64,000 bases of DNA. Origin: Nitrospiraceae bacterium (lineage in GTDB: Bacteria > Nitrospirota > Nitrospiria > Nitrospirales > Nitrospiraceae). Below the pieces are notes generated by a model, which saw only the letters and a list, made by a program, of their open reading frames with translations, did not search any database and was not told the origin of the DNA. Below, piece after piece: positions 1 to 64,000 of the stretch. The stretch lies in assembly GCA_035623075.1 (NCBI GenBank), contig DASPUC010000024.1:124001-188000 (forward strand). The letters run 5' to 3'. Numbering within the stretch: position 1 is the stretch's first letter; each line of letters starts with the position of its first letter. The position numbers were made by a program, and so were the translations under genes.

Positions 1-909
1 AGAGAGGTAGTCATAGAACAGTGTGCGTCGGTTCCGGCGACTCGGCACGATGATCGGTGTGTCTTTTGAGAAATGCAGCAATGTGCGCGGATCGACGTGG
101 TCGTCATGATCATGGGTTAAAAAGATGGCCGCCGGTCTGGGAATCAGCAGACCCCAGAGCGACGGGACCGAAGACTCAGCAAACCACGGAAGCAGCCAGG
201 GATCGAAGAGCAACACATTGTCGCGCTGGCGATAGAGAACCGCGGCATGTCCGAGATGCACCGTATCGCGATCCTGAACGGTCTTCAACCAATGAGCCTT
301 GACCGAGGAGCGACTCGAGCTCACCAAACACTCGTACTGGTGCAGGGATTCGATCAATCTGGTCAGTACGCGCTCCGCATCACGCCCTGAGGTAGTAACC
401 ACGGTTTTGATTTCCTCGGTCAGATGCGTACCGTCCAAGAATCCCAAGACCTTGCCGACTATCGGACCCAATGGACGTTGGTCGAACCCGATTGGAATTG
501 CCTGACGCTTGACCGAATGAAAAATCCGAAGTCCCCCGTTGCTGACCATGGCGGATTTCGTCGGATCAGTTGGAAATTCCCAATGGAATGTCCCCTCCGC
601 TTTCCGCCCGCATCGAATATGCTGTTTGAGATATGGTCGTCCGTTAACGAGTTCGGCATAGGCATCTTCCAGCCGTCGATGCCGATCCGGATCATCCAAC
701 GGAGCACGTTTGGAAAACACATCACTAATCGCCGTATCGATCGAGCTTGCCAGGAGACTGTGCGCTTCGTGGAGACTCGCCACGACTTCCGGGGCCACAC
801 CGGCAACGAAGGGAAACGGGCCAGGCGGCTCAGCGCTCTCCAGCTGCACCCAGCACCACGGCGCCAGCGCGAGGTATTGATGGCGCGGCAGACTGTCCCA
901 GATCTTCAT
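1..909 (-). CDS. MBL-fold metallo-hydrolase, C-terminus outside window
   Basis: The minus frame is open from an ATG at 909 through base 1 (303 codons, no stop), so the protein is cut by the window edge. Near codons 273-280 it has THDHDDHVD, the HxHxDH zinc-binding signature of the metallo-beta-lactamase fold, preceded by the usual hydrophobic strand and an LLFDPWL segment. The first ~200 residues are not MBL-like. A stretch around residues 165-200 (LGPIVGKVLGFLDGT and following) resembles the small PqqD-like or winged domains that precede some MBL enzymes; this is an inference. The substrate is unknown. No good ribosome binding site precedes the ATG, because the upstream spacer is repeat-like sequence. 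The family call is firm; the function is open. Confidence 0.85.
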   Translation of the reverse strand, partial: MKIWDSLPRHQYLALAPWCWVQLESAEPPGPFPFVAGVAPEVVASLHEAHSLLASSIDTAISDVFSKRAPLDDPDRHRRLEDAYAELVNGRPYLKQHIRCGRKAEGTFHWEFPTDPTKSAMVSNGGLRIFHSVKRQAIPIGFDQRPLGPIVGKVLGFLDGTHLTEEIKTVVTTSGRDAERVLTRLIESLHQYECLVSSSRSSVKAHWLKTVQDRDTVHLGHAAVLYRQRDNVLLFDPWLLPWFAESSVPSLWGLLIPRPAAIFLTHDHDDHVDPRTLLHFSKDTPIIVPSRRNRRTLFYDYLS

Positions 910-910
910 G

Positions 911-998
911 ATCGTGACCCGTGATACGTGACACGGGACGCGGGACACGGAAACGTTGGTTTTTCTTCCAACTGGTCACCCGTCACGAGTTACCCGCC
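911..998. repeat. Intergenic G/C word repeat, partly inverted
   Basis: The plus strand at 911-950 is built from variants of one word (cgtgacccgtgat, cgtgacacggga, cgcgggacacgg). At 974-998 the opposite-sense version appears (ggtcacccgtcacgagttac). It fills the spacer between two minus-strand genes and supplies the last codons of the VOC gene. It has the look of a short dispersed intergenic repeat. Copies elsewhere in the genome cannot be seen from this window. Confidence 0.55.
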
Positions 999-1426
999 AC
1001 TTCCCATGTGAGCTTGCTGATCGCTGGTTCGTACAAGGCTTGGATGACGTTGCCGTCGGGATCGCAAAAATAGAACGAGTAGCTTCCGTCACGATGCTGT
1101 TTCGGTGGTTGAGCAATGCTGCCGCCAAGGCGACCAATCGCCGGCTCAACGGCCCGATACATCTGATCCACTGCTTGCGGGCTCTCCAGAATCACGCCGA
1201 CGTGATCGAGCAACTGCGGTTTCAGCGGCTGGTAGTCGGCAAGTTCGTGCTTCGCAATCTGGTGGAGGGCAAGATTGTCGGTCCCGGAACTGAAATACAC
1301 GTTGTCGGCATCCGGTTCCCAGACCACCTTCATTCCAAGCAACTGTTCGTAGAATGCGCGTGAACGGGCCAGGTTCGTCACGCGGAGCGCGAGGTGACGA
1401 AGACCACGATGGAGCTGGGTTTCCAT
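983..1426 (-). CDS. VOC-family (glyoxalase/bleomycin-resistance fold) protein
   Basis: The 147-residue protein has the paired beta-alpha-beta-beta-beta modules of the vicinal oxygen chelate superfamily. It begins with GLRHLALRVTNLARSRAFYE, has a central LLDHVGVIL strand, and ends with YSFYFCDPDGNVIQALYEP, the usual VOC C-terminal metal-ligand strand. Candidate metal ligands are the His of HLALRV, the Glu/Asp of the final strand and the His of DHVGV. A longer frame opens at 1477, but the ATG at 1426 has a GAGGAG four bases upstream and starts at the usual distance from the first VOC strand, so it was chosen. The gene is probably co-transcribed with the MBL gene. The substrate is not deducible; typical roles are glyoxalase, dioxygenase or drug binding. 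Confidence 0.85.
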   Translation of the reverse strand: METQLHRGLRHLALRVTNLARSRAFYEQLLGMKVVWEPDADNVYFSSGTDNLALHQIAKHELADYQPLKPQLLDHVGVILESPQAVDQMYRAVEPAIGRLGGSIAQPPKQHRDGSYSFYFCDPDGNVIQALYEPAISKLTWEVAGNS

Positions 1427-1570
1427 ACACTCCTCTGCAGTGACCGTATAGTAGGTGGCTCTTCGGACTCCCGTCAATTCGAATTTCCATGCAAGGAGCC
1501 GGCTGTGGTCCTTGTTGGAGCTATGTTAGGATGGGAGTCGATCCGATCGTGTGGAAAGGAGCCGTCGACC

Positions 1571-2407
1571 ATGCGCCGCTTGTTCGCTGTCATGCCGCTC
1601 ATCTTCACGTTTGGTTTATCACCTCAGCTCCAGGCTGCAGAATCTCCTTCCCATTCAGACCCTAAGACCATAACGGGGAACGATGGAGCACCCATGGTGC
1701 TCATTCCAGCGGGACCCTTCCCCATGGGCGTTCCACCCGGCGATCGAGACGGAGGCCGCGACGAATATCCCCGCCACGAGGTGCGGCTGGATGACTATTA
1801 CATCGACAAATTCGAGGTGACGAACGGACGCTACTTGGAGTTCGTGAAGGCCACGAATCACCGCGTGCCGCAGAATCCCAGGAACCCGACCCGCAATCTC
1901 TGGGAAGGAGTCGCTATACGGGACTCCCTCGTGGACCGTCCTGTCGTCAACGTGGATTGGGCCGACTCCGACGCCTATTGTCGATGGACCGGCAAGCGTT
2001 TGCCGACCGAAGCCGAGTGGGAAAAAGCGGCCAAAGGCAATCACGATTGGCGCTTCCCCTGGGGAAACGTCGAACCCACGAACAAACATCTCAATTACAA
2101 TCAGCAGTGGATCGGTGAGAAGACGTTGATGCCGGTGGGAAGCTACGAAGCAGGCAAGAGCCCCTATGGCGTCTATGATATGGCGGGCAACGTCTGGGAG
2201 TGGGTCACCGATTGGTATGATGCCAACTATTATGAAAAGAGCCCAGCTAAGAATCCCAAAGGCCCGGAAACCGGCACAAAGCGAGTGCTTCGCGGATCGG
2301 GATGGCAAAACGAAACCCCGACCGTCCGCATCTTCACGCGGGTTGACAGTGACCCTGCCATTCGGAACGAATCGACCGGATTTCGCTGCGCCAAGGATGC
2401 GAAATAG
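1571..2407 (+). CDS. Formylglycine-generating-enzyme (FGE/SUMF1) family protein, exported
   Basis: The 278-residue protein has a signal peptide (RRLFAVMPLIFTFGLSPQL, cleaved near QAA) followed by a complete FGE-sulfatase domain. Landmarks are MVLIPAGPFPMG at the domain start, DKFEVTNGRYLEF, VVNVDWADSDAYCRWTGKRL, PTEAEWEKAA, YGVYDMAGNVWEWVTDWYD, and RGSGWQ before FRCAKD at the end. Family members convert a sulfatase Cys to formylglycine, or act as PvdO/EgtB-like oxidases or binding domains. No sulfatase lies nearby and the copper-site cysteines of genuine FGE are not obvious, so the reaction is unknown. The ATG at 1571 was chosen because AAGGAG lies about 9 bases upstream and it begins the signal peptide; the frame is open further upstream without support. 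A second family member lies 1.4 kb downstream on the other strand. Confidence 0.88.
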   Translation: MRRLFAVMPLIFTFGLSPQLQAAESPSHSDPKTITGNDGAPMVLIPAGPFPMGVPPGDRDGGRDEYPRHEVRLDDYYIDKFEVTNGRYLEFVKATNHRVPQNPRNPTRNLWEGVAIRDSLVDRPVVNVDWADSDAYCRWTGKRLPTEAEWEKAAKGNHDWRFPWGNVEPTNKHLNYNQQWIGEKTLMPVGSYEAGKSPYGVYDMAGNVWEWVTDWYDANYYEKSPAKNPKGPETGTKRVLRGSGWQNETPTVRIFTRVDSDPAIRNESTGFRCAKDAK

Positions 2408-2453
2408 TCGTTTCCAGTAAGCCCGTTTCTGACCGGTATGGTACAACCGGTTC

Positions 2454-3719
2454 ATGACCGATTCCGAACAGACGGAACAGCTCAGGACCAAGGCGAAACA
2501 CTTCGCGATCGGCGTCCTCAAGCTCTTTGGCGGTCTGCCGAAAACCCCCGAAACTCATGCGATCGAAGCTCCGCTCGTGAAGGCCGCTACGACGTTAGCG
2601 GCTAACTGCCGGGCCCTTGCGCGGGCTTGGTCTGAAGACGACTTCCTCACCAAACGCGGTGTTGCGGCGGGAGATGCGGACGACTGCGTGTTTTGGCTCG
2701 AATTGCTGAGCGCCGCCGCAACCGACCATGAGCAGCCAGTTCATACACTGCTCGAAGACGTCGCGGAGATCGTCGCGCTCCTCTCGATTTGCGGCGAAGC
2801 GGACCCGCCTGCCTCGCCAGTCGCACCGGCCGATCCCCCCTCTGTCCCGGTTCAAAGCGACCCTCCACCGCCGCCTCTCCCCACCGATTTCCATGGCCTA
2901 CGCGTGCTGTCGTTCGAGAGCCGCATGGCCACCGAGATGACGAAGCTGATCGAACGGCAGGGAGGAGTCGCGGTCGTGGTCCCCGCATTACGAGAGATTC
3001 CGATTCCCCTGCAGGACAACGGGGCTGTGTTCCGCTTTGGTGTGAGACTCATGCTTGGGCAAGTGGATATTCTGATTCTGCTGACCGGCACCGGTACCAA
3101 AGCCCTCTTCGAGGTGTTGCAAACCCGATATCCGATGGCGGAGATCGCAGCCGCCTTAAAGAAGGTCCTCGTCGTCACACGAGGGCCCAAGCCCCAAGCA
3201 GTGCTCAAATTACTGGGCCTCGAACCGAACATCACCGTGCCGGATCCCAATACCTGGGTAGAGGTTGTGTCGACGCTCGACGAGTACCGCCCCGTCAAGG
3301 GGTTCCGCGTCGCAGTTCAGGAATATGGTATGTCCAACCCGGATCTCTTGGAGGCTTTGAAGCAGCGAGGTGCGGAGGTCTTTCCCGTCCCAATCTATCG
3401 CTGGGCTCTTCCAGAAGAGGTGGGGCTGCTGAGGCATGTGATTAGCGAGCTGGTCGATGGGAAGATTGATGTGATGCTGATCACGAATGCTGCTCAGCTC
3501 GACCATGTGATGCAATTAGTCGAGCAGGAAGGGAAAACGGAGCTTTTCAAAGTGGCGTGCAAGAAGGTGGTGGTCGCCTCTATTGGCCCAACCGCCAGTG
3601 AACGTCTCCGTCACTACGATCTCCCCATCGACTTCGAGCCCTCCCGCTCAAAGATGGGCGTGCTCGTGAAGGAGGTCAGTCAGAAGGTCCATGCATTCCT
3701 GCAAATAAAACGCCCCTAA
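2454..3719 (+). CDS. Four-helix-bundle (23S rRNA IVP-type) / uroporphyrinogen-III synthase fusion
   Basis: The protein has 421 residues. Residues ~8-110 have the pattern of the four-helix-bundle family related to proteins encoded in 23S rRNA intervening sequences (KHFAIGVLKLFGGLP, then LVKAATTLAANCRALARA, then ADDCVFWLELLSAA). A Pro/Ala-rich linker (~115-140) leads to a HemD domain (~145-418) with HGLRVLSFESR, LILLTGTGTKALFEVL, KVLVVTRGPKP, VAVQEYG, DVMLITNAAQLDHVMQL and VVASIGPTASERL. HemD closes hydroxymethylbilane to uroporphyrinogen III in cytoplasmic tetrapyrrole synthesis. No other hem gene is adjacent, so this may be a second or divergent HemD. There is no frameshift between the halves: the frame is continuous and the linker is clean, so the fusion looks real. 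The function of the bundle is unknown. Confidence 0.8.
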   Translation: MTDSEQTEQLRTKAKHFAIGVLKLFGGLPKTPETHAIEAPLVKAATTLAANCRALARAWSEDDFLTKRGVAAGDADDCVFWLELLSAAATDHEQPVHTLLEDVAEIVALLSICGEADPPASPVAPADPPSVPVQSDPPPPPLPTDFHGLRVLSFESRMATEMTKLIERQGGVAVVVPALREIPIPLQDNGAVFRFGVRLMLGQVDILILLTGTGTKALFEVLQTRYPMAEIAAALKKVLVVTRGPKPQAVLKLLGLEPNITVPDPNTWVEVVSTLDEYRPVKGFRVAVQEYGMSNPDLLEALKQRGAEVFPVPIYRWALPEEVGLLRHVISELVDGKIDVMLITNAAQLDHVMQLVEQEGKTELFKVACKKVVVASIGPTASERLRHYDLPIDFEPSRSKMGVLVKEVSQKVHAFLQIKRP

Positions 3720-3767
3720 TACCAAGCCTCTCTTCTCTCTTTCCTTAGCCTTGTGTGCCCGACGTTT

Positions 3768-4664
3768 CTATTCTATGACATCCCGTGCACAGCGGAATCC
3801 CAGCCAGTTCATTTTTGTGCTGGGATCAGTCCCGTTCCGCTGAGCAGGCCGCACAGAGGGTGTACTGTCAATCCATCCGCCGCCACGAAAGGCCTTCTGG
3901 GTTCCCTTCTCAAGCCCCTTGGGATTCCGGTTCGGTGCCGTCTTGTAATAGTCCGGGTCGTACCAGTCGGCCGTCCATTCTGCGACATTGCCGGCCATCT
4001 GAAAGACCCCGTACGGGCTGACGGCGTTTTCGTACTTGTCGACAGAGATGATCGGTGGATACAGCAGCAGCCGCTCCGGTCGGTCACGCACCGGCCCGGA
4101 CAATCCCGTGCGGCCGAAGTTGGCGCGGCTCAATCCCGCCGGCTGGTTCCCCCAAGGATAGATGCGTCCATCCTCACCTCGCGCTGCCTTCTCCCATTCC
4201 GCCGAGGTGGGTAGGCGCTTGCCGGCCCATCGACAGTACGCATCGGCGTCGAACCAGGAGACGTGCATGACCGGATGGTTGGCCATGGTTTCCTGAAAGT
4301 TCCCACCGTCGTATTGCCAATCGATCAGCGGCGGGAGGTCCTTCGCCAGGACAAACTTCAGGAATTGCACGGTGGTTACTTCGTATTTGTCGATCTCATA
4401 TGCATCCAAGTACACCTTTCGCTGCGGCAACTCCGGCTGGTAGGCGTTGCGATCGACTTTTTTATCGCTCCCCATGATGAACGAGCCCGCCAGGATGCGG
4501 ACCATTTCGTCATGGGCCGGTAATTTGATGCGCTCAGCCGCAAGCTTCTTCCCTTCAGGCGTCCATTCCCTGGTCACGTCAGCGACATCCAACGCCGATA
4601 CCAAGCCATTGATGCTCACCAACGCTGTGATGATCATACTGCCCGCAATTCCTGCCCTTCGCAC
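3768..4664 (-). CDS. Formylglycine-generating-enzyme (FGE/SUMF1) family protein, exported (second copy)
   Basis: The 298-residue protein starts with a signal peptide (AGIAGSMIITALVSINGLVSA) and carries an FGE-sulfatase domain: MVRILAGSFIMGSDK, DAYEIDKYEVTTVQFLKF, VMHVSWFDADAYCRWAGKRL, PTSAEWEKAARGEDGRIYPW, YGVFQMAGNVAEWTADWYD, and RGGGWID before LGFRCARD. It shares the motif order of the copy at 1571-2407 but differs in sequence throughout, so the two are paralogues rather than a recent duplication. The insert around GRTGLSGPVRDRPERL is specific to this copy. It precedes the gene at 4683-5300 in the opposite sense of transcription order: that gene is upstream by 18 bp, so the two are probably one operon. 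The target or reaction is unknown. Confidence 0.87.
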   Translation of the reverse strand: MRRAGIAGSMIITALVSINGLVSALDVADVTREWTPEGKKLAAERIKLPAHDEMVRILAGSFIMGSDKKVDRNAYQPELPQRKVYLDAYEIDKYEVTTVQFLKFVLAKDLPPLIDWQYDGGNFQETMANHPVMHVSWFDADAYCRWAGKRLPTSAEWEKAARGEDGRIYPWGNQPAGLSRANFGRTGLSGPVRDRPERLLLYPPIISVDKYENAVSPYGVFQMAGNVAEWTADWYDPDYYKTAPNRNPKGLEKGTQKAFRGGGWIDSTPSVRPAQRNGTDPSTKMNWLGFRCARDVIE

Positions 4665-4682
4665 AGCCTCCCTCCTTGTCTG

Positions 4683-5300
4683 CTACATCCCTTGTTCTTT
4701 CGGTTGCACACTTGGCTCTTTTTTAAAGTCCTCCAGCGGTTGGAAATTCACCGGCAATTGAAAGAGGTAGTCCGAGACCGACCGTAGCTTCACATGCTGG
4801 TATTCCACAATCCAACTGCCGTCCTTTTTTGCCAATTTCATCGGAAAATGAATGTCAGTGGCCAACCACTGGTAATAGACCTCGGTTCGTTCGCCCCGTT
4901 TCGTCGTCACTTCATAGAGGGTCGTCGGATGACCTTCGCGCGTTTCCGTTCCGATCTCTTCCCTCGACACCTCCCCATCCAGCTTCTCGGTCACCATAAG
5001 GTCCTGGTCGGCATCGTAGGGCACGGTCTTGAAATGTTTCATCCGTGACAGCAGCAGCCATACCACCTGTTTGTCCTTTCGCACGATGCTGACGTTGACG
5101 GGGCCCATCGAATGGTGCTCGATTCGCCACATATTGTCGCGATAATAGATGACGGCTTTTCTGGTACGGCCGTCGCTCTTCGTGATGCGATCGGCCGTGA
5201 ATTCCAGGGCCTCGGCGGACAAGCCGACCACGAGCAGGCTGGAGACAACCATGAGAGCGAGGCCAAACTTTCGCATGACGGTGCATCGTAACATAGCCAT
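4683..5300 (-). CDS. Exported LolA-like/DUF4412-type protein of unknown function
   Basis: The 205-residue protein has a signal peptide (FGLALMVVSSLLVVGLSAEA). The mature part alternates strands in the manner of periplasmic LolA/LppX-like half-barrels: EFTADRITKSDGRTRKAVIY, WRIEHHSMGPVNVSIVRKDK, VVWLLLSRMKHFKTVPYD, TTLYEVTTKRGERTEVYYQW and a final VSDYLFQLPVNFQPLEDF. The ending, which predicts a residual in 'polynomial' style, is common to DUF4412 and outer-membrane-lipoprotein-sorting-like proteins. The ATG at 5300 has GAGGAAAG about 7 bases upstream, better than the internal ATG at 5276. It is followed 18 bp later by the FGE-type gene. Ligand and role are unknown; a lipid- or lipoprotein-binding periplasmic function is inferred from the fold only. 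Confidence 0.65.
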   Translation of the reverse strand: MAMLRCTVMRKFGLALMVVSSLLVVGLSAEALEFTADRITKSDGRTRKAVIYYRDNMWRIEHHSMGPVNVSIVRKDKQVVWLLLSRMKHFKTVPYDADQDLMVTEKLDGEVSREEIGTETREGHPTTLYEVTTKRGERTEVYYQWLATDIHFPMKLAKKDGSWIVEYQHVKLRSVSDYLFQLPVNFQPLEDFKKEPSVQPKEQGM

Positions 5301-5324
5301 CTTCGAACTTTCCTCTGTGGGGAT

Positions 5325-6326
5325 TTACGAAACGGTCAATACGCCGGCTCCACTGTAGCGACCGGCCTTTAAATCCTGAAGGGCACGGTTGGCCTCGTCG
5401 AGACGGAACGAAACAGTGCGGGGTTTGATCGGGATCGCTGCAGCTTCGCGGAGTAGATCGAGTCCATCTTGCCTCGTATTCGCCGTGACACTGCGAATCA
5501 CGCGCTCGCCAAAGACCTCGCGATCGTAGTCAAGTGACGGAATCGGCGACATATGAATGCCCGCGAGCGCCAGGGTCCCACCTCGTTCGAGCGCGCGCAG
5601 GGCGATCGGAACGAGTTCGCCGGCCGGAGCGAAAATAATCGACCCGTGCAGCGGTTCCGGGGGCCGATCGTTGACACCGCCGACCCATCTCGCACCCAAT
5701 TCGCTCGCCAGCTGTTGATGCTCAGGCTTGAGAGAACTGACATAGACGTCACAACCCCAATGGTGCGCAATCTGAATCGCGATGTGCGCGGAGGCACCGA
5801 AGCCGTATAGGCCGAGCCGCTGGCCTGGCTTAATCCCGCTCATTCGCAGGGCCCGGTATCCGATAATGCCAGCGCAGAGCAGCGGGGCAGCTTCCTCATC
5901 GGAAAACACCGACGGAATTGGATACGCAAACTTGGCAGGAACGATCGCATACTCAGCATATCCTCCGTCGACTTGGTAACCGGTGAACCTTGCCTGGTCG
6001 CACAGGTTTTCCCGTCCACTACGACAAAATTCGCACCGACCGCATGTTCCCTGAAGCCAAGCAATGCCGACACGGTCCCCGACCGTGACTCCGTCGACCT
6101 CAGCTCCCTTCTCACTGACGATTCCCACGGCCTGGTGGCCTGGGATCAACGGCCGCTTTACATCCGGCAATTCTCCTTCGACCACGTGGATATCGGTCCG
6201 ACAGACGCCGCAGACACGGATTCTGACCAACGCCTGGCCCGAAGCAGGAACCGGTAGAGGTACCTCGCGCGGCTGGAGCGGATTGGTGGAAACTTCTCCC
6301 TGCTTCGTAAGGACCATCGCCTTCAT
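5325..6326 (-). CDS. Zinc-dependent alcohol dehydrogenase (MDR family)
   Basis: The 333-residue medium-chain dehydrogenase/reductase has catalytic zinc ligands in CGVCRTDIH and PGHQAVGIV. The structural-zinc cysteine cluster lies in GTCGRCEFCRSGRENLCD. The Rossmann segment GLYGFGASAHIAIQIAHHWG has the GxGxxxH variant typical of the subgroup often annotated as NADP-dependent or 'zinc-binding alcohol dehydrogenase family protein' (AdhA-like). It is expected to oxidise primary alcohols or reduce aldehydes in the cytoplasm. AAGAAGAG precedes the ATG. It is followed by the DUF4412-type gene 24 bp away; whether they share a transcript is uncertain. The enzyme class is secure, the substrate is not. 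Confidence 0.9.
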   Translation of the reverse strand: MKAMVLTKQGEVSTNPLQPREVPLPVPASGQALVRIRVCGVCRTDIHVVEGELPDVKRPLIPGHQAVGIVSEKGAEVDGVTVGDRVGIAWLQGTCGRCEFCRSGRENLCDQARFTGYQVDGGYAEYAIVPAKFAYPIPSVFSDEEAAPLLCAGIIGYRALRMSGIKPGQRLGLYGFGASAHIAIQIAHHWGCDVYVSSLKPEHQQLASELGARWVGGVNDRPPEPLHGSIIFAPAGELVPIALRALERGGTLALAGIHMSPIPSLDYDREVFGERVIRSVTANTRQDGLDLLREAAAIPIKPRTVSFRLDEANRALQDLKAGRYSGAGVLTVS

Positions 6327-6421
6327 AGGCTCTTCTTATCCTGGCTGGTCTGGTCGGCCCCGAGGTGGATCCTGAGCGCTTCCCCGCCTGATTGCCTCCG
6401 CCCCATATCATCAGATGCTGG

Positions 6422-7036
6422 CTACGGTGTTTTTGCTTTGATGCATTCGATATCGAGCCGGATCTGGACCTCGTCACCGACGACGAGTCCCCCGCTATCG
6501 AGCGTTTTGTTCCAAACCATGCCGAAGTCTTTGCGATTGAGCTTCCCCTCGGCATTAAAGCCGGCTCTGGTATTGCCCCACGGGTCTTTCGTCGTTCCAT
6601 TGAAATTGCCGGTCAACGTGATTTCCTTGGTCACGCCCTGCAGGGTGAGGTCTCCGATCGCGGTATAGCCTTCGCCGGTTTTCTTATAGCTCTTCATCCT
6701 GTAGCCCATCGTCGGGTACTTCTCCACGTCGAAGAAATCGGGATTTCGCAGGTGGGCATCCCGCTTTTCATGGACGGTGTTTACTGAGGCGGTTTTGATC
6801 GTCGCCTCGATCGCTTTTACAATCCCAGCTTCCGTATCCATGTCGATAAAGCCGGTATAGTCCATGAATCGGCCGGTGGTCTTGGAGACGACCATATGTG
6901 AGACGCGAAATTCGATCGTTGAATGATCAGGATCGACATTCCAGCGAGCCAACTCAGCCGGCGCCGGGGTAGCAGTCCAGATCAGTGTCTGGCACAGCAC
7001 CGCCAGAACCCCTGCACACCGATATGCTCTCAACAT
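6422..7036 (-). CDS. YceI-family periplasmic lipid-binding-type protein
   Basis: The ~204-residue protein has a signal peptide (LRAYRCAGVLAVLCQTLIW, Ala-rich cleavage region) and a YceI domain: WNVDPDHSTIEFRVSHMVV, TGRFMDYTGFIDMD, SVNTVHEKRDAHLRNPDFFD, TAIGDLTLQGVTKEITLTG and FGMVWNKTLDSGGLVVGDEV. YceI proteins form an eight-stranded lipocalin-like barrel that binds polyisoprenoids such as ubiquinone-8 chains in the periplasm; many are stress- or acid-induced. Two ATGs compete: one at 7045 sits only 2 bases from AGGAGG, and one at 7036 lies about 9-11 bases from it, so the latter was taken. The gene follows the TonB-C gene by 47 bp in the same direction. Confidence 0.9.
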   Translation of the reverse strand: MLRAYRCAGVLAVLCQTLIWTATPAPAELARWNVDPDHSTIEFRVSHMVVSKTTGRFMDYTGFIDMDTEAGIVKAIEATIKTASVNTVHEKRDAHLRNPDFFDVEKYPTMGYRMKSYKKTGEGYTAIGDLTLQGVTKEITLTGNFNGTTKDPWGNTRAGFNAEGKLNRKDFGMVWNKTLDSGGLVVGDEVQIRLDIECIKAKTP

Positions 7037-7083
7037 TGCAGTCATCTCCTCCTGAAGAGACCTGAGAATTGATGGACGCCTGG

Positions 7084-8073
7084 TTACTTCTTGGGTGGGC
7101 TCTCAGGAGCATCCGGTTTGGCGGTAGGACTTGTGACCGACTGTACGTCGCGCTTCTTCGGCCGGAGGCCGGTGCGCATCCGAACATGCACGTCCACGGC
7201 ATCCTCTCCCAACTCCGGCGGAAACGGAGGGAACGGTTGTGCGCTCACGACCGTGTGGATCCCTGCTTCGTCGATTTCGCGCGCGCCCGACCCCTTTTCG
7301 ATCTCGACCAATTGTGCCCGACCGTTCGGGTAGAGCTTGAACCGAACTTTGACCGTTTCTCCGCCCGGCGTGTGCCGAATCCCCCGTACGTGACGGCTCC
7401 AGCTCCGACTGACCAGATAGCTGATTTGCTTCCAATAGGCTGTGCCCTCACCCGGAGAAGGAAAGGGCATCAGGTCCTCCTCAGCCATTTTCCCTATCGA
7501 CACCGGTTCGACGTCCGGTTGAACTTCATCGATGGCCACATCCTCGTTGCGAGATTCGTCCGGCCGAGCCGGCGGCGGATCGGATGAATCGCCAGCCGGC
7601 TCTTGTGGATCCAAAGTCACATACACAATTCGCCGCATGATCCGTTCGGGCTTGTCTTGCCGGGATCGGGCAAAGGTGACCTGAATCCGTGCCACTTTGT
7701 GCGGCACCGACGTTCGGCTCGGGGGGATCGGCTCAAGAGTCACGGTGCCTTTTAGGACCATCGGCACCGTATCCGGCTCGAGCGTGATCGTCTGCGATTG
7801 AAAGTGGACGGATTCACAGATGGCCACGATGGGGGTGGACCCCTGCGCCACACCCCCGAGAGTCACCGTCAGCGTGATGGGTTTTCCGGAAAGAATGTCG
7901 GCGGCGGACTCTTCCTGGTCCAGATCGAATTGGACCCACCGTTTCGAGGGCGAAGAGAGAGGCGCTGACGAGGGAGCAGCGGGAAACGCGATCGGTTCAA
8001 AGGCCCACAGACAAACCGCGAACCCCAGCATCCCGATCCAACATTCGAGACATCGGAACCCTGGAGCCTTCAT
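7084..8073 (-). CDS. TonB C-terminal-domain envelope protein
   Basis: The 329-residue protein has an N-terminal hydrophobic segment (LECWIGMLGFAVCLWAFEPI) that could be a membrane anchor or signal. It then has a beta-rich middle domain (~60-160) of unknown type and an acidic Pro-rich linker. The C-terminal ~95 residues match the TonB_C fold: SYLVSRSWSRHVRG, GGETVKVRFKLYPNGRAQL, REIDEAGIHTVVSAQPFPPF and VDVHVRMRTGLRP. TonB_C domains bind TonB boxes of outer-membrane receptors; many stand-alone versions act in envelope assembly. No exbB or exbD is nearby. A longer frame runs to 8238 but would add an unlikely Arg/His-rich extension. The ATG at 8073 has AGGA 8 bases upstream. Confidence 0.75.
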   Translation of the reverse strand: MKAPGFRCLECWIGMLGFAVCLWAFEPIAFPAAPSSAPLSSPSKRWVQFDLDQEESAADILSGKPITLTVTLGGVAQGSTPIVAICESVHFQSQTITLEPDTVPMVLKGTVTLEPIPPSRTSVPHKVARIQVTFARSRQDKPERIMRRIVYVTLDPQEPAGDSSDPPPARPDESRNEDVAIDEVQPDVEPVSIGKMAEEDLMPFPSPGEGTAYWKQISYLVSRSWSRHVRGIRHTPGGETVKVRFKLYPNGRAQLVEIEKGSGAREIDEAGIHTVVSAQPFPPFPPELGEDAVDVHVRMRTGLRPKKRDVQSVTSPTAKPDAPESPPKK

Positions 8074-8165
8074 ACTGTGCATCCTACCCAGCCCGTTAGC
8101 TTTCGCGCAACCCGTTTTTCTCGGATAAAGGTGCGCGATTGAGCGGTATAAGATAGAATGAAGCC

Positions 8166-9200
8166 ATGCGTGCCCTCGTAAAGACCAGTGCCCAGCCTGG
8201 ATTAACCTTGACGACGTGGCCCGACCCGACGCCTGCAACCGTCGATGTGGTGATTCGCGTGAAGGCCACCTCCCTCTGCGGAACCGATGCGCACATCTAC
8301 AAGTGGGACGAATGGGCTCAAAGCCGCGTCCACCCTCCTCGGATTATCGGCCATGAGCTGTGCGGTGAGGTCGTCGAGACGGGATCGGAGGTGACGCTGG
8401 TGAAGAAAGGCGATTATGTCGCCGCGGAATCGCACCTCACGTGCGGAACGTGTTTTCAATGTCGCACCGGTCAGGCCCACGTTTGTAAAAGCTACCGCAT
8501 CCTGGGAATCGACCGAGACGGCTCCTTTGCCGAATATGTCAGCTTGCCCCAGAACGTTCTCTGGAAAACCCCCCACGATATTCCACTGGAACACGCTTGC
8601 GTTCAGGAGCCATTGGGCAATGCCGTTGACGCAGCATTGGCGGAAGGGGTCGCAGGTCGAACTCTGCTCATCACGGGCTGCGGACCGACCGGACTGTTCG
8701 CTGCCGCCGTCGCGCGCACATCCGGTGCGGCCACGATCATCGCCTCGGACGTGAGTGAGTACCGTTTGGACCTGGCGAGGCAAGTGGGCGTCGATCATGT
8801 GCTCAACGCCAAGACCGAAACGGCGGAATCCCTCGCCGAGACCGTTCGGACGATCACCGCCGGTGAAGGCGTCGACGCCGCACTGGAAATGTCGGGCGAC
8901 CCGACCGCCTTGCATCATGTCTTTCGGGCAGTCAAAAACGGAGGGCGAGTCACGCTATTTGGCATTCCTACCGGATCAGTTTGCTTCGACCTGCCGAATG
9001 AAATCATTTTCAAAGGAATCCGCGTGTACGGCGTCACGGGCCGGCGCCTTTTTAGCACCTGGTATCGATTGGCCGGGCTCTTCAAGGCCGGTCTGAACAT
9101 CAAACCCATCATCACGCACACCTTGCCCATGACCGATTTCGCCAAAGGCTTCGACTTGATCAAATCGGGCCAGTGCGGCAAGGTAGTTTTATTTCCTTGA
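8166..9200 (+). CDS. tdh: L-threonine 3-dehydrogenase
   Basis: The 344-residue zinc MDR dehydrogenase has CGTDAHIYKWDEWAQ (catalytic Cys plus the threonine-binding region specific to Tdh), IIGHELCGEV, a structural zinc cluster CGTCFQCRTGQAHVC, the Rossmann motif ITGCGPTGLFAAAVARTSGA, and VTGRRLFSTWYRL near the C-terminus. It oxidises L-threonine to 2-amino-3-ketobutyrate with NAD+. The next gene encodes glycine C-acetyltransferase, which cleaves that product, so the two-step threonine-to-glycine pathway is complete here. The start at 8166 is 92 bp from the divergent TonB-C gene, leaving room for divergent promoters. Confidence 0.95.
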   Translation: MRALVKTSAQPGLTLTTWPDPTPATVDVVIRVKATSLCGTDAHIYKWDEWAQSRVHPPRIIGHELCGEVVETGSEVTLVKKGDYVAAESHLTCGTCFQCRTGQAHVCKSYRILGIDRDGSFAEYVSLPQNVLWKTPHDIPLEHACVQEPLGNAVDAALAEGVAGRTLLITGCGPTGLFAAAVARTSGAATIIASDVSEYRLDLARQVGVDHVLNAKTETAESLAETVRTITAGEGVDAALEMSGDPTALHHVFRAVKNGGRVTLFGIPTGSVCFDLPNEIIFKGIRVYGVTGRRLFSTWYRLAGLFKAGLNIKPIITHTLPMTDFAKGFDLIKSGQCGKVVLFP

Positions 9201-9284
9201 GACCGGCTAGAGGCCAAAGGCCAGGGACGAGCCGTTTGATAAGAAACCTTCCAACCCCTTGCCCCGAGCCCCTTGCCTAAATCT

Positions 9285-10475
9285 ATGGCCTACAATTCCC
9301 TCAAGAAAATCCTCGACCAACAACTGGCAGAAATTCGGGCTGCGGGTCTGTACAAGACCGAGCGGCAGATTCTCAGTCCACAAGGCTCGGAAATACGGGT
9401 GACGCAAGGCACCGTACTGAACCTCTGCGCGAACAATTACTTGGGACTGGCGAACCATCCGGAGATCACGCGGGCGGCAAGCGAGGGGCTGAAGGACCAT
9501 GGCTATGGCATGGCGTCCGTTCGCTTCATCTGCGGCACGCAGGATCTCCATCGACGTCTTGAACAGGCGATCAGCACGTTTCTCGGCACATCCGACACCA
9601 TCCTCTATAGTTCGTGCTTTGATGCCAACGGAGGACTGTTCGAAGTCCTGCTCGACGAACGGGACGCAGTGATCAGCGACGCCTTGAACCATGCAAGTCT
9701 GATTGACGGGATCCGGCTCTGCAAAGCGCAACGCTTCCGATACATCCACTCCGATATGGCGGATCTTGAGGCGAAGCTCGCGGAGGCCAATGGTTTCCGA
9801 TTGCGTCTCATCGCCACCGATGGCGTTTTTTCAATGGACGGTGACCTCGCCAAGTTAGATCACATCGTGGAACTCGCCGATCGCTACGATGCAGCAGTCG
9901 TGGTGGACGACAGCCATGCGACCGGGGTACTGGGCCCGCGAGGACAGGGGACACCAGCTCACTTTGGCGTGGCGGATCGTGTGGAGATTGTCACTAGCAC
10001 GTTGGGCAAAACACTCGGCGGAGCGGCTGGAGGGTTTACGTCGGGACGGATGGAACTCGTCGAGCTCTTGCGGCAACGGTCTCGCCCATATTTGTTTTCG
10101 AATGCGTTGCCTCCCGTCATCGCCGCTGCGGCGCTGCAGGCGGTGAAGCTCGTGGCCCAAGGCGATCTCCTGCGCGCCACCCTGCGCGAAAATGCTGCCT
10201 TCTTTCGTGCGGAACTGACCGCTCTCGGATTCCGATTGATTCCCGGAGATCATCCGATCATTCCCATCATGTTGGGTGAGGCAACGCTTGCCACGAGGAT
10301 GGCCGATCGGCTCTTGCAGGAAGGGATCTACGTGGTGGGGTTCAGTTACCCTGTGGTGCCAAAAGGACAGGCGCGCATTCGGGTCCAGATGTCCGCGGCG
10401 CACACGAAATCCCAACTGGAGCGGGCCGTGGACGCGTTTGCCAAGGTTGGCAAAGAACTCGGCGTAATCACGTAG
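9285..10475 (+). CDS. kbl: Glycine C-acetyltransferase (2-amino-3-ketobutyrate CoA ligase)
   Basis: The 396-residue PLP enzyme belongs to the alpha-oxoamine synthase family. Landmarks are [52 protein letters not shown], the PLP lysine in [15 protein letters not shown], and [16 protein letters not shown]. It converts 2-amino-3-ketobutyrate plus CoA to glycine and acetyl-CoA, completing the route begun by the upstream tdh. A TTG at 9273 is in frame, but the ATG at 9285 begins the usual Kbl N-terminus ([16 protein letters not shown]). No clear ribosome binding site exists because the 84-bp spacer is made of repeat-like C/T-rich words, so translation control may be unusual. Confidence 0.95.
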
Positions 10476-10483
10476 ACACGTTT

Positions 10484-10596
10484 GTCTGGTTTATCTCGTT
10501 TGTTTGGTCAGAGGTTGGACGGGGGAGAATCTTCCGATTGTGTCGATCGGATGAACTAGGGAAGCCGCTGGACCAAAGAAACCAGCTAGACCAGAC
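10484..10596. repeat. Imperfect inverted repeat between convergent genes
   Basis: The arms 10484-10509 and 10571-10596 are inverted copies of about 26 bp with 22 matching positions (word form tctggtttatctcgtttgtt). The right side extends by further related words to 10609. They flank a 61-bp centre between convergent kbl and mlaA. A long weak stem could act as a bidirectional terminator, but there is no T-tract. Confidence 0.6.
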
Positions 10597-10618
10597 GAAC
10601 CGAACAAACCTTCCTTTC

Positions 10619-11581
10619 CTACTCGCGAATCGCTTTGGCGCGACTCTGCAAATAGGCGTTCCGGACGGCGGTGTATAGGTCTAGCGTCGCTTCTTCCACC
10701 CCCTGAAACTTTTCGAGATTGCGCGAGCGTTCATTGACGATTTCTCCAACGCGGGCTCCTATCTGGACGAACGTGGTGGTTGTTCGATTCTTGTGGGCGA
10801 TGGCGGACGGGACGTTATTGACTTCGATGATCGGAGCGACGAGCCAGTTCACCGGATTGAGGAAAATATCGCCCATATATCCTACAAAATCACGGGCCGT
10901 AAAGGGCGGCAGAAACGGCAGGACGAGATAGGGGCCCGGTTTGACGCCGTAGTATCCAAGAGTCTGACCTGTGTCTTCATCAGGCGTGACCAGTTCGATC
11001 CCCGTCGCCACATCGACGAAGCCGGCTAACCCGATACTGGAATTGATCAGGAACCGTCCGGCTTCGATGCTGGCTCCTTTGATCTTCCCCTGAAACAAAT
11101 TGTTGAGAAGACGTGGAGCGAACCGGATGTTGTCGAACATGTTGCTGATCCCGACTTGGACAAAGTCCGGCATGATGAAATTGTAACCCTTCGCGACCGG
11201 TTTTAAGATCCAGCGGTCCACCTGGCGATTGAATTCGAAGACCTTGGTATTGAACGATTCCCAAGGATCATACTCCTCGCCGACCGTCTCTTCAGGCTTT
11301 GCGAATGGATCGAATGGCTCCTCCGGCGTCGCCGGTACCGGGGCTTCGGCAGCTGCTGTCTTGTTCTCCGCCACACGGTGCAGAAGTGGGTTGTCCGGAT
11401 GAGCTGCCCCGTTTGGGAGGGCGACATCCTGGGCAAGTACCGTCGACGAGATCCCATTCGACACCGATGCATCGGTGAGTGAGTCCGTACGGGAGGAGTT
11501 CCGGTCTTCGGCACAGCCTACCAACAACAACGCGGTGATTCCGAACGTCCCCAACGCGAAGCGACGCCATGATCTTCTCAC
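10619..11581 (-). CDS. mlaA: MlaA/VacJ-family outer-membrane phospholipid-trafficking lipoprotein
   Basis: With a GTG start at 11581 (GGAGG five bases upstream) the protein has 320 residues and begins with a lipoprotein signal ending in the lipobox LLLVGC. After an Ala/Pro-rich linker the MlaA domain begins with DPWESFNTKVFEFNRQVD. It continues with LKPVAKGYNFIMPDFVQVG, RLLNNLFQGKIKGASIEAGR, FLINSSIGLAGFVDVA, DTGQTLGYYGVKPGPYLVLP, and the C-terminal DLYTAVRNAYLQSR. MlaA removes misplaced phospholipids from the outer leaflet of the outer membrane and passes them to the MlaC/MlaFEDB system; no other mla gene is in the window. An upstream extension to 11680 lacks support. Confidence 0.92.
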   Translation of the reverse strand: MRRSWRRFALGTFGITALLLVGCAEDRNSSRTDSLTDASVSNGISSTVLAQDVALPNGAAHPDNPLLHRVAENKTAAAEAPVPATPEEPFDPFAKPEETVGEEYDPWESFNTKVFEFNRQVDRWILKPVAKGYNFIMPDFVQVGISNMFDNIRFAPRLLNNLFQGKIKGASIEAGRFLINSSIGLAGFVDVATGIELVTPDEDTGQTLGYYGVKPGPYLVLPFLPPFTARDFVGYMGDIFLNPVNWLVAPIIEVNNVPSAIAHKNRTTTTFVQIGARVGEIVNERSRNLEKFQGVEEATLDLYTAVRNAYLQSRAKAIRE

Positions 11582-11715
11582 CCGGCCCTCCTTGGTTTCC
11601 GGCGGTCGTCCGCACCCTCCTACTGGACGTACCGCAGGTATATGGCCGCGCACTGTATCAAAAGTCTCGGCCCGCGCCAATCTTTTCTTGCAGGGTCAGC
11701 CGGCGGAAGGGGAAA

Positions 11716-12477
11716 TCACGAACCAATGGCGGATCGGACGAATTCCGCGAAACGATGAAAGTACGGCTCCCCGCCAACGTGATAGGTATTATTGTGATCG
11801 GCGCCCTTGATCACATAGAACGATTTGGGTGGCTTGGCTGCCTCGAACACCTGCCGACCGAGTTCGAGCGGAATAATCTCGTCCTGATCGCCGTGCACGA
11901 CCAGTTTCGGCAGTGAGAGTTGGGGCAATCGATCGATCAACCGGAATTCGGCGCCGAGCAGCCAATGGACCGGCAAGCCTCCATAATGAAACTTGGCCAC
12001 CGCCTCGATTGAGGGGAACGGTGATTCGAGAATAAGCCCCGCGGCCGGCTTATGCGACACCACCTCTGCGGCGACCGCTGCTCCGAGCGAGCGCCCGAAC
12101 AGCACGATCCGGTCGGGTCGGATCAAGCGAACCCGTGTGAGGTAGTCATAGGCACCAAGAGCATCCTGGTAGAGCCCCTCCTCTGAAGGAGAGCCTTGGC
12201 TGCGCCCATAGCCACGGTAATCGAAGAGGAACACCGACAGACCGAGCCGGTAGAGTTCGCGAAGATTCTCGAGCCGGTTAATGATATTGCCCGCATTCCC
12301 GTGGCACCATAGGATCACAGCCGACGTTGCGGCCTGCTCGACGTACCAGCCGAAGAGCTTCGTGCCGTCGCTCGCATGAAACCAAACCTCTTCAAGCGGA
12401 AGGCCGCTGCGGGCCTTCCAGTCCTGATCGATCCACGGGTTCGGATGATAGATGAAGAACTGGTCGAGTAGGCTCAT
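11716..12477 (-). CDS. Alpha/beta hydrolase (Bem46/YfhR-like serine hydrolase)
   Basis: The 253-residue alpha/beta hydrolase has the oxyanion region WCHGNAGNIINRL and the strand VFLFDYRGYGRSQGSPSE. The nucleophile elbow is FGRSLGAAVA (Ser near residue 130). The acid is in KLVVHGDQDEIIP and the catalytic His in GADHNNTY. The HGN and GRSLG motifs place it with the Bem46/YfhR/ABHD13 group, whose substrates are mostly unknown esters or peptides. No signal peptide is visible beyond a short hydrophobic start, so the location is uncertain. It lies upstream of mlaA by 134 bp in the same direction and may share its transcript. Confidence 0.88.
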   Translation of the reverse strand: MSLLDQFFIYHPNPWIDQDWKARSGLPLEEVWFHASDGTKLFGWYVEQAATSAVILWCHGNAGNIINRLENLRELYRLGLSVFLFDYRGYGRSQGSPSEEGLYQDALGAYDYLTRVRLIRPDRIVLFGRSLGAAVAAEVVSHKPAAGLILESPFPSIEAVAKFHYGGLPVHWLLGAEFRLIDRLPQLSLPKLVVHGDQDEIIPLELGRQVFEAAKPPKSFYVIKGADHNNTYHVGGEPYFHRFAEFVRSAIGS

Positions 12478-12743
12478 GATGGTCGCGGCACCATGACAGG
12501 AACCTTATAGCGTCAGTCCCAGAGAACATCAAATTGGCTCGGCTTCCCCTCATTCGTGGTATTGCTTGCCTGAGAATATACTTCTATAAATATCTGTCTT
12601 CCAACGTATGTGGGTCTGCAACGATGGCCCTTCCTAATTCCCCAGAAGGCCGCCAGTTTATCACCCAAGAAAGTCCACTATACGTTGCTCATTCCTGCTC
12701 CGTTCAATCCCGCAGCACACCAGGCGCCTTCGAGGAGGTCGCT

Positions 12744-14078
12744 ATGGCAGCACAAATCATGACAACGATGTGCGGGCTCTCTGCGATGCTGATTCTATCG
12801 GGCTGCTCCATTGCGATGGCACTCCACGGAAATAAGGAGCCTAATTTCGAGCACATTACAGTGGGTGTCCCCAAAGAAGAGATCGACTTTGAGTTCAATC
12901 AACCAGGTACATCAAAAGATCTTGGTGATGGCAAAAGCGAGGTGACGTACAAATACGAGATGGGGAACTCTCCCAATCCTGCACGCGCGACTGTCTACGG
13001 CTACATTGACCTAGCCACTATAGGGCTGGCAGAGCCTATTCTGACGTTCATTGAATGGCTCCAAGGGCACGATGAAGAAACTCGAATTGTCTACGGCCCT
13101 GACAATAAGGCCCTGGAAGTCCTTGGCTACACCTCTCCGCCAATTTCCGCCCAGATGAAAGTGGCACAGGAGGAGCAAAACAAGTTTATCCGCAAACGGC
13201 CGGCACCCACGTCGTCTGATCAGACAAGAACACCTCTGCCTCCAAGCGCTCTCACTGTTTCTCCCTCGCCTCAACCAAGCGACGTGGATGTTTTGCCGGT
13301 CACACACATGCATGCGAGAAAGAATGCGCACGCGGTGGTCGTCGGGCTAGAGCGGTACCGAAACGAGTTGCCTCGGGCCAGCTATGCAGAACAGGACGCG
13401 CGAGTGGTGGCCCGCTATCTCTCTGGAACGATGGGATTTGAAGAAGCCAATGTTGTTCTTCTTCTCAACGATCGAGCAACAAAAGGCGATATGGAGAAAT
13501 ACTTTGAGACCTGGCTGCCCAACAGGGTGGAGAGTGAGGACACGGTCTTCGTATACTTCTCCGGCCACGGAGCACCGAACGCAAAGACTGGTGAAGCGTA
13601 TCTCGTACCCTACGATGGCGACCCTCTGTATCTTGATAATACGGGCTACCGGCTTTCCAGGCTTTATCAGAGCCTATCCAATCTTCCCGCCAAAGAAGTG
13701 GTCGTCATCCTGGATTCATGTTTTTCCGGCGCCGGTGGACGCTCAGTTCTGGCTCAGGGCTTGCGACCGATCGTCACCGAAATGAAAAGTCCTCTGTTGG
13801 AAAATGGCAAGACCGTCGCTCTGGTAGCGAGTAGCGGGCAACAAGTTTCCAGCACCTATGAACAGAAAGCACATGGTCTTATGACCTACTTCTTCTTGAA
13901 GGGCCTGCAGGGGGAAGCAGATACCAACAAAGACGGGAAAATCGATATCACAGAGTTATTCGATTACCTGCGTCCTCAGGTCGAGCGAGTAGCGCGGCGA
14001 GATTTTAACAATGAACAGACACCCTTGCTCCTCGGCAACACGGACGTGCTCGCACGTGGCCTATATCTAACGCAATAG
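12744..14078 (+). CDS. Caspase-fold (peptidase C14) lipoprotein
   Basis: The 444-residue protein begins with a lipoprotein signal (TTMCGLSAMLILSGC, lipobox LSGC). Residues ~25-120 form an unidentified domain (FEHITVGVPKEEIDFEFN and following) and ~125-190 a Pro/Ser/Thr linker. The caspase-like p20 domain follows: HAVVVGLERYRNELP, ARVVARYLSG, VFVYFSGHGAP (catalytic His ~274), and VVVILDSCFSGAGG (catalytic Cys ~325). An EF-hand-like loop, DTNKDGKIDITE, lies near residue 392. Family members cleave after Arg/Lys or Asp; some take part in cell-death-type defence. The lipid anchor suggests a periplasmic or outer-membrane position. The ATG at 12744 has GAGGAGG 5 bases upstream; the upstream open frame (from 12534) is not supported. 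The next gene abuts directly. Confidence 0.85.
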   Translation: MAAQIMTTMCGLSAMLILSGCSIAMALHGNKEPNFEHITVGVPKEEIDFEFNQPGTSKDLGDGKSEVTYKYEMGNSPNPARATVYGYIDLATIGLAEPILTFIEWLQGHDEETRIVYGPDNKALEVLGYTSPPISAQMKVAQEEQNKFIRKRPAPTSSDQTRTPLPPSALTVSPSPQPSDVDVLPVTHMHARKNAHAVVVGLERYRNELPRASYAEQDARVVARYLSGTMGFEEANVVLLLNDRATKGDMEKYFETWLPNRVESEDTVFVYFSGHGAPNAKTGEAYLVPYDGDPLYLDNTGYRLSRLYQSLSNLPAKEVVVILDSCFSGAGGRSVLAQGLRPIVTEMKSPLLENGKTVALVASSGQQVSSTYEQKAHGLMTYFFLKGLQGEADTNKDGKIDITELFDYLRPQVERVARRDFNNEQTPLLLGNTDVLARGLYLTQ

Positions 14079-15029
14079 ATGGTTGCCATCAGATCCGAAA
14101 TCTTCCTCGCTCTTGGGTTGACGATTACTGCTGCCTTCCTCAATGCCTGTTCCCCGGTCGAGCACAGAAACCAAGATGCCTCGAGAACGACTACGCTGAG
14201 TATCGTTCAGAAGGATGCGCTCGCAGAGACCAAGATCCTCGAGACGGATCCCGATGGGTGTACGTGGGTGGCTGCAACGGGGAGTGTAAGATTTGGCGAT
14301 CAGGACACGAAGCATCAAGCGTATGCCCAAGCGATAGCTGAAGCAAGGCGCAAAGCGATAGACACACTCCTGGGTGTGAGAATTGATCACCGTTTCATGG
14401 ATTTTCAGGGCGAAAATACCCTTCGCGGGGAATTCGTGCTAACGGAAAAACTTTTGCGTGCAACGCAACTGGGTCGGGCGGTTAAAGAAAACGTGCTGTA
14501 CGTTGGCCCCGTGGATGATCCTGGTTGTATAGCCTGTCGGGTCGAAGCTCGGATTCAGACTTGTCTGGTGCCAGAGCGAGAAAGAGGAGACAAAGATTTC
14601 CACGTACACCTGCAACTCAACAGATCTAGCTATCAGAATGGCGATGAAGTGATTATTTCCGCGACATCAACACGTGATTGCTATCTCTACTTTTACAACG
14701 TTGACATGGATTTCCGTGCCGCCCTCATTGCCCCAAACAAATATGTCCCGAGTGTGACGGTCAAAGCCGGGGAAGTGTGGGTGTATCCGAGCGACGACCT
14801 GCGCACCAAGGGTCTTCGTGCGACCGCACAACTTCTGCCGGGTTCATCCGTTTCCGCTGAAACCGTTCGCGTTGTCGCGTCAAAAGCCGCACTTCCTAGT
14901 TCGCTCGTCTCACTTACCACTCAGGGAGAAACTACCCGCCCGTCATTTTTTGAGTTCCTGCGCGCGCTTATCAGCACGGACGTTGAGTGGGTTGAAGACG
15001 TACAGGCCTTCACAATACGCCAACACTAG
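14079..15029 (+). CDS. DUF4384-domain lipoprotein
   Basis: The 316-residue protein starts immediately after the caspase stop codon (no gap), implying coupled translation. It has a lipoprotein signal (IFLALGLTITAAFLNAC). The middle part (~60-150) contains an LPP20/FlgT-like segment (WVAATGSVRFGDQDTKHQAY and AIAEARRKAIDTLLGV). The C-terminal third is DUF4384-like: FHVHLQLNRSSYQNGDEVII, DCYLYFYNVD and KAGEVWVYPSDDLRTKG. DUF4384 is usually found as a C-terminal module of caspase or protein-kinase proteins in secreted multi-domain proteins, so here a normally fused partner seems to be a separate gene. Both genes look less GC-rich than their neighbours. The function is unknown. Confidence 0.75.
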   Translation: MVAIRSEIFLALGLTITAAFLNACSPVEHRNQDASRTTTLSIVQKDALAETKILETDPDGCTWVAATGSVRFGDQDTKHQAYAQAIAEARRKAIDTLLGVRIDHRFMDFQGENTLRGEFVLTEKLLRATQLGRAVKENVLYVGPVDDPGCIACRVEARIQTCLVPERERGDKDFHVHLQLNRSSYQNGDEVIISATSTRDCYLYFYNVDMDFRAALIAPNKYVPSVTVKAGEVWVYPSDDLRTKGLRATAQLLPGSSVSAETVRVVASKAALPSSLVSLTTQGETTRPSFFEFLRALISTDVEWVEDVQAFTIRQH

Positions 15030-15133
15030 CCCCACAAACTCTTCTTGCCTCATTCCGTTGTCGCGCACTAGTGAATTGCGCGCTGGCATACATGGAAACG
15101 AGGGGCCGGCATATTCAGTTGCGCGCGTCTCCG

Positions 15134-17077
15134 TTAAAAATACGCCTGCACCGAAAACATCACGTCATTATCGTGGTCGCGGTGGTTGTATTCGATACGG
15201 AGCGCCCAATTCTGGCTCAACGTATAACGTTGACCGACAAACCAACGGATATCATCCGACTTATCGCCCAAGGCGTAGCGCAAGTATGATCCGGACGCCA
15301 TCAGCTTCCATCGGTCGGTCAGATCCGCCAATAACCCGACGGATCCCCCGCCGCCGACACGATGGTTTTCTTCATAGGCATGGCTGTAATTAGCCTCTGC
15401 CTCCGCGAAGGCGAAGAAGACCTCCCGTTTCAGCCAGTGAGATTCTACCGCTGCGCCGATGCCACCATTGGCCACACCGTTACTGCAGAGCTGACAATCG
15501 CCGAATCGAATTGTGTTCATTCCCACATTGACCTTCCAGGACGGTGCATGGAACAACGCATCTATCGGCGAAAGCGACAAGACATTGGCAAAAGTTGCCC
15601 GCTCGATCCTGGTCTGATCGACGCGGTTGTAGTGACGCAGGCTGATCGAGGCCAACTCAATTTGCGCGTCCGGGGTGTACCCGATTTCCGGATCGAGCAG
15701 GTCGTGATACCCCGCTCGCACGGTGAATTCTTCGAACGTATCATTGTTCCTCCATCCGGCTCCCAAAGTGGCCCGTGAGGTCTTGTGACCAAGTTCCGGT
15801 TGTTGGGCGAACGGAACGACCGAGAAGGGTTCAGAGGGAATGCGGAGTTGACTGCGCGCCGTCAGCACCGCCCGATTGCGGTCTTTGAGTTCCTGCGGAG
15901 GCGAATCGATTGTCTCGATTCGGTACCTCAGATAATCCGACGCCAGGTCCAGGAGAAACGCCTGCCGTACCTGGCTCAAATCGGTAAATTCTCGAGACGT
16001 GATCTCCGAGACATTTGTCGCGATCCGTGCGGAGAGGTTCCGCTCTTTCGCTGGTAACGATTCGCGCTTCCGCCGGATCATCGTGCTGCGCGAAGGACGA
16101 TAGGCGATGTCGCTGACCAGACCAGGTTGGGCGGCGATGAGTCGCACGGTGTCAGCCGGGACGGTCCAGAAGGTGAACTGATCGGTGAGATGGAGCGAGG
16201 GGTTGGCATACTCCAGCAATGCCAGGAGATGGTAGGAGCAGTTCTCTTTGAAGAAAAAATAGTCGAAATAGGCATTGCCGAGTTCCCACGCATGCATCAG
16301 GAACCGTCGCAACTGAACTTCCGTGAAGTTAAGTCGATATTCCCAGATGTCACGATTCTCGATGTCTCGGTATTCCTGAACTTTGAGATAGTAGGGAATG
16401 GTCGAGAAATAGCCCTTGTAGAAGCCGAAGATGCCCTTAATCGGATAGGCGATTCCGGAATCTGTCGGTACATCAGCGGCATAGTTGATCGTGTAGGCTA
16501 GGATGCGTGTCTGTTCGGTCTGGCCCCTTTGGTCGACCCGAAGCAGTGTGTGGCCGAACATGGAGGCTGGATTGTTCATGAATGCGGATGGAAAGATGAG
16601 TGTAACCGACCGGACCTCGAAGTCAGCATACCACCGATCGAACCGCTCGCACGCGACGGGCGGAAGGCGTGCGTCATCAAAGGCTAGCCGTTCCTTCAAC
16701 CAATGATAGCGGGCGATGAAGGCGCATTGCGCCGGTTGCTTTGACCTCCCGACGAGGTCCTTTGAAAAGAACTGAGCCAGCGTGGCATCGAGCTCAGCCT
16801 GAGGGTCGGTCTTCCCCTTCGGAGACATAAAAAATCCCGGATCATCCTGCTCGCTCTCATATCCACCAAAGAGGCGGGGACGATAGTGAAGGAGAAGACG
16901 CCACTCTCGTTCGTCAGCCAAGCGGAGTGATCGAGCTTGGTCTTGAAGATGTTCGAGGTATGGTCTCGCCGGCAGTTCTTCGGCGCTCACCCAGCTAACG
17001 ACAAAGAGGAACACAAAAGCAGAAATGATTGGCAGTACCAAGGTGGGCGGGCGAAGACAGAAAAGGCCCTGGCCCAT
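15134..17077 (-). CDS. DUF4105 (Lnb-N periplasmic-domain) family membrane protein
   Basis: The protein has about 647 residues with a signal-like N-terminus (LVLPIISAFVFLFVVSW, cleavage near SAEE). Residues ~150-340 carry the DUF4105 core: VRSVTLIFPSAFMNNPASMF, GHTLLRVDQRG, YPIKGIFGFYKGYFSTIPYY, YDFFFFKENCSYHLLALLEY (Lnb-type conserved Asn-Cys-Ser). The rest is a beta-rich C-terminal half (~430-670) that resembles an outer-membrane barrel, ending in an aromatic residue (QAYF). The role is unknown. The start is uncertain: the ATG at 17077 lies in the loop of the terminator hairpin of the preceding gene, and a longer frame reaches 17152. A strand-based barrel prediction would settle the C-terminal half. 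Confidence 0.75.
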   Translation of the reverse strand: MGQGLFCLRPPTLVLPIISAFVFLFVVSWVSAEELPARPYLEHLQDQARSLRLADEREWRLLLHYRPRLFGGYESEQDDPGFFMSPKGKTDPQAELDATLAQFFSKDLVGRSKQPAQCAFIARYHWLKERLAFDDARLPPVACERFDRWYADFEVRSVTLIFPSAFMNNPASMFGHTLLRVDQRGQTEQTRILAYTINYAADVPTDSGIAYPIKGIFGFYKGYFSTIPYYLKVQEYRDIENRDIWEYRLNFTEVQLRRFLMHAWELGNAYFDYFFFKENCSYHLLALLEYANPSLHLTDQFTFWTVPADTVRLIAAQPGLVSDIAYRPSRSTMIRRKRESLPAKERNLSARIATNVSEITSREFTDLSQVRQAFLLDLASDYLRYRIETIDSPPQELKDRNRAVLTARSQLRIPSEPFSVVPFAQQPELGHKTSRATLGAGWRNNDTFEEFTVRAGYHDLLDPEIGYTPDAQIELASISLRHYNRVDQTRIERATFANVLSLSPIDALFHAPSWKVNVGMNTIRFGDCQLCSNGVANGGIGAAVESHWLKREVFFAFAEAEANYSHAYEENHRVGGGGSVGLLADLTDRWKLMASGSYLRYALGDKSDDIRWFVGQRYTLSQNWALRIEYNHRDHDNDVMFSVQAYF

Positions 17078-17090
17078 AAAGGCCAGGGCC
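17061..17090 (-). terminator. Rho-independent terminator, GC-rich perfect hairpin
   Basis: Arms 17065-17074 and 17081-17090 are perfect 10-bp inverted repeats around a 6-base loop. On the minus strand the stem is followed by TTTT then a pyrimidine-rich run. It lies 12 bases after the stop of the DUF3015 gene at 17103. It overlaps the proposed start codon (17075-17077) of the following DUF4105 gene. Confidence 0.8.
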
Positions 17091-17102
17091 TCTGAGATTG
17101 AC

Positions 17103-17615
17103 TTATTGAGCAGAAGCTTTGGCGAGGACCGGATTGCCCGCCACAGCCTCATTCAATGCCTTGACCATCGCCACCGGGGACGTTTCGCCAGCTTTCACCA
17201 GAGAGGTGTAGCGCTCCTGTGTCATCGCAAAGAAAGCGCCTTGGTGTTCAGCTGGAATGCCCATCAGAGTCGCCAGTGAGGCAAGGTGTTCACCCTGGCC
17301 CTGGGCCATTTCTTGTGACAAGTTGTCGAAGTTCAATTCAGCGAACATGATCGTCTTGCTGTCGCCCATGACCTTGCCGTCATTGGTGCAGCCGGAGGTT
17401 CCGCTGCTGATCCCGAAGGTATTACTGCCGAAGGTACCGTTGGTGGTCGCCATCATCACTTGTGGTGCGATTTCCTTCTGTCCCTTATAATCGCTCCAGG
17501 CAAGCTTGCCAAGGCCGCAGCCTGGTCCTGTATCCGGATTGGCCGCCATCGCGAGACCAACCTGCGTCCCGACAAACAGCACCGCCACTGAAAGCATGAA
17601 CAGTTTCTTCAACAT
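17103..17615 (-). CDS. DUF3015-family exported protein (copy 1)
   Basis: The 170-residue protein has a signal peptide (LFMLSVAVLFVGTQVGLAMA). The mature part begins with PDTGPGCGLGKLAWSDYKG and has the conserved SSGTSGCTNDGKV, NFDNLSQEMAQGQGEHL and TLMGIPAEHQGAFFA, which are typical of DUF3015. Two cysteines (in PGCGLG and SGCTND) could form a disulfide. The function is unknown. A paralogue lies 124 bp upstream with the same domain order, so the two are a tandem duplication. A strong terminator follows, and a TATAAT box lies 62 bp upstream of the start, so it is probably transcribed on its own. Confidence 0.88.
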   Translation of the reverse strand: MLKKLFMLSVAVLFVGTQVGLAMAANPDTGPGCGLGKLAWSDYKGQKEIAPQVMMATTNGTFGSNTFGISSGTSGCTNDGKVMGDSKTIMFAELNFDNLSQEMAQGQGEHLASLATLMGIPAEHQGAFFAMTQERYTSLVKAGETSPVAMVKALNEAVAGNPVLAKASAQ

Positions 17616-17676
17616 AAACCTCCTCCTATAAAGTAAGGTGAAGTGCGCTGAGACATGCTCGTCGATCGACTAGCTG

Positions 17677-17682
17677 ATTATA
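17677..17682 (-). promoter_or_regulatory. Candidate -10 box for DUF3015 copy 1
   Basis: The minus strand reads TATAAT here, 62 bases upstream of the DUF3015 start at 17615. No convincing -35 hexamer sits at 16-18 bases, so this is a weak suggestion only. Confidence 0.35.
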
Positions 17683-17739
17683 CTCAACCCTGAGCAGATT
17701 GCTAGAAAAAAATTTGCAAAACTTTTCCGCAGAGGCACG

Positions 17740-18252
17740 CTAGTGAGTCGCGATGACTTGCGCGAGCACTTGGTGGTTGACCATCGCAGCGCTGAGCGCT
17801 TTGATCATCGCCGCCGGTGAAGTGTCTCCTGCACGAACGAGTTCCTGATACCGTGCTTGAGCCAGAGCAAAAAACTGCGGATGCTGCTCTGCCGGCACAC
17901 CCATCATCGTCGCCAACGACGCCAAATGCTCTCCTTCTCCTTTAGCCATTTCGGCCGTGAGACTGTCGAAGGTTGCGGCGACAAACACATCGGCCCGTTC
18001 CTCCGCCCACACTTTTCCGTCGTTCGTGCAACCGGACGTGCCGGTGGAGATCCCGAACGTCTGGCTGCCGAAGGTGCCGTTGGTCGTCGCCATAAGCACT
18101 TGTGGACCAATATTCTTGGGCCGCTTAAAATCCGACCACGCCAGCTTGCCGAGACCGCATCCTGGTCCGTTGTCAGGATTCATGGCGAGAGCTTGAGAGA
18201 TAGACGTGCTGATGAAAACGAGTGTCAGAACAACCATCGCGACGAGCTTCAT
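17740..18252 (-). CDS. DUF3015-family exported protein (copy 2)
   Basis: The 170-residue paralogue of the gene at 17103 has a signal peptide (LVAMVVLTLVFISTSISQA). The mature start is PDNGPGCGLGKLAWSDFKR, with STGTSGCTNDGKV, TFDSLTAEMAKGEGEHL, TMMGVPAEQHPQFFA and TSPAAMIKALSAAM. Both paired cysteines of copy 1 are kept. The two copies have identical lengths and similar layout but differ at many positions, so the duplication is not recent. The function is unknown. Downstream of the stop, the minus strand carries a small hairpin-like segment and a seven-T run (17702-17725) that may terminate transcription. Confidence 0.87.
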   Translation of the reverse strand: MKLVAMVVLTLVFISTSISQALAMNPDNGPGCGLGKLAWSDFKRPKNIGPQVLMATTNGTFGSQTFGISTGTSGCTNDGKVWAEERADVFVAATFDSLTAEMAKGEGEHLASLATMMGVPAEQHPQFFALAQARYQELVRAGDTSPAAMIKALSAAMVNHQVLAQVIATH

Positions 18253-18319
18253 GCCGTCCTCCTCTTTCCCATGACATTGTCCGTCACGCTAAACGGGTTG
18301 AACCTCTGTCTCGGATCGA

Positions 18320-18895
18320 TCATATACTTCTTCCCCCACTTCGTGAAGAATTCGCTGCAATTACAGACCGCTTCTCCTTCTCTTTGTCTCCACCTCTTGG
18401 CTTGTTATCCAGTTGGACGTGCGCCGGAACGACACAATCGCCGGTAATCGTCAGAATCCCGATCGCCCGAGGAAGGGTAAACCGTCGAGGGCCGGCCGAT
18501 CCTGGGTTGAAGAGGAGTGTGCGCCCGTACCGTTCGATCGTCGGACGATGGCTATGGCCGAAGATACACACATCTGGCTGCTCCTCATTCAGCCACCTTG
18601 TCGCGTCTTCCGTTAGTTTTCCTTTTTCAAACAGCACGTGGCGCACAGCGATAGTCTTGCCACTGCGACGGATCACGATCTGTCGAGGAAATCCGCTCCG
18701 CTCATACTCGTCAACGTTCCCCGATACGGCGACCACCGGAGCAATCCTTTTGAGGGACTGAATCACTGCTCGATCACCGATGTCTCCCGCGTGCACAATC
18801 GCCACTACGCCAGAAAAATGTTCACGGACCGCTGGATCATAGAGTCCATGCGTATCGGCAATGACTCCGATGCGAACGGCTTCGCGTTGCTTCAT
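18320..18895 (-). CDS. YfcE-type metallophosphoesterase
   Basis: The 191-residue calcineurin-like phosphoesterase has all family motifs: IGVIADTHGLYDP (Asp-x-His), IVHAGDIGD, VVAVSGNVDEYE, VCIFGHSHRPTIERYGRTLL (Gly-His-Ser-His) and FNPGSAGPRR. YfcE/MJ0936-type enzymes are manganese-dependent phosphodiesterases whose physiological substrate is unclear. The start is the ATG at 18895, which overlaps the TGA of the M48 protease gene in an ATGA, so translation is coupled. A longer frame extends to 19042 inside that gene and is rejected. The C-terminus has a Lys/Glu-rich tail. Confidence 0.88.
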   Translation of the reverse strand: MKQREAVRIGVIADTHGLYDPAVREHFSGVVAIVHAGDIGDRAVIQSLKRIAPVVAVSGNVDEYERSGFPRQIVIRRSGKTIAVRHVLFEKGKLTEDATRWLNEEQPDVCIFGHSHRPTIERYGRTLLFNPGSAGPRRFTLPRAIGILTITGDCVVPAHVQLDNKPRGGDKEKEKRSVIAANSSRSGGRSI

Positions 18896-20031
18896 GGCGC
18901 GGCGACCGGTTGAACACCCAAGGACTCTTGAATCTGCTTCCAATCGAACGTAAACGGCTCCGGGGCCATCTTTGGCAGAGATGTCAGTTCGGCCTTGAGC
19001 CGTTCGGCACGGACCGTACTCATCGGATGCGTCGAGAGCCATTCCATTCGGCCCTGGTCTTTTTCCGACAGTCGCTCAAAGAATCGAATCATGCCGTCTG
19101 GATCGATCTTCGCCCGTTGAAGAAGTTGCACCCCTTTCAGGTCGGCTTCAATTTCCTGTGCCCGGCCGAACTTCAGCGTCACCAGTTCGAGACCGACCTG
19201 TTTCATCAGGCCTGCTAACCCCTGCGGATCGCCGACAAGGATTGTCACGACCGCCATAAGGCCTAGCGTTTTCACGATGCGCTCAAGGCCGTGTCGCTGC
19301 AAGACGTGATTGAATTCGTGGCTGAGCACGCCAGCGACTTCTTCGCCGCTCTCGGCCTTTTTCATAAGACCTGTAAAGACGACGATATAGCCGCCCGGCA
19401 ATGCAAAGGCATTGACCACGTCGCTCTTCACGACCGTGATCTCAAACGCGTACGGATTGTCGACCACTTGGTTTGTCAGTCGTTGGGTCATTTCGTTGAC
19501 CGCAACAACGGCCGGCCCTTCTTTGAGCACGTCCTGTTTTGCGAGAAAATCGCGATAGGCCGATTCCCCGAGTTTCTGTTCCCACTCCACGGGAATGCGA
19601 CTCACCGCGAAATCGACGAGCCAATCGGAACCCAGCCAGAGAAGCAGCGCGATCGCTCCCAGCGAGCCGACAACAATCCCCCACATCCTCCGTCGGTGGG
19701 TGCGAGCCTGCCGAACCTTGGTCGCCGCGGCTTCAAAGTGATGGGTCAGTTCGGGCGGCGCCGCTTCTCGAAATGCCCTGATAAGGACCGCGTCCTTTGT
19801 GTACAGCGTCCGAGTCGATTGTCCCTTTCCCCATTTCACCACCAGTTGATCATGATCGAGTCCGCCAGAGGACAATGTCAGCGACGAGAAGGGCACCGTG
19901 GCCTCATCAGGTTGGAGTGGGTGGTCTTGGATCTTGAACATGAGGCCGCGCGATGAGACTTCGACGTGACAGGGCACACCGGTCGCGGGAAAGTCAGCAC
20001 CGAAGCAGAGGGCGTTGGCTTGAAAGGTCAT
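18892..20031 (-). CDS. M48-family membrane metalloprotease
   Basis: The 379-residue protein begins with a ~100-residue DUF-like N-terminal domain (LMFKIQDHPLQPDEATVPFS, GGLDHDQLVVKWGKG). It then has a transmembrane segment (MWGIVVGSLGAIALLLWLG) and an M48 peptidase domain with AFALPGGYIVVFTGLMKKAE. The zinc site is HEFNHVLQRHGLE (HExxH) with a Glu from AQEIEADLKGV. It resembles the BepA/OMA1-like group that controls quality of outer-membrane or inner-membrane proteins. The C-terminal part keeps WLSTHPMSTVRAERLKA. The start at 20031 is taken as the first residue of a well-formed N-terminal domain. It is translationally coupled to the phosphoesterase gene. Confidence 0.88.
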   Translation of the reverse strand: MTFQANALCFGADFPATGVPCHVEVSSRGLMFKIQDHPLQPDEATVPFSSLTLSSGGLDHDQLVVKWGKGQSTRTLYTKDAVLIRAFREAAPPELTHHFEAAATKVRQARTHRRRMWGIVVGSLGAIALLLWLGSDWLVDFAVSRIPVEWEQKLGESAYRDFLAKQDVLKEGPAVVAVNEMTQRLTNQVVDNPYAFEITVVKSDVVNAFALPGGYIVVFTGLMKKAESGEEVAGVLSHEFNHVLQRHGLERIVKTLGLMAVVTILVGDPQGLAGLMKQVGLELVTLKFGRAQEIEADLKGVQLLQRAKIDPDGMIRFFERLSEKDQGRMEWLSTHPMSTVRAERLKAELTSLPKMAPEPFTFDWKQIQESLGVQPVAAP

Positions 20032-20045
20032 AAGAAGTCGTCACA

Positions 20046-20124
20046 CGTCAATCGTCATTGGAGGACGATAAAGTTCTGTCGCGCTCTGTTTCCAGAGTCT
20101 ACGATTGACCATTGACGTTTGACG
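20046..20124. repeat. Imperfect inverted repeat upstream of the M48 gene
   Basis: The arms 20046-20061 (read as its complement, CCAATGACGATTGACG) and 20109-20124 (CCATTGACGTTTGACG) match at 14 of 16 bases in inverted orientation. Extra related words (acgattgacc, gacgaatgacg) flank the right arm. It occupies the spacer between AIM24 and the M48 gene. It is one of a series of intergenic inverted repeats with differing vocabulary. Confidence 0.55.
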
Positions 20125-20138
20125 AATGACGCGAGTCA

Positions 20139-20822
20139 TCACTCGGAAACGGGGATAAATTGCCGAATCCAGGCTCCAAAGCCCCCCGGGTTGCGGCTTT
20201 GGATATACACGACGCCTGGACCATGGAAGCGACAGACAAACCCCTCGCCCGAGGTGAAGCTCGCCACCCAGCCTGCAGCCGCTCGCTCAATGTTGTAGGA
20301 AGTGGTCGATGACCAGGCTACGAGATGGCTATTGTCCACGATATATTCCTGCTCTGGTTTCAATTCAATTTTGTGGATCGCGCCAAAGCTGTTCAGAATC
20401 AACTGTCCGGTCCCGCTGATCTTCAGGATGAAAAACCCTTCGCCTCCCAACAGTCCCCGACTGAAGCTTTGCATTTGGCTCTCGATTTTCACCGTCTCGG
20501 CACCAGCCAGAAACCCATCCTTTTGAACCAGGTATTCGTTCACTCCATCGAGTTCCAAAACCACGATCTCCCCAGGGACCGTCGGCGCCAGCAGGACTTC
20601 ACCTGGCCCTCGGCTTGCTTTCAGCGTTTGAAAGAAGAATTTTTCACCCGTGAGTAACTTGCGTGATAGGGCTCCTAGAAAACCTCCTTCCATTTTACTT
20701 TCGATATCAATGGTCGGTGATGCCGACACCATGGCGCCCGACTCCGCCTTGATATGTTCTCCCGCCGCAAGTTCGACACGCACCATGGGGAACGCCCCAG
20801 GATACAAAATTTCACTCTTCAT
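20139..20822 (-). CDS. AIM24/TIGR00266-family protein
   Basis: The 227-residue protein is built almost wholly of strands of the AIM24-type beta-prism. Motifs are FPMVRVELAAGEHIKAESGA, MVSASPTIDIESKMEGGFLG, LSRKLLTGEKFFFQTLKASR, GPGEVLLAPTVPGEIVVLEL, FSRGLLGGEGFFILKISGTG, ELKPEQEYIVDNSHLVAW and FTSGEGFVCRFHGPGVVYIQ. Yeast AIM24 helps shape mitochondrial inner membranes. The bacterial family (TIGR00266) has no settled role, although membrane or phosphatidylserine-related functions are often discussed. The start at 20822 is the first Met of a clean domain. It follows the amidohydrolase gene by 60 bp in the same direction. Confidence 0.9.
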   Translation of the reverse strand: MKSEILYPGAFPMVRVELAAGEHIKAESGAMVSASPTIDIESKMEGGFLGALSRKLLTGEKFFFQTLKASRGPGEVLLAPTVPGEIVVLELDGVNEYLVQKDGFLAGAETVKIESQMQSFSRGLLGGEGFFILKISGTGQLILNSFGAIHKIELKPEQEYIVDNSHLVAWSSTTSYNIERAAAGWVASFTSGEGFVCRFHGPGVVYIQSRNPGGFGAWIRQFIPVSE

Positions 20823-20882
20823 GAGCTTGGTCTCCCGTTCGCCTGACTAAAAAGGGACAGCGAACCATCCCTCGTTCCCATT

Positions 20883-22361
20883 TCATCTCACCCATCCGTA
20901 CAGCCTGTGACTCGGTTCCGGCCCCTCTTGCAGATAGCTCATCCTGATTTTGCCGAGATAATCTTTAGGCACCTCGGTCCGTTTCGTCGTGACGTCAACC
21001 CGAAACACGCGAGCTGCATTTAACCCGAATATCTGCTCCTTTACCTCGCGCGTGAGCGATCGGTAATGATGCTTCTCGACAAGCTGATCCGGGATCTGGA
21101 AGCGCCGAAATGCTTCGATCTGCCACTGCGGGGTTCCGTACCAGATGGAATCGGTGCCCCAGAGGACGTGGTCTACGCCGAATGTCTCAATGATCTGCCC
21201 GAGCAGATGGGCGCAAATCATGGGAGATGTCGTCACCAGTTGACCGAACGTTGATCCCAGTTCCATATAGATATTCTGGATCTTTGGCTCGCCCTTCTTC
21301 ATGCGACAGAATTCTGTCGTCCAGGGAATCTCTCCCGTCTTGGCAAAAATATCGTCCACAGACGCCGCACTTTTTAGCCCTGAGTGATAGACAAGGAAGT
21401 CCATGTCGGGAAAGTCCTTGGCCGCTTGGATGAGATCCTTGGGATGGTTGTAAGCGGGGACCGGCCCGAGCGGCAAGCCCTTGTGAACACAGACCCGCCT
21501 GACGTTCAGTTTCCTGGCTTGCTCCAACATCGGATAGGCAATCTGTTCATCGTCCATCCACCAACCGTGCTCGAACCCTGTCGGGCACGAACCGGTGTAA
21601 CACTTCCAGGCATCGATCTTCAGCGTCTCCGCTTGCATCGCCATGAACTCTAGGTCGGCTGGACCGAGCTGTGGCGTGGCCAGCCCGTGTGCAAGCATCC
21701 GTTGCGACCCGGCAACGCGGTTCACTTCGTCGCGAATGTGCGCCATCTCGCTCGGGGGAACAACGGCCTCCTGAGGATAGGGGCCCGGCGGTGTACTGAT
21801 GAGGCCGATCGACGTTTCGCTATCCAAGAACACTTCTTTCACAAAGTTCTGCCATGAGAGATCGTCGATCGTCCCTCGATCTGCCGCCAGCTTTGGATTG
21901 AGTCCTGCCTCACGGATACGGCGTCGCAACGCAAGGAGTCCTGATTTGGAGACAGCGCCTTTTCTTTTGTCCTCGGCATCCGTCGGATCGAAGTGTGAGC
22001 CGACGTAGTGTGTTTGTACGTCGAAGATGAAGTACGGCGAGCCTTGTCGTTCGGCAAAAGCCGACGGTTCAAAAAGTTCACTCTCGAACACATCGAAGAA
22101 ACGACCGAACACGGAATTCATCGCTATCAGCGCGGCAGCCATCCCGCCGGACGTTCGGAGAAAGTCCCGCCGGCTGACCCCAAGTCGCATCGCAGCCTGG
22201 TGGCTCAGCATAGAAACGGCTACTTCGACACGGGCCTGATCCTGGGTCTGAGGGAGCGGAGCAAACTCTTCGTTGGAGACGATCTGCGTTGGAACGGGCC
22301 CGGCCGAGATACTGGCCCGCCTGAACCCTCGCTTGATTCCCCATGATGCGCCAGCAGCCAT
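20883..22361 (-). CDS. Tat-exported amidohydrolase-family (amidohydrolase_2) protein
   Basis: The 492-residue protein has a twin-arginine motif, SRRDFLRTSGGMAAALIAM, at about residues 63-81, after an unusually long N-region of ~62 residues. The mature domain is an amidohydrolase-2 barrel: FDVQTHYVGSHFDP (His-x-His equivalent), DDLSWQNFVKEVFLDSET, KIDAWKCYTGSC (candidate bridging Lys region), RRVCVHKGLP, DFLVYHSGLK and VLWGTDSIWYGTPQWQI (Asp). The metal site at the N-terminus is modified (THY rather than HxH), so catalytic metal binding needs checking. The substrate is unknown. GGGAGA precedes the ATG at 22361. The family often hydrolyses or decarboxylates aromatic acids or lactones. Confidence 0.85.
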   Translation of the reverse strand: MAAGASWGIKRGFRRASISAGPVPTQIVSNEEFAPLPQTQDQARVEVAVSMLSHQAAMRLGVSRRDFLRTSGGMAAALIAMNSVFGRFFDVFESELFEPSAFAERQGSPYFIFDVQTHYVGSHFDPTDAEDKRKGAVSKSGLLALRRRIREAGLNPKLAADRGTIDDLSWQNFVKEVFLDSETSIGLISTPPGPYPQEAVVPPSEMAHIRDEVNRVAGSQRMLAHGLATPQLGPADLEFMAMQAETLKIDAWKCYTGSCPTGFEHGWWMDDEQIAYPMLEQARKLNVRRVCVHKGLPLGPVPAYNHPKDLIQAAKDFPDMDFLVYHSGLKSAASVDDIFAKTGEIPWTTEFCRMKKGEPKIQNIYMELGSTFGQLVTTSPMICAHLLGQIIETFGVDHVLWGTDSIWYGTPQWQIEAFRRFQIPDQLVEKHHYRSLTREVKEQIFGLNAARVFRVDVTTKRTEVPKDYLGKIRMSYLQEGPEPSHRLYGWVR

Positions 22362-22478
22362 CCCGATCTCCCTTCGCAGAGGTTAGTCCTGGGAGATTCT
22401 GTGGAATGCCGCTCGACGTGTCAAGCAAGCGACTCATGAAATGCGGAGCGGTCGACAAGCCTGAGGTCGGAATGCCGA

Positions 22479-23009
22479 CTAGCGGGTTGAGCGAGGGGGG
22501 TGAGGTTGCCGGGGACCGTCGTTAGGCAACGGTCGGTTGTTTCCACCACCATACTCCTTGCGAAGCTGCCGGCGGAATTCACGTCTTTCCGCCTGACTCA
22601 TGTTGCGCCACCGGTCTCGCATCTCTTGACGCTGCTCGGGTGGTAAAGAGCGAAACCACTGGCGGGCGTTACGGATGGCCTCCCGCTGTTCGGGAGGAAG
22701 CTGGCGAAACCTCTGGAATCGCTCACGAAGACGCTGCTGCTGATCCGGCGACAATTGCTGCCACTGCTGAAAACGCTGGTGAGCCTCCTCACGCTCTTGA
22801 GGATTCATATTCTGCCATTGCCGCGCCCCGTTCAGAAGCCGCTGCTGCCGTTCCGGGGGCAACTGATCCCACGTTCCACTGAACCGCTGAAGAAGCTGTT
22901 GCTCATCCTGGCCTAATTGGCTCCAGGGAACCCCTGCGACATCGGACTGAGCCCAGGCCGTTCCGCTGAGGGCTGCAAGGATGATCATGATCATTAGCAC
23001 CGACTTCAT
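22479..23009 (-). CDS. DUF3106 Gln/Arg-rich exported protein
   Basis: The 176-residue protein has a signal peptide (LMIMIILAALSGTAWA). It then consists of helical repeats built on the word LPPEQRQ and variants: QLPPERQQRLLNGARQW, LSPDQQQRLRERFQRFR, LPPEQREAIRNARQWFR, LPPEQRQEMRDRWRNM. Its C-terminus is charged. This is DUF3106, an unknown-function family resembling CpxP-type periplasmic chaperone or repressor repeats. Its ATG overlaps the upstream gene's TGA (ATGA). It is the last gene of the ECF-sigma operon. A role as a periplasmic modulator of the sigma response is inferred only from the operon. Confidence 0.85.
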   Translation of the reverse strand: MKSVLMIMIILAALSGTAWAQSDVAGVPWSQLGQDEQQLLQRFSGTWDQLPPERQQRLLNGARQWQNMNPQEREEAHQRFQQWQQLSPDQQQRLRERFQRFRQLPPEQREAIRNARQWFRSLPPEQRQEMRDRWRNMSQAERREFRRQLRKEYGGGNNRPLPNDGPRQPHPPRSTR

Positions 23010-23341
23010 GGCGTCACTTCCCTCCGTGGAGGTGGGGAAGCCGGTTGACTCTCGCTCGCGGATGGTTCCTGCTCCAATCGTTTTGATCTGGATTGATCAG
23101 GAGAATCTCTTTGGGTCGGCGTTGGTGCTGGTGCTGGTTCATTTGCCTCGAGCGCGGGCGAGTCGTCCACCTGAAAGGGATCGATCCATTTGTCGTCGCC
23201 GGTATGCCAGGAACCGAGAAACTCCAAAAAATCCGTGTCCGGTGGCGAAGCAGCATCGCGCGGCGCGGCTTGTACCTGGTTGATGAGTAACCCCATCGTT
23301 CCCAGTGCTACCAGCGTCCATCTACCCCGTCGTGTCGGCAT
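23006..23341 (-). CDS. Hypothetical exported protein in sigma operon
   Basis: The 111-residue protein starts at an ATG at 23341. It has a signal-like segment (RWTLVALGTMGLLINQVQAA) followed by an acidic middle (FLEFLGSWHTGDDKWIDPFQ) and a Pro/Ser/Gln-rich tail. A TTG at 23377 is also in frame but would give a worse signal peptide. The start overlaps the DUF3619 gene by 20 bp, and its stop overlaps the DUF3106 start (ATGA). The family is not recognised. In betaproteobacterial versions of this cluster a DUF3106 gene follows DUF3619 directly, so this small gene is an addition. The function is unknown. Confidence 0.6.
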   Translation of the reverse strand: MPTRRGRWTLVALGTMGLLINQVQAAPRDAASPPDTDFLEFLGSWHTGDDKWIDPFQVDDSPALEANEPAPAPTPTQRDSPDQSRSKRLEQEPSASESQPASPPPRREVTP

Positions 23342-23675
23342 CAGCCAGCCAATGGTAGAACTCAAGATCTTCTGCAAGGTCGACGTTCTCAGCGGAGGTA
23401 ATCAACTCCATGTCGTCGAGCGCCAGTGTATGAGGCCGCTCATGGGCTGGCTGCACAAGCCACATGGAGAACGAGAGTGCTCCGATAGCCGTCATCGCGA
23501 GTCCGCCGACCCAGACTCTCCATCGGCTGCGAACCGGCCTCGCATCGAGTGCCTGAATTCGTGCACGCTGGAGGCGCCGTGTGACGGCCACATCGAGATC
23601 TTCGACACTGCGGTCTAGGAGCTGCTTGGCTCCCGCAACAAACCGCTCATCGTCCTTATTGTAATCGGTGTTCAC
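23322..23675 (-). CDS. DUF3619-type transmembrane protein, possible anti-sigma factor
   Basis: The 117-residue protein starts at a GTG at 23675, which overlaps the sigma gene TGA in a GTGA. It has an N-terminal helical half (DERFVAGAKQLLDRSVEDLD, VAVTRRLQRARIQALDA), one transmembrane segment (WVGGLAMTAIGALSFSMWLV), and a short periplasmic acidic tail (LALDDMELITSAENVDLAED). The layout matches DUF3619, found downstream of ECF sigma genes in betaproteobacteria. A cytoplasmic anti-sigma half with a membrane anchor fits the position, but that role is inferred. A longer frame up to 23795 would read into the sigma gene and is rejected. Confidence 0.75.
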   Translation of the reverse strand: MNTDYNKDDERFVAGAKQLLDRSVEDLDVAVTRRLQRARIQALDARPVRSRWRVWVGGLAMTAIGALSFSMWLVQPAHERPHTLALDDMELITSAENVDLAEDLEFYHWLADADTTG

Positions 23676-24289
23676 GGCCAGTGTTCTCCCAACAGTTGAC
23701 GCAGTGCGCGCACGGCACGAAAATAATGGGTCTTGACGCTCCCCTCTGAACATCGCATGGCTGCTGCTGTTTGCGCAACGTCCAGCTCTTCCCACGCCCG
23801 CAAGATGAACGCTTGTTGTTGCCGGAACGGCAGGGTTCTTAAGGCTTGATCGAGTGCGGCCATAGCACGCTTCCGGGCGAGCTGTTCATCGCCCAGCAAA
23901 CTACCAGTGTCCGCCACGGATTCGAGCGGATCGTCCTGCTCGGTGTCATCCTCACGCCGGCTTAACCAGGCTCGCCAACGGTTCCGAACCTTTGCTCTCC
24001 TGTACCAGTCGCGAATCCGGCTCTGCAAAATTGTATGGAACAGCGGACCCCATTCGACTTCCTTACGTCCACCATACTGCTGGACCAACTTCAACATCGA
24101 GTCCTGAACGAGATCCATCGCTTCATCGGCATCGCCGGTGGCAACCTGCGCCATGCGAAACGCTCGACGTTCGACTCCGGCTAGAAACCGATCCAGGGCC
24201 TGGTTTCGATCTAGGATTGCGCTCCTCCCACCGAGACAGAGCCCGCGAGAAAACTCAAGTGAAGCAAGCTCATACACCGTCGCCGACAT
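23672..24289 (-). CDS. RNA polymerase ECF sigma factor
   Basis: The 205-residue sigma-70 family (ECF) protein has region 2 in ALDRFLAGVERRAFRMAQ, EAMDLVQDSMLKLVQQYGG and HTILQSRIRDWYRRAKVRNR. After a variable acidic linker (DDTEQDDPLESVADTG), region 4 is LDQALRTLPFRQQQAFILRA, WEELDVAQTAAAMRCSEGSV and KTHYFRAVRALRQLL (helix-turn-helix). It directs transcription initiation. The DUF3619, small hypothetical and DUF3106 genes follow, all overlapping, so the four form one operon of a transmembrane stress response. The stimulus is unknown. The 245 bp upstream hold the operon's promoter region, with no box identified. Confidence 0.92.
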   Translation of the reverse strand: MSATVYELASLEFSRGLCLGGRSAILDRNQALDRFLAGVERRAFRMAQVATGDADEAMDLVQDSMLKLVQQYGGRKEVEWGPLFHTILQSRIRDWYRRAKVRNRWRAWLSRREDDTEQDDPLESVADTGSLLGDEQLARKRAMAALDQALRTLPFRQQQAFILRAWEELDVAQTAAAMRCSEGSVKTHYFRAVRALRQLLGEHWP

Positions 24290-24535
24290 GCGTATTCCTT
24301 ATGCTCGCAGTGTCGCTCGGTTTTCCTCGTACCGAGTCATTGTTGACCTAATCTCATGTACGGTCAAGTCGATTGGGCTGAGGAAAATAGTCATCCTCGG
24401 GAAATATCCGTTCACACACGGGACCATCTCCTTCATCCCTTGTTTAGCGATAACGCTAGAACGGGCTTGCGGTTGACAGGAGTGGGCTGGCGAGGCTGCT
24501 TGGGAGGCTGACCGAATCAGAGAGGGCTCAAAGGG

Positions 24536-27500
24536 TTATTTTGCCCTAGAGACGGATGCGGTTCGGGAAGATCCGCCTGCTTCGGATCGGCTCGGCGGAA
24601 TTATCGCAACCACATCGTGGGCCGGATCGCCTTCTTGGTCTTTTCCATCTCGCCCGACGCTATACATCAGACCCTTCTGTGAATTGACCAGCATAGGAAG
24701 ACCGGTGAAGGGATCATAGTGCGATTGACCGGCTTTCGCCAATCGAGTGAGAAATGCTCCCTCCTGTGGGCCTCGCCTGATCCACACCTGTAGGCTCGCC
24801 AGACGAAGCTGGGCATCCGTCTCTACCATACGCCCAATGTAGGGATCCCACGAAGGAAGCGGTTCGATTCCGATGACATGTTCGATAGGATTGATCAGAT
24901 AGTCCATGGTACTCGTTGGCTCGGTTCGAATGAAGCCGGACATCTTCGGCAAGCTCAGATATCGACCTTCCGCAACCGCTCGATTCGCAGCCTCATAATA
25001 ATTGGCATAGTCGTTGGCTCGTCGTTGAACGGGAAGAGACATGGCTGCTGCAAAGGATACGTGGAGAGGACGTTCCTCCGTCCGATCCTGTTTCAATGCT
25101 GTTTTCACCGTTTTTGTGGCCCACGTGAAGTAACTCTGCATCGGCCATCGGACGGAGAGTTCAGCCTGATCAAGCGGGCGGACAACTTTCCCCAGACGGC
25201 TGATTGATGCATCGTCGAGATCAGGCCTGATCAATAATCCTGAGGCAATCGCGACATCATCCAACACAGCATCGGCGGCGAGCATCTTGATCATGAGGGT
25301 TTTAGATTGAACCAGGACCGAACGCCACGCTTCCATGTCCGTCTCCAAACGTTCAAGGCCGGTGGCCAGGTCCTGACCGAACCCTTCGGCGAGGTAGAGA
25401 CGGTGAGTCAGAAGAATATGGGGACAATTAGGGCTAACAATCTCTCCGAATCCCCAATCCTCGAACGGCAGTTTGAGCCACTGTTGATACCGACCGAGTG
25501 CCGTCGATTCTTGAGCTGCCCAGGAACGAATCGAGTCCGCTTGTCCCTTAAACCTTGCAGCCGGGTCTGAACTCTTCAACCAACCTTTCATCACGCTGGA
25601 CGAAGCGCTCGCAGTGGCAAGACTCCTCGCTTCATCTTCGTCTTTGAAACACACACGCGCGGCAGGAAGGTCATTATCTCCGGCTTTCCGCTCGTATCCC
25701 GCTTGGATCGCGTCTCGGCCCCGGGGAGCCTCGAATCCCAAGAGGAGAAAATAACCGTTCTTCTTTCCGTCCGTGCTCGAGCGCTGAGGACCTGTAGTTA
25801 AATTCACATACGTCTCGCTTGGAGGTTGTTCCATGACTCTCCATGCCACTTCGGTAGCGACGACTCCCCCCATCGCCATCACTGCGCAGACGACGACGAG
25901 CGTCAGGAGTGAAATGATGATGGAACGCGTGGTGGCAAAACAGGAATAGACGAACGACACAAGCCCGATTCGTAACCGGTGCAGACGGGCTATAAAGCGA
26001 GGACGTGGTCTCGACGTGGCCAATCGGTCGTAGGTACGGACCTGGCTTCTTTTTCCCGTTGATTCGAACAACACATCAACAGCGGACGCTGCCGCTGAGA
26101 CAACTGGCTCTGGTTCCGGCTTTGAGGCCGTGAATTCGCTGGGACCCTCATCCCAAGCGACGGGAGATTGAGGCTCTTGCCGAACAAATGTGATGGATTC
26201 GCTCTCACGAATCCAGTCGGGCCTCGTGTCTGCCTCCGGAGTGATCGGGGCCGAAGGTGTCGAGACAGCTTCGGGTAATTGAGCGACTGTTTCATCGACT
26301 GGCTCTGTAACCGTTTCCTGAGGTGCATCAATCGACGGCGCTGGGACTGACTCGGGAGCTCGAGGCTCGGTGATCTCTTTTTCCCACCGCCGCCTTTTTC
26401 GGGAGGGACGGTGGTGCTGGACAGCCACTTCCCCGGTGCTCCAATGGGACAGAGGTTCCGTTGGAGGGGGCAACGCCGGGTCTGTCGAAGTCTCCGACAC
26501 CAACTCCTCTGACGCCGCTTCGGCCTCCTGTGGCAGCGATTTTCGTAGAGTGGTTTCTTGGACGACGGATGAGACTGCGTGCTCCGGGGGAATGATAGTG
26601 GTTGGAGGAGTCGTCTCTTCCAAGTCGGGTGGCGGCTGATAGTCTTCCTGCACCGGCACCGGTTCAACTATGACGCGTTCTTCCGAATGGGCGGAGGCGA
26701 CATCCAGAGCTTCCGTGGGCGCTGCTGTCTGCAACTCGGGTTCCGGCGATAACTGAATAGGGGGAGCCGCTGCTTCCCAAACCGGAGTCACTGGCTCCGG
26801 TTCTTGAACAGACAGCGGCTCTGATACGGATGGCGGGGCCACTTCCTGTGTTGATCCGGACTCACGCAAGAGGAATGTCGGCTCCAAACTTGTTCGGGAT
26901 GGAGTAGTTGACGTTTGGATCTCGGGCATCGTTGTGGGTTCGATGCTGTTCGATTCGGTCGGCGGGTCCTTGACCGCAGAAGTGCCAGCACTCGGAGCTG
27001 CAGACGACAGAATTTCATCCGACGATGATTTTGTCGAGAACGCCCAAGCCTTCTGGAAAATAGCCTCCCAGGAAAATGGAGCGGACGAAGGCGAGTCAGA
27101 CTCTGCAGGAGTTGCGGGAGTCGAAGGCTCAACGGAAATCTCAGCGGCTGCTTGGACCGTTGCCTGCTCTCCAATCGAAGATCCCTCGGATGGGTCAGTG
27201 GTTATCACAGGAGCTGCCGCCGGCTCTGGCTGAATCGAGCTCGTCAAGATAACGTCTGTTTCGCTATTCTGTGCAAGGATAGAGCCCTGTTCAGTGGTCA
27301 CAGAAGCTGGCGGTTCGGAATCTGCAATGGGGATGGTGGTTTCTTCCACCTGTTCCCACGGCATAGGCGAGGTTAGTGATGATGAAGCTGACGTGATCGG
27401 GGCTTGTTCTGAAGGGAGAGCCTCAGGCTGATCGGACAGAGGCGGAATTTGTATGGACTCGTCCGATGGTGACAAGGTCGAGAGGCCATCGGTTGTTGCA

Positions 27501-28423
27501 GCCTCATTCTCGGAGAGGGATTCAGGTACGGCACTTGCGGTCAGTCCCGGTTCATCAGTCACGGGTTGGGATGGACTAAGCGCCTCAAGAGATTGGCCGT
27601 CACTCGAGTATTGGATGTCTGATTCGACTGGAGGAACGGACGTTGCCTCGAACTGACTTTCTTCTGGATTAACAGAGAATGGAGACGATGTGGACAAAGA
27701 AGTCGTGACTGCCTGAGACTCACCAGGTTGTTCCCACGGCATGACCTCTGTGTTCGATTCGACAGGACGAGACGGCACCGCTCCTTCCGAACTGGGAGGA
27801 GTATGGTCTTGAACGGGTTGTTGAGCTGCTGGGTTGACAGGGGATCTGAGAAATTCGCCGGTTTGAATGTCGAACATCGAGGCCAAACGAAAGGCCACGG
27901 GACTAGCCGGCGCGACTTCCCGGATCTTGGCATAAAGCTGTCCAGGTTTTTGAGGGCTGTCCGGGTCCGGATCCTCAACGAGAATGTCGATGGCCTTACC
28001 AAGCTCAGCCACCGCAGCCATGGCATCACCCTTCCCTTCGAAGACGTGCGCCAGAAGTTCGAGAAAGGGGACACAGCGGGGGCCCGCGGCCAAATACTCC
28101 CGTAATAGAGACTCGGCCAGCCAGTAATCCTGCCGCTCGATCGCTTCGCGTGCGAGCGATTCGAAGGCCTGCCGCGCAGTGACAAGGCTGCCGAGTCGAA
28201 GATGGAGTGTGGCAAAAAGTCGCCGAGCCTCGGTGTTATGAGGGTCGAGCGCAAGAAGTTCCTTGAGAGCCGCAGAAGACCGGCCATACTTGCCGGCGTT
28301 CATCTGGGTGATGGCGTCCTCGAGTAACGCGCTCTTTTTACTGTACCCGACAACACCTCGCTTGTGCCCCCTGGAAGGGTTCTTTTTGTCGGATTTTATG
28401 AAGGATTTTTTGTCAGTCCGCAC
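24536..28423 (-). CDS. Large TPR membrane protein with acidic Pro/Ser/Glu-rich central region
   Basis: The 1295-residue protein has four parts. Part one (~28-190) is a basic N-terminus and TPR-like helices (LLEDAITQMNAGKYGRSSAA, LKELLALDPHNTEARRLFAT, LAHVFEGKGDAMAAVAELGK). Part two (~195-825) is a very long low-complexity acidic region rich in Pro, Ser, Glu and Thr. Part three is one membrane span at ~830-857 (SIIISLLTLVVVCAVMAMGG). Part four is a ~440-residue globular C-terminus, presumably periplasmic, with no recognised domain (FLLLGFEAPRGRDAIQAGYE, RYQQWLKLPFEDWGFGEIVS). The layout recalls FimV-like or polar scaffold proteins that link cytoplasmic TPRs to the periplasm. It is divergent from the secretin at 28802, which suggests a shared function in secretion or pilus assembly; this is inference. 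Confidence 0.6.
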   Translation of the reverse strand: MRTDKKSFIKSDKKNPSRGHKRGVVGYSKKSALLEDAITQMNAGKYGRSSAALKELLALDPHNTEARRLFATLHLRLGSLVTARQAFESLAREAIERQDYWLAESLLREYLAAGPRCVPFLELLAHVFEGKGDAMAAVAELGKAIDILVEDPDPDSPQKPGQLYAKIREVAPASPVAFRLASMFDIQTGEFLRSPVNPAAQQPVQDHTPPSSEGAVPSRPVESNTEVMPWEQPGESQAVTTSLSTSSPFSVNPEESQFEATSVPPVESDIQYSSDGQSLEALSPSQPVTDEPGLTASAVPESLSENEAATTDGLSTLSPSDESIQIPPLSDQPEALPSEQAPITSASSSLTSPMPWEQVEETTIPIADSEPPASVTTEQGSILAQNSETDVILTSSIQPEPAAAPVITTDPSEGSSIGEQATVQAAAEISVEPSTPATPAESDSPSSAPFSWEAIFQKAWAFSTKSSSDEILSSAAPSAGTSAVKDPPTESNSIEPTTMPEIQTSTTPSRTSLEPTFLLRESGSTQEVAPPSVSEPLSVQEPEPVTPVWEAAAPPIQLSPEPELQTAAPTEALDVASAHSEERVIVEPVPVQEDYQPPPDLEETTPPTTIIPPEHAVSSVVQETTLRKSLPQEAEAASEELVSETSTDPALPPPTEPLSHWSTGEVAVQHHRPSRKRRRWEKEITEPRAPESVPAPSIDAPQETVTEPVDETVAQLPEAVSTPSAPITPEADTRPDWIRESESITFVRQEPQSPVAWDEGPSEFTASKPEPEPVVSAAASAVDVLFESTGKRSQVRTYDRLATSRPRPRFIARLHRLRIGLVSFVYSCFATTRSIIISLLTLVVVCAVMAMGGVVATEVAWRVMEQPPSETYVNLTTGPQRSSTDGKKNGYFLLLGFEAPRGRDAIQAGYERKAGDNDLPAARVCFKDEDEARSLATASASSSVMKGWLKSSDPAARFKGQADSIRSWAAQESTALGRYQQWLKLPFEDWGFGEIVSPNCPHILLTHRLYLAEGFGQDLATGLERLETDMEAWRSVLVQSKTLMIKMLAADAVLDDVAIASGLLIRPDLDDASISRLGKVVRPLDQAELSVRWPMQSYFTWATKTVKTALKQDRTEERPLHVSFAAAMSLPVQRRANDYANYYEAANRAVAEGRYLSLPKMSGFIRTEPTSTMDYLINPIEHVIGIEPLPSWDPYIGRMVETDAQLRLASLQVWIRRGPQEGAFLTRLAKAGQSHYDPFTGLPMLVNSQKGLMYSVGRDGKDQEGDPAHDVVAIIPPSRSEAGGSSRTASVSRAK

Positions 28424-28801
28424 GTTACAACTTTAGCAGATCTTTCAGTCACGGAACGCCGCAGTTCTGGGTATTTCAGGCACGATGCGGGTTCCACGCA
28501 ACTTCGCAAATTCTTAACTGGTTCTTTACGGGGGTGAAACGGGACAGACGGGTGCAAGCCCAATGCCATTGCAAGTTCTAACCGAAGAAAAATAATCCTT
28601 TATTTTTAGCTGGTTAGACGCCGATGACCTGGGAGCAGACCGTCCGATTTCGCCAAAATTGAACGAGAGCGCCAAGAATCGTGAGGCCCTGAGTGCGGTT
28701 GTATCAGCTAAGAGGCATGTGGTACCGTCATTCCTCATTCAAGAACGAAGTCTGACAGTGAGGCATATTTCTCGGCTGCATGCCCTAGAGGTTACCTCTC
28801 G
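28424..28801. other. Divergent intergenic region, no gene seen
   Basis: This 378-bp spacer separates the divergent TPR protein and secretin genes and must hold their promoters. It is noticeably A/T-richer than the flanking genes. A short minus frame at 28526-28738 has no supporting start signal or recognisable sequence. No tRNA, riboswitch or strong hairpin was found. No convincing promoter hexamers were identified. Confidence 0.5.
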
Positions 28802-30379
28802 ATGAACCCTGTCTTGAGTCGCAGACTCGCCGTTGCTTGCCTGGTGGCCTGTGTAGGCTTGCTGCCGCCTTGTCTGCTTTCGGCGGAGGTCACTCCAGTA
28901 TCCATTGGGCGGGTGGCGCTGGATTTCAATGACGTCGAGCTTCCCGTTTTTGTCCGCTTCATCAGCGAGCTTACTGGGAAGAATTTCGTACTGGACGACA
29001 CGGTGAAGAAAACCGGGGGAAAGATCTCCGTGTTCTCTCCGACGAAAGTTACGCCAGATCAGGCGTATGCCATGTTTGTCTCTGCTCTTGAAGTGAGCCG
29101 CCTCGCAGTGGTCCCGAAGGGTGCTGTCTATCAAATCGTTCCGATGGGAGAGCTTCCTCCGGAGCGCGCGGTCTTTGTTTACAAACTCAAACACGCTAAT
29201 GCGACTGATCTTGCGGCCGTCTTGACCAATTTGGTCGCCCGTTCGCAGACCGTCGCGCAGGCCGCGCCCGGCGCACGACCGCCTATGCGGCCTTTGACGG
29301 AGTTCGAGGCGCCGGTGCAAGTATTCGCTGACAAGCCGACGAATTCTCTCATCATCAGCGCGACTAAAACCGCCTATGCCAAGTTGCAATCAGTAATCCA
29401 AGGCTTGGACACCAGACGTAACCAAGTGTTTGTCGAAGCGGTCATCCTCGAAGTCGAAGTGGACCGGCTCAAACAGATTGGCAGCGACCCACTGCAGGTC
29501 ATCGCGGCTGGGAAAAGCGGTTCTCTTCAAGGAATTGCTGGATTCAATCTTGCCCCCGAAAACGCCTCGACCCTGGCACAAACCATCCTTGGTACTGGCG
29601 CTGTTGCCGCTGCTGGCGCTGCGACCGGCGGAACCATATCGATCCTAAACACCGTCAACGTTCGCGGATTCTTGCAATTGCTGATGAGCCTCACGGATAC
29701 CAACGTGCTCTCGACCCCGCAGGTCCTCGCGGCCGACAATCAGAAAGCCAAGATTGTGGTTGGCGAGAATGTCCCGTTCCCAACCGGACAGGCACAAGGC
29801 ATTACTGGGGGAACCCTCGTGACGATCGAGCGCAAAGACGTCGGGGTGACGTTGGAATTGAGCCCACAGGTCTTGGAAGACGATCTCATTCGCCTCGAGA
29901 TCAAACAGGAGATCTCTGCAATTGAGGCTGGCACGGCGCAGACGATCGGCACAGGAACGTCAAGCGTACCGGTCGGGCCCACCCTTACCAAACGCTCAAT
30001 GGAAACCACCGCGATCGCCAAAAGTGGGCAGACGCTCGTGATCGGGGGACTCGTCCGGGATAATGTACTGCTGACCGAGAACAAAGTTCCATTCTTCGGT
30101 GACATTCCCCTAATAGGGTGGCTCTTCCGATCTCAATCCAACCAGACACAAAAACTGAATCTGTTAGTGTTTTTAACCCCTCAGCTGGTCAAAAATGAGA
30201 TCGACATGGTCGAACTCAATGCTCGCAAGTCCGCCGAGTTGAGTACGTTGCAGCGGGAAAACCGGATCGAGGAACCCACCAGAATCAAGCAGGAAGTCCT
30301 GGAGAAACTAGAACGTCCGAACGGCTCAAACCGTCCATCCCCGCCGAACGCCGAACTTCCGACATCGGCGCAACCCTAG
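28802..30379 (+). CDS. GspD-like secretin (type II secretion/type IV pilus secretin family)
   Basis: The 525-residue secretin has a signal peptide (LAVACLVACVGLLPPCLLSA). An N0/N1-type region follows (VALDFNDVELPVFVRFISEL, TGKNFVLDDTVKK, ALEVSRLAVVPKG) and a second N domain (VFVYKLKHANATDLAAVLTN, PVQVFADKPTNSLIISATKT). The conserved secretin core has RRNQVFVEAVILEVEVDRLK, LQLLMSLTDTNVLSTPQVLA, GENVPFPTGQAQGITGG, QTLVIGGLVRDNVLLTENKV and VPFFGDIPLIGWLFRSQ. The protein is shorter than canonical GspD (~650), and a charged tail (~480-525) replaces an S-domain or pilotin region. No other gsp or pil genes are in the window, so its apparatus is elsewhere or unusual. It forms an outer-membrane ring pore. 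Confidence 0.92.
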   Translation: MNPVLSRRLAVACLVACVGLLPPCLLSAEVTPVSIGRVALDFNDVELPVFVRFISELTGKNFVLDDTVKKTGGKISVFSPTKVTPDQAYAMFVSALEVSRLAVVPKGAVYQIVPMGELPPERAVFVYKLKHANATDLAAVLTNLVARSQTVAQAAPGARPPMRPLTEFEAPVQVFADKPTNSLIISATKTAYAKLQSVIQGLDTRRNQVFVEAVILEVEVDRLKQIGSDPLQVIAAGKSGSLQGIAGFNLAPENASTLAQTILGTGAVAAAGAATGGTISILNTVNVRGFLQLLMSLTDTNVLSTPQVLAADNQKAKIVVGENVPFPTGQAQGITGGTLVTIERKDVGVTLELSPQVLEDDLIRLEIKQEISAIEAGTAQTIGTGTSSVPVGPTLTKRSMETTAIAKSGQTLVIGGLVRDNVLLTENKVPFFGDIPLIGWLFRSQSNQTQKLNLLVFLTPQLVKNEIDMVELNARKSAELSTLQRENRIEEPTRIKQEVLEKLERPNGSNRPSPPNAELPTSAQP

Positions 30380-30429
30380 CCTCCACTCAGAGTTGGTATC
30401 AAACCACACGAGTTGTTCGAAGGAGCACT

Positions 30430-30505
30430 TGGGGTGAGTGACGGGCTTCGAACCCGCAGCCTCCTGAGCCACAGTCAGGCGCTCTACCCTTGAGCTACAC
30501 CCACC
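30430..30505 (-). tRNA. tRNA-His (anticodon GTG)
   Basis: On the minus strand the molecule folds into a full cloverleaf. The acceptor stem GTGGGTG pairs with CACTCAC (one G-T pair), with the histidine-specific extra G(-1) at 30505 facing discriminator C73. The anticodon stem CCTGA/TCAGG carries loop CTGTGGC with anticodon GTG. The T-arm is GCGGG/CCCGT-type with TTCGAAG. CCA is encoded (30432-30430). It is isolated between the secretin and pyrF. Confidence 0.95.
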
Positions 30506-30585
30506 ACTAAGAGAAGTCGGAGTGAAAACGCTTGCGAGGGAATCTTAGCAAAGAGCGGAGAAGGCCCGCAACCACGGCTGGATCA

Positions 30586-31299
30586 TCAGCCCCGTGCGTC
30601 GAAAGCCGCTTGCATCTCCGAAAGAATAGCCGCTGCCGCAGCGGCGGGATCTGCCGCATCCCTGATGGGACGACCGATGACCAGATAGTCCGCCCCGGCG
30701 GCGATCGTTTGGGTCGGCGTCGTCACCCGGGCATGATCATCCACGCCCTTCCCGGCTGGACGGACTCCAGGCGTGACGATCAAGAAGCGAGGCCCGACTT
30801 TGGGACGAAGCACACCGGCTTCCTCACCCGAGGCCACAACCCCGTCGCATCCGACCTCTGAAGCCAGCAATGCTCGAGCACTGACCAGTTCTTGCACGCT
30901 GTGCTGAATGCCCATGTCACGCAAGTCCTGACTGTCAAAATTCGTGAGTACTGTGACGGCGAGGAGTTTGAGGCTCGAGTTTCCCCGGCCCTGTACGGCT
31001 GCTGCGAGAGCTTTGCGATTTGCGTGCACAGTCAGGAACTCCACTCCCATGGCCGCGACGCGTGTGGTAGCGCGACGAACGGTTTCCTCGATGTCCAGAA
31101 ACTTGAGATCCAAAAAGACGCGTTTCCCACGATCGATCACACGCTTCACCATGTCCGGACCAGCAGCCGTGTAGAGCTCCAGACCAATTTTGACGAAACC
31201 GATCTGGTCATGGACATGATCCAACAATCGATCTGCTTCGACACTGGACGGCACGTCGAGGGCCAGGATCAGGCGGTCACGTGCGGCGATTTTCGACAC
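30586..31299 (-). CDS. pyrF: Orotidine 5'-phosphate decarboxylase
   Basis: The 237-residue TIM-barrel enzyme of pyrimidine synthesis has LILALDVPSS at the N-terminus, KIGLELYTAAGPDMVKRVID, the catalytic DLKFLDIEETVRRAT (Asp-x-Lys-x-x-Asp type) and VEFLTVHANRKALAAAVQGR. It also has CDGVVASGEEAGVLRPKVGP, FLIVTPGVRPAGKG and ADYLVIGRPIRDAADPAAAA. It decarboxylates OMP to UMP in the cytoplasm. The start codon is GTG at 31299 with AAGGA about 8 bases upstream. It lies next to tRNA-His and divergent from rpsT. No other pyr gene is adjacent. Confidence 0.96.
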   Translation of the reverse strand: MSKIAARDRLILALDVPSSVEADRLLDHVHDQIGFVKIGLELYTAAGPDMVKRVIDRGKRVFLDLKFLDIEETVRRATTRVAAMGVEFLTVHANRKALAAAVQGRGNSSLKLLAVTVLTNFDSQDLRDMGIQHSVQELVSARALLASEVGCDGVVASGEEAGVLRPKVGPRFLIVTPGVRPAGKGVDDHARVTTPTQTIAAGADYLVIGRPIRDAADPAAAAAAILSEMQAAFDARG

Positions 31300-31328
31300 T
31301 GGTGATTCCTTTCTGAGGGAGACTTATC

Positions 31329-31358
31329 TTGACGCCTCAATCGGCCCTATGGTACAAA
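31329..31358 (+). promoter_or_regulatory. Candidate sigma-70 promoter of rpsT
   Basis: The -35 hexamer TTGACG (31329-31334) and -10-like TACAAA (31353-31358) are separated by 18 bp, 30 bp upstream of the rpsT start. The position and spacing fit a promoter for this strongly expressed gene. The -10 box is poor, so confidence is moderate. Confidence 0.45.
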
Positions 31359-31387
31359 TTCGCTCCTCTTTTGTATAGGAGCGTGCA

Positions 31388-31666
31388 ATGCCTGTTATCC
31401 ACAAGTCGACAATTCGTCGAGCTCGCCAAGCGGAAAAACGTCAGGAGCGCAATCGCGCTACATTAAGTGCCGTGAAGGGGCTTGTGAAGAAGCTCCAAAC
31501 TGCCGTAGCCGAAAACAAAATTAATGAGGCCAAGGCTTCATTGCGCGAAGCGACATCGGCACTGAGTAAGGCTGTGACGAAAGGCGTACTCAAAGCAAAC
31601 ACAGCGTCTCGCCGGATTTCCCGCCTCACTCTTCGGGTCAATGCTTTGACCGCTTCCCGCTCGTAA
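31388..31666 (+). CDS. rpsT: 30S ribosomal protein S20
   Basis: The 92-residue basic protein has the S20 signature: KSTIRRARQAEKRQERNRAT near the N-terminus, VKGLVKKLQTAVAEN, and ASLREATSALSKAVTKGVLK with NTASRRISRLTLRVNAL. It binds 16S rRNA and helps early 30S assembly. AGGAG lies 6 bases before the ATG. The last 29 bases overlap, in convergent orientation, the 3' end of holA, so the two mRNAs share complementary 3' ends. Confidence 0.97.
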   Translation: MPVIHKSTIRRARQAEKRQERNRATLSAVKGLVKKLQTAVAENKINEAKASLREATSALSKAVTKGVLKANTASRRISRLTLRVNALTASRS

Positions 31667-32750
31667 TCGTCCGGATATTGGATACTAGCTTCGTCCGTAT
31701 TGCCTCTTTCGGCTGAGAACCAGCCGATGATGAAGCGCGACCCTCGCCCGGGGCACGATCACAGAGCCTCAGCAAGAGTTGTTCAACTATCCGAGCTGGT
31801 TTTCCTCCGCTTCCTCCTTTGAGTTTTGCGTCAACTTCCAGAAACCACCCAAGCGCCTTACTCAAGTGGGACTCGGAAAACTGCCCCAGAAAGGTGCGGA
31901 TCTTATAGGGGTCCATCCGGAGCATCCGGGCCGCTTCGGATTCACGCCCCCCCTGTTTCAGGAGATCTTTGACCTTCCAAATACGGCGATATTGCCACGC
32001 GAGCGAGCCCAACATTCGCAGCGGAGCCTCGCCCGCTTCGAGGTTTCGTGCCAGGATGCCCATGACACGCCCGCGATCGCGCACCCCGATCGCTATCGCT
32101 AAATCGAACACCGATGCACCAGGTTCGATTCCGCGTAACGTCTCCACGTCGTTGGCTGTCGCGGCTCGTTCGGACGAAACATAGGCCGCCAACTTCTCCA
32201 ACTCGCGGCGCGCCGAATAGAGTGATCCTCCACAGGTTTCTTTGAGCATCTGCAGCGCGTCATCGCTGAGCCGAACCCCCACACGCGCGGCATCCTCTTT
32301 GAGCCACGGAGTCAACTGCGCATCAGACGGAGTCGAACAATCGACTGAAACGGCAACGCGCGCAAGCGTCTGCGTAAACTTCAGGCGGCCGTCCATCTTA
32401 GGCGCGGCGAATAGGAGGGCGGTCATGTCATTAGGCGTCTGAAGATATGGCAACAACGCCTCACATTCCCGTGCAGGTAATTTATCAGCCGCCTTCACCA
32501 CAACGAGTCGTCGAAGTGCAAATACCGCCACCTCCGAAGCACAGGCCACAATGTCTGCTCCGCTGGCTTCATCTCCGTAGAAAACATCGCAGTTGAACGT
32601 ATCTCCACCTTCTCCAAGCACCGCGGTCTTGAGCGCGGCTACCGTCGTATCCCGCAGAAGATCGTCCTCGCCAACGACGAGGTACAATGGAGCGACGGCA
32701 CCCTGCTTGAGCGAGGCCTGAAATTGAGTCGGCGTGACAGTCGATGGCAT
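31638..32750 (-). CDS. holA: DNA polymerase III delta subunit
   Basis: The 370-residue clamp-loader delta subunit has an N-terminal domain with APLYLVVGEDDLLRDTTVAA, FALRRLVVVKAADKLPA, and LLPYLQTPNDMTALLFAAPK. The helical lid and collar region is VRLSDDALQMLKETCGGSLY, SARRELEKLAAYVS, GVRDRGRVMGILARNLEAGE and ESHLSKALGWFLEVDAKLKG. It opens the beta clamp during replication. It is the third gene of a leuS-lptE-holA cluster, an arrangement also found in Escherichia coli. Its start lies 13 bp after lptE. Its extra C-terminal tail (~35 residues, Lys/Ser/Arg-rich) passes convergently into the rpsT end. Confidence 0.92.
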   Translation of the reverse strand: MPSTVTPTQFQASLKQGAVAPLYLVVGEDDLLRDTTVAALKTAVLGEGGDTFNCDVFYGDEASGADIVACASEVAVFALRRLVVVKAADKLPARECEALLPYLQTPNDMTALLFAAPKMDGRLKFTQTLARVAVSVDCSTPSDAQLTPWLKEDAARVGVRLSDDALQMLKETCGGSLYSARRELEKLAAYVSSERAATANDVETLRGIEPGASVFDLAIAIGVRDRGRVMGILARNLEAGEAPLRMLGSLAWQYRRIWKVKDLLKQGGRESEAARMLRMDPYKIRTFLGQFSESHLSKALGWFLEVDAKLKGGSGGKPARIVEQLLLRLCDRAPGEGRASSSAGSQPKEAIRTKLVSNIRTITSGKRSKH

Positions 32751-32763
32751 TGGCCCGCTCGTC

Positions 32764-33414
32764 CTAATTGATCCCTGTCGTAGTCGGAGCCGGAGTCGGT
32801 GTGGGTTTAGAGAGTTTGCCCGACTCTATCTGCAACAGAAAGCGAGACGCCAAGTCTGCGGCGATGAACCGTCCTGCTTGCTCCAAAGCACGATTCTGGA
32901 GCGCTCGATTAAATTGAAGATCCGTCGTCACAAAAAATTCCGACGCTCCCTTGGCCGTTTGCATCCATACCACTTTCTTCGTACGCGTCTCCTCAACTTT
33001 CACGAGGACGATGACCTCTGTCCGACTTTCGAGGGTCGTCGTCTGAGTAAAGCTCAGCGTTGGAACGTTGACCGACAGGATTTGACCTGTAAGCACCAAG
33101 TCCGCGGCTTCCGATTCGGAGACGATCTGAGCACCACTCCCCGATGAAAATTCATGCCGCAAATAATTCGTATAGCGTGTTTCCAGGTTGGGTTCGAAAC
33201 TCATATTCTGCAACGTTCTGATCACCAGGCGTGGCGGCGGCTCTGATGAGGCGGGAGCAGAGGTTCCGCCGATTGTAGGGCCGGCTCCTTCGACACGAAA
33301 CTGATAGCCGCATCCGGCCAGCAAGAGCAGCGATAAAGCCACGGCCGAAGACCAAGGACTCAGGACTGAGAGAGTTTGAAGACCCCGGGTTCGCATACGT
33401 GACAACCTATTCAT
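32764..33414 (-). CDS. lptE: LPS-assembly lipoprotein LptE
   Basis: The 216-residue lipoprotein has a long basic N-region and a signal ending in LSLLLLAGC (lipobox). The LptE-type domain follows: GYQFRVEGAGPTIGG, LVIRTLQNMSFEPNLETRYT, NYLRHEFSSG, and EAADLVLTGQILSVNVPTLS with SRTEVIVLVKVEETRTKKVV. It partners LptD at the outer membrane to insert lipopolysaccharide. It sits between leuS and holA as in many proteobacteria. GAGGACTGA precedes the ATG at 33414. Part of the N-region (QTLSVLSPWSS) is encoded by a repeat-like word, ctcagtcctgagtccttggtc, similar to the intergenic repeats seen elsewhere here. Confidence 0.88.
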   Translation of the reverse strand: MNRLSRMRTRGLQTLSVLSPWSSAVALSLLLLAGCGYQFRVEGAGPTIGGTSAPASSEPPPRLVIRTLQNMSFEPNLETRYTNYLRHEFSSGSGAQIVSESEAADLVLTGQILSVNVPTLSFTQTTTLESRTEVIVLVKVEETRTKKVVWMQTAKGASEFFVTTDLQFNRALQNRALEQAGRFIAADLASRFLLQIESGKLSKPTPTPAPTTTGIN

Positions 33415-33443
33415 TCAGTCCTCGTAGCTCAGACCCGCTTTGT

Positions 33444-35879
33444 TCACACCACGAAGTTGATGAGCTTCTTCTCAACGTAGATGACTTTTTGAGGTGTTTT
33501 CCCCTGCATCCATTCACCGATCTGTCCTCGCGCGAGACGCTCGACCTCTACTCGGGACGTGTCGACTCCGATCTCGATTTTTCCGCGAAGCTTTCCGTTC
33601 ACCTGGATGGGAATCGTCAACCTATCGCTGATCGTCAATGCGGAATCGAAGCCGGGCCAGGGCTGTTGTGAAACACTGGCCTGTCCACCCAATTTTTGCC
33701 AAAGTTCTTCGGCCAGATGTGGAGCAAACGGCGAGAGGATCAATACAAACGGTTCCAACAATGTCCGTGGCCGCTGATCAATTTTCGTCAGCTCGTTGGT
33801 AAACACCATCATCTGTGAAATAGCCGTGTTGAATCGGAGTGTCTCGATGTCTTCCGTCACTTTTTTGATCGTTTGATGCAGGAGACGCAGCTGATCGAGA
33901 CTCGGTGCCTTCATTACAACCGCGCTCGATATATTGCCTTCTTCGTTCACCATCAACCGCCACACTCGCTCCAAAAACCTTGTGACGCCTTCGACCCCCC
34001 TCGTACTCCAGGGCTTCATCGCCTCCAACGGACCCATGAACATTTCATAGAGCCGCACGGCATCAGCGCCGAACTGATCCATCATTTCGTCGGGATTCAC
34101 GACATTGCCGCGAGACTTCGACATCTTTTGGTTATCTTCTCCGAGAACAATGCCTTGATGCACGAGCTTCTTGAATGGCTCCGGCGTACTCACAACACCG
34201 ATGTCGAAAAGCACCTTGTGCCAAAACCTCGCGTACAACAAATGCAAGACAGCATGTTCACTGCCACCGATGTAGAGATCGACCGGCATCCAGTAGCGTT
34301 CCTTCTCCGGATCGACAAGGCGTTGTGGATTCGTCGGATCAATGAATCGGAGGTAGTACCAGCAGGATCCTGCCCATTGGGGCATCGTGTTGGTTTCCCG
34401 CCGAGCGGGCTTTCCGCTTGTCGGATCGACGGTGGTCACCCAATCCTGGAGATTTGAGAGAGGGCTTTCTCCCGTTCCTGAGGGCTTGAAATTGCTTGTT
34501 TCCGGCAGTACCAGTGGGAGTTGCTCTTCCGGCAGTGGACGAGATTCCTCGCCTATCCACACGACCGGAAAGGGCTCACCCCAATAGCGTTGCCGTGCGA
34601 AAAGCCAATCGCGCAACTTGTAATTGACGGCTTTGCGTCCCCTGCCTTGAGACTCCAACCAGGCCGTGATCTTGGGAATCGCGTCGACCGGCGTGAGGCC
34701 GTTGATCGAAAAACTTCCGTCGCGTGTCGTTGAGTTGACGACAGTTCCATTCTCGGTTGTCACGAACGCTTCCTTCTCGATATCGCCACCCGCGATGACC
34801 TCTCGGATCGGAAGGGAATACGTTCGAGCGAAGGCCCAGTCGCGTTCGTCGTGCGCCGGTACCGCCATGATGGCGCCGGTCCCGTACCCCATTAAGACAT
34901 AATCCGCGATCCAGATCGGGAGCCGTTCCTGGTTTACCGGATTGGTAGCGTACCCTCCGGTGAAGACACCGGTCTTCTCCTTGTCGAGTTCCTGCCGCTG
35001 CAGATCACTTTTACGAGCGGCAGCATCACGGTAGGCCGTCACGTCGGCACGACGGTCTGTCGTCGTCACAACCTCCACTAAGGGGTGCTCTGGCGCCATG
35101 ACCATATAGGTGGCGCCGAACAGGGTATCAGGCCTGGTGGTAAAGATACGAATCGTACCCTTGGCACCGGCCAGTTCAAATTCGACCTCGGCTCCGATCG
35201 ATCGACCAATCCAATTCTTCTGCATCTCAAGCGTACTGGGTGGCCATTCGACTAACTTGAGATCATCCAGCAATCGATCGGCATAGGCAGTAATCTTCAA
35301 TACCCATTGCCGCATCGGTTTGCGGACAACGTCAAAGCCGCCGACCTCGCTCTTGCCATCGACAATTTCTTCGTTCGCGAGCACGGTGCCCAGCGCCGGA
35401 CACCAGTTGACCGGTACCTCCGCTACATAGGCGAGGCCCCGCTCATAGAGTTTCAAGAAGATCCATTGCGTCCAACGATAATAGGCGGGGTCCGTCGTAC
35501 TGAGCTCTCGATCCCAGTCATAGGAAAGCCCGATGCGTTTCATTTGTCGCTTGAAGGTTTCGATATTCTGCGCGGTCGTCACAGCTGGGTGGACGCCCGT
35601 TTTCACGGCATACTGTTCGGCCGGAAGCCCGAATGCGTCCCACCCCATCGGATGCAGCACGTTGAATCCCTTCATGCGCTTGTAGCGGGAAACGATGTCG
35701 GTGGCGGTATAGCCTTCGAGATGACCGACGTGCAACCCGGACCCGGAGGGATAGGGAAACATGTCGAGGCAATAAAACTTGGGCTTCGATCGGTCGTCGG
35801 TCGCCCGAAACAGCCGCTGCTGTTCCCAATAGGCTTGCCATTTTGCCTCGATGGCGTGGTGATCGTAGGTTTTGCTCAT
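33444..35879 (-). CDS. leuS: Leucine--tRNA ligase
   Basis: The 811-residue class I synthetase has [20 protein letters not shown] (HIGH-type), [20 protein letters not shown], the editing domain ([39 protein letters not shown]), [50 protein letters not shown] and the KMSKS loop [19 protein letters not shown] typical C-terminal domain ends in [17 protein letters not shown]. It charges tRNA-Leu in the cytoplasm. The length fits the family (~810-870). The start is the ATG at 35879, and no better upstream start exists because repeat sequence lies immediately before it. The next gene is lptE, 29 bp away. Confidence 0.97.
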
Positions 35880-35904
35880 AACATAATAATCGTGCTGGGA
35901 AGCC

Positions 35905-35961
35905 GTCAGCCTTCAGCACTCAGCTGGAATCCTTTCAAAAAGCTTACTGCTGAAAGCTGAC
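35905..35961. repeat. Imperfect inverted repeat upstream of leuS
   Basis: The arms 35905-35925 and 35941-35961 match inverted at 18 of 21 bases, with a 15-base loop (word form gtcagccttcagcactcag). The same word family recurs as direct copies inside the 5' end of the HAD gene at 37343-37372. It could form a hairpin in either direction between leuS and the methyltransferase. Confidence 0.6.
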
Positions 35962-36062
35962 AGCTAATGGCCTATTTTGCAACTTGTGAATCTAACACAG
36001 CCCGCAGAGGGTCACAAGATTCGCACAGGCCGTTCGCCTCGTCTTTGCTATACTGCGGCGGC

Positions 36063-36680
36063 ATGGGACTCTATAGCAGCTACATTTTCCCCCGTCTGAT
36101 GGATTGGGTCATGAGCGGGGAGGAATTTCATCGGTGGCGAGCCCTGCTGCTTCAAGACGCGCAGGGTGAAACATTAGAGATCGGTCTGGGAACGGGACTG
36201 AATCTCCCTCACTACCCTCAAACCGTATCATTGTTGCATGCCGTGGATCCGGCATCGCTCCTGCCCGATCGCGTGAGGCAACGGGTCAAGTCCGCGGCGT
36301 TTCCGATTCACATCACCCGAGTCAGTGCGGAAACGCTTCCGTTTGCTGATCGAATCTTTGATTGCGTAGTCAGTACCTGGACGCTTTGCACTATCCCCGA
36401 CCCGATCACAGCACTCAAGGAAATCCGACGTGTGCTCAAACCGACCGGCCGTTACCTCTTTCTTGAACATGGCCGAAGCGAGAATGAGAGGATCGCTGCC
36501 TGGCAGGATCGACTCAATCCGATCCAGCGAATAGTCGGGTGCGGCTGCAATCTGAACCGACGGATCGATCAGCTCATCTTGCAGGCTGGTCTCTGCATCA
36601 CGAACCTCGACCGGTTTCAAATGGAGGGCATCCCGCGACTTGCGGCAGAGATGTACCGGGGCGTGGCGTCCTCCTCCTAG
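36063..36680 (+). CDS. Class I SAM-dependent methyltransferase
   Basis: The 205-residue protein has a Rossmann methyltransferase fold. Motif I is TLEIGLGTGLNLPHYP, the acidic loop LLHAVDPASLL, motif II FDCVVSTWTLCTIPDP, and motif III LKEIRRVLKPTGRYLFLEHG. The N-terminal YSSYIFPRLMDWVMSGEEFH and C-terminal INR-type region (GCGCNLNRRIDQLILQAG) suggest the UbiE-like/methyltransferase_11 group acting on small lipophilic substrates. The start is the ATG at 36063; upstream the frame is open to 35967 but would read through repeat sequence. The substrate is unknown. Its stop region overlaps the convergent HAD gene by 4 bp. Confidence 0.85.
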   Translation: MGLYSSYIFPRLMDWVMSGEEFHRWRALLLQDAQGETLEIGLGTGLNLPHYPQTVSLLHAVDPASLLPDRVRQRVKSAAFPIHITRVSAETLPFADRIFDCVVSTWTLCTIPDPITALKEIRRVLKPTGRYLFLEHGRSENERIAAWQDRLNPIQRIVGCGCNLNRRIDQLILQAGLCITNLDRFQMEGIPRLAAEMYRGVASSS

Positions 36681-37375
36681 CTACCGGGGTGTCCGTTCAT
36701 AAGGACGGAAAAGTGTTCGACGGAGGTGAAGATGGACGAAGGAGCAGGCTCGAGCTGTGAACTGGATTTGGCACTATGCAACAGATGAGCGACACCAAAA
36801 TCCTGGGCGGCGACCAGGCAGCATTCATCGTCATCGATGTAGAGTGAACGCTTTGGTTCGAACCCTACGAGCCGTTGGCAGTTGGGCCAATACTCCGATC
36901 GCATCTTTAAATAGCCCACCTCAAACGCATTTACCACACGATCTACACATCGATCCACACCAGTCCTCGCAGTTTTGATGGCTACGCCCGACTCGTGGGC
37001 GTTGGTCACAATCGTCACCCGCTTACCCATCCGTCGCAGATTTCCCAAGAACGCCTCCGCCCCTGGAAGAAATCCGATCAGGTGATCAAGTTCCTTTGTC
37101 ATGGCCACAACGTCGATACCGATTCGCTTGGTCCAGTAATGGAGGTCGGTCCAGGCTAACTCACCTTCGACCGACCGGTACATCGACATGAGCAGGTCGC
37201 GGGCTTCTTCGAAGGTCGTGTCGTGTAACAAGGCGTAGCGCCTCGGTAATTCCTCTTCGAAGAAGAAATTATCGAAATGGCGGTCGAGCAACGTCCCGTC
37301 CATATCGAGCAGAACGTCATCGATTTGAGACCAATCGGGAATGAGCTGAGTGCTGAGTGCTGAGAGCTGAGTCAT
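36677..37375 (-). CDS. HAD-family hydrolase (nucleotidase-type)
   Basis: The 232-residue HAD phosphatase has motif I VLLDMDGTLLDRHFDNFFF, a C1 cap with helices (RYALLHDTTFEEARDLLMSM), motif II VTIVTNAHES, and motif III/IV YIDDDECCLVAAQDFGV. The long FEEELPRRYALLHDTT cap resembles GMP/IMP nucleotidase YrfG, but the substrate is unproven. The N-terminal ~14 residues (TQLSALSTQLIPD) are encoded by tandem gctgagtgctgag repeat units at 37343-37372, so the real start might be a later non-ATG codon near residue 14, before DWSQIDDVLLD. The gene is convergent with the methyltransferase and divergent from der. Confidence 0.85.
   Translation of the reverse strand: MTQLSALSTQLIPDWSQIDDVLLDMDGTLLDRHFDNFFFEEELPRRYALLHDTTFEEARDLLMSMYRSVEGELAWTDLHYWTKRIGIDVVAMTKELDHLIGFLPGAEAFLGNLRRMGKRVTIVTNAHESGVAIKTARTGVDRCVDRVVNAFEVGYLKMRSEYWPNCQRLVGFEPKRSLYIDDDECCLVAAQDFGVAHLLHSAKSSSQLEPAPSSIFTSVEHFSVLMNGHPGS
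37343..37372. repeat. Tandem gctgag-type words within the HAD 5' end
   Basis: The plus strand reads gagctgagtgctgagtgctgagagctgagt: four copies of a 7-base variant of gctgagt. It lies inside the first codons of the HAD gene (encoding SALST-type residues). Relatives of the same word form the inverted repeat at 35905-35961. Confidence 0.6.
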
Positions 37376-37460
37376 GGGTTAAAGTATATCGAAGGTTGGG
37401 CAAGAAGACGAGCCTGTTGTCTTTGTGAAAATCCCTGTGTTACGGTCCGCGCGAGGCCGT

Positions 37461-38837
37461 ATGGCACGCGCTAAGCCCAAGACTTCTTCTGCCTCGACCC
37501 TGCCGATGGCCGAGACGGGCCACGTACCGATCGTCGCCATCATTGGTCGACCGAATGTCGGGAAGTCCACGCTCTTCAACCGTATCCTCGGCAGCCGGAT
37601 TGCGATTGTCGATGACGTCCCGGGCGTTACGCGGGACCGCAATTATGCCGATGCCACCTATCGGGGCCGAAAGTTCCGGTTGGTCGACACAGGGGGGCTT
37701 GAACCCTCGGCAACAGAGGGTATGCTGGCGTTGATTCGCCGTCAGTCGGAGTTGGCAATTGCCGAAGCTGATCTCCTCATCCTCCTGATGGACGGACGGG
37801 CCGGCTTAACGCCCCCAGACCAAGAAGTAGTCCGCTTGTTACGGGGTACGACGAAGCCTTTGTTTGTGGCTGTGAACAAGATTGATACCCCCAAATCCGA
37901 CCCGCTGGTGGCTGACTTTTATCAGCTTGGCACGGATATGCTCTATCCAATCTCTGCGGAACATGGCATCGGCGTTGCCGAACTCCTCGATGCCCTATAC
38001 CCCTTGCTCCCTCCGGTCGAGGAAGGCGAAATGCGGAGCGAGACACCCCGCGTTGCAGTTGTCGGACGGCCGAACGTCGGTAAATCGACCCTCGTGAACA
38101 CTGTCCTGGGAGAAGATCGGGTTGTGGTCAGCGACGTACCAGGAACCACGCGAGATACCATCGATTCGTTGGCCACCTACCAGGGCCGGCAATATCTGTT
38201 CACCGACACGGCCGGCATTCGCCGCCGGGGGAAGATTGACCGCGGGATTGAGGGCTATAGTGTGGCTCGTTCGCTTCGCGCGATCGGACGATCCGACGTA
38301 GCCGTGCTGTTGCTAGATGCCGTCGAGGGCGTCACCGAACAAGATACGAAGATCGCCGGCCTCGCCTTGCGACAGGGGCGAGCCTGCCTCCTATTCGTGA
38401 ATAAATGGGATCTTCGCGAAGGTGACGCACAGGCCCGCCAGCAAACCGAGCAAGATCTCCGGCGTCGATTTCCGTTTCTCCCCTGGGCCCCCGTCCTCTT
38501 CGGATCTGCGCTCAAACCCGACTCCTTGCGCCGGTTGTTCCCGGCCATCGACGAAGCCTTCGCCTCATTCTCGAAACGAGTCCCCACCGGACACCTCAAC
38601 CAGTTCTTGCAACAAATTTTGGCGACCCACCCCCTGCCCGTTCGAAAGGGGAAGCCCACGAAGGTCACGAAGTCAGCTTTTATGACCCAGGTCGCCACGA
38701 AGCCGCCCGTCTTCGCCTTGTTTGTCGGCCATCCGGAAGACGTTACGCCTGCCTATTTGCGATACCTCGAGCATCAGATCCGAGAGGAGTATGGATTTTC
38801 CGGCACCCCCCTTCGGATCCTCGCCAGGAAGAAATAA
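37461..38837 (+). CDS. der: Ribosome-biogenesis GTPase Der (EngA)
   Basis: The 458-residue protein has two tandem GTPase domains and a C-terminal KH-like domain. Domain 1 has [37 protein letters not shown] and VDTGGLEP, with NKID. Domain 2 has [39 protein letters not shown] and [20 protein letters not shown], with NKWD. The KH-like end is [20 protein letters not shown] and [20 protein letters not shown]. It acts in 50S subunit maturation. GAGG four bases before the ATG at 37461 decides the start; the frame is open upstream to a GTG at 37425. It is likely monocistronic. Confidence 0.96.
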
Positions 38838-38997
38838 TTCGAACAGTTTCTGAACGACCATGAGCATCTCTGTACACATCCGCTCGCCTGCATGAATCGC
38901 TATGCCGGAATTCCCGCTATTTTCGCCAGACAGACTTTCCATGCTCTCAGGTTCAACATTTGCACGTCCCGATGGCCATTTTCACTAGAGGATCGGC

Positions 38998-39465
38998 GTG
39001 AAACAATCCGACAAACTAGCAAGCGGCCCAATCACCGCCCCGACATATCCGACCCATCCCTCCTCTACTACTGAATCTGGCATGATCGTGTTCTCCTCAC
39101 CAACGCAAATCCTCCATATGAATGGCCCAGCTCGCTCTCTCATAACCCTCTTTGGGGAATCGGGCAGGGCCTGGAGCCCCCCGACTCACGAATCGTTGCC
39201 GTCAATATTTACAGAGTTTTGCCGCGATGTGTTGGAACAACTCCGCGGTCGGATGGACCCGCACGACTGGGCCCAATTCGAAATGCGCCGAGTGTGTTAC
39301 ATGGTGACCCCGCCAATTCTTATCCGTGGGTTCGGTATCCCCGATTCGGCCACTAAGCACCCTCGCATCATTCTCACTCTTCACAGCCTCGGTCACGCGG
39401 AGCATCATTCTGCCCTCGATACCGATCTTCACCGAACTGCAGCACTCTCACAGGCAATCGTGTAG
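38998..39465 (+). CDS. Hypothetical protein, PAS-like N-terminal half
   Basis: The 155-residue protein starts at a GTG with AGAGGA 5 bases upstream. Residues ~28-55 (MIVFSSPTQILHMNGPARSL and ITLFGESG) resemble the start of a PAS-type sensing domain, and a middle helix LPSIFTEFCRDVLEQLRGRM follows, then a strand-rich part (QFEMRRVCYMVTPPILIRGF, IILTLHSLGH). Such half-domains often precede LuxR-type HTH output domains, but the frame ends after ALSQAIV with no HTH, so it may be a stand-alone sensor or a truncated one. Nothing nearby indicates its partner. The identity is weak. Confidence 0.55.
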   Translation: MKQSDKLASGPITAPTYPTHPSSTTESGMIVFSSPTQILHMNGPARSLITLFGESGRAWSPPTHESLPSIFTEFCRDVLEQLRGRMDPHDWAQFEMRRVCYMVTPPILIRGFGIPDSATKHPRIILTLHSLGHAEHHSALDTDLHRTAALSQAIV

Positions 39466-39633
39466 GGAACATTGTGGCCGCTCACAGGGGGTGAAGGCTT
39501 TCGCCTTGACACTCCCCCGGCATCGTGTTATTCGCACAAGTACTCCAGGCGCCGACAGGGGCGGATCTCGGGATGTAGACTCATGGAGGTTTGCATCACA
39601 TGATCGCCTTCGTTGTTCCATCGAGACGACGTC

Positions 39634-40476
39634 ATGATCAGGCATACCCATCCCTGCGCCGTTCACGTCCTGCACAGCATGAGTCTTCTGGTTTGTGGGC
39701 TCGCGCTCTCAGCAGCCCTCACCGGCGTGAGCGCAGCCGAAGAGCCGCCGTCACAGACGGCCATTCCACCCAACACCCAAGCCAATCCAGCAGCCGCTGC
39801 GACAGATGAGGCCGACCCTTCCATTGTCTTGCGAGGATCGGTGTGGCGAACGAAAGCGGGTATTGTCTTTCTTAAGACTCCGATCGGGATGCTCACATTC
39901 AGCTCAAAAACGACCTTGAAAGATCTCAAGGCCTCTCAGGAAGTCCGGTTTTGGCTGCACGAAACCAGCTCCGTAGTCGAGATCCACAAAAAGGGAGATG
40001 ACACATTGGTCCATCGCTATTTGAGCGGGCCGATGAAATCAGCGACTGACTCGAGCAAACGATTGCTCTGGTGGACCCCCACCGGAGAACAGGCCGTTCA
40101 CCCCGGCACACACGAGGAACGACTTGCGTCGCATCACGATGGAGACCCGCTGACCGTTGAAGTGGATGGGGCGGATACCGTGATCGGAGTCCACGACCTT
40201 CAGTTCGATCTCCAAGTGGGCCAAGCCCCACCGTCCGGATCTGATACACATGTGTTGCTCTCCGGCACGGTCTCGAAAATAAAGTCTAATTTTGTCTTTC
40301 TCCGAACACCGATCGGCGTGGTGACCATCAACACCAAAATCGGGGTTCACAATGCGAAGGTCGGGCAGCGCATGACCCTGCACATCGACCAGGGCCATGT
40401 CGGCGTCGATCTCGCCGCGGCAGGATCGAGTGGCACGCGTCCAACCCCTCGCGCAAGCACCGCACCATCCCCTTAG
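39634..40476 (+). CDS. Exported protein with an internal beta repeat
   Basis: The 280-residue protein starts at an ATG at 39634 with a signal-like stretch (LHSMSLLVCGLALSAALTGV, cleavage near SAAEE). It contains two related ~45-residue segments: SIVLRGSVWRTKAGIVFLKT with PIGMLTFSSKTTLKDLKASQ (~65-110), and HVLLSGTVSKIKSNFVFLRT with PIGVVTINTKIGVHNAKVGQ (~210-255). They share the pattern SGxVxxxxxxFVFLxTPIGxxTxxxKxxxxxxKxxQ, so the protein is an internal duplication of an SH3/OB-like strand unit. Between them lies WWTPTGEQAVHPGTHEERLA. The tail is Ser/Thr/Pro-rich. The function is unknown; periplasmic location is inferred. Confidence 0.65.
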   Translation: MIRHTHPCAVHVLHSMSLLVCGLALSAALTGVSAAEEPPSQTAIPPNTQANPAAAATDEADPSIVLRGSVWRTKAGIVFLKTPIGMLTFSSKTTLKDLKASQEVRFWLHETSSVVEIHKKGDDTLVHRYLSGPMKSATDSSKRLLWWTPTGEQAVHPGTHEERLASHHDGDPLTVEVDGADTVIGVHDLQFDLQVGQAPPSGSDTHVLLSGTVSKIKSNFVFLRTPIGVVTINTKIGVHNAKVGQRMTLHIDQGHVGVDLAAAGSSGTRPTPRASTAPSP

Positions 40477-40560
40477 CATCTTGTCTGACACGTTTGCTTT
40501 GGGTAGCAACGTCTCCCAGCTTGACAGCCCACGACCGACCTCCTAGACTCCGCGCCACCG

Positions 40561-41211
40561 ATGTCGACTCAGCCTCCCAAGAATCTTCGTAAGCAAGCCA
40601 ACCGTGCCACCGACGACGAGCGTTCCCAATTTGATAGGATCTATCGAGACCATGTCGATCTGATCTATCGCTACGCTAATCGGCTCTGTGGAGAGGTCGA
40701 AGCGGCGAAAGATTTGGTTCAGGAAACCTTTTTGAATGCTTACCGGGGTTTCAAGGATTTTCGGGGCGATGCCCAGATTTCGACGTGGCTCTATACCATC
40801 GCCTCACGCGCCTGTCTGCGCATGCGTCGAAAAAAGAAGGGGGAGCCGGAACGGGAGCTGTCGCTCGATGAGTTCGTCCCGACCTCGGAGGGTGAATTCC
40901 GACTGCAAATTCCAGTCGACGGGCTAACCCCGGAAGAAGCGCTTCAGAACAAGGAGCTCCGTCAGGCACTCGATCAGGCCATCGGGAAGCTCCCGAGAAA
41001 ATATCGGATGGTCCTCGTACTCCGCGATATGGAAGGGCTGAGCGCCAAAGAGGTCGGGACAGTGATGGGATTAAACGAACGGGCCGTCAAATCCCGGCTT
41101 CATCGAGCTCGCTTGTTCGTCAGGCGGGAACTCAGCGCCCGGGGGATTCCAGAAGGCCACTCGGACGATGCGCCTGCGGCGATACAGACGTCAGGAGGAT
41201 ACGACCGATGA
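40561..41211 (+). CDS. RNA polymerase ECF sigma factor
   Basis: The 216-residue sigma-70 family protein has region 2 in FDRIYRDHVDLIYRYANRLC, EAAKDLVQETFLNAYRGFKD, and FRGDAQISTWLYTIASRACL. Region 4 is LDQAIGKLPRKYRMVLVLRD, MEGLSAKEVGTVMGLNERAV and KSRLHRARLFVRREL. It sits first in an operon with a zinc-finger anti-sigma, a cupredoxin and a cytochrome c, so the regulon is likely envelope redox or metal stress. Its TGA overlaps the next ATG (ATGA). No SD is visible before 40561. The sigma sequence differs from the copy at 23672-24289. Confidence 0.92.
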   Translation: MSTQPPKNLRKQANRATDDERSQFDRIYRDHVDLIYRYANRLCGEVEAAKDLVQETFLNAYRGFKDFRGDAQISTWLYTIASRACLRMRRKKKGEPERELSLDEFVPTSEGEFRLQIPVDGLTPEEALQNKELRQALDQAIGKLPRKYRMVLVLRDMEGLSAKEVGTVMGLNERAVKSRLHRARLFVRRELSARGIPEGHSDDAPAAIQTSGGYDR

Positions 41212-41519
41212 CGAAAAAACCGACACCGCGAAAGAAAGCTGAGGCGCAGGGAGGATCCGCTCACAAACACGAGACAGGCCGGTGTCTGCACATTTTGCAG
41301 CGATTGTCCGCCTACATTGACGACGAACTCGCTTCAAATGTGTGCGATGAAATCCGCCGCCATCTCGGTACGTGTCCCAACTGCGAGGTGTTTGTGGAGT
41401 CACTCCGTCATACGGTCGCCCTTTGTCGTCATCGCCCCATCCCGGCACTCTCGCCGGCCGATCGTCAGGCAATGCGGGAAAACATCTTGCGCGTCGCACG
41501 TACGCAGACTCGGTTATGA
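41208..41519 (+). CDS. zf-HC2-type anti-sigma factor
   Basis: The 103-residue protein has a Lys/Arg-rich N-terminus (TKKPTPRKKAEAQGG), then the zinc-binding anti-sigma domain: LHILQRLSAYIDDELASN, VCDEIRRHLGTCPNCEVFVE (His-x3-Cys-x2-Cys) and SLRHTVALCRHRPIPALS. zf-HC2 (ZAS) proteins bind and hold their cognate ECF sigma, often through redox-sensitive zinc. It overlaps the sigma gene by ATGA and overlaps the cupredoxin gene at its own stop (ATGA). It has no membrane anchor, so it is a soluble cytoplasmic type. Confidence 0.9.
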   Translation: MTKKPTPRKKAEAQGGSAHKHETGRCLHILQRLSAYIDDELASNVCDEIRRHLGTCPNCEVFVESLRHTVALCRHRPIPALSPADRQAMRENILRVARTQTRL

Positions 41520-41947
41520 CAACATGGACCACGATGACTCGTCAGATGTGGAGCGTGACGCAGCGGATGATCTTCCTTGCCCTATGTCTGAGTTGGCATG
41601 TGCCCCCGGCCAGGGCGGCAGAATCTCTTGTCGTCACCGTGGATATCCAAAGCCGCGTCTTCATACCTCATCGCGCTGTTCTTCATCGTGGACAGGCGAC
41701 GACATTCGTCATCAGAAACCATGACAGCGAGCTCCATGCCTTTGTGCCTTCTGATCTGTTTACTGGTGTGAATCTCAACGTCACCGGCAATGGAGCGCCA
41801 GAATTCGGACCCCATGGATTCAAACGAGCCATCGTCCCCCCTGAAGGGTCGGTGGAGATCCATTTCACACCGGAGCAGGTCGGCGAATTCTTATACATCT
41901 GCGACATGCCGGGTCACCAGATGGCGGCTATAATTGTAGTAGAGTGA
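41516..41947 (+). CDS. Exported cupredoxin-domain protein
   Basis: The 143-residue protein has a signal peptide (MIFLALCLSWHVPPARA). The mature part is a cupredoxin: SLVVTVDIQSRVFIPHRAVL, TTFVIRNHDSELHAFVPSDL (first copper His), KRAIVPPEGSVEIHFTPEQV, and GEFLYICDMPGHQMAAIIVV, which supplies the Cys-x4-His-x1-Met type-1 copper ligands. It resembles nitrosocyanin/plastocyanin-like electron carriers. It is translationally coupled to the anti-sigma gene (ATGA at 41516) and followed by a cytochrome c 6 bp away, so a periplasmic electron relay is likely; its donors and acceptors are unknown. Confidence 0.85.
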   Translation: MTTWTTMTRQMWSVTQRMIFLALCLSWHVPPARAAESLVVTVDIQSRVFIPHRAVLHRGQATTFVIRNHDSELHAFVPSDLFTGVNLNVTGNGAPEFGPHGFKRAIVPPEGSVEIHFTPEQVGEFLYICDMPGHQMAAIIVVE

Positions 41948-41953
41948 CGGACT

Positions 41954-42361
41954 ATGGAACATACCCCGCCAGGAGGAGGGCGAACAGCTTTGGCCACGAT
42001 CGTCTCCGGCCTATTAGGGATTGGATTAACGTGGGTCGCGGCTCCGTCTGATCAAGCGAAATGGGAACGTGGCCGGATCCTCTATGAACAACGATGTCTC
42101 GATTGTCATGGATCCGAAGGCCGCGGAGACGGGCGCAATGCATTGTCTCTCTCTCCCCGACCGGGAAACCTGATTTCGGCCGCCACGTCGGCCAAATCCG
42201 ATCAGGACCTATTAAAGATCATCGCGAATGGACGCCCTCGTACGGCGATGCCGGCATGGGAGGACGAGCTATCCGACGAAGATCAACAAGCAGTCCTCGC
42301 ATACATCCGCTCGCTTGTTCGTTTTAATCGCCCGCTGACGCCACAACCGCCCGCCCCATGA
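41954..42361 (+). CDS. Cytochrome c (class I, single heme)
   Basis: The 135-residue protein has an N-terminal membrane segment (ALATIVSGLLGIGLTWVAAP) and one heme-c motif, RCLDCHGSEG (CxxCH). The axial-ligand and C-terminal helix region is RTAMPAWEDELSDEDQQAVL with AYIRSLV. It is the standard class I cytochrome pattern, and the Met ligand is in TAMPAW. The end is Pro/Ala-rich. It follows the cupredoxin gene by 6 bp, so the two probably act together in periplasmic electron transfer under control of the upstream ECF sigma. Anchored versus cleaved cannot be told from sequence alone. Confidence 0.92.
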   Translation: MEHTPPGGGRTALATIVSGLLGIGLTWVAAPSDQAKWERGRILYEQRCLDCHGSEGRGDGRNALSLSPRPGNLISAATSAKSDQDLLKIIANGRPRTAMPAWEDELSDEDQQAVLAYIRSLVRFNRPLTPQPPAP

Positions 42362-42460
42362 CCGCGGGGATCTCGACCCAAGCCCCTTTCGGATTCTTCC
42401 GAGGCCATGTTAGAGTGGTTTTTTTGAGTCTTTCATTGTTTGGGAGGGCAGGGACTCGTT

Positions 42461-44170
42461 ATGGCATGTCGCTTCACACGAATTTCGAACATTACGGTTC
42501 TTGCCGGTATTCTGACGGTCATCACCCTTGGACTCACTGGCCCTCTGGCTGCGGCCACAGCGAAACAGCAGAAGCCCGCCGTCACAAAAAGCACCCCTGC
42601 CTCGGATACGGCGCGCCGTTACGCCGAAGCGATCGCCAAAGGAGACCGTGTGACCGTCGGTCAACTGGATTTTGCCTGTCAGTATAGAATCGTGGCCGCT
42701 TCTCCTGCGGCAGTGAAATCCTATCCGCCGGAAAACGACCCCTCTTACGACTCCTGCTGGCAAACCCTCAAAACAGCCCACGCACCCGTGCTGAAACGGG
42801 ATGATGTAGCCATGACGGTCCTTTGGCCGAGCGCCGGGCTGCTGGCGTTCTTCGGCGACGAATTGCCTCGCATGCCGGCCTCCGCCTTCGTGATGGAGGA
42901 ATTGGGGATTTCCCCGCCAGGAACCGGTCTGCACGTAACCGTGGCCAAGAGTCAATCCATTCCTTCTGGATCGTTCCGTCTCAAACCCAACGGCAAGGTC
43001 GTCGAGGTTCCCACCACCCTGGTATTCTTGACCGTGAGTTATCAGGATCTCCTCACCTCGCCGGTCACCTACGCAGCAGGAGTGGTGAAACGGGCCAACA
43101 CGATCAAACGCGCACGGGCGGCGCTGAAGTCGGTCACAACCCAATGGGTAATCTTTACTGGTCTCAAGAAGCACGGGTTCCCCGGCGATGCTGCCGTCTT
43201 TAATTTACCTGTGAGCGCACGGCCCGAAACCCCTGGCGTGGTGCCTGAGCAAATCCCCTTTACAACCGAAAAGAGCCGGGCTCTTCCCGATTCGCTTCTA
43301 TGGTGGGGACCGACTGATCAGCCTGGCACCCTGACGGCGGCTGCCGCTCGGGCCGCCACGTTTCCTGATCTGCGTGATCGGGTGGCGCTGCTCAATCGCA
43401 TTCTCATCATCGATCCGAACCAGCCGGACGCGTTGACCGTCTTGACACGCCATCTGTATGCGGTGTTCCTCCGCGAAGGAAAGAACAGTCACCAAGTCAT
43501 GGTTAAAGACCCGGCCCTGTCGCTGGTCGTCGACGAGTTTTACTGGAACGTCTATGCCCAATCGATCCGGATGGATCTGTCGAATGACATGGAAATGGGC
43601 GGACTGCCACAGCCGACGCCCGCGGATTATCTCTTTCGTATGTTGCCGGCGCTGGAAACCTTGGCCAAGGTCAGACCGGAACAACTCGACAATCGTTTCC
43701 GGCTCGGTGCGGCGTATCGATGGAACAACGAGCAACAGGCGGCGATCGACACGGACGAAGCCCTGGTCAAGGACATACCGGAAGGGCGTAAGGCAGCTAA
43801 GGCCGAGGCCATGCTCCAGCTTGCCTGGTCGCGTATGCACAAAGTGGCGTGGAATCGAATCCTGGACGATCCGGAAATCAATCGAGCCTACGGAGACGCC
43901 GAGGCATCTCTCGCGATGGCCGAACTCCCGATCGACAAGTTTCTCGCCGAATACACGATGGCCTACTGCATGATCTTCATGCCGAACTACGGCGACAAGG
44001 CTAAGTTGCTCCATCACTTGACGGAAGCGAAACGCTGGTTCGATGAAGTGCCGGGGAAAACCGACGAGGTCTGGCGTTATTTTCTGCACTCGGAACTGCT
44101 CAAGGCCGTCCTCGACGCCGATCCAAGCTTTAAGCCGATTTTGGCATCGGCAGAAGAGCACAAATCATAG
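42461..44170 (+). CDS. Exported protein of unknown function with TPR-like C-terminal half
   Basis: The 569-residue protein has a signal peptide (ITVLAGILTVITLGLTGPLA). The first ~240 residues are beta/alpha (KGDRVTVGQLDFACQYRIVA, LKRDDVAMTVLWPSAGLLAF, IPSGSFRLKPNGKVVEVPTT). The second half (~280-560) is helical with TPR-like pairs (LRDRVALLNRILIIDPNQPD, ALETLAKVRPEQLDNRFRLG, DTDEALVKDIPEGRKAAKAE, YGDAEASLAMAELPIDKFLA). No family is recognised. A TTG at 42440 is in frame, but the ATG at 42461 fits the signal peptide, with CAGGGA 8 bases upstream. It may be the last gene of the cytochrome operon (99 bp gap) or separate. A GC hairpin follows. Confidence 0.6.
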   Translation: MACRFTRISNITVLAGILTVITLGLTGPLAAATAKQQKPAVTKSTPASDTARRYAEAIAKGDRVTVGQLDFACQYRIVAASPAAVKSYPPENDPSYDSCWQTLKTAHAPVLKRDDVAMTVLWPSAGLLAFFGDELPRMPASAFVMEELGISPPGTGLHVTVAKSQSIPSGSFRLKPNGKVVEVPTTLVFLTVSYQDLLTSPVTYAAGVVKRANTIKRARAALKSVTTQWVIFTGLKKHGFPGDAAVFNLPVSARPETPGVVPEQIPFTTEKSRALPDSLLWWGPTDQPGTLTAAAARAATFPDLRDRVALLNRILIIDPNQPDALTVLTRHLYAVFLREGKNSHQVMVKDPALSLVVDEFYWNVYAQSIRMDLSNDMEMGGLPQPTPADYLFRMLPALETLAKVRPEQLDNRFRLGAAYRWNNEQQAAIDTDEALVKDIPEGRKAAKAEAMLQLAWSRMHKVAWNRILDDPEINRAYGDAEASLAMAELPIDKFLAEYTMAYCMIFMPNYGDKAKLLHHLTEAKRWFDEVPGKTDEVWRYFLHSELLKAVLDADPSFKPILASAEEHKS

Positions 44171-44174
44171 AGAC

Positions 44175-44200
44175 GGCGGAGCACCACATGGTGCTCCGCC
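44175..44200 (+). terminator. GC-rich hairpin after the 569-residue gene
   Basis: The arms GGCGGAGCACC (44175-44185) and GGTGCTCCGCC (44190-44200) are a perfect 11-bp inverted repeat around ACAT. It starts 4 bases after the stop codon of the upstream gene. There is no T-tract on the plus strand, so terminator function is plausible but not shown. Confidence 0.55.
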
Positions 44201-44284
44201 TCGGACCCACCGAGATCGACGGACAGGCAGTCCACAGGCACTCGTTATAGTCTTTCCCTGCCGCCTGCGGTATCGTGCAGTAGC

Positions 44285-44980
44285 ATGTTCAAACTGAACC
44301 AGCGCGGCGATGACCTGCGCTTTCCTCCGGTAGAACTGGCGTCGCCCGAGGGCCTGCTTGCCGTCGGCGGCGATCTGCGCACGGAGCGATTACTCGAAGC
44401 CTATCGCCATGGCATTTTTCCTTGGTACAACGACGACCAGCCGATATTGTGGTGGTCACCCGATCCTCGAGCTGTACTGTTTCCGGACAAGCTCCACATT
44501 TCTCGCAGCCTGAAGAGAAAGCTGCATCTCGGCGGGTTTACCGTTACGCTCGACACGAGGTTTCGCGACGTGATGCAGGGATGCGCGGGACCGCGGCTTC
44601 AGTATCCCGAGGGAGGAACCTGGATTACGGACGCCATGGTCGATGCCTACGGGACACTTCACGAACTGGGCTACGCCCATTCTGTTGAAACTTGGCGGGA
44701 AGGACATCTGGTTGGCGGGCTCTACGGCGTCGCGCTCGGCGGCATCTTCTTCGGAGAATCGATGTTCACGCGCGTGCCGGACGCCTCAAAGGTCGCGCTG
44801 GTCTCACTCGTGCGGCAGCTCCGGGCTTGGGACTTTCGGATCTTCGACTGCCAGCAATCCTCGCGCCACATCAAAATGCTCGGCGCCGAAGAGATCCCTC
44901 GGCACGAGTTTCTCGATCACCTTACCAAAGCGCTCACCCTGCCCGATCGATGCGGCCGATGGAAGTTCGACCGGGATTGA
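44285..44980 (+). CDS. aat: Leucyl/phenylalanyl-tRNA--protein transferase
   Basis: The 231-residue N-end-rule enzyme has DDLRFPPVELASPEGLLAVG, the signature YRHGIFPWYNDDQPILWWSP (F-P-W-Y), DPRAVLFPDKLHISRSLKRK and the conserved LQYPEGGTWITDAMVDAYGT. It also has GYAHSVETWREGHLVGGLYG, GVALGGIFFGESMFTRVPDA and DCQQSSRHIKMLGAEEIPRH. It adds Leu or Phe from tRNA to proteins with N-terminal Lys or Arg for ClpAP degradation. The length is normal (~230). No clpS or clpA is nearby. No SD is seen close to the ATG. Confidence 0.96.
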   Translation: MFKLNQRGDDLRFPPVELASPEGLLAVGGDLRTERLLEAYRHGIFPWYNDDQPILWWSPDPRAVLFPDKLHISRSLKRKLHLGGFTVTLDTRFRDVMQGCAGPRLQYPEGGTWITDAMVDAYGTLHELGYAHSVETWREGHLVGGLYGVALGGIFFGESMFTRVPDASKVALVSLVRQLRAWDFRIFDCQQSSRHIKMLGAEEIPRHEFLDHLTKALTLPDRCGRWKFDRD

Positions 44981-45015
44981 GTTCAGAATGTATTGCAAGA
45001 TGAGGAGCAAATAAT

Positions 45016-45780
45016 TCAGCGATTCGAAAAAGCAGCTAGTGTCACAAGTCCGCCGTCAAACTTTGGTTTCACCCTGCTCGGCATCTGATCCCATGTTCTT
45101 CCATCAAGGGTCCGGCCCGTTCTGCTCTTGAATACTCCACCCCACTGCTTAAAGAAGAAAGGCACCTTTGCGGCGATACATTGAGCCCTTATTTGACGAA
45201 CCCACTGCGGTTTCATTGGCCGAGAATAGGGACCGGATTCCCCTCCAACAATAACCCAATTGATTCCATTCAAGTCGAGACGCGGCAACGGGCCCAATAG
45301 GGGTTCTAGGGATAGGAATTTGATTTTCGCGCTCGTTTTTTTAAGGTGATCGATCCTAAATAGGTAATCGCTGCTCTCGACGCTTACTCCCATCCAAACG
45401 TTGTCTCCCCATGTCAGTTGGTCATCTAGCTCTGCCACTCGTTCTGCACGCTTTGTAAGGATTTGGAATTGATGCTGAGGTGTTGCCCGCATGACACTAA
45501 AAACTCGCTTAATGAATTCAAATGGAACGTCTCTGTGAAATAGGTCGCTCATCGAATTCACAAATATAACTCTGGATTTTTTCCAGCTTAATGGTATTTC
45601 CAGTGCTTCAGGGTGAAGCGAAAGGATGAACCCATTCTTGTACTGAGACGTACCCGCCGCTCGCAATCGTAAAGCCAAGCGCTCGGCATAGCAGTTCTTG
45701 CATCCTGGACTGATCTTGTCGCAGCCTGTCACGGGATTCCACGTTGCCTCTGTCCATTCAATCTTCGTAGGACCTGCCAT
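45016..45780 (-). CDS. Three-Cys-motif protein (DUF5131, phage Gp37/Gp68 family)
   Basis: The 254-residue protein has the three-cysteine signature [14 protein letters not shown] at residues 20-33 (Cys20, Cys27, Cys30). It continues with [97 protein letters not shown] and [20 protein letters not shown]. The family resembles radical-SAM-like iron-sulfur proteins, but its reaction is unknown. It is partnered with TcmP, encoded 8 bp upstream, as in the family's usual two-gene arrangement. It is AT-richer than the neighbours, a sign of transfer. ATG at 45780. Confidence 0.85.
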
Positions 45781-45788
45781 GCTCTAGC

Positions 45789-46616
45789 CTAAAGCCTCTT
45801 TTCATGTTTCTTGAAGATATCGTCGATGATCTCGAGAGCCACTGGCTTAGGAGATGCGAAGAAGAGGTAGTAAACAACAGCCTCCCGTGAGTTTCGCATG
45901 GCCAGTGGCCGAGACACATGTTTGAAGCCAGCGATTCGGAGCAATCGCTCTCGGAAAGCTTCTGTGACAGCCTCGTTGTCGGTTTTCTCTTGGTAGCCGA
46001 AAAGATTTCCAGCCGGTGAGTATGCTGCAGTTTTCCAACTTTCGTCGCCCCAGAATCGAGTCATCCTTTCCGCCTGGTCAGGTGGGACAGAGTCCGGATT
46101 GTGCTTTAACACATTCATATTCATATCCATAATTGGAAAGTTCAAAAATATCTCGATTGATTTCATCTGGCCAGCAGTATAGATCACTCGCCAATCAAGA
46201 TGCAGCCCATACGGATCCAGCAGGCAGAGTCCGCGGCGATAGTTTTTGAACTGGATTTTGGGGAATACTTTCTCAAGAAGCACCTCGTTACAGTCGCCTT
46301 CGTGCACGAATACATTAGCCCGTTTTTCGGCGACTTGTTGAAGAGAGTCAATCCGTGCTTGGTTTATGTCAATGAAGTGATATTCCGAAAATGGCGGGCG
46401 CACATTCAGAGCATTGAGTGGGGAACCCGCAACAAACTCTTTTGTTGAGCGAGATATGTGTACTCCAGGTCCTGCAAAAGCATCAATGTAGACATGATGA
46501 AGCCTCAGCTTCTTTTGGCCAGAAAGTATTCGAGAGTAGGCCTGCGCGTACTCTCGTACGATGTCGAGTTTTACTTCAGACCAAGGACCAATCTCGTCAA
46601 GATCTGAACCTGCCAC
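45789..46616 (-). CDS. tcmP: Three-Cys-motif partner protein TcmP
   Basis: The 275-residue protein matches the TcmP family by IGPWSEVKLDIVREYAQAYS, LHHVYIDAFAGPGVHISRST, AGSPLNALNV, FSEYHFIDINQARIDSLQQV, FVHEGDCNEVLLEKVFP, and CLLDPYGLHLDWRVIYTAGQ. The FAGPG and DPYG motifs give it the look of a Rossmann methyltransferase, but no activity is established. TcmP genes occur next to a three-Cys-motif gene, as here. The start codon is a GTG at 46616 with no clear SD. Codon use is less GC-rich than the flanking peptidase. A weak promoter (TTGACG, then TAGCTT at 17 bp) lies just upstream on the same strand. Confidence 0.85.
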   Translation of the reverse strand: MAGSDLDEIGPWSEVKLDIVREYAQAYSRILSGQKKLRLHHVYIDAFAGPGVHISRSTKEFVAGSPLNALNVRPPFSEYHFIDINQARIDSLQQVAEKRANVFVHEGDCNEVLLEKVFPKIQFKNYRRGLCLLDPYGLHLDWRVIYTAGQMKSIEIFLNFPIMDMNMNVLKHNPDSVPPDQAERMTRFWGDESWKTAAYSPAGNLFGYQEKTDNEAVTEAFRERLLRIAGFKHVSRPLAMRNSREAVVYYLFFASPKPVALEIIDDIFKKHEKRL

Positions 46617-46753
46617 GAGGGCAAGCTACTTGCTTCAGAATATTACGTCAACTTTCCCTCAAGAGTAATACTGGTATTTTGCGGGCTGCTTTGCCATGCC
46701 TGCGAATGCCGCGGAGGATCGGTGTTTGTATTTTTGACCACTGCTCACTTCGA

Positions 46754-46847
46754 TAGGGCGGCCTGGTTGATCCTCGAATGCTCGCGTCGAACGAGGCCCT
46801 TCTGAGGGCGCGCGTTCCGCGAGCAGGAGGACGACCAGGCTGCCCTA
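46754..46847. repeat. REP-like long palindrome
   Basis: A 94-bp double palindrome. The outer arms are tagggcggcctggttgatcc (46754 on) and its inverted partner ending tgcccta (46847). The inner arms are tgctcgcg (46779-46786) and cgcgagca (46818-46825), and within them gaacgaggccct pairs with agggcgcgcgttc. It is a strong cruciform/hairpin and its last three bases form the stop codon of the M20 peptidase gene. It marks the edge of the AT-richer TcmP module. Confidence 0.8.
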
Positions 46848-48215
46848 CCCCTTCCCCATTGTCGCCAGCTCCGCGAAATAATGTGCGAAGGCTTTCATCC
46901 CGCCGGAGGCCTGACCCCAATCGAAATATTCGTTCGGGGCATGATACCCGTGTTCGGGGAGGCTGAGGCCCATAAAGAGGATCGGCACCTTCCAGGCTTC
47001 CTGCATCGTCACCACGGCGCCGATCGATCCTCCTTCCCGAATAAAAGCAGGTTCTTTGCCGAATCCCGCCTTGACCGACCGTTTCACGCATTCGACATAG
47101 GGTCCGTCGAAACTTCCTTTATAAGGATGAAGCATGCTCTCCCGTTCCACCTTCACATCGGGATTGAGCTTCGCCACATACTTCTTGAACAACGCAAGCG
47201 CCTTCTCCGGCGTCTGGTTCGGCACCAAGCGCATGCTGACTTTCAGCTCGCCATGACCAGGCACGATGGTCTTCAAGCCCGGGCCGTGGTAGCCGCCGGT
47301 GAGCCCATGGATCTCGAAGGTCGGGGCAGCCCAAATCCGCTTGGTGATCTCGGCCGGATCGTGCGTGCGAAGCGTGTGAAATCCGTAGGCCTCTTTAAAT
47401 CGTTTCACTTGAAATCCCGATTTGAGAAAGCTTTTAATCTCGTCTTTCGATGGTTCAACGACATCGTTGTAGAACCCGGGAATCTTCACCTTGCCGGTTT
47501 TCGCCTCCACACAGGCATGTGCGACTTCCATGAGTTCCGCCAGCGGATTACGCGCCGCACCGCCCGTGACGCCTGAGTGAGCATCCTTGCTGCCGGTACG
47601 CAGGGTGAGCCGCGCGCCGAGCAAGCCACGCAGCCCGTATGGCATGGCCGGACGACCCTTCGCAATCCAGATCGTATCCGATACCACAACAGAATCCGGT
47701 CGCCGAATCGCCGCCTGATTCTTTACGCCGACCGCGAAGTGCGGGCTGCCGATTTCCTCCTCGAGTTCCCACACGAAACGGATATTGATCGGAATACCTT
47801 GCTCAATGGCATAACGCGCCCCCAACACCGCTGCGAGAGCCGGGCCTTTGTCATCGGTTGCGCCGCGACCATGATAGAAGCCACCGTCATTTTTAAAAAC
47901 AAACGGCTCCTGTCTCCATTCCGGTTCCTGTGCCGGCTGCACGTCGAGATGGTTGTAAATGGTGACGGTCGGATGCTTCGCGCCGGTCATCCAGCCACCG
48001 GACACGATCGGATAGCCGCCGGTTTCGACGATCTGCGCCGCCGCACCTTGATCGATCAGAATCTGTACCGCAAGATCGGCCATTCTCCTGATGTCCCCAG
48101 CTTTAGCTGGGTCCATGCTGATCGACGGAATCTCCACCATCTGACCGAGCAGGTCTTCAAACCTTGGTCGGGTTTCCACCACATAGGCGTTGAGTTGTGG
48201 CGCTTGCACAGTCAT
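46845..48215 (-). CDS. M20-family dipeptidase/metallopeptidase
   Basis: The 456-residue zinc peptidase has VEIPSISMDPAKAGDIRRMA, TVTIYNHLDVQPAQEPEWRQ (His-x-Asp), GRGATDDKGPALAAVLGARY, VWELEEEIGSPHF (catalytic Glu-Glu), DTIWIAKGRPAMPYGLRGLL, GSKDAHSGVTGGAARNPLAE (dimerisation His), FEIHGLTGGYHGPGLKTIVP, and REGGSIGAVVTMQEAWKVPI near the end. It belongs to the PepV/CNDP-type dipeptidase subgroup and hydrolyses dipeptides or N-acyl amino acids. The start is the second of two adjacent ATGs (48215; GGAGG six bases upstream); a much longer frame (48449) reads through non-coding sequence. Its stop is inside the palindrome. Confidence 0.92.
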   Translation of the reverse strand: MTVQAPQLNAYVVETRPRFEDLLGQMVEIPSISMDPAKAGDIRRMADLAVQILIDQGAAAQIVETGGYPIVSGGWMTGAKHPTVTIYNHLDVQPAQEPEWRQEPFVFKNDGGFYHGRGATDDKGPALAAVLGARYAIEQGIPINIRFVWELEEEIGSPHFAVGVKNQAAIRRPDSVVVSDTIWIAKGRPAMPYGLRGLLGARLTLRTGSKDAHSGVTGGAARNPLAELMEVAHACVEAKTGKVKIPGFYNDVVEPSKDEIKSFLKSGFQVKRFKEAYGFHTLRTHDPAEITKRIWAAPTFEIHGLTGGYHGPGLKTIVPGHGELKVSMRLVPNQTPEKALALFKKYVAKLNPDVKVERESMLHPYKGSFDGPYVECVKRSVKAGFGKEPAFIREGGSIGAVVTMQEAWKVPILFMGLSLPEHGYHAPNEYFDWGQASGGMKAFAHYFAELATMGKG

Positions 48216-48309
48216 CATGGTCCTCCATAAAGAAAGCCGCCGCGAATTATAGCGACTGCATACGTTCTGCGGAAGGGACTTCTGCTCTGACGTTCTGTAA
48301 AATGGGGCG

Positions 48310-48765
48310 ATGATGAGACGGCTGGTGCAACTCTTGGCCTGTGTGTGGCTCGGATGGTCGGTCGGTTTCTCGTCGGCTGCGGCCGGTGAACCAGTCACGA
48401 TCCGCCAGATCCTGGACGAACCGATGTCGTTCCACTTGCGGCAGGTCACGTTGCAGGGGACCGTTCGGAATGTGACACCGCTCGATCCCTACAAGTTGCC
48501 GGCTGGCACGGCCTGTTACGGAGCCTATCTGTTCTACCTGGAGGACGAGACCGGCGTGATCAACGTCGCCGTCTATGGCCTCTGCGGCATCCCGACTGTG
48601 AAGGATCCTGACGTTGAGGACGGCCAACGGATTGAACTCATCACCACAATCCAAGCTCCCAGTCACGGCGGATTCTATTTGAGTTTTGAGGGGATCAAGG
48701 TGGCGAGAGATCAGGAGGGAATCATCCAGGCTGTGGCGGATAGGATTACGCCCCTGCCAGACTAG
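48310..48765 (+). CDS. Exported OB-fold-type hypothetical protein
   Basis: The 151-residue protein has a signal peptide (LVQLLACVWLGWSVGFSSAA). The mature ~125 residues resemble an OB-fold nucleic-acid-binding or YgiW/DUF4920-like domain: VTIRQILDEPMSFHLRQVTL, QGTVRNVTPLDPYKLPAGTA, LFYLEDETGVINVAVYGLCG, DGQRIELITTIQAPSHGGFY, and LSFEGIKVARDQEG. The strands and lengths fit small periplasmic OB-fold proteins. The role is unknown. It leads a three-gene string with the dehydrogenase and lipoprotein genes (12-bp gap to the next). It is divergent from the M20 peptidase. Confidence 0.7.
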   Translation: MMRRLVQLLACVWLGWSVGFSSAAAGEPVTIRQILDEPMSFHLRQVTLQGTVRNVTPLDPYKLPAGTACYGAYLFYLEDETGVINVAVYGLCGIPTVKDPDVEDGQRIELITTIQAPSHGGFYLSFEGIKVARDQEGIIQAVADRITPLPD

Positions 48766-48777
48766 TCAAGCGCTCGA

Positions 48778-49704
48778 ATGATGACAACGCTACCCATCAC
48801 GCCTCTCGGTACAAGTATCGGGTGGATCGGCACCGGGGTGATGGGTGCTGCCATGTGTGAACATTTGCTCAGGGCCGGCTACCGAGTGACAGTCCATTCT
48901 CGTACACGAGCAAAAGCTCAGCCGCTGATTGATCGAGGTGCCCGCTGGGCGGAGAGTCCACATGAGGCCGCCGCCACATCTGATGTCGTCTTTACCATGG
49001 TCGGATTTCCTCAAGATGTCCGGCAGGTCTATTTCGAAGCAGACGGACTCCTCGCTGGCGCTCGCCCGCGAACATACCTTATCGACATGACGACGACACA
49101 ACCATCCTTGAGCCGTGAGATTGCTGACGCTGCCGAAGCCAAACGTCTCCACGCCATCGACGCGCCGGTGTCCGGTGGCGATGTCGGTGCGCGCAACGGC
49201 ACACTCTCCATTATGGTGGGAGGCGAGAAGCCCGTGGTTCAGGTCGTGATGCCTTTGTTTGAAGTACTAGGGAAGAAGATTGTGCATCAGGGTGGGCCCG
49301 GTTCTGGTCAGCACGCGAAACTGTGTAACCAGATCGTGATCGCTGGGACGATGGTGGGCGTGTGCGAAAGTCTGCTCTACGGGTATCGAGCCGGTCTTGA
49401 TCTCAATCGACTGTTGGACGTGATCCGAAGCGGAGCCGCGGCCTGTTGGACCTTGGAGAATTTGGCGCCGCGAATCCTCCAGCGGAATTTTGATCCAGGC
49501 TTCTTTGTCGAGCACTTCATCAAGGATATGGGTATTGCGTTGGAAGAATCGAGACGGATGGGACTCACGCTGCCGGGGCTTTCTCTCGTACATCGGCTCT
49601 ACGAGAAAGTTCAAAGCTTAGGTCACGGCCGATCCGGCACCCATGCGCTGATGATCGCTCTCGAAGACCTCTCACACATCACGATCAGCACACCGGCCAC
49701 ATGA
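48778..49704 (+). CDS. 3-hydroxyisobutyrate-dehydrogenase-family NAD(P) oxidoreductase
   Basis: The 308-residue beta-hydroxyacid dehydrogenase has [20 protein letters not shown] (Rossmann), [40 protein letters not shown] (substrate loop), [20 protein letters not shown] (catalytic Lys), and [20 protein letters not shown] at the C-terminal domain. It belongs to the HIBADH/GarR/GLYR group; likely substrates are tartronate semialdehyde, succinic semialdehyde or glyoxylate, which cannot be told apart from sequence. Its stop overlaps the next gene (ATGA). The protein starts with two Met codons; the first was used. Confidence 0.93.
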
Positions 49705-50396
49705 CTGAGCCGCGCGTTATAGCTGTGCTCCTGTGCGTTCTGACCGGTTGTGCGAGTAGCCAAGGACTGGATCCGAAGCCGCTCAACGACCTGCTGCGTT
49801 ATGAAGAAGAGCGCTTCATCGGGGAGCAGCCGATGTCCTCTCACGCGGCTCGCTCTTCGAGGCCTTCTGCTCTTAAGCTCGGGCTCTACCTGAAACCGAC
49901 GGGATTCATCAAACGGGAATTTGATTGGACGGACGACGATCGTGACACAGTACTGGCTTGGGCAAATGGTCTCCGTTCAACGGGAGTCGTGTCCGGCTCG
50001 ACTTTCGTGTCGCAATCTTCGATCAAGGGCAACACACTCACCGAGCTCCGAGAGTCCGCGTCGCGCTATGGCGCAGACGAGCTCCTAATTCTAGACGGGG
50101 CCGCGGCGATCGATCGGTACAATAACTACAAAGCGTCTCTTCTCTATTGGACGATTCTGGGAGCATATTTCGCCGACGGAACTCACAGTGATGCTCTGTG
50201 CCTTCTCCGTAGCTCTGTATGGGATGTCAAGACGGGAACTCAACTCCATACGGACGACGCGCAGAGCACCGCGAAGCAGGTTGGGCCAGCGACACAAATA
50301 GAGGATCGGGCAACAGTTTCACACGCGTGCCGGCAGGCACTCACGCAGCTCTTGGCTACCGTGAAGAATCGGCTGGTGCATCCTCAGAATCCTTAA
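49701..50396 (+). CDS. Lipoprotein of unknown function
   Basis: The 231-residue protein has a lipoprotein signal ([12 protein letters not shown], lipobox LTGC). It is coupled to the dehydrogenase gene by ATGA. The mature part contains [40 protein letters not shown], and [21 protein letters not shown] short hydrophobic stretch follows ([13 protein letters not shown]), then [20 protein letters not shown]. It looks like a membrane-stress lipoprotein with a strand-rich body, but no family was recognised. The position in a string with an oxidoreductase says little about its role. Confidence 0.65.
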
Positions 50397-50407
50397 GCGG
50401 ACTCACG

Positions 50408-51682
50408 CTATGGGGAGTCGAAGGTCCAGAGAATCCCGAGTAACAACATCTGTTGGCCTGGCGTTAGCCCGATGACGCCGGGACTCACTTGGTTTCGTGT
50501 AAAGAACCCGCCTTGGGCACCGGTCGAATCGTCGTACCGATATTCGAGCCGGACAACCGTGTTTGTCCACATATAGGGGAACTTGTACTCAACGGTGGTG
50601 GTGATCGCCTTCACGAACTGCTGATTCCCCGTCCACCTTCCGTTCCGGTCCCAATAAAATTCTGGACGAAGGGCCACGCTCCAGGGGCCGGCGATATGCC
50701 ACCTGCCTTGCAACACTCCGGCCATGACGAAGGTCCGGGGATTACCCACCTGATTGAGGATGCGTTCCGTGCCGATGTCATAAATTAGAGTGACCGTCAC
50801 ATCGTCCCCTTTCCATTCCACGCTGTTGTCGCTGAAGAGCCGCCAGAACTCCAATGAGGTACTCTGCTGGTCCGGCCCATAATAGAGGGTGTTCGTCACC
50901 GTGAACCGCTGAATCGGTTTCCACGTGACTTGTCCGCCATAGCTGGGTTGATCGTTGGGGGTCGACAGGTGATAGTAGTGATTGACGATGAACGCCGCAA
51001 TCGTGAGATCCTCGTTCACCGGATACTTAGCGTTCACACCGAACATCATGTACGGCGTATTATCCGCTGCCCAGGACCGAGTGTAGTTGAAATTGTCCTT
51101 CGCGTAGAGCGACTCGTACCCGATCAAGCTGTTGAACAGCCCAGCGGTGACGGTCAGCCCGTTTCCGACCGGCGCCAGATACGACACGTTGGCGCGATGG
51201 ATATGGCGCAGCGTATCGGCACCATCGACCTTGGGCTCATTGTTGAGAAAGGCGAAATCATCCGTGTCATACCCGAATTGGACACCCAGTTCCGTCCCCC
51301 AGCGGGAGGATTCCGTCGCGTCCTTCCTGACATAGACAAGCCCCATGTTGGGGGTCAGTTCATTGTTGCGCTCAGTCGTGGTTCGGCTGCGCCATCGGCG
51401 GTTCTCGGGAAAATTAAAGTTCACGATGTAGCTCAGGTCGAGATAGGCGCCATAGTGCCAGTCGTCTGTTGATGACTCGCTGGCTGTGGATGGAGGAGGC
51501 TGGGGTTTGGCTTGCTTCTCAGGCTCCTGATTCACATCCTGAGCCTCACTGACAGACACCGGTGCGACCAACGTCCATCCAACGACCAACCAGCAGAATC
51601 TGCTCAACCGGCGATAGGGCGGCTTCGGTGACAGGATTTCAGAAGGTTCCCTCTTACGTGTGCATATGTTGATCTCTCGCAC
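50408..51682 (-). CDS. Outer-membrane beta-barrel (porin-like) protein
   Basis: The 424-residue protein starts at a GTG with GGGAG 6 bases upstream. It has a long basic N-region and a signal (FCWLVVGWTLVAPVSVSEA). After a Pro/Gln/Ser linker the rest is amphipathic beta-strands: WHYGAYLDLSYIVNFNFPEN, MGLVYVRKDATESSRWGTEL, VQFGYDTDDFAF, NVSYLAPVGNGLTVTAGLFN, TYPYMMF-type loops (NTPYMMFGVNAKYPVNEDLT), FYWDRNGRWTGNQQFVKAI, and TTVEYKFPYMWTNTVVRLEY. The alternating pattern and C-terminal Asp-Ser-Pro end are typical of putative beta-barrel porin-2 (BBP2) proteins. It is downstream of kdpE in the same direction (132 bp), so it may be potassium-responsive; this is inference. Confidence 0.8.
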   Translation of the reverse strand: MREINICTRKREPSEILSPKPPYRRLSRFCWLVVGWTLVAPVSVSEAQDVNQEPEKQAKPQPPPSTASESSTDDWHYGAYLDLSYIVNFNFPENRRWRSRTTTERNNELTPNMGLVYVRKDATESSRWGTELGVQFGYDTDDFAFLNNEPKVDGADTLRHIHRANVSYLAPVGNGLTVTAGLFNSLIGYESLYAKDNFNYTRSWAADNTPYMMFGVNAKYPVNEDLTIAAFIVNHYYHLSTPNDQPSYGGQVTWKPIQRFTVTNTLYYGPDQQSTSLEFWRLFSDNSVEWKGDDVTVTLIYDIGTERILNQVGNPRTFVMAGVLQGRWHIAGPWSVALRPEFYWDRNGRWTGNQQFVKAITTTVEYKFPYMWTNTVVRLEYRYDDSTGAQGGFFTRNQVSPGVIGLTPGQQMLLLGILWTFDSP

Positions 51683-51814
51683 AATGCTCTCCCGCTGAAT
51701 ATCCGGAAAGCTCTCCTCTGTTCGACCCTGCGAACTATACCCCGTCGCATTTCAAAAGGGGATGAAAACTGACAGTGTGAAGATGAAGGATATGCAGACG
51801 GTGAGGAAGTGAGG

Positions 51815-52534
51815 TCATTCCGTCCGGAGTCGATACCCGACTCCGAGTTCGGTCACCAGATAACGGGGATGGGCCGGATTGGATTCCAGCTTGTTGCGTA
51901 GCTGCCGCATGTACACTCGAAGATAATGCCCCTCGTCGACGTGGAGAGGACCCCACACTTCTTTCAGCAACTGTCGATGGGTGAGCACTTTTCCAGCGTG
52001 CCGAACGAGCGTAGTGAGGAGCTTGTACTCTATTGGCGTAAGATGAACCTCCTTGCCAGAAACAAATACCTGCCGTCGACCGAGATCAACTCGCAATCCA
52101 CCGAACGAAAACACGGATTCACCGCCAGCCTCAGTTACTCGGGCAACGTGCCTGAGGGCAGTGCGCATCCTTGCAAGCAACTCATCGATCCCGAACGGCT
52201 TCGTCACATAATCATCAGCGCCGAGGTCGAGCGCCACCACTTTCATCTTTTCCTGATCTCGTGCCGAAAGCACGATAATCGGCGTGGCAGTCCATTCCCG
52301 CACCTGGCGAATCACTTCGTTTCCGTCAAGATCCGGCAGACCAAGATCGAGCAGGATGAGATCGGGATTTCGGGATTTGGCTTCGGTCAGACCGTCCCGT
52401 CCCGTCGTGGCCTCGTACAAGCGAAAGCCGTGCGCGGGCAAGGTCGTCCGCAGGAACCGGCGAATCTCCGGCTCATCCTCTATCACAAGGACTATGACTT
52501 CATGTCCGGACGTCACGCAGAGGCCTTCGACCAT
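51815..52534 (-). CDS. kdpE: Response regulator KdpE
   Basis: The 239-residue OmpR/PhoB-type regulator has receiver residues VLVIEDEPEIRRFLRTTL, PDLILLDLGLPDLDGNEVIR (phospho-Asp), PIIVLSARDQEKMKVVALDL, and DDYVTKPFGIDELLARMRTA. Its winged-helix DNA-binding domain has VHLTPIEYKLLTTLVRHAGK, LTHRQLLKEVWGP and YLRVYMRQLRNKLESNPAHP. With KdpD it activates kdp transcription under low potassium or turgor loss. It follows kdpD by 19 bp. AAAGG precedes the ATG at 52534. It lies at the far end of the locus from kdpFABC, as in E. coli. Confidence 0.95.
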   Translation of the reverse strand: MVEGLCVTSGHEVIVLVIEDEPEIRRFLRTTLPAHGFRLYEATTGRDGLTEAKSRNPDLILLDLGLPDLDGNEVIRQVREWTATPIIVLSARDQEKMKVVALDLGADDYVTKPFGIDELLARMRTALRHVARVTEAGGESVFSFGGLRVDLGRRQVFVSGKEVHLTPIEYKLLTTLVRHAGKVLTHRQLLKEVWGPLHVDEGHYLRVYMRQLRNKLESNPAHPRYLVTELGVGYRLRTE

Positions 52535-52553
52535 AAACCTTTCCCGGAGTCGA

Positions 52554-55256
52554 TCAGACCGGCTTCGCTGCAGCCTGTTCCGATTCGACAGAGGGTTGAC
52601 GCTCCATCAATGGGATCGTAAAACGGAACACCGCTCCCCCTCCACGGCGGTTCTCGGCCCAGATGCGCCCGCCATGCGCTTCAACGATACCCCGACAGAT
52701 CGTCAGTCCGAGGCCGACTCCTCCTTCACGAGCGGGCTTGGCACGGTAGAACTTGTCGAAGATGCGGATTTCTTCGCCGACTGGGACCCCCGGACCTCGA
52801 TCTGCAACTTCGACAACCACTTCGCGATCGGTCGCCGATGCGGACATATCGATCACACTTCCTGGAGGCGCGTACTTCACAGCGTTTTCCACGAGATTGA
52901 TCACAACTTGTTCCAACAGCACTCCGTCCACGAGCACCAATGGCAGATCGGGAGGAAATGTGGTGTTGATAGCATGGTCGCGCAACCGTCCTTCCAACCT
53001 GGCCAGACCCGCACCGACGACCTCATCCACGGGGTGCCATTCCTTACTGAGTTGAACGGCCCCCGCTTCGATGCGCATCATGTCAAGAAGGTTCTTCAGC
53101 AAGCGATCGAGTCGATCAGCCTCCCGATAAATGGAACGCGACAGCTCGCGTCGCGCATCAGAGTCGAGTTCTCCCTGTTCTTCCACCAAACTACTGGCCG
53201 CACCCGTGATGGTCGCCAGCGGTGTCCGTAGATCGTGAGACACCGAGCTGAGAATGGCATTCCGCATGCGCTCCGTTTCCACCCGCACATGCGCCCGCTC
53301 TGCTTCCTCGGATAAACGCGCCCGTTCGATCGCCAATGCGACTTGGTTCACGAGAGAGTCGAGCAGATGTATCTGATCGGGCTCCAGGATTCGGCTGGAT
53401 TCAGACGGCCGGACCGCCACAACACCTATCGGTCCGACTGACCCAACCAAGGGCAGGTACAGGGCGCTGGCCCCGGGCAGTGTATCGGTGCCTAGCCCGG
53501 CTCGCTCGTTATGTTCGAACACCCATTGGGCCACTCCGGCTTCTTTGGGGTCGAACTCAAAATAGAGCGCCTCCCCCCGTTGCAACTGCAGCCGTCTATC
53601 GGCATCAGCAAGAAAAATCGCGACCTGACTGTCGAACACATCACGAAGATGTTTCGCTGCAAGTTGAGCCAGTATGCTCGTCCCGCGATGAGTCGCGAGA
53701 TCGCGACTCATCGCATACAGCACTCCCATTCGTTTTTCCCTGAAACGCGCCAACTCGGCTTGCTCTCGAGTACGGACGGCGAGATTGCTGATGACCAACG
53801 CCACAACCAGCATAACACCGAAGGTCAGCAAATATTGAATGTCGGAAACGGCAAACGAGAAGTAGGGCGGCACAAAGAAAAAGTCGAATGCCGCCACGCT
53901 CAGCACTGAGGCGAGCACCGACGGCCCGCGGCCCCAGCGAATAGCAACCACGACCACGGCAATGAGATAGACCATTACGAGATTTGTCACCCCGAAATAG
54001 GGGAACATCAGCCACGCAACCGCTGTAGCAATCAGGACTCCGATCGAGGCATAGCCATACCCTGACATGTCCCTTGTTTTGCGGAGACTCCGACGGACGA
54101 GCGATTGGCTTTCCCCTGCTTCCCCCGTAATGACATAGATGTCGATCTCTCCACTGTGATGGACAAGGTCCGACACGACGGAGCCGAATATCCATTCCTT
54201 CCACCACGACCGAAGCGGTTTTCCGACGATAATCTTGGTGACGTTCCGGCTACGCGCATAATTCAAGAGCTCCTGGGCCACATTGTCGCCGGTCAATGTC
54301 ACCACTTCGGCTCCCAGCTGTTCAGCCAGTCGTAGAGTCTGCACCAAACGATCCCGCTCGGTCTGAGGTTGACGGAGATGCCGGGGAATCTGAACGTAGA
54401 CCGCGATCCATTTGGCGTGCAGGCCGGCAGCCATCTGGCGCGCCGCCCTGATCAGGCGTAGCCCCCGCGGCTTCATATTGATGCACACCATAATCGTTTC
54501 CGCAGCCGGCCAGGTTCGGATGACCGCGTGGTCGCGCCGGTAAACTTCCATCTGCTGATCGACGCGCTCGGCCGTTCGCCGCAACGCCATCTCGCGCAGC
54601 GCGATCAGATTCCCTTTGGCAAAGAAATTTCGGATGGCGTGCTGGATCTGTTCCGGAACGTACACCTTTCCATCCTTCAGGCGCTGCAGAAGGTCGTCGG
54701 GTGGAAGGTCGATGAGCTCCACGTCGTCCGCCCGTTCCAGCACGGAATCCGGGACAGTCTCGCGTACACGCACACCGGTAATCTGTGCCACCACGTCATT
54801 CAAGCTTTCCAGATGCTGTACGTTGACCGTGGTGAAGACATTGATGCCAGCGTTCAAGAGTTCTTGGACATCTTGCCATCGCTTCGCGTGACGCATGCCA
54901 GGCGCGTTGGTGTGAGCAAGTTCGTCGATGAGGATGATGGTAGGACGACGCGCGAGTGCCGCATCGAGATCGAATTCCTGGAGGACCGTTCCTCGATAGT
55001 CGAAGGCGCGGCGCGGCAAGACTTCGAGGCCCTCCACCAAGGCTTCGGTTTCCACCCGCCCGTGCGTCTCGACGACGCCGATGACGACGTCTACCCCATC
55101 GCGACGTTGCTCGTGCGCTGCCTCGAGCATGGCGTAGGTTTTCCCCACGCCAGGGTTGGCGCCAAAGAAGATCTTGAGTTTGCCCTGTAGCTGCCGGGCT
55201 TCTTCGGCCTGCACTCGCTTGAGGAGCGCGTCCGGATCTGGTCGCTTCTGGTTCAT
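52554..55256 (-). CDS. kdpD: Sensor histidine kinase KdpD
   Basis: The 900-residue sensor has the KdpD N-terminal domain with Walker [21 protein letters not shown] and [20 protein letters not shown]. It has [40 protein letters not shown] and [24 protein letters not shown]-like domain follows ([20 protein letters not shown]), then four DUF4118 membrane spans ([37 protein letters not shown]), a GAF-like domain, and the kinase core with [18 protein letters not shown] (phospho-His) and [23 protein letters not shown] at 55256 begins the usual KdpD N-terminus ([17 protein letters not shown]); a TTG at 55313 extends it without support. It phosphorylates KdpE. Confidence 0.95.
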
Positions 55257-55465
55257 CAAATATCCGAGTTCCGGACCACACGGTGTGGTCGAACGATGCT
55301 TACGACCCAACAAATCCTAGAGATTGGCCGGAAATCCGTCAATGGCGGCATGTCCTTCACCATCATGAATTTTTACAGAAGCTTTACAGGTAGCGGCTAT
55401 CTTCTTACCACATTTTGAGGCCTTTCGCGTTATGTTGTGCCCTGGGCATACAAGGAGGTCCCGTT

Positions 55466-55666
55466 ATGGAAGCCATCGACCTGGCAACGCTGATCGTAGG
55501 GGGAGTCATTGGTGTCGGAGTGATCGAGCTGATTATATGGCTTGTGGTCATCCTTAGACATCCCGGCTTCGACGATTTTCGACCCGACCCGGTTCCGGCT
55601 GCTTCCACTAAACCGAGTGTGGCCGGCAGTTATCGAGGAACCCGTTCTTCAGACATGGGACAATGA
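55466..55666 (+). CDS. Small single-span membrane protein (66 aa)
   Basis: The 66-residue protein has one transmembrane helix (EAIDLATLIVGGVIGVGVIE with LIIWLVVILRH) and a Pro/Arg-rich cytoplasmic-type tail. AAGGAGG lies 7 bases before the ATG at 55466, a strong ribosome binding site. It is divergent from kdpD (209 bp) and convergent toward secF, the only plus-strand gene inside the kdp region. No family was recognised; the position suggests a link to the potassium or Sec genes, but this is a guess. Confidence 0.65.
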   Translation: MEAIDLATLIVGGVIGVGVIELIIWLVVILRHPGFDDFRPDPVPAASTKPSVAGSYRGTRSSDMGQ

Positions 55667-55984
55667 ACCGCCCGAAGATCCGAGCTGAGACCCCGCCTAG
55701 CTCGGCATCGAGCTCCATTTAGCTAAGACCTCGTCGGGTAATGTATCGAAGGAAGTCTCCTGGTAAACCGAGCGGCTGCTCGATCCCCTGCTTCCACGAC
55801 TACTGCCTTCTCTACAGTCAAGTTATCGGCCAGTGAAGGCTCGCCGATCCTCCTGGTTCTCTTCCAGGCGAGCCGGTCTTGTGCTTGGGGTTGAGTGGTA
55901 CTCGAAGTCAACCGCGGGCATTTCTCTCTCGAAGGAGTAACAACGTTCGTATCAGTGGGGCCCTGGAGGAAAATCCGCGCTCGG
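55667..55984. other. Spacer between small gene and secF, no gene seen
   Basis: This 318-bp stretch lies between convergent genes. A minus-strand frame at 55723-56019 lacks a start signal and family features. No secD remnant could be recognised in any frame. No strong terminator hairpin was found. Confidence 0.45.
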
Positions 55985-56899
55985 TCACCGTAAGCGATGG
56001 GCGAGCAGGCGTCCTTCACCGCCAGGCAGGACCAAAAGCAGCGGGCTCGCGACGAAGACGGACGAGTACGTTCCGATGATCACGCCCCACAGCAAGGCCA
56101 GAGAGAAGTCGTGAAGCACTTTCCCTCCGAACAGCGCGAGGGGGACCAGTACCAGCACGACGGTGAGACTGGTTACGATGGTCCGGCTCAAGACCTGATT
56201 GATTCCATTGTTAATGGTGATCTCGATCGCCTCGCGACGTCGCACGCGCACATTTTCACGAATCCGATCAAAGACCACCACCTTATCAGTTAGTGAATAC
56301 CCAGCTAGCGTCAGCAGCGCCGTCACGACCAGCAGCGTGATCTCTTTGTTCAGGAGATAAAACACGACGAGCACGTCGTGTACCATCGCCAGAGCCGCAG
56401 CAATGCCGAAGCGGAGTTCGAACCGGGCTGAGATATATAGGATGATTCCAGCTAGGGAAATGACTATCGCGATCAGGGCATCTTGCCGGAGTTTGTCGCC
56501 AATGGTCGGACCGATCTCCGCTGTGGTTTCCACCGTCACCTGATGGCCGGGAAAGGCGTCGCGAAGTGCGGAGATGATCCGATCGGTCATTTTCTCTTCG
56601 ACAGACATCGACGATTTTATACGGACCAGCAAACGGTCGCTCCCGGAAAACTTCTGCAATTCAGCCTCTTGCAACCCCGCCTGTTCCAAAGCGCGCCGCG
56701 CGCCGTCAATCTGGATCGGCTGATTGAATTTCACCTGCACAGAGGTGCCTCCGGTAAAATCGATGCTGAGATTCGCCGCGCCACGACCGATTTGAATGAG
56801 CGCAAACAGTCCGGTCAGGACAAGAGCGCCTGAGAGTCCGAAGGCCACCCGGCGGGCACCAAGAAAATCGATGTTCGTCTTGCCGATAATTTCAAGCAT
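55985..56899 (-). CDS. secF: Protein-export membrane protein SecF (orphan)
   Basis: The 304-residue protein has the six-span RND-like SecF layout. Landmarks are NIDFLGARRVAFGLSGALVL (TM1), ANLSIDFTGGTSVQVKFNQ (the SecD/F DFxGGT motif), and TAEIGPTIGDKLRQDALIAI. TM segments include IVISLAGIILYISARFELRF, GIAAALAMVHDVLVVFYLLN, ITLLVVTALLTLAGYSLTDK and VVVFDRIRENVRVRRREAIE. It works with SecD and SecYEG in protein export, driven by proton motive force. No secD is next to it; upstream is a Tim44-domain protein. GGAGG lies 7 bases before the ATG. An additional, diverged SecF copy with a special role is possible. Confidence 0.92.
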   Translation of the reverse strand: MLEIIGKTNIDFLGARRVAFGLSGALVLTGLFALIQIGRGAANLSIDFTGGTSVQVKFNQPIQIDGARRALEQAGLQEAELQKFSGSDRLLVRIKSSMSVEEKMTDRIISALRDAFPGHQVTVETTAEIGPTIGDKLRQDALIAIVISLAGIILYISARFELRFGIAAALAMVHDVLVVFYLLNKEITLLVVTALLTLAGYSLTDKVVVFDRIRENVRVRRREAIEITINNGINQVLSRTIVTSLTVVLVLVPLALFGGKVLHDFSLALLWGVIIGTYSSVFVASPLLLVLPGGEGRLLAHRLR

Positions 56900-57029
56900 T
56901 TACTGTCCTCCAGAATGGGAAAAAGACTGAGAGCGGTTGCTCGGATAAAACAGAGTTCGTAATTGGGACCGGGTGCCTGTGATCATGATGAATGATTACC
57001 CCGCTGTACAACCGTGGCCCGTCACAATC

Positions 57030-58097
57030 TTACTCGCTCTGCTGAATGGCTGATAGGAGCCACTTTCCTTCCCGATGTTTGACGAAAGTCCAGGCTTCAA
57101 CAAAATCTCTCGATTCCCGGTCCTCATTCTCCCTCTCATAGCCTGGGTCACTTGACGGCTTGGCAAGAGATTGGGCACAGTCCCGTGCCTTCCATTGCAG
57201 AAGCACCGTCGCATACAGCCGAGTATCCTCCGCCCACGCTTCACGGATCTCCGCGCCCATCACGACAATGTCTTCGATTCGATTCTCGACTCCCACGCTG
57301 ATATCCTCGGTGAGCTTTTCACTAAAATATTGAACCATCTCCGGTGTCGCGATCTGGCGCAAACTTTGAATATCCTGTCGACCCCAGGCCCTCTGGATTT
57401 GAACTAGGCGGCGGCGGAACTCTTCTTCATCAGTGACCGTCAAGGTGGGCTCTGATGCAGAAGGATGCAATAGCCCTGCAGAAGCCGGAACCCAGGCCGG
57501 TGGGTCGCTCCTTGGGACTGGGCCTGCGCTTCCAAACCTGGTAAACGACGGGCGAAGACCTCCATTGCGCCTCCTGTAAAGATAGTAAACGGCTGCCACC
57601 GATATAGCCATCACCATGACGAGCAGGCCTGCGAATGGCCCCAAGGAACCCGACGCATTGGGCTCCTCTTGCCGTGAGAGATCCCCCATGCCGTCCTGCT
57701 CGGCCGCGGGCGCGGTCGTCGTGCCAAAGAGCATATGGCCAATCCATGATCTGTCCAATCCTGCGGCAAGGCCGGACAGCATGGGGTTCCTCTGCAAGAA
57801 AGACGGCTGAACGGCCGGTGACGATGCAGAAATCGGGCGAGCGGTAGGTCCGGCAGCGTTCGTTGTCGCAGTAGCAGATGCAGGTGGTGTAGCAGAGCGC
57901 TCAATCGGTTTGAAACCGTATTGGTCGAAGGTTCGAATGCCGCGACTCCCGACACTGCTGGAAGACAAACCGCCGCCCTGTGAAGACGCTCGACCTCCGC
58001 GATATCCGCTTCCGGCCTTCACCAAGCTCAAAACCGGGGTTCCGAGGAGCGGCAACACGACACCGAGCGTGATCAGCCGTATCTTGTAGCCCTTCAT
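57030..58097 (-). CDS. Tim44-like-domain membrane protein
   Basis: The 355-residue protein has a signal or anchor (IRLITLGVVLPLLGTPVLSL). A Gly/Ser-rich stretch (GYRGGRASSQGGGLSSSSVG) follows, then an Ala/Pro/Thr linker, and a second membrane helix (FAGLLVMVMAISVAAVYYLY). The C-terminal ~150 residues are Tim44-like: FRRRLVQIQRAWGRQDIQSL, RQIATPEMVQYFSEKLTEDI, SVGVENRIEDIVVMGAEIRE, and FVEAWTFVKHREGKWLLSAI. Bacterial Tim44/TimA-type proteins are linked to membrane protein insertion or export. The start at 58097 has AGAGAA before it; a longer frame (58157) would overlap the small ORF upstream. Next to SecF, this suggests an export-related pair. Confidence 0.85.
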   Translation of the reverse strand: MKGYKIRLITLGVVLPLLGTPVLSLVKAGSGYRGGRASSQGGGLSSSSVGSRGIRTFDQYGFKPIERSATPPASATATTNAAGPTARPISASSPAVQPSFLQRNPMLSGLAAGLDRSWIGHMLFGTTTAPAAEQDGMGDLSRQEEPNASGSLGPFAGLLVMVMAISVAAVYYLYRRRNGGLRPSFTRFGSAGPVPRSDPPAWVPASAGLLHPSASEPTLTVTDEEEFRRRLVQIQRAWGRQDIQSLRQIATPEMVQYFSEKLTEDISVGVENRIEDIVVMGAEIREAWAEDTRLYATVLLQWKARDCAQSLAKPSSDPGYERENEDRESRDFVEAWTFVKHREGKWLLSAIQQSE

Positions 58098-58140
58098 GGT
58101 TCTCTTTTGTATTTCGATCGCTGGCAGCCAATAGGCTTCT

Positions 58141-58242
58141 TCAGAGAAGGTGGGCAATGGCTACCACCAGCATCACCGCCACCCATGCCATCAGGCAGAT
58201 GACGTACACGTTGAGTACGATGGCACCATTGTCGCTTGTCAC
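58141..58242 (-). CDS. Putative 33-residue hydrophobic microprotein
   Basis: A GTG-started frame of 33 codons on the minus strand with GAGG 7 bases upstream. It encodes a short N-terminus (TSDNGAIV) followed by a strongly hydrophobic helix (VYVICLMAWVAVMLVVAIAH). It sits 43 bp before the Tim44-domain gene and downstream of kdpC, in the same direction. Because it is short, coding status rests on the ribosome binding site, hydrophobic pattern and position. It could resemble KdpF-type microproteins of the same locus, but no sequence match to KdpF is evident. Confidence 0.45.
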   Translation of the reverse strand: MTSDNGAIVLNVYVICLMAWVAVMLVVAIAHLL

Positions 58243-58284
58243 CTCGAGCCCTCACAATCTTGAGAGCCGAGCCTCGACCACAAA

Positions 58285-58311
58285 TGATTACTGTATAGGC
58301 TGGCGTGTCAA
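58285..58311 (-). promoter_or_regulatory. Weak candidate promoter before the 33-residue ORF
   Basis: On the minus strand a perfect TTGACA (58311-58306) is followed after 15 bases by TAATCA. The spacing is short and the -10 is poor. If used, it would drive the 33-residue ORF, the Tim44 gene and secF independently of kdpFABC. Confidence 0.3.
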
Positions 58312-58413
58312 AAGGGTGTAAAATCGACCGGAGTCAGGCCAGCTTGGGCGATGTGGCGAGGCCCTCCCGCAACGGGAGGATCACGATATAGGGAATAAGG
58401 ATAGGAGCAATGG

Positions 58414-58473
58414 TTAAGTGGCCATGAGCAGATGCTCTACGATGGGTCCCAACGCAAGGGCGGCGAAAAATGT
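58414..58473 (-). pseudogene. Relic of a KdpA C-terminus after kdpC
   Basis: In the same frame as kdpC, directly after its TAA stop, the minus strand reads (after two further codons) TFFAALALGPIVEHLLMAT then TAA. This closely matches the C-terminal end of KdpA (here TFLPALALGPVAEHLL at 63786 on; 12 of 16 aligned residues identical) and KdpA at 61718 (FLPVAALGPVAEHL). It has no start codon or upstream KdpA sequence, so it is a fragment left by duplication or rearrangement of kdpA copies, not a gene. It supports the idea of repeated kdpA in this locus. Confidence 0.6.
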
Positions 58474-58479
58474 CCTCGG

Positions 58480-59523
58480 TTATGGGCTATGATGTGGTCC
58501 ATACCGTTTGGAAAGCTCGATGTTGATTTCCAGCACGTTCACGATCTTTCCCCCAGCGAGCCCTCCAAACGGAGCCGAAGCGTTCTCCTGCAGCACCTGC
58601 TCGATCTCACTCCGGAGTGCTGCCGGGTCGCGTTCTAAGTTAGCGGCCCACTTGGTGGAGATCCGATCCAATTGGTGTTCGGCATTCTCAAGCGTGATGT
58701 GCGGGTCGAGACCCGAACCGGAAGTCGTCACCATGTCACCGGGAATCTCGTAAAGGTCCTCGTCAGGATGATCCTGCCTCCACATGTCGAAAAATATCGA
58801 CTGAATCTCGGAGCCTTCCTTAATGGGTTTGACCTTCCTGTGGCTTTGAGGACTTAAGCCCGTGCCCACGGCGGCGGATGGGAACCTCCCTGGATTGTTC
58901 CGGGAAAAGTCTTCAAAGAACAGCATTGCCAGGTCCTCAGCCGTTGGCTGTGAGCTCCCCGGATTCATCTCGATCCACTCGGCTGCTACGCCTGGGTGCG
59001 TTCTTGCCCAATCCTGAACATACGCGCTGTGGCTCGGGTCGGCCGTAACCCAGGCCTTGGCCAGACCTTTGTGAAGAGTCGCCCATTGGGCAACGATGTG
59101 CGGGCGGCCCTGGTGGCGATCGTTCTGAAACCACGCTTCAACATCCGGCCCCACGAATTGTCCGGCCTTCGATCCACTTCGGTATTTCACGAATGGGCCC
59201 AATGCGCGTGCCACCCGATCCCGAAGCAAATAATTCGACGCAGCCAAGGTTGAAGACGCCGAGGCTGACGCGTCATAGGCCGCTGCCGAAGGGCGTGGAT
59301 GGAAATATTCGTCCTTTGTGAAGGGTTGTGCAATCAAGCGTGAGCCCACTATGGCGCCATCGGGTCCTCGCAGCAGGCTGCCGTTCGCCTGGAAGGGAAG
59401 CAGGGTCTGACCGATTAGCCAAAGCAGCAGCGGATAGATCCCGCAGCAAATAACGACGCTGACTGACAGCAATACGATGCTCTTCGAAAGATAGCCCGAT
59501 GCGTTCATGCCGTCGTTTCCCAT
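58480..59523 (-). CDS. kdpC: KdpC with a large central insertion
   Basis: The 347-residue protein is the Kdp-ATPase subunit C but is much longer than the usual ~190-200. The N-terminal anchor and start (SIVLLSVSVVICCGIYPLLL, LLPFQANGSLL, FHPRPSAAAYDASASASS, AASNYLLRDRVA) and the end (MVTTSGSGLDPHITLENAEH, GGKIVNVLEINIEL) are canonical. Between about residues 108 and 250 is an insert of roughly 140 residues (GQFVGPDVEAWFQNDRHQGR, WATLHKGLAKAWVTADPSHS, NPGSSQPTAEDLAMLFFEDF). KdpC is a cytoplasm-to-periplasm subunit that helps catalysis by KdpB. An ATG at 59508 is an alternative start with a better spaced GGGAA. It is 7 bp after kdpB. Confidence 0.9.
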   Translation of the reverse strand: MGNDGMNASGYLSKSIVLLSVSVVICCGIYPLLLWLIGQTLLPFQANGSLLRGPDGAIVGSRLIAQPFTKDEYFHPRPSAAAYDASASASSTLAASNYLLRDRVARALGPFVKYRSGSKAGQFVGPDVEAWFQNDRHQGRPHIVAQWATLHKGLAKAWVTADPSHSAYVQDWARTHPGVAAEWIEMNPGSSQPTAEDLAMLFFEDFSRNNPGRFPSAAVGTGLSPQSHRKVKPIKEGSEIQSIFFDMWRQDHPDEDLYEIPGDMVTTSGSGLDPHITLENAEHQLDRISTKWAANLERDPAALRSEIEQVLQENASAPFGGLAGGKIVNVLEINIELSKRYGPHHSP

Positions 59524-59530
59524 GGAAAAG

Positions 59531-61696
59531 TCATTGGACCAAATGCAAGCCGACCATGATGAGATCGATCATCTTGATGCCAATAAAGGGGACGATCACG
59601 CCTCCCAATCCCCAAATCAGCAAGTTCCTGCGCAACAGGACATCAGCACCAAGCGCTCGGTAACGGACGCCCTTGAGCGCAACCGGGATGAGCGCAGGGA
59701 TGATGAGCGCATTGAAGATCACCGCAGACAGAATGGCTGAGGTCGGTGAATGCAGATGCATGATGTCGATCGCCCCCAGCCACGGTAATGTGCCAGCGAA
59801 CAATGCGGGGATAATCGCAAAGTACTTGGCCACATCATTGGCGATCGAGAAGGTCGTCAGGGCGCCTCGTGTCATCAGGAGCTGCTTCCCGATTTCGATG
59901 ACCTCGATCAACTTGGTGGGATCGCTGTCCAGATCGACCATGTTCGCCGCTTCCTTCGCCGCCTCCGTGCCGGCGTTCATGGCCAGCCCCACGTCTGCCT
60001 GAGCCAGGGCAGGAGCGTCATTGGTGCCGTCACCCATCATGGCTACCAGTTTCCCTCCAGCCTGCTCCCTCCGGATATACGCAAGCTTGTCCTCTGGCGT
60101 GGCGTGGGCAAGGAAGTCATCCACGCCCGCTAGTTTGGCAATGGCCGCAGCCGTGAGAGGATTGTCTCCGGTAATCATGACAGTCCGGAGCCCCATATTT
60201 CTGAGTCGCTCGAAGCGCTCATGCATGTGGGGTTTTAGAATATCCTCCAGTGGGATCACCCCTATGACGTGAGCCGTATCGGCGACGACCAGAGGAGTTG
60301 AGCCTTTGGAGGCGACGCTATTGACCAAGGCGCTGAGCTCACCCGGCACGCTGCCATGATGCTTCTCGACAAATTTGATGATCGCATCCGGGGCTCCTTT
60401 TCGTATGCGCCGGCCATCCGGAAGATCTATCCCGCTCATGCGCGTTTGCGCGGTGAACGCCACGAACCGCGCGTCCAGTGGCACGTTGAGCGCCGTGCGA
60501 CTTTGCCTCTCGAACAAGTTCACGATGCTTTTCCCCTCAGGCGTCTCGTCAGCGGCGGATGCCAGGGCAGCTAGCTGTCCCACGTCGGCAGCCGCATACC
60601 GTTCGACCGGCAGGAATGCGGTGGCATTCCGGTTGCCTATCGTGACCGTGCCAGTCTTATCCAACAACACGACGTCGATGTCACCAGCCAACTCCACCGC
60701 ATTGCCGCTTTTGGCGATCACGTTGGCCTGGAGGGCGCGATCCATGCCGGCGATTCCGATGGCGGCAAGCAAAGCGCCGATGGTCGTTGGAATCAGGCAG
60801 ACGAGGAGCGCAACGAGGGTCGGAATATCGGTCCCGAGGCTCTGCAAGGGCTCTTGCACACCCAGGTAGCCCATCATGTATTGCTCCGCATTTCGGGCCA
60901 TAGGCCACAACGGAACGATGACGATGAAGAATGCCAGGGTAAATGCCGAGAGCACCAATGTCAGAGCGATCTCATTGGGAGTCCGCTGGCGGATGGCGCC
61001 TTCGACCATGGCGATCATCCGATCGAGAAAGGATTCACCGGCACCGGTGGTGATTTGAACGACGATGCGATCGGAAAGCACGAAAGTGCCCCCGGTCACG
61101 CCGCTTCGGTCACTGGCCGCAGCGCGAATGACCGGCGATGATTCGCCGGTAATCGCGGATTCGTCCACGGACGCTACCCCTTCGACGATTTCACCATCGC
61201 CGGGAATGGTCTGTCCTGTGCGCACCACGACACGATCGCCCGGTTTCAAAACCGCCGAGGATACTTCCTCGACGCCATCGTTCTCGGTCAAGCGATAGGC
61301 TACCGTCTCATGGCGGGCCCGTCTGAGGGAATCGGCTTGCGCTTTCCCACGAGCCTCAGCCAGGGCAGTCGCAAAATTTGCAAACAACACGGTCAAGAAT
61401 AGCCATGCGTCAAGGGCGACAAAATACGTGATTGGTACTCGGCTTGTTGAGCGTCCCAGGGCTGCCTCGCCGACGTACAAGAGCGTCAAGAACGCGCCGA
61501 TCTCCACCACGAACATCACAGGATTTTTCCATTGGATGTCCGGTCGCAACATGACGAACGCCCGCTTCAGCGCTTCCGTCGTCGTGTCCTTCTCCAGCAG
61601 CCGTTGAGGTTTCTTGCGGCGAAGATACTGTGGTTGTGGCAGAGGCTCAAATGGTGTCTGTACACCTTCTGCGAAATCAGATTCTTTATTCAGCAT
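59531..61696 (-). CDS. kdpB: Potassium-transporting P-type ATPase subunit B
   Basis: The 721-residue P-type ATPase has an A-domain region [20 protein letters not shown] (TGES), a membrane segment with LPTTIGA-type residues ([20 protein letters not shown]), and the phosphorylation site [16 protein letters not shown] near residue 345. It also has [20 protein letters not shown] (nucleotide Lys), [20 protein letters not shown] and [20 protein letters not shown] (hinge). It hydrolyses ATP to drive uptake through KdpA. It lies between kdpA (21-bp gap) and kdpC (7-bp gap). The N-terminus is about 35 residues longer than in E. coli. Confidence 0.97.
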
Positions 61697-61717
61697 GAGC
61701 GATGCTCAAGGGTTCGG

Positions 61718-63547
61718 TCATCCACCGAACGGGATGGGGCCCAGGTGCTCCGCCACCGGTCCAAGGGCGGCGACCGGTAGAAAGAGAAGGGCCCCGATGA
61801 TGAGAACCGTCCCGAGCAAGAGAATGCCAAAAGTGGTGCCGTCATCGCGCAGGGTTCCTAAGCCATATGGGCTCGCCTTCTTCGCCCCAAGCGACGCCGC
61901 CATCGCAATGGGGGCGATAATGGGAAGATAGCGGGCGAAGAGTATGACCATGCCCCCAGCAACGTCCCACTGCACGACAGTTGGCGCTGGATTCGGATTA
62001 TCGTTGAAACCGTAAGTTACTCCCAGCCCGTTGAATGCCGAGCCGTTATTGGCGGAGGATGAAGAGAATTGATAAACAATCTGGGAGAGGCCGTGCGGGC
62101 CGGGATTACTGACAGCCTTCTGCCCCCAATCCGTGGCGGCAAAGAGGCCGCTCGGTCCGAGAATCAAGAGCGGATGAATCAGGAGGGCGATCATGGCGAG
62201 CTTGATCTCACGGGCCTCGATTTTCTTGCCCAAATACTCGGGCGTCCGTCCCACCATCATGCCGGCAACGAAGATTCCGATTACCACGTAGAGCAACATG
62301 TTGATCATCCCGACACCCTTGCCGCCGAAGAGACTGTTCAGCCACATTCCAATCATGGGCGATAGGCCGGCGATCGGGTTCAGGCTGTCCGCTTCGGCGT
62401 TCACGGCCCCACACGTCACGTCAGTCGTCACTGCTGCGTAGGTCGCGCCTGCCGAGATGCCGAATCGGAGTTCTTTGCCCTCGAGATTGCCTAGATGCTG
62501 ATCCACCGGCAAGCCAGCGACCGGCGGCAAAGTCAGCACCCGTTTTCCGCCTGGTGCTGTTGCGCTGGGAATCTCGTAGGATCGTGCCACGGGATGGCGT
62601 GTCAACCCCGGATTAGGGTTCAGCGTGTCAAAGTATACCGACCACACGATGGTGCCGGCCATCATGGCCAACATCACCGAAAAGATGACGAGGCTGTGCC
62701 GTAGGCGACCGAGCATCCGGCCATACATCAGGACGAGCGCGTATGGGCCGATCATCATGGACAGCGTGTTCAAAAAGTTCGCCAATGCCGTGGGGTTTTC
62801 ATAAGGGTGTGTGGAGTTCATCCCGTAAAAGCCGCCCCCGTTGGTGCCGAGCATCTTGATGGACTCAAAGGCCGCTACCGGCCCAACCACAATGGTCTGT
62901 TGCCTGGCTTCGCCCGTGTCCGTGTTTCCCAGAGCCCCGGGTTCGAGTGTCGGCACGTGATAAGAGCTCTGAAGGGTCATGGGGCTGCCTTGGTGCAGAA
63001 AAACGAGGGCTACCACAATGGCGCCCGGCATGAACACGTAGACCAAGACCCGCCACACGTCGACGAAGAAGTTGCCAACCGACGGGTCGCCGCGCAAGGC
63101 CCGGATGATCGCCGCGAGTGCGCTCATTCCGATTGCCGCCGACATGAATAGATTGGCGATGACAAAGACAATCTGACTGAAGTTCGACAAATGCACTTCC
63201 CCCGCGTAGTGTTGGAGGTCAGTGTTCGTCATGAATGAGAGGACGCTATGAAAGATGGTGCTCGGGGCCAGCATCCCCTTGCCGTCCGGATTCAAAGGCA
63301 TCCACGGCTGGAGAGCGAGAATGACGAAGCCAAACGCAAAGAGCACCGTGTTGAAGATCAACAGGGAAGCTGTGTATTGCTTCCAGTTTTGTGGTCCGGT
63401 TGTGAGACGGTCCTCGAACCAGCGAAAGATTGGCCATGGCCGGTATTTCGCGTCTATGATCCACGCGAAATAGCGACTTAACGGGAACGCGATGAGGGTC
63501 GCCGTGGCAAGAAGCGAGAAGGGAAGCAACCAGGTTTGAGCGAACAT
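61718..63547 (-). CDS. kdpA: Potassium-transporting ATPase subunit A (complete copy)
   Basis: The 609-residue protein has ten or so membrane spans and the KdpA selectivity-filter repeats. The first is in SVLSFMTNTDLQHYAGEVHL with NTDLQHY. The second is MLGTNGGGFYGMNSTHPYEN, the KdpA equivalent of the GGGFFN filter. The third is AVTTDVTCGAVNAEADSLNP and the fourth near SSANNGSAFNGLGVT. The C-terminus is LFLPVAALGPVAEHLGPIPF. It conducts K+ into the KdpB-driven pump. AAAGGAG lies 6-7 bases before the ATG at 63547. A further kdpA copy ends upstream in the same direction, so there are two kdpA genes in this locus. Confidence 0.97.
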   Translation of the reverse strand: MFAQTWLLPFSLLATATLIAFPLSRYFAWIIDAKYRPWPIFRWFEDRLTTGPQNWKQYTASLLIFNTVLFAFGFVILALQPWMPLNPDGKGMLAPSTIFHSVLSFMTNTDLQHYAGEVHLSNFSQIVFVIANLFMSAAIGMSALAAIIRALRGDPSVGNFFVDVWRVLVYVFMPGAIVVALVFLHQGSPMTLQSSYHVPTLEPGALGNTDTGEARQQTIVVGPVAAFESIKMLGTNGGGFYGMNSTHPYENPTALANFLNTLSMMIGPYALVLMYGRMLGRLRHSLVIFSVMLAMMAGTIVWSVYFDTLNPNPGLTRHPVARSYEIPSATAPGGKRVLTLPPVAGLPVDQHLGNLEGKELRFGISAGATYAAVTTDVTCGAVNAEADSLNPIAGLSPMIGMWLNSLFGGKGVGMINMLLYVVIGIFVAGMMVGRTPEYLGKKIEAREIKLAMIALLIHPLLILGPSGLFAATDWGQKAVSNPGPHGLSQIVYQFSSSSANNGSAFNGLGVTYGFNDNPNPAPTVVQWDVAGGMVILFARYLPIIAPIAMAASLGAKKASPYGLGTLRDDGTTFGILLLGTVLIIGALLFLPVAALGPVAEHLGPIPFGG

Positions 63548-63591
63548 TTTCGTCGCTCCTTTGACGTGCTCGGTTTCCTAGCCGCTCTTAC

Positions 63592-63681
63592 TCAAAACCA
63601 TTCCGGCCGTATGAGGGACACAACAAGGTAGATGAATAAGAATGCCGCGAGTGCTCCTGTCAGATAGATCATGATCGACAT
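63592..63681 (-). CDS. kdpF: KdpF small subunit (29 aa)
   Basis: The 29-residue protein has one hydrophobic helix (IYLTGALAAFLFIYLVVSLI) and the polar end RPEWF, matching the layout of KdpF (short periplasmic start, one span, polar tail with aromatic residue). It stabilises the KdpFABC complex. It lies 44 bp before kdpA, the usual order, and 12 bp after the 31-residue ORF. GCGGGG precedes the ATG at 63681; a second ATG lies at 63672. Too short to be listed by length-limited gene finders. Confidence 0.8.
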   Translation of the reverse strand: MSIMIYLTGALAAFLFIYLVVSLIRPEWF

Positions 63682-63693
63682 TGCCCCGCTGTT

Positions 63694-63789
63694 TTAAATT
63701 TTCTCGCACGCTTCCATAAACAGGTAACAGAGCCCCATGAGCACAATACCGAGAAAGAACATCGCTGGGAGCCACAATACAAGGTTCAT
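63694..63789 (-). CDS. 31-residue membrane microprotein coupled to upstream kdpA
   Basis: The ATG at 63789 overlaps the TGA of the upstream kdpA copy in an ATGA, implying coupled translation. The product has one membrane helix (LVLWLPAMFFLGIVLMGLCY) and an acidic tail (MEACEKI). It is not KdpF by sequence, and kdpF follows 12 bp later, so it is a second microprotein of the operon. Its length and position resemble KdpF-type subunits, suggesting a regulatory or assembly role with the first KdpA copy; this is inference. Confidence 0.65.
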   Translation of the reverse strand: MNLVLWLPAMFFLGIVLMGLCYLFMEACEKI

Positions 63790-64000
63790 TGTGGGGAGCC
63801 GAAGTTCAAGAGATGCTCGGCAACGGGGCCCAAGGCCAGCGCGGGTAGGAAGGTCATTCCCCCTATGCTCAGCGTCACGACCATGAGCCAAATAGCGAAC
63901 ATCGGAGTGTGCGTCGGCAGCGCGCCTGCACTGACATAGATGGTGGGCTTTCTGGCCAACGAACCTGCAAGCGCCAAGGTCGGAATGGCAATCCAGAAAC
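63786..64000 (-). CDS. kdpA: Second KdpA copy, C-terminal part (continues beyond window)
   Basis: The minus frame is open from base 64000 to a TGA at 63786 (71 codons seen). It reads FWIAIPTLALAGSLARKPTI and YVSAGALPTHTPMFAIWLMV, then GGMTFLPALALGPVAEHLLN before the stop: the standard KdpA C-terminus (LAGSLxxK, SAGxLPTHxP, FLPALALGPVAEHL). It differs from the complete KdpA at 61718, whose last segment is FLPVAALGPVAEHL, so it is a divergent paralogue and not an artefact. The rest lies outside the window. Confidence 0.88.
   Translation of the reverse strand, partial: FWIAIPTLALAGSLARKPTIYVSAGALPTHTPMFAIWLMVVTLSIGGMTFLPALALGPVAEHLLNFGSPQ

Follow-up and report, generated by a model that had tools for sequence, protein, structure and literature searches.

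A lineage-restricted fusion of an S23-IVP-type four-helix bundle to a second HemD paralogue in Nitrospiraceae

We know of no general cellular job for the IVP/S23 family of four-helix bundle proteins (TIGR02436, PF05635). The family is named after open reading frames in 23S rRNA intervening sequences (PMC4990558). One such sequence, that of Coxiella, is a small element (428 nt) with an S23 ORF and a terminal stem, and carries 7-nt tandem repeats before the ORF (PMC4990558). The S23p protein of Xanthomonas (2GSC) is a pentamer (PMC4990558, PMC10053308), and Avd, an accessory protein of DGRs, is homologous to the S23-IVP bundle (PMC10053308). On the side of HemD, the closest described case is NnaR, an actinobacterial orphan response regulator in which an N-terminal HemD paralogue is joined to a DNA-binding domain; NnaR of Streptomyces has no HemD activity, and M. 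smegmatis has another HemD paralogue besides NnaR (PMC6277429).

The window analyzed here is a stretch of 64,000 nucleotides from a Nitrospiraceae genome, in which positions 2454-3719 of the plus strand form a single open frame of 421 amino acid residues with an ATG start and a TAA stop. The initial annotation read this frame as an IVP-type bundle cleanly joined to HemD, an unusual combination in Nitrospirota, and profiles, AlphaFold and Foldseek show that its domain reading was correct. A literature search, which mostly lay outside subscription papers, found no description of a HemD-bundle fusion or of a bundle-repeat cassette. The features of the locus are as follows.

1394..2407, plus strand: FGE/sulfatase-modifying-factor-like gene directly upstream of the fusion; conserved HemD2 neighbor
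2454..3719, plus strand: fused gene FHB-HemD2, an open frame of 421 residues; same architecture in nine genomes
2454..2789, plus strand: four-helix bundle domain (residues 1-112), TIGR02436 / S23-IVP family, by TIGR02436 score, helices and 2RLD/2GSC fold
2790..2888, plus strand: Pro-rich linker (residues 113-145), with 115-141 predicted disordered, pLDDT below 50 and dN/dS of 0.417
2889..3716, plus strand: HemD2 domain (residues 146-421), a second, divergent HEM4 paralogue, by PF02602 score and 1WCX fold match
3768..4664, minus strand: second FGE-like gene, downstream of the fusion and convergent with it; conserved neighbor

The FGE-like family names of both flanking genes were assigned by sequence inspection, and the true start of the upstream gene probably lies later than in its listed frame. 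In most fused genes a conserved ATGGTACAA-like block is found a few bases 5' of the start codon (window 2430-2453); this block may be an extended -10 element giving rise to a transcript that is leaderless or nearly so.

The TIGR02436 model ("four helix bundle protein") matches residues 12-111 of the window protein with 32.8 bits (cut-off 24), and six of the nine fused members match it at E<=0.001. With PF05635 (23S_rRNA_IVP), the window protein scores 20.4 bits and the isolated domain 24.3, both below the gathering score of 33.8; HMM detection of an IVP domain thus holds with the first model and falls short with the second. A profile built from the bundle domain together with its relatives retrieved a single PDB sequence, 2RLD (E=5e-26). 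The AlphaFold model of the fusion, built with 25 related sequences, has four helices (residues 4-27, 32-56, 61-88 and 90-112), the disordered linker and a HemD fold (mean pLDDT 85.9; bundle modeled alone, 90.7). In Foldseek comparisons the bundle matched the S23/IVP-family structures 2RLD (TM by target 0.81-0.84) and 2GSC (0.77-0.80). While sharing the fold and family profile of these S23-IVP proteins, the window bundle differs from them in being fused and acidic, in lacking the Arg-rich stretch of its relatives and terminal repeats, and in falling below the Pfam gathering score. Unlike the name-giving members of 23S_rRNA_IVP, it sits between FGE-like genes, not in rRNA. Net charge is -2 to -5 in the fused bundles; the stand-alone bundles are close to neutral, with -2 to +1 in separate copies at the same site and -3 to +5 in other genomic copies. 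The acidic charge and the loss of the Arg-rich stretch suggest a changed role for the fused bundle and argue against simple nucleic-acid binding.

The second domain matches PF02602 (HEM4) over residues 161-405 with 105.9 bits (cut-off 27.5) and Thermus HemD (1WCX) with a TM by target of 0.83. It shares the fold, the profile and the conserved YR motif region with HemD enzymes (PF02602; Thermus 1WCW/1WCX), the Tyr region being, as we take it, equivalent to that of the known enzymes. The genome itself contains two HEM4 genes, and the stronger match (226 bits) is a 521-residue protein on contig C37, whose N-terminal half looks like CobA (SUMT) and whose neighbors are hemC-like and hemB-like, all three names being assigned by sequence inspection. 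Since this canonical CobA-HemD is encoded elsewhere, the window HemD, only 27% identical to it, is a second, divergent paralogue, which we call HemD2. Every one of the 58 highly complete family genomes sampled carries a HEM4 gene that scores above the cut-off, and in nearly all of them both a long form (~520-600-residue frame, ~230 bits) and a HemD2 type (~95-140 bits) are present. The best NCBIfam match of HemD2 is PRK07239 (133 bits, model positions 10-276 of 381), the model under which NnaR presumably falls; membership was rejected, as the score is below the cut-off of 273 and the C-terminal domain is absent. Like NnaR, FHB-HemD2 combines a HemD paralogue with a further module in an organism that has a separate HemD, but its module is an N-terminal bundle, and it has no DNA-binding domain. 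Rather than the main heme-pathway enzyme, HemD2 would be a second synthase or an accessory HemD that binds tetrapyrroles or acts as a regulator, as in NnaR. Since the YR motif region is retained, plain synthase activity is conceivable.

The query matched in 169 of the 175 family genomes, mostly via HemD2, which is present in nearly every family member and in its bundle-free form reaches other families of the order. Both domains are covered by a stop-free match in nine genomes (G000, the genome of the window, and G045, G046, G048, G049, G050, G051, G123 and G152); those with names are REEB81, CR1.3, UBA5699, C_No_T0_bin.34, HEB_FP_1_bin.25 and AM_1312, all classed as Nitrospira, Nitrospirae or Nitrospiraceae. 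The other eight fusions are 57-74% identical to the window protein, and the start MTxS is conserved among the nine. A sample of 296 genomes from across the phylum showed no fusion outside Nitrospiraceae. HemD2 lies in a conserved block of epimerase (minus), MBL-fold (minus), FGE-like (plus), HemD2 (plus) and FGE-like (minus) genes, named by sequence inspection. The 81 HemD2 loci examined comprise nine fusions, 18 cases with a separate bundle gene directly upstream on the same strand, and 54 without a bundle. To the question of whether other Nitrospirota HemD carry the bundle, the answer is therefore mixed: HemD2 genes do, but mostly the bundle is a separate upstream gene or absent. Where the FGE stop could be placed, its distance to HemD2 homology is mostly ~5-70 bp (empty sites) or ~420-585 bp (filled sites).

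The separate bundle genes at this spot fall into two clear subtypes, the SVAANYRAACRARS and SIGANVEEAQAGQS types, and a third subtype is found downstream of HemD2 in three loci (L047, L049 and L101). Further upstream of hemD2, bundle genes of other subtypes are seen on the opposite strand in L077, L109 and L111. Broken or truncated copies account for seven of the 18 separate genes and none of the nine fused ones; sequencing errors in the draft assemblies may account for some of the breaks. With ~33 bundle genes in 0.74 Mb of HemD2 neighborhood versus five in the 3.4 Mb of the window's own genome, this neighborhood is a hotspot for bundle genes.

The HemD2 tree requires 16 state changes; for the no-bundle state, at least 10 follow from its starred branches alone. 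One starred clade of ten consists of the nine fused loci and L056, which has no bundle. In a first bundle tree, site copies were combined with the best-scoring TIGR02436 copies, which belong to another subfamily. The long branch at its center results from this sampling, and we therefore used only clades within the site copies. There the fused copies form one clade (100/99) adjoining the subtype-A site genes, on a branch (1.39) that marks strong divergence of the fused bundle. Median pairwise dN/dS among the nine fusions is 0.195 for the bundle and 0.136 for HemD, with the linker at the value given above, all rough values since many pairs approach saturation at synonymous sites. These ratios indicate that both fused domains are under purifying selection. 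In one close pair (L008 and L009), the bundles are 95% identical versus 78% for the HemD domains.

We searched for inverted repeats on either side of the bundle genes, with shuffles, swaps and 300 further genes from these loci for comparison. A score of at least 28 was reached by 13 of 18 site genes, two of three other nearby genes, 19 of 24 bundle genes elsewhere and none of the nine fused genes, as compared with 1.3% of the 300 controls; two of the three top-scoring controls turned out to be bundle genes themselves. The four other bundle genes of the window's own genome scored 29-38. The same threshold was reached by 80% of 80 stand-alone elements, including other families of the phylum, where the elements outside HemD2 loci are the best TIGR02436 matches and not a random sample. 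The flanks show a 7-nt period in the SIPANIAEG subfamily and an 8-nt period in the site subfamily, neither of which is seen in control 5' flanks. Between unrelated neighborhoods, the share of flank pairs scoring at least 28 rose with bundle identity, from at most 1.6% (below 50% identity) to 18% (50-70%, n=268) and 67% (above 70%, n=9), and flank similarity correlated with bundle identity (r=0.291; permuted maximum 0.073). Stand-alone bundle genes (L114-L117 in the own genome, L119-L148 and L237-L265) are usually enclosed by inverted repeats in which a word of 7 or 8 nt recurs in tandem, and the words resemble each other where related bundle proteins occur at unrelated loci. At filled sites (L095 compared with L097; L049 and L082 with L090), the FGE-like gene upstream apparently takes its final codons and its stop from the terminal repeat of the bundle cassette (...MQK* from atgcaaaagtaa).

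The periodic ends resemble the 7-nt tandem repeats of the Coxiella intervening sequence (PMC4990558). In contrast to 23S intervening sequences, the elements described here lie between protein genes and have 7- or 8-nt periodic inverted ends, and the fused copy has no such ends. Stand-alone TIGR02436 genes may well be widespread, tiny (~450 bp), dispersed and probably mobile cassettes bounded by inverted repeats of 7- or 8-nt words, with the hemD2 neighborhood as an insertion hotspot and FHB-HemD2 as a domesticated copy that has lost its ends and taken on a host role. In this reading, bundle clade and terminal word go together, and the bundle protein would probably recognize its own ends. Matching periodic inverted ends could explain the spread of this common "hypothetical" bundle family, and this pattern, based on sequence statistics only, is the more interesting lead of the present work.

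For the fusion itself we favor, with moderate confidence, a lineage-restricted event, namely capture of a bundle cassette on the upstream side of hemD2, followed by its domestication as an N-terminal module. The two domains, their shared position, the single fused clade, the purifying selection and the lack of terminal repeats in fused copies are established, and we infer that the separate bundle form preceded the fusion. A subtype-A cassette would have been captured between the FGE-like gene and hemD2; upon loss of its stop codon and terminal repeats, the bundle would have become the N-terminal domain of HemD2. A recent insertion in the window was ruled out, as no terminal repeats are left at the fused copy. 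That a sequencing or assembly error joined two adjacent genes is hardly conceivable: many relatives do have the two as separate neighboring genes, but frame, start and linker are common to nine genomes and dN/dS is low. Occurrence in nine genomes and purifying selection on both domains thus rule out an artefact.

Capture has to be weighed against an older partnership, in which bundle and HemD2 were an ancestral functional pair encoded in an operon, with the bundle lost many times and fused once; the fusion would then reflect a physical partnership, and no selfish cassette would have been involved. Such an origin is possible because the bundle genes of this spot keep the strand of hemD2 (all 18 separate genes lie just upstream of it) and because the spot is a strong hotspot, its enrichment over the own genome being large; the fused bundle is also under selection. 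However, 54 of 81 HemD2 loci have no bundle, two different subtypes occupy the same spot with further subtypes nearby, seven of the 18 separate genes are disrupted, and the terminal repeats of the separate copies resemble those of bundle genes elsewhere in the genomes. On balance we consider the partnership rather unlikely. Less probable still is the link of an RNA-associated fold with heme synthesis that the initial annotation had drawn, namely that the bundle is an RNA-binding domain serving, for example, HemD regulation or localization. The origin of the family name (PMC4990558) and the homology with Avd (PMC10053308) speak for it. Against it, the Arg-rich stretch is missing from the fused bundle, which is acidic, the fused gene is not located in rRNA, and the main HemD is the canonical CobA-HemD encoded elsewhere, in a hemC-hemB cluster; no RNA role demonstrated for the bundle family was found. 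A search for defense systems gave no PADLOC match.

Under domestication of a captured cassette, the bundle would have been retained as an oligomerization module that holds several HemD2 domains on flexible Pro-rich tethers. Given the disordered linker and the pentamers formed by S23 relatives, multimerization is the simplest role, and by this analogy the fused bundle probably acts as such a module; as it has diverged strongly, the pentamer interface may be lost. The fusion is a clear case of an IVP/S23 bundle that has become part of a host protein and is maintained by selection, and comparing this protein with a version lacking the bundle offers a direct way to learn what the bundle does.

At individual HemD2 loci, several further observations were made. 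A search for bundle relics in L056, L092 and L100 found none. In L092 and L100, a different, mutually similar short ORF (LDVVTLAGTIRDIR... and LDIVTLVGTIREIR...) replaces the bundle between the FGE-like gene and HemD2. UBA5699 (G046) has two HemD2 loci (L035 and L094), of which one is fused and one is nearly identical to that of G122; this MAG is possibly a mixed bin.
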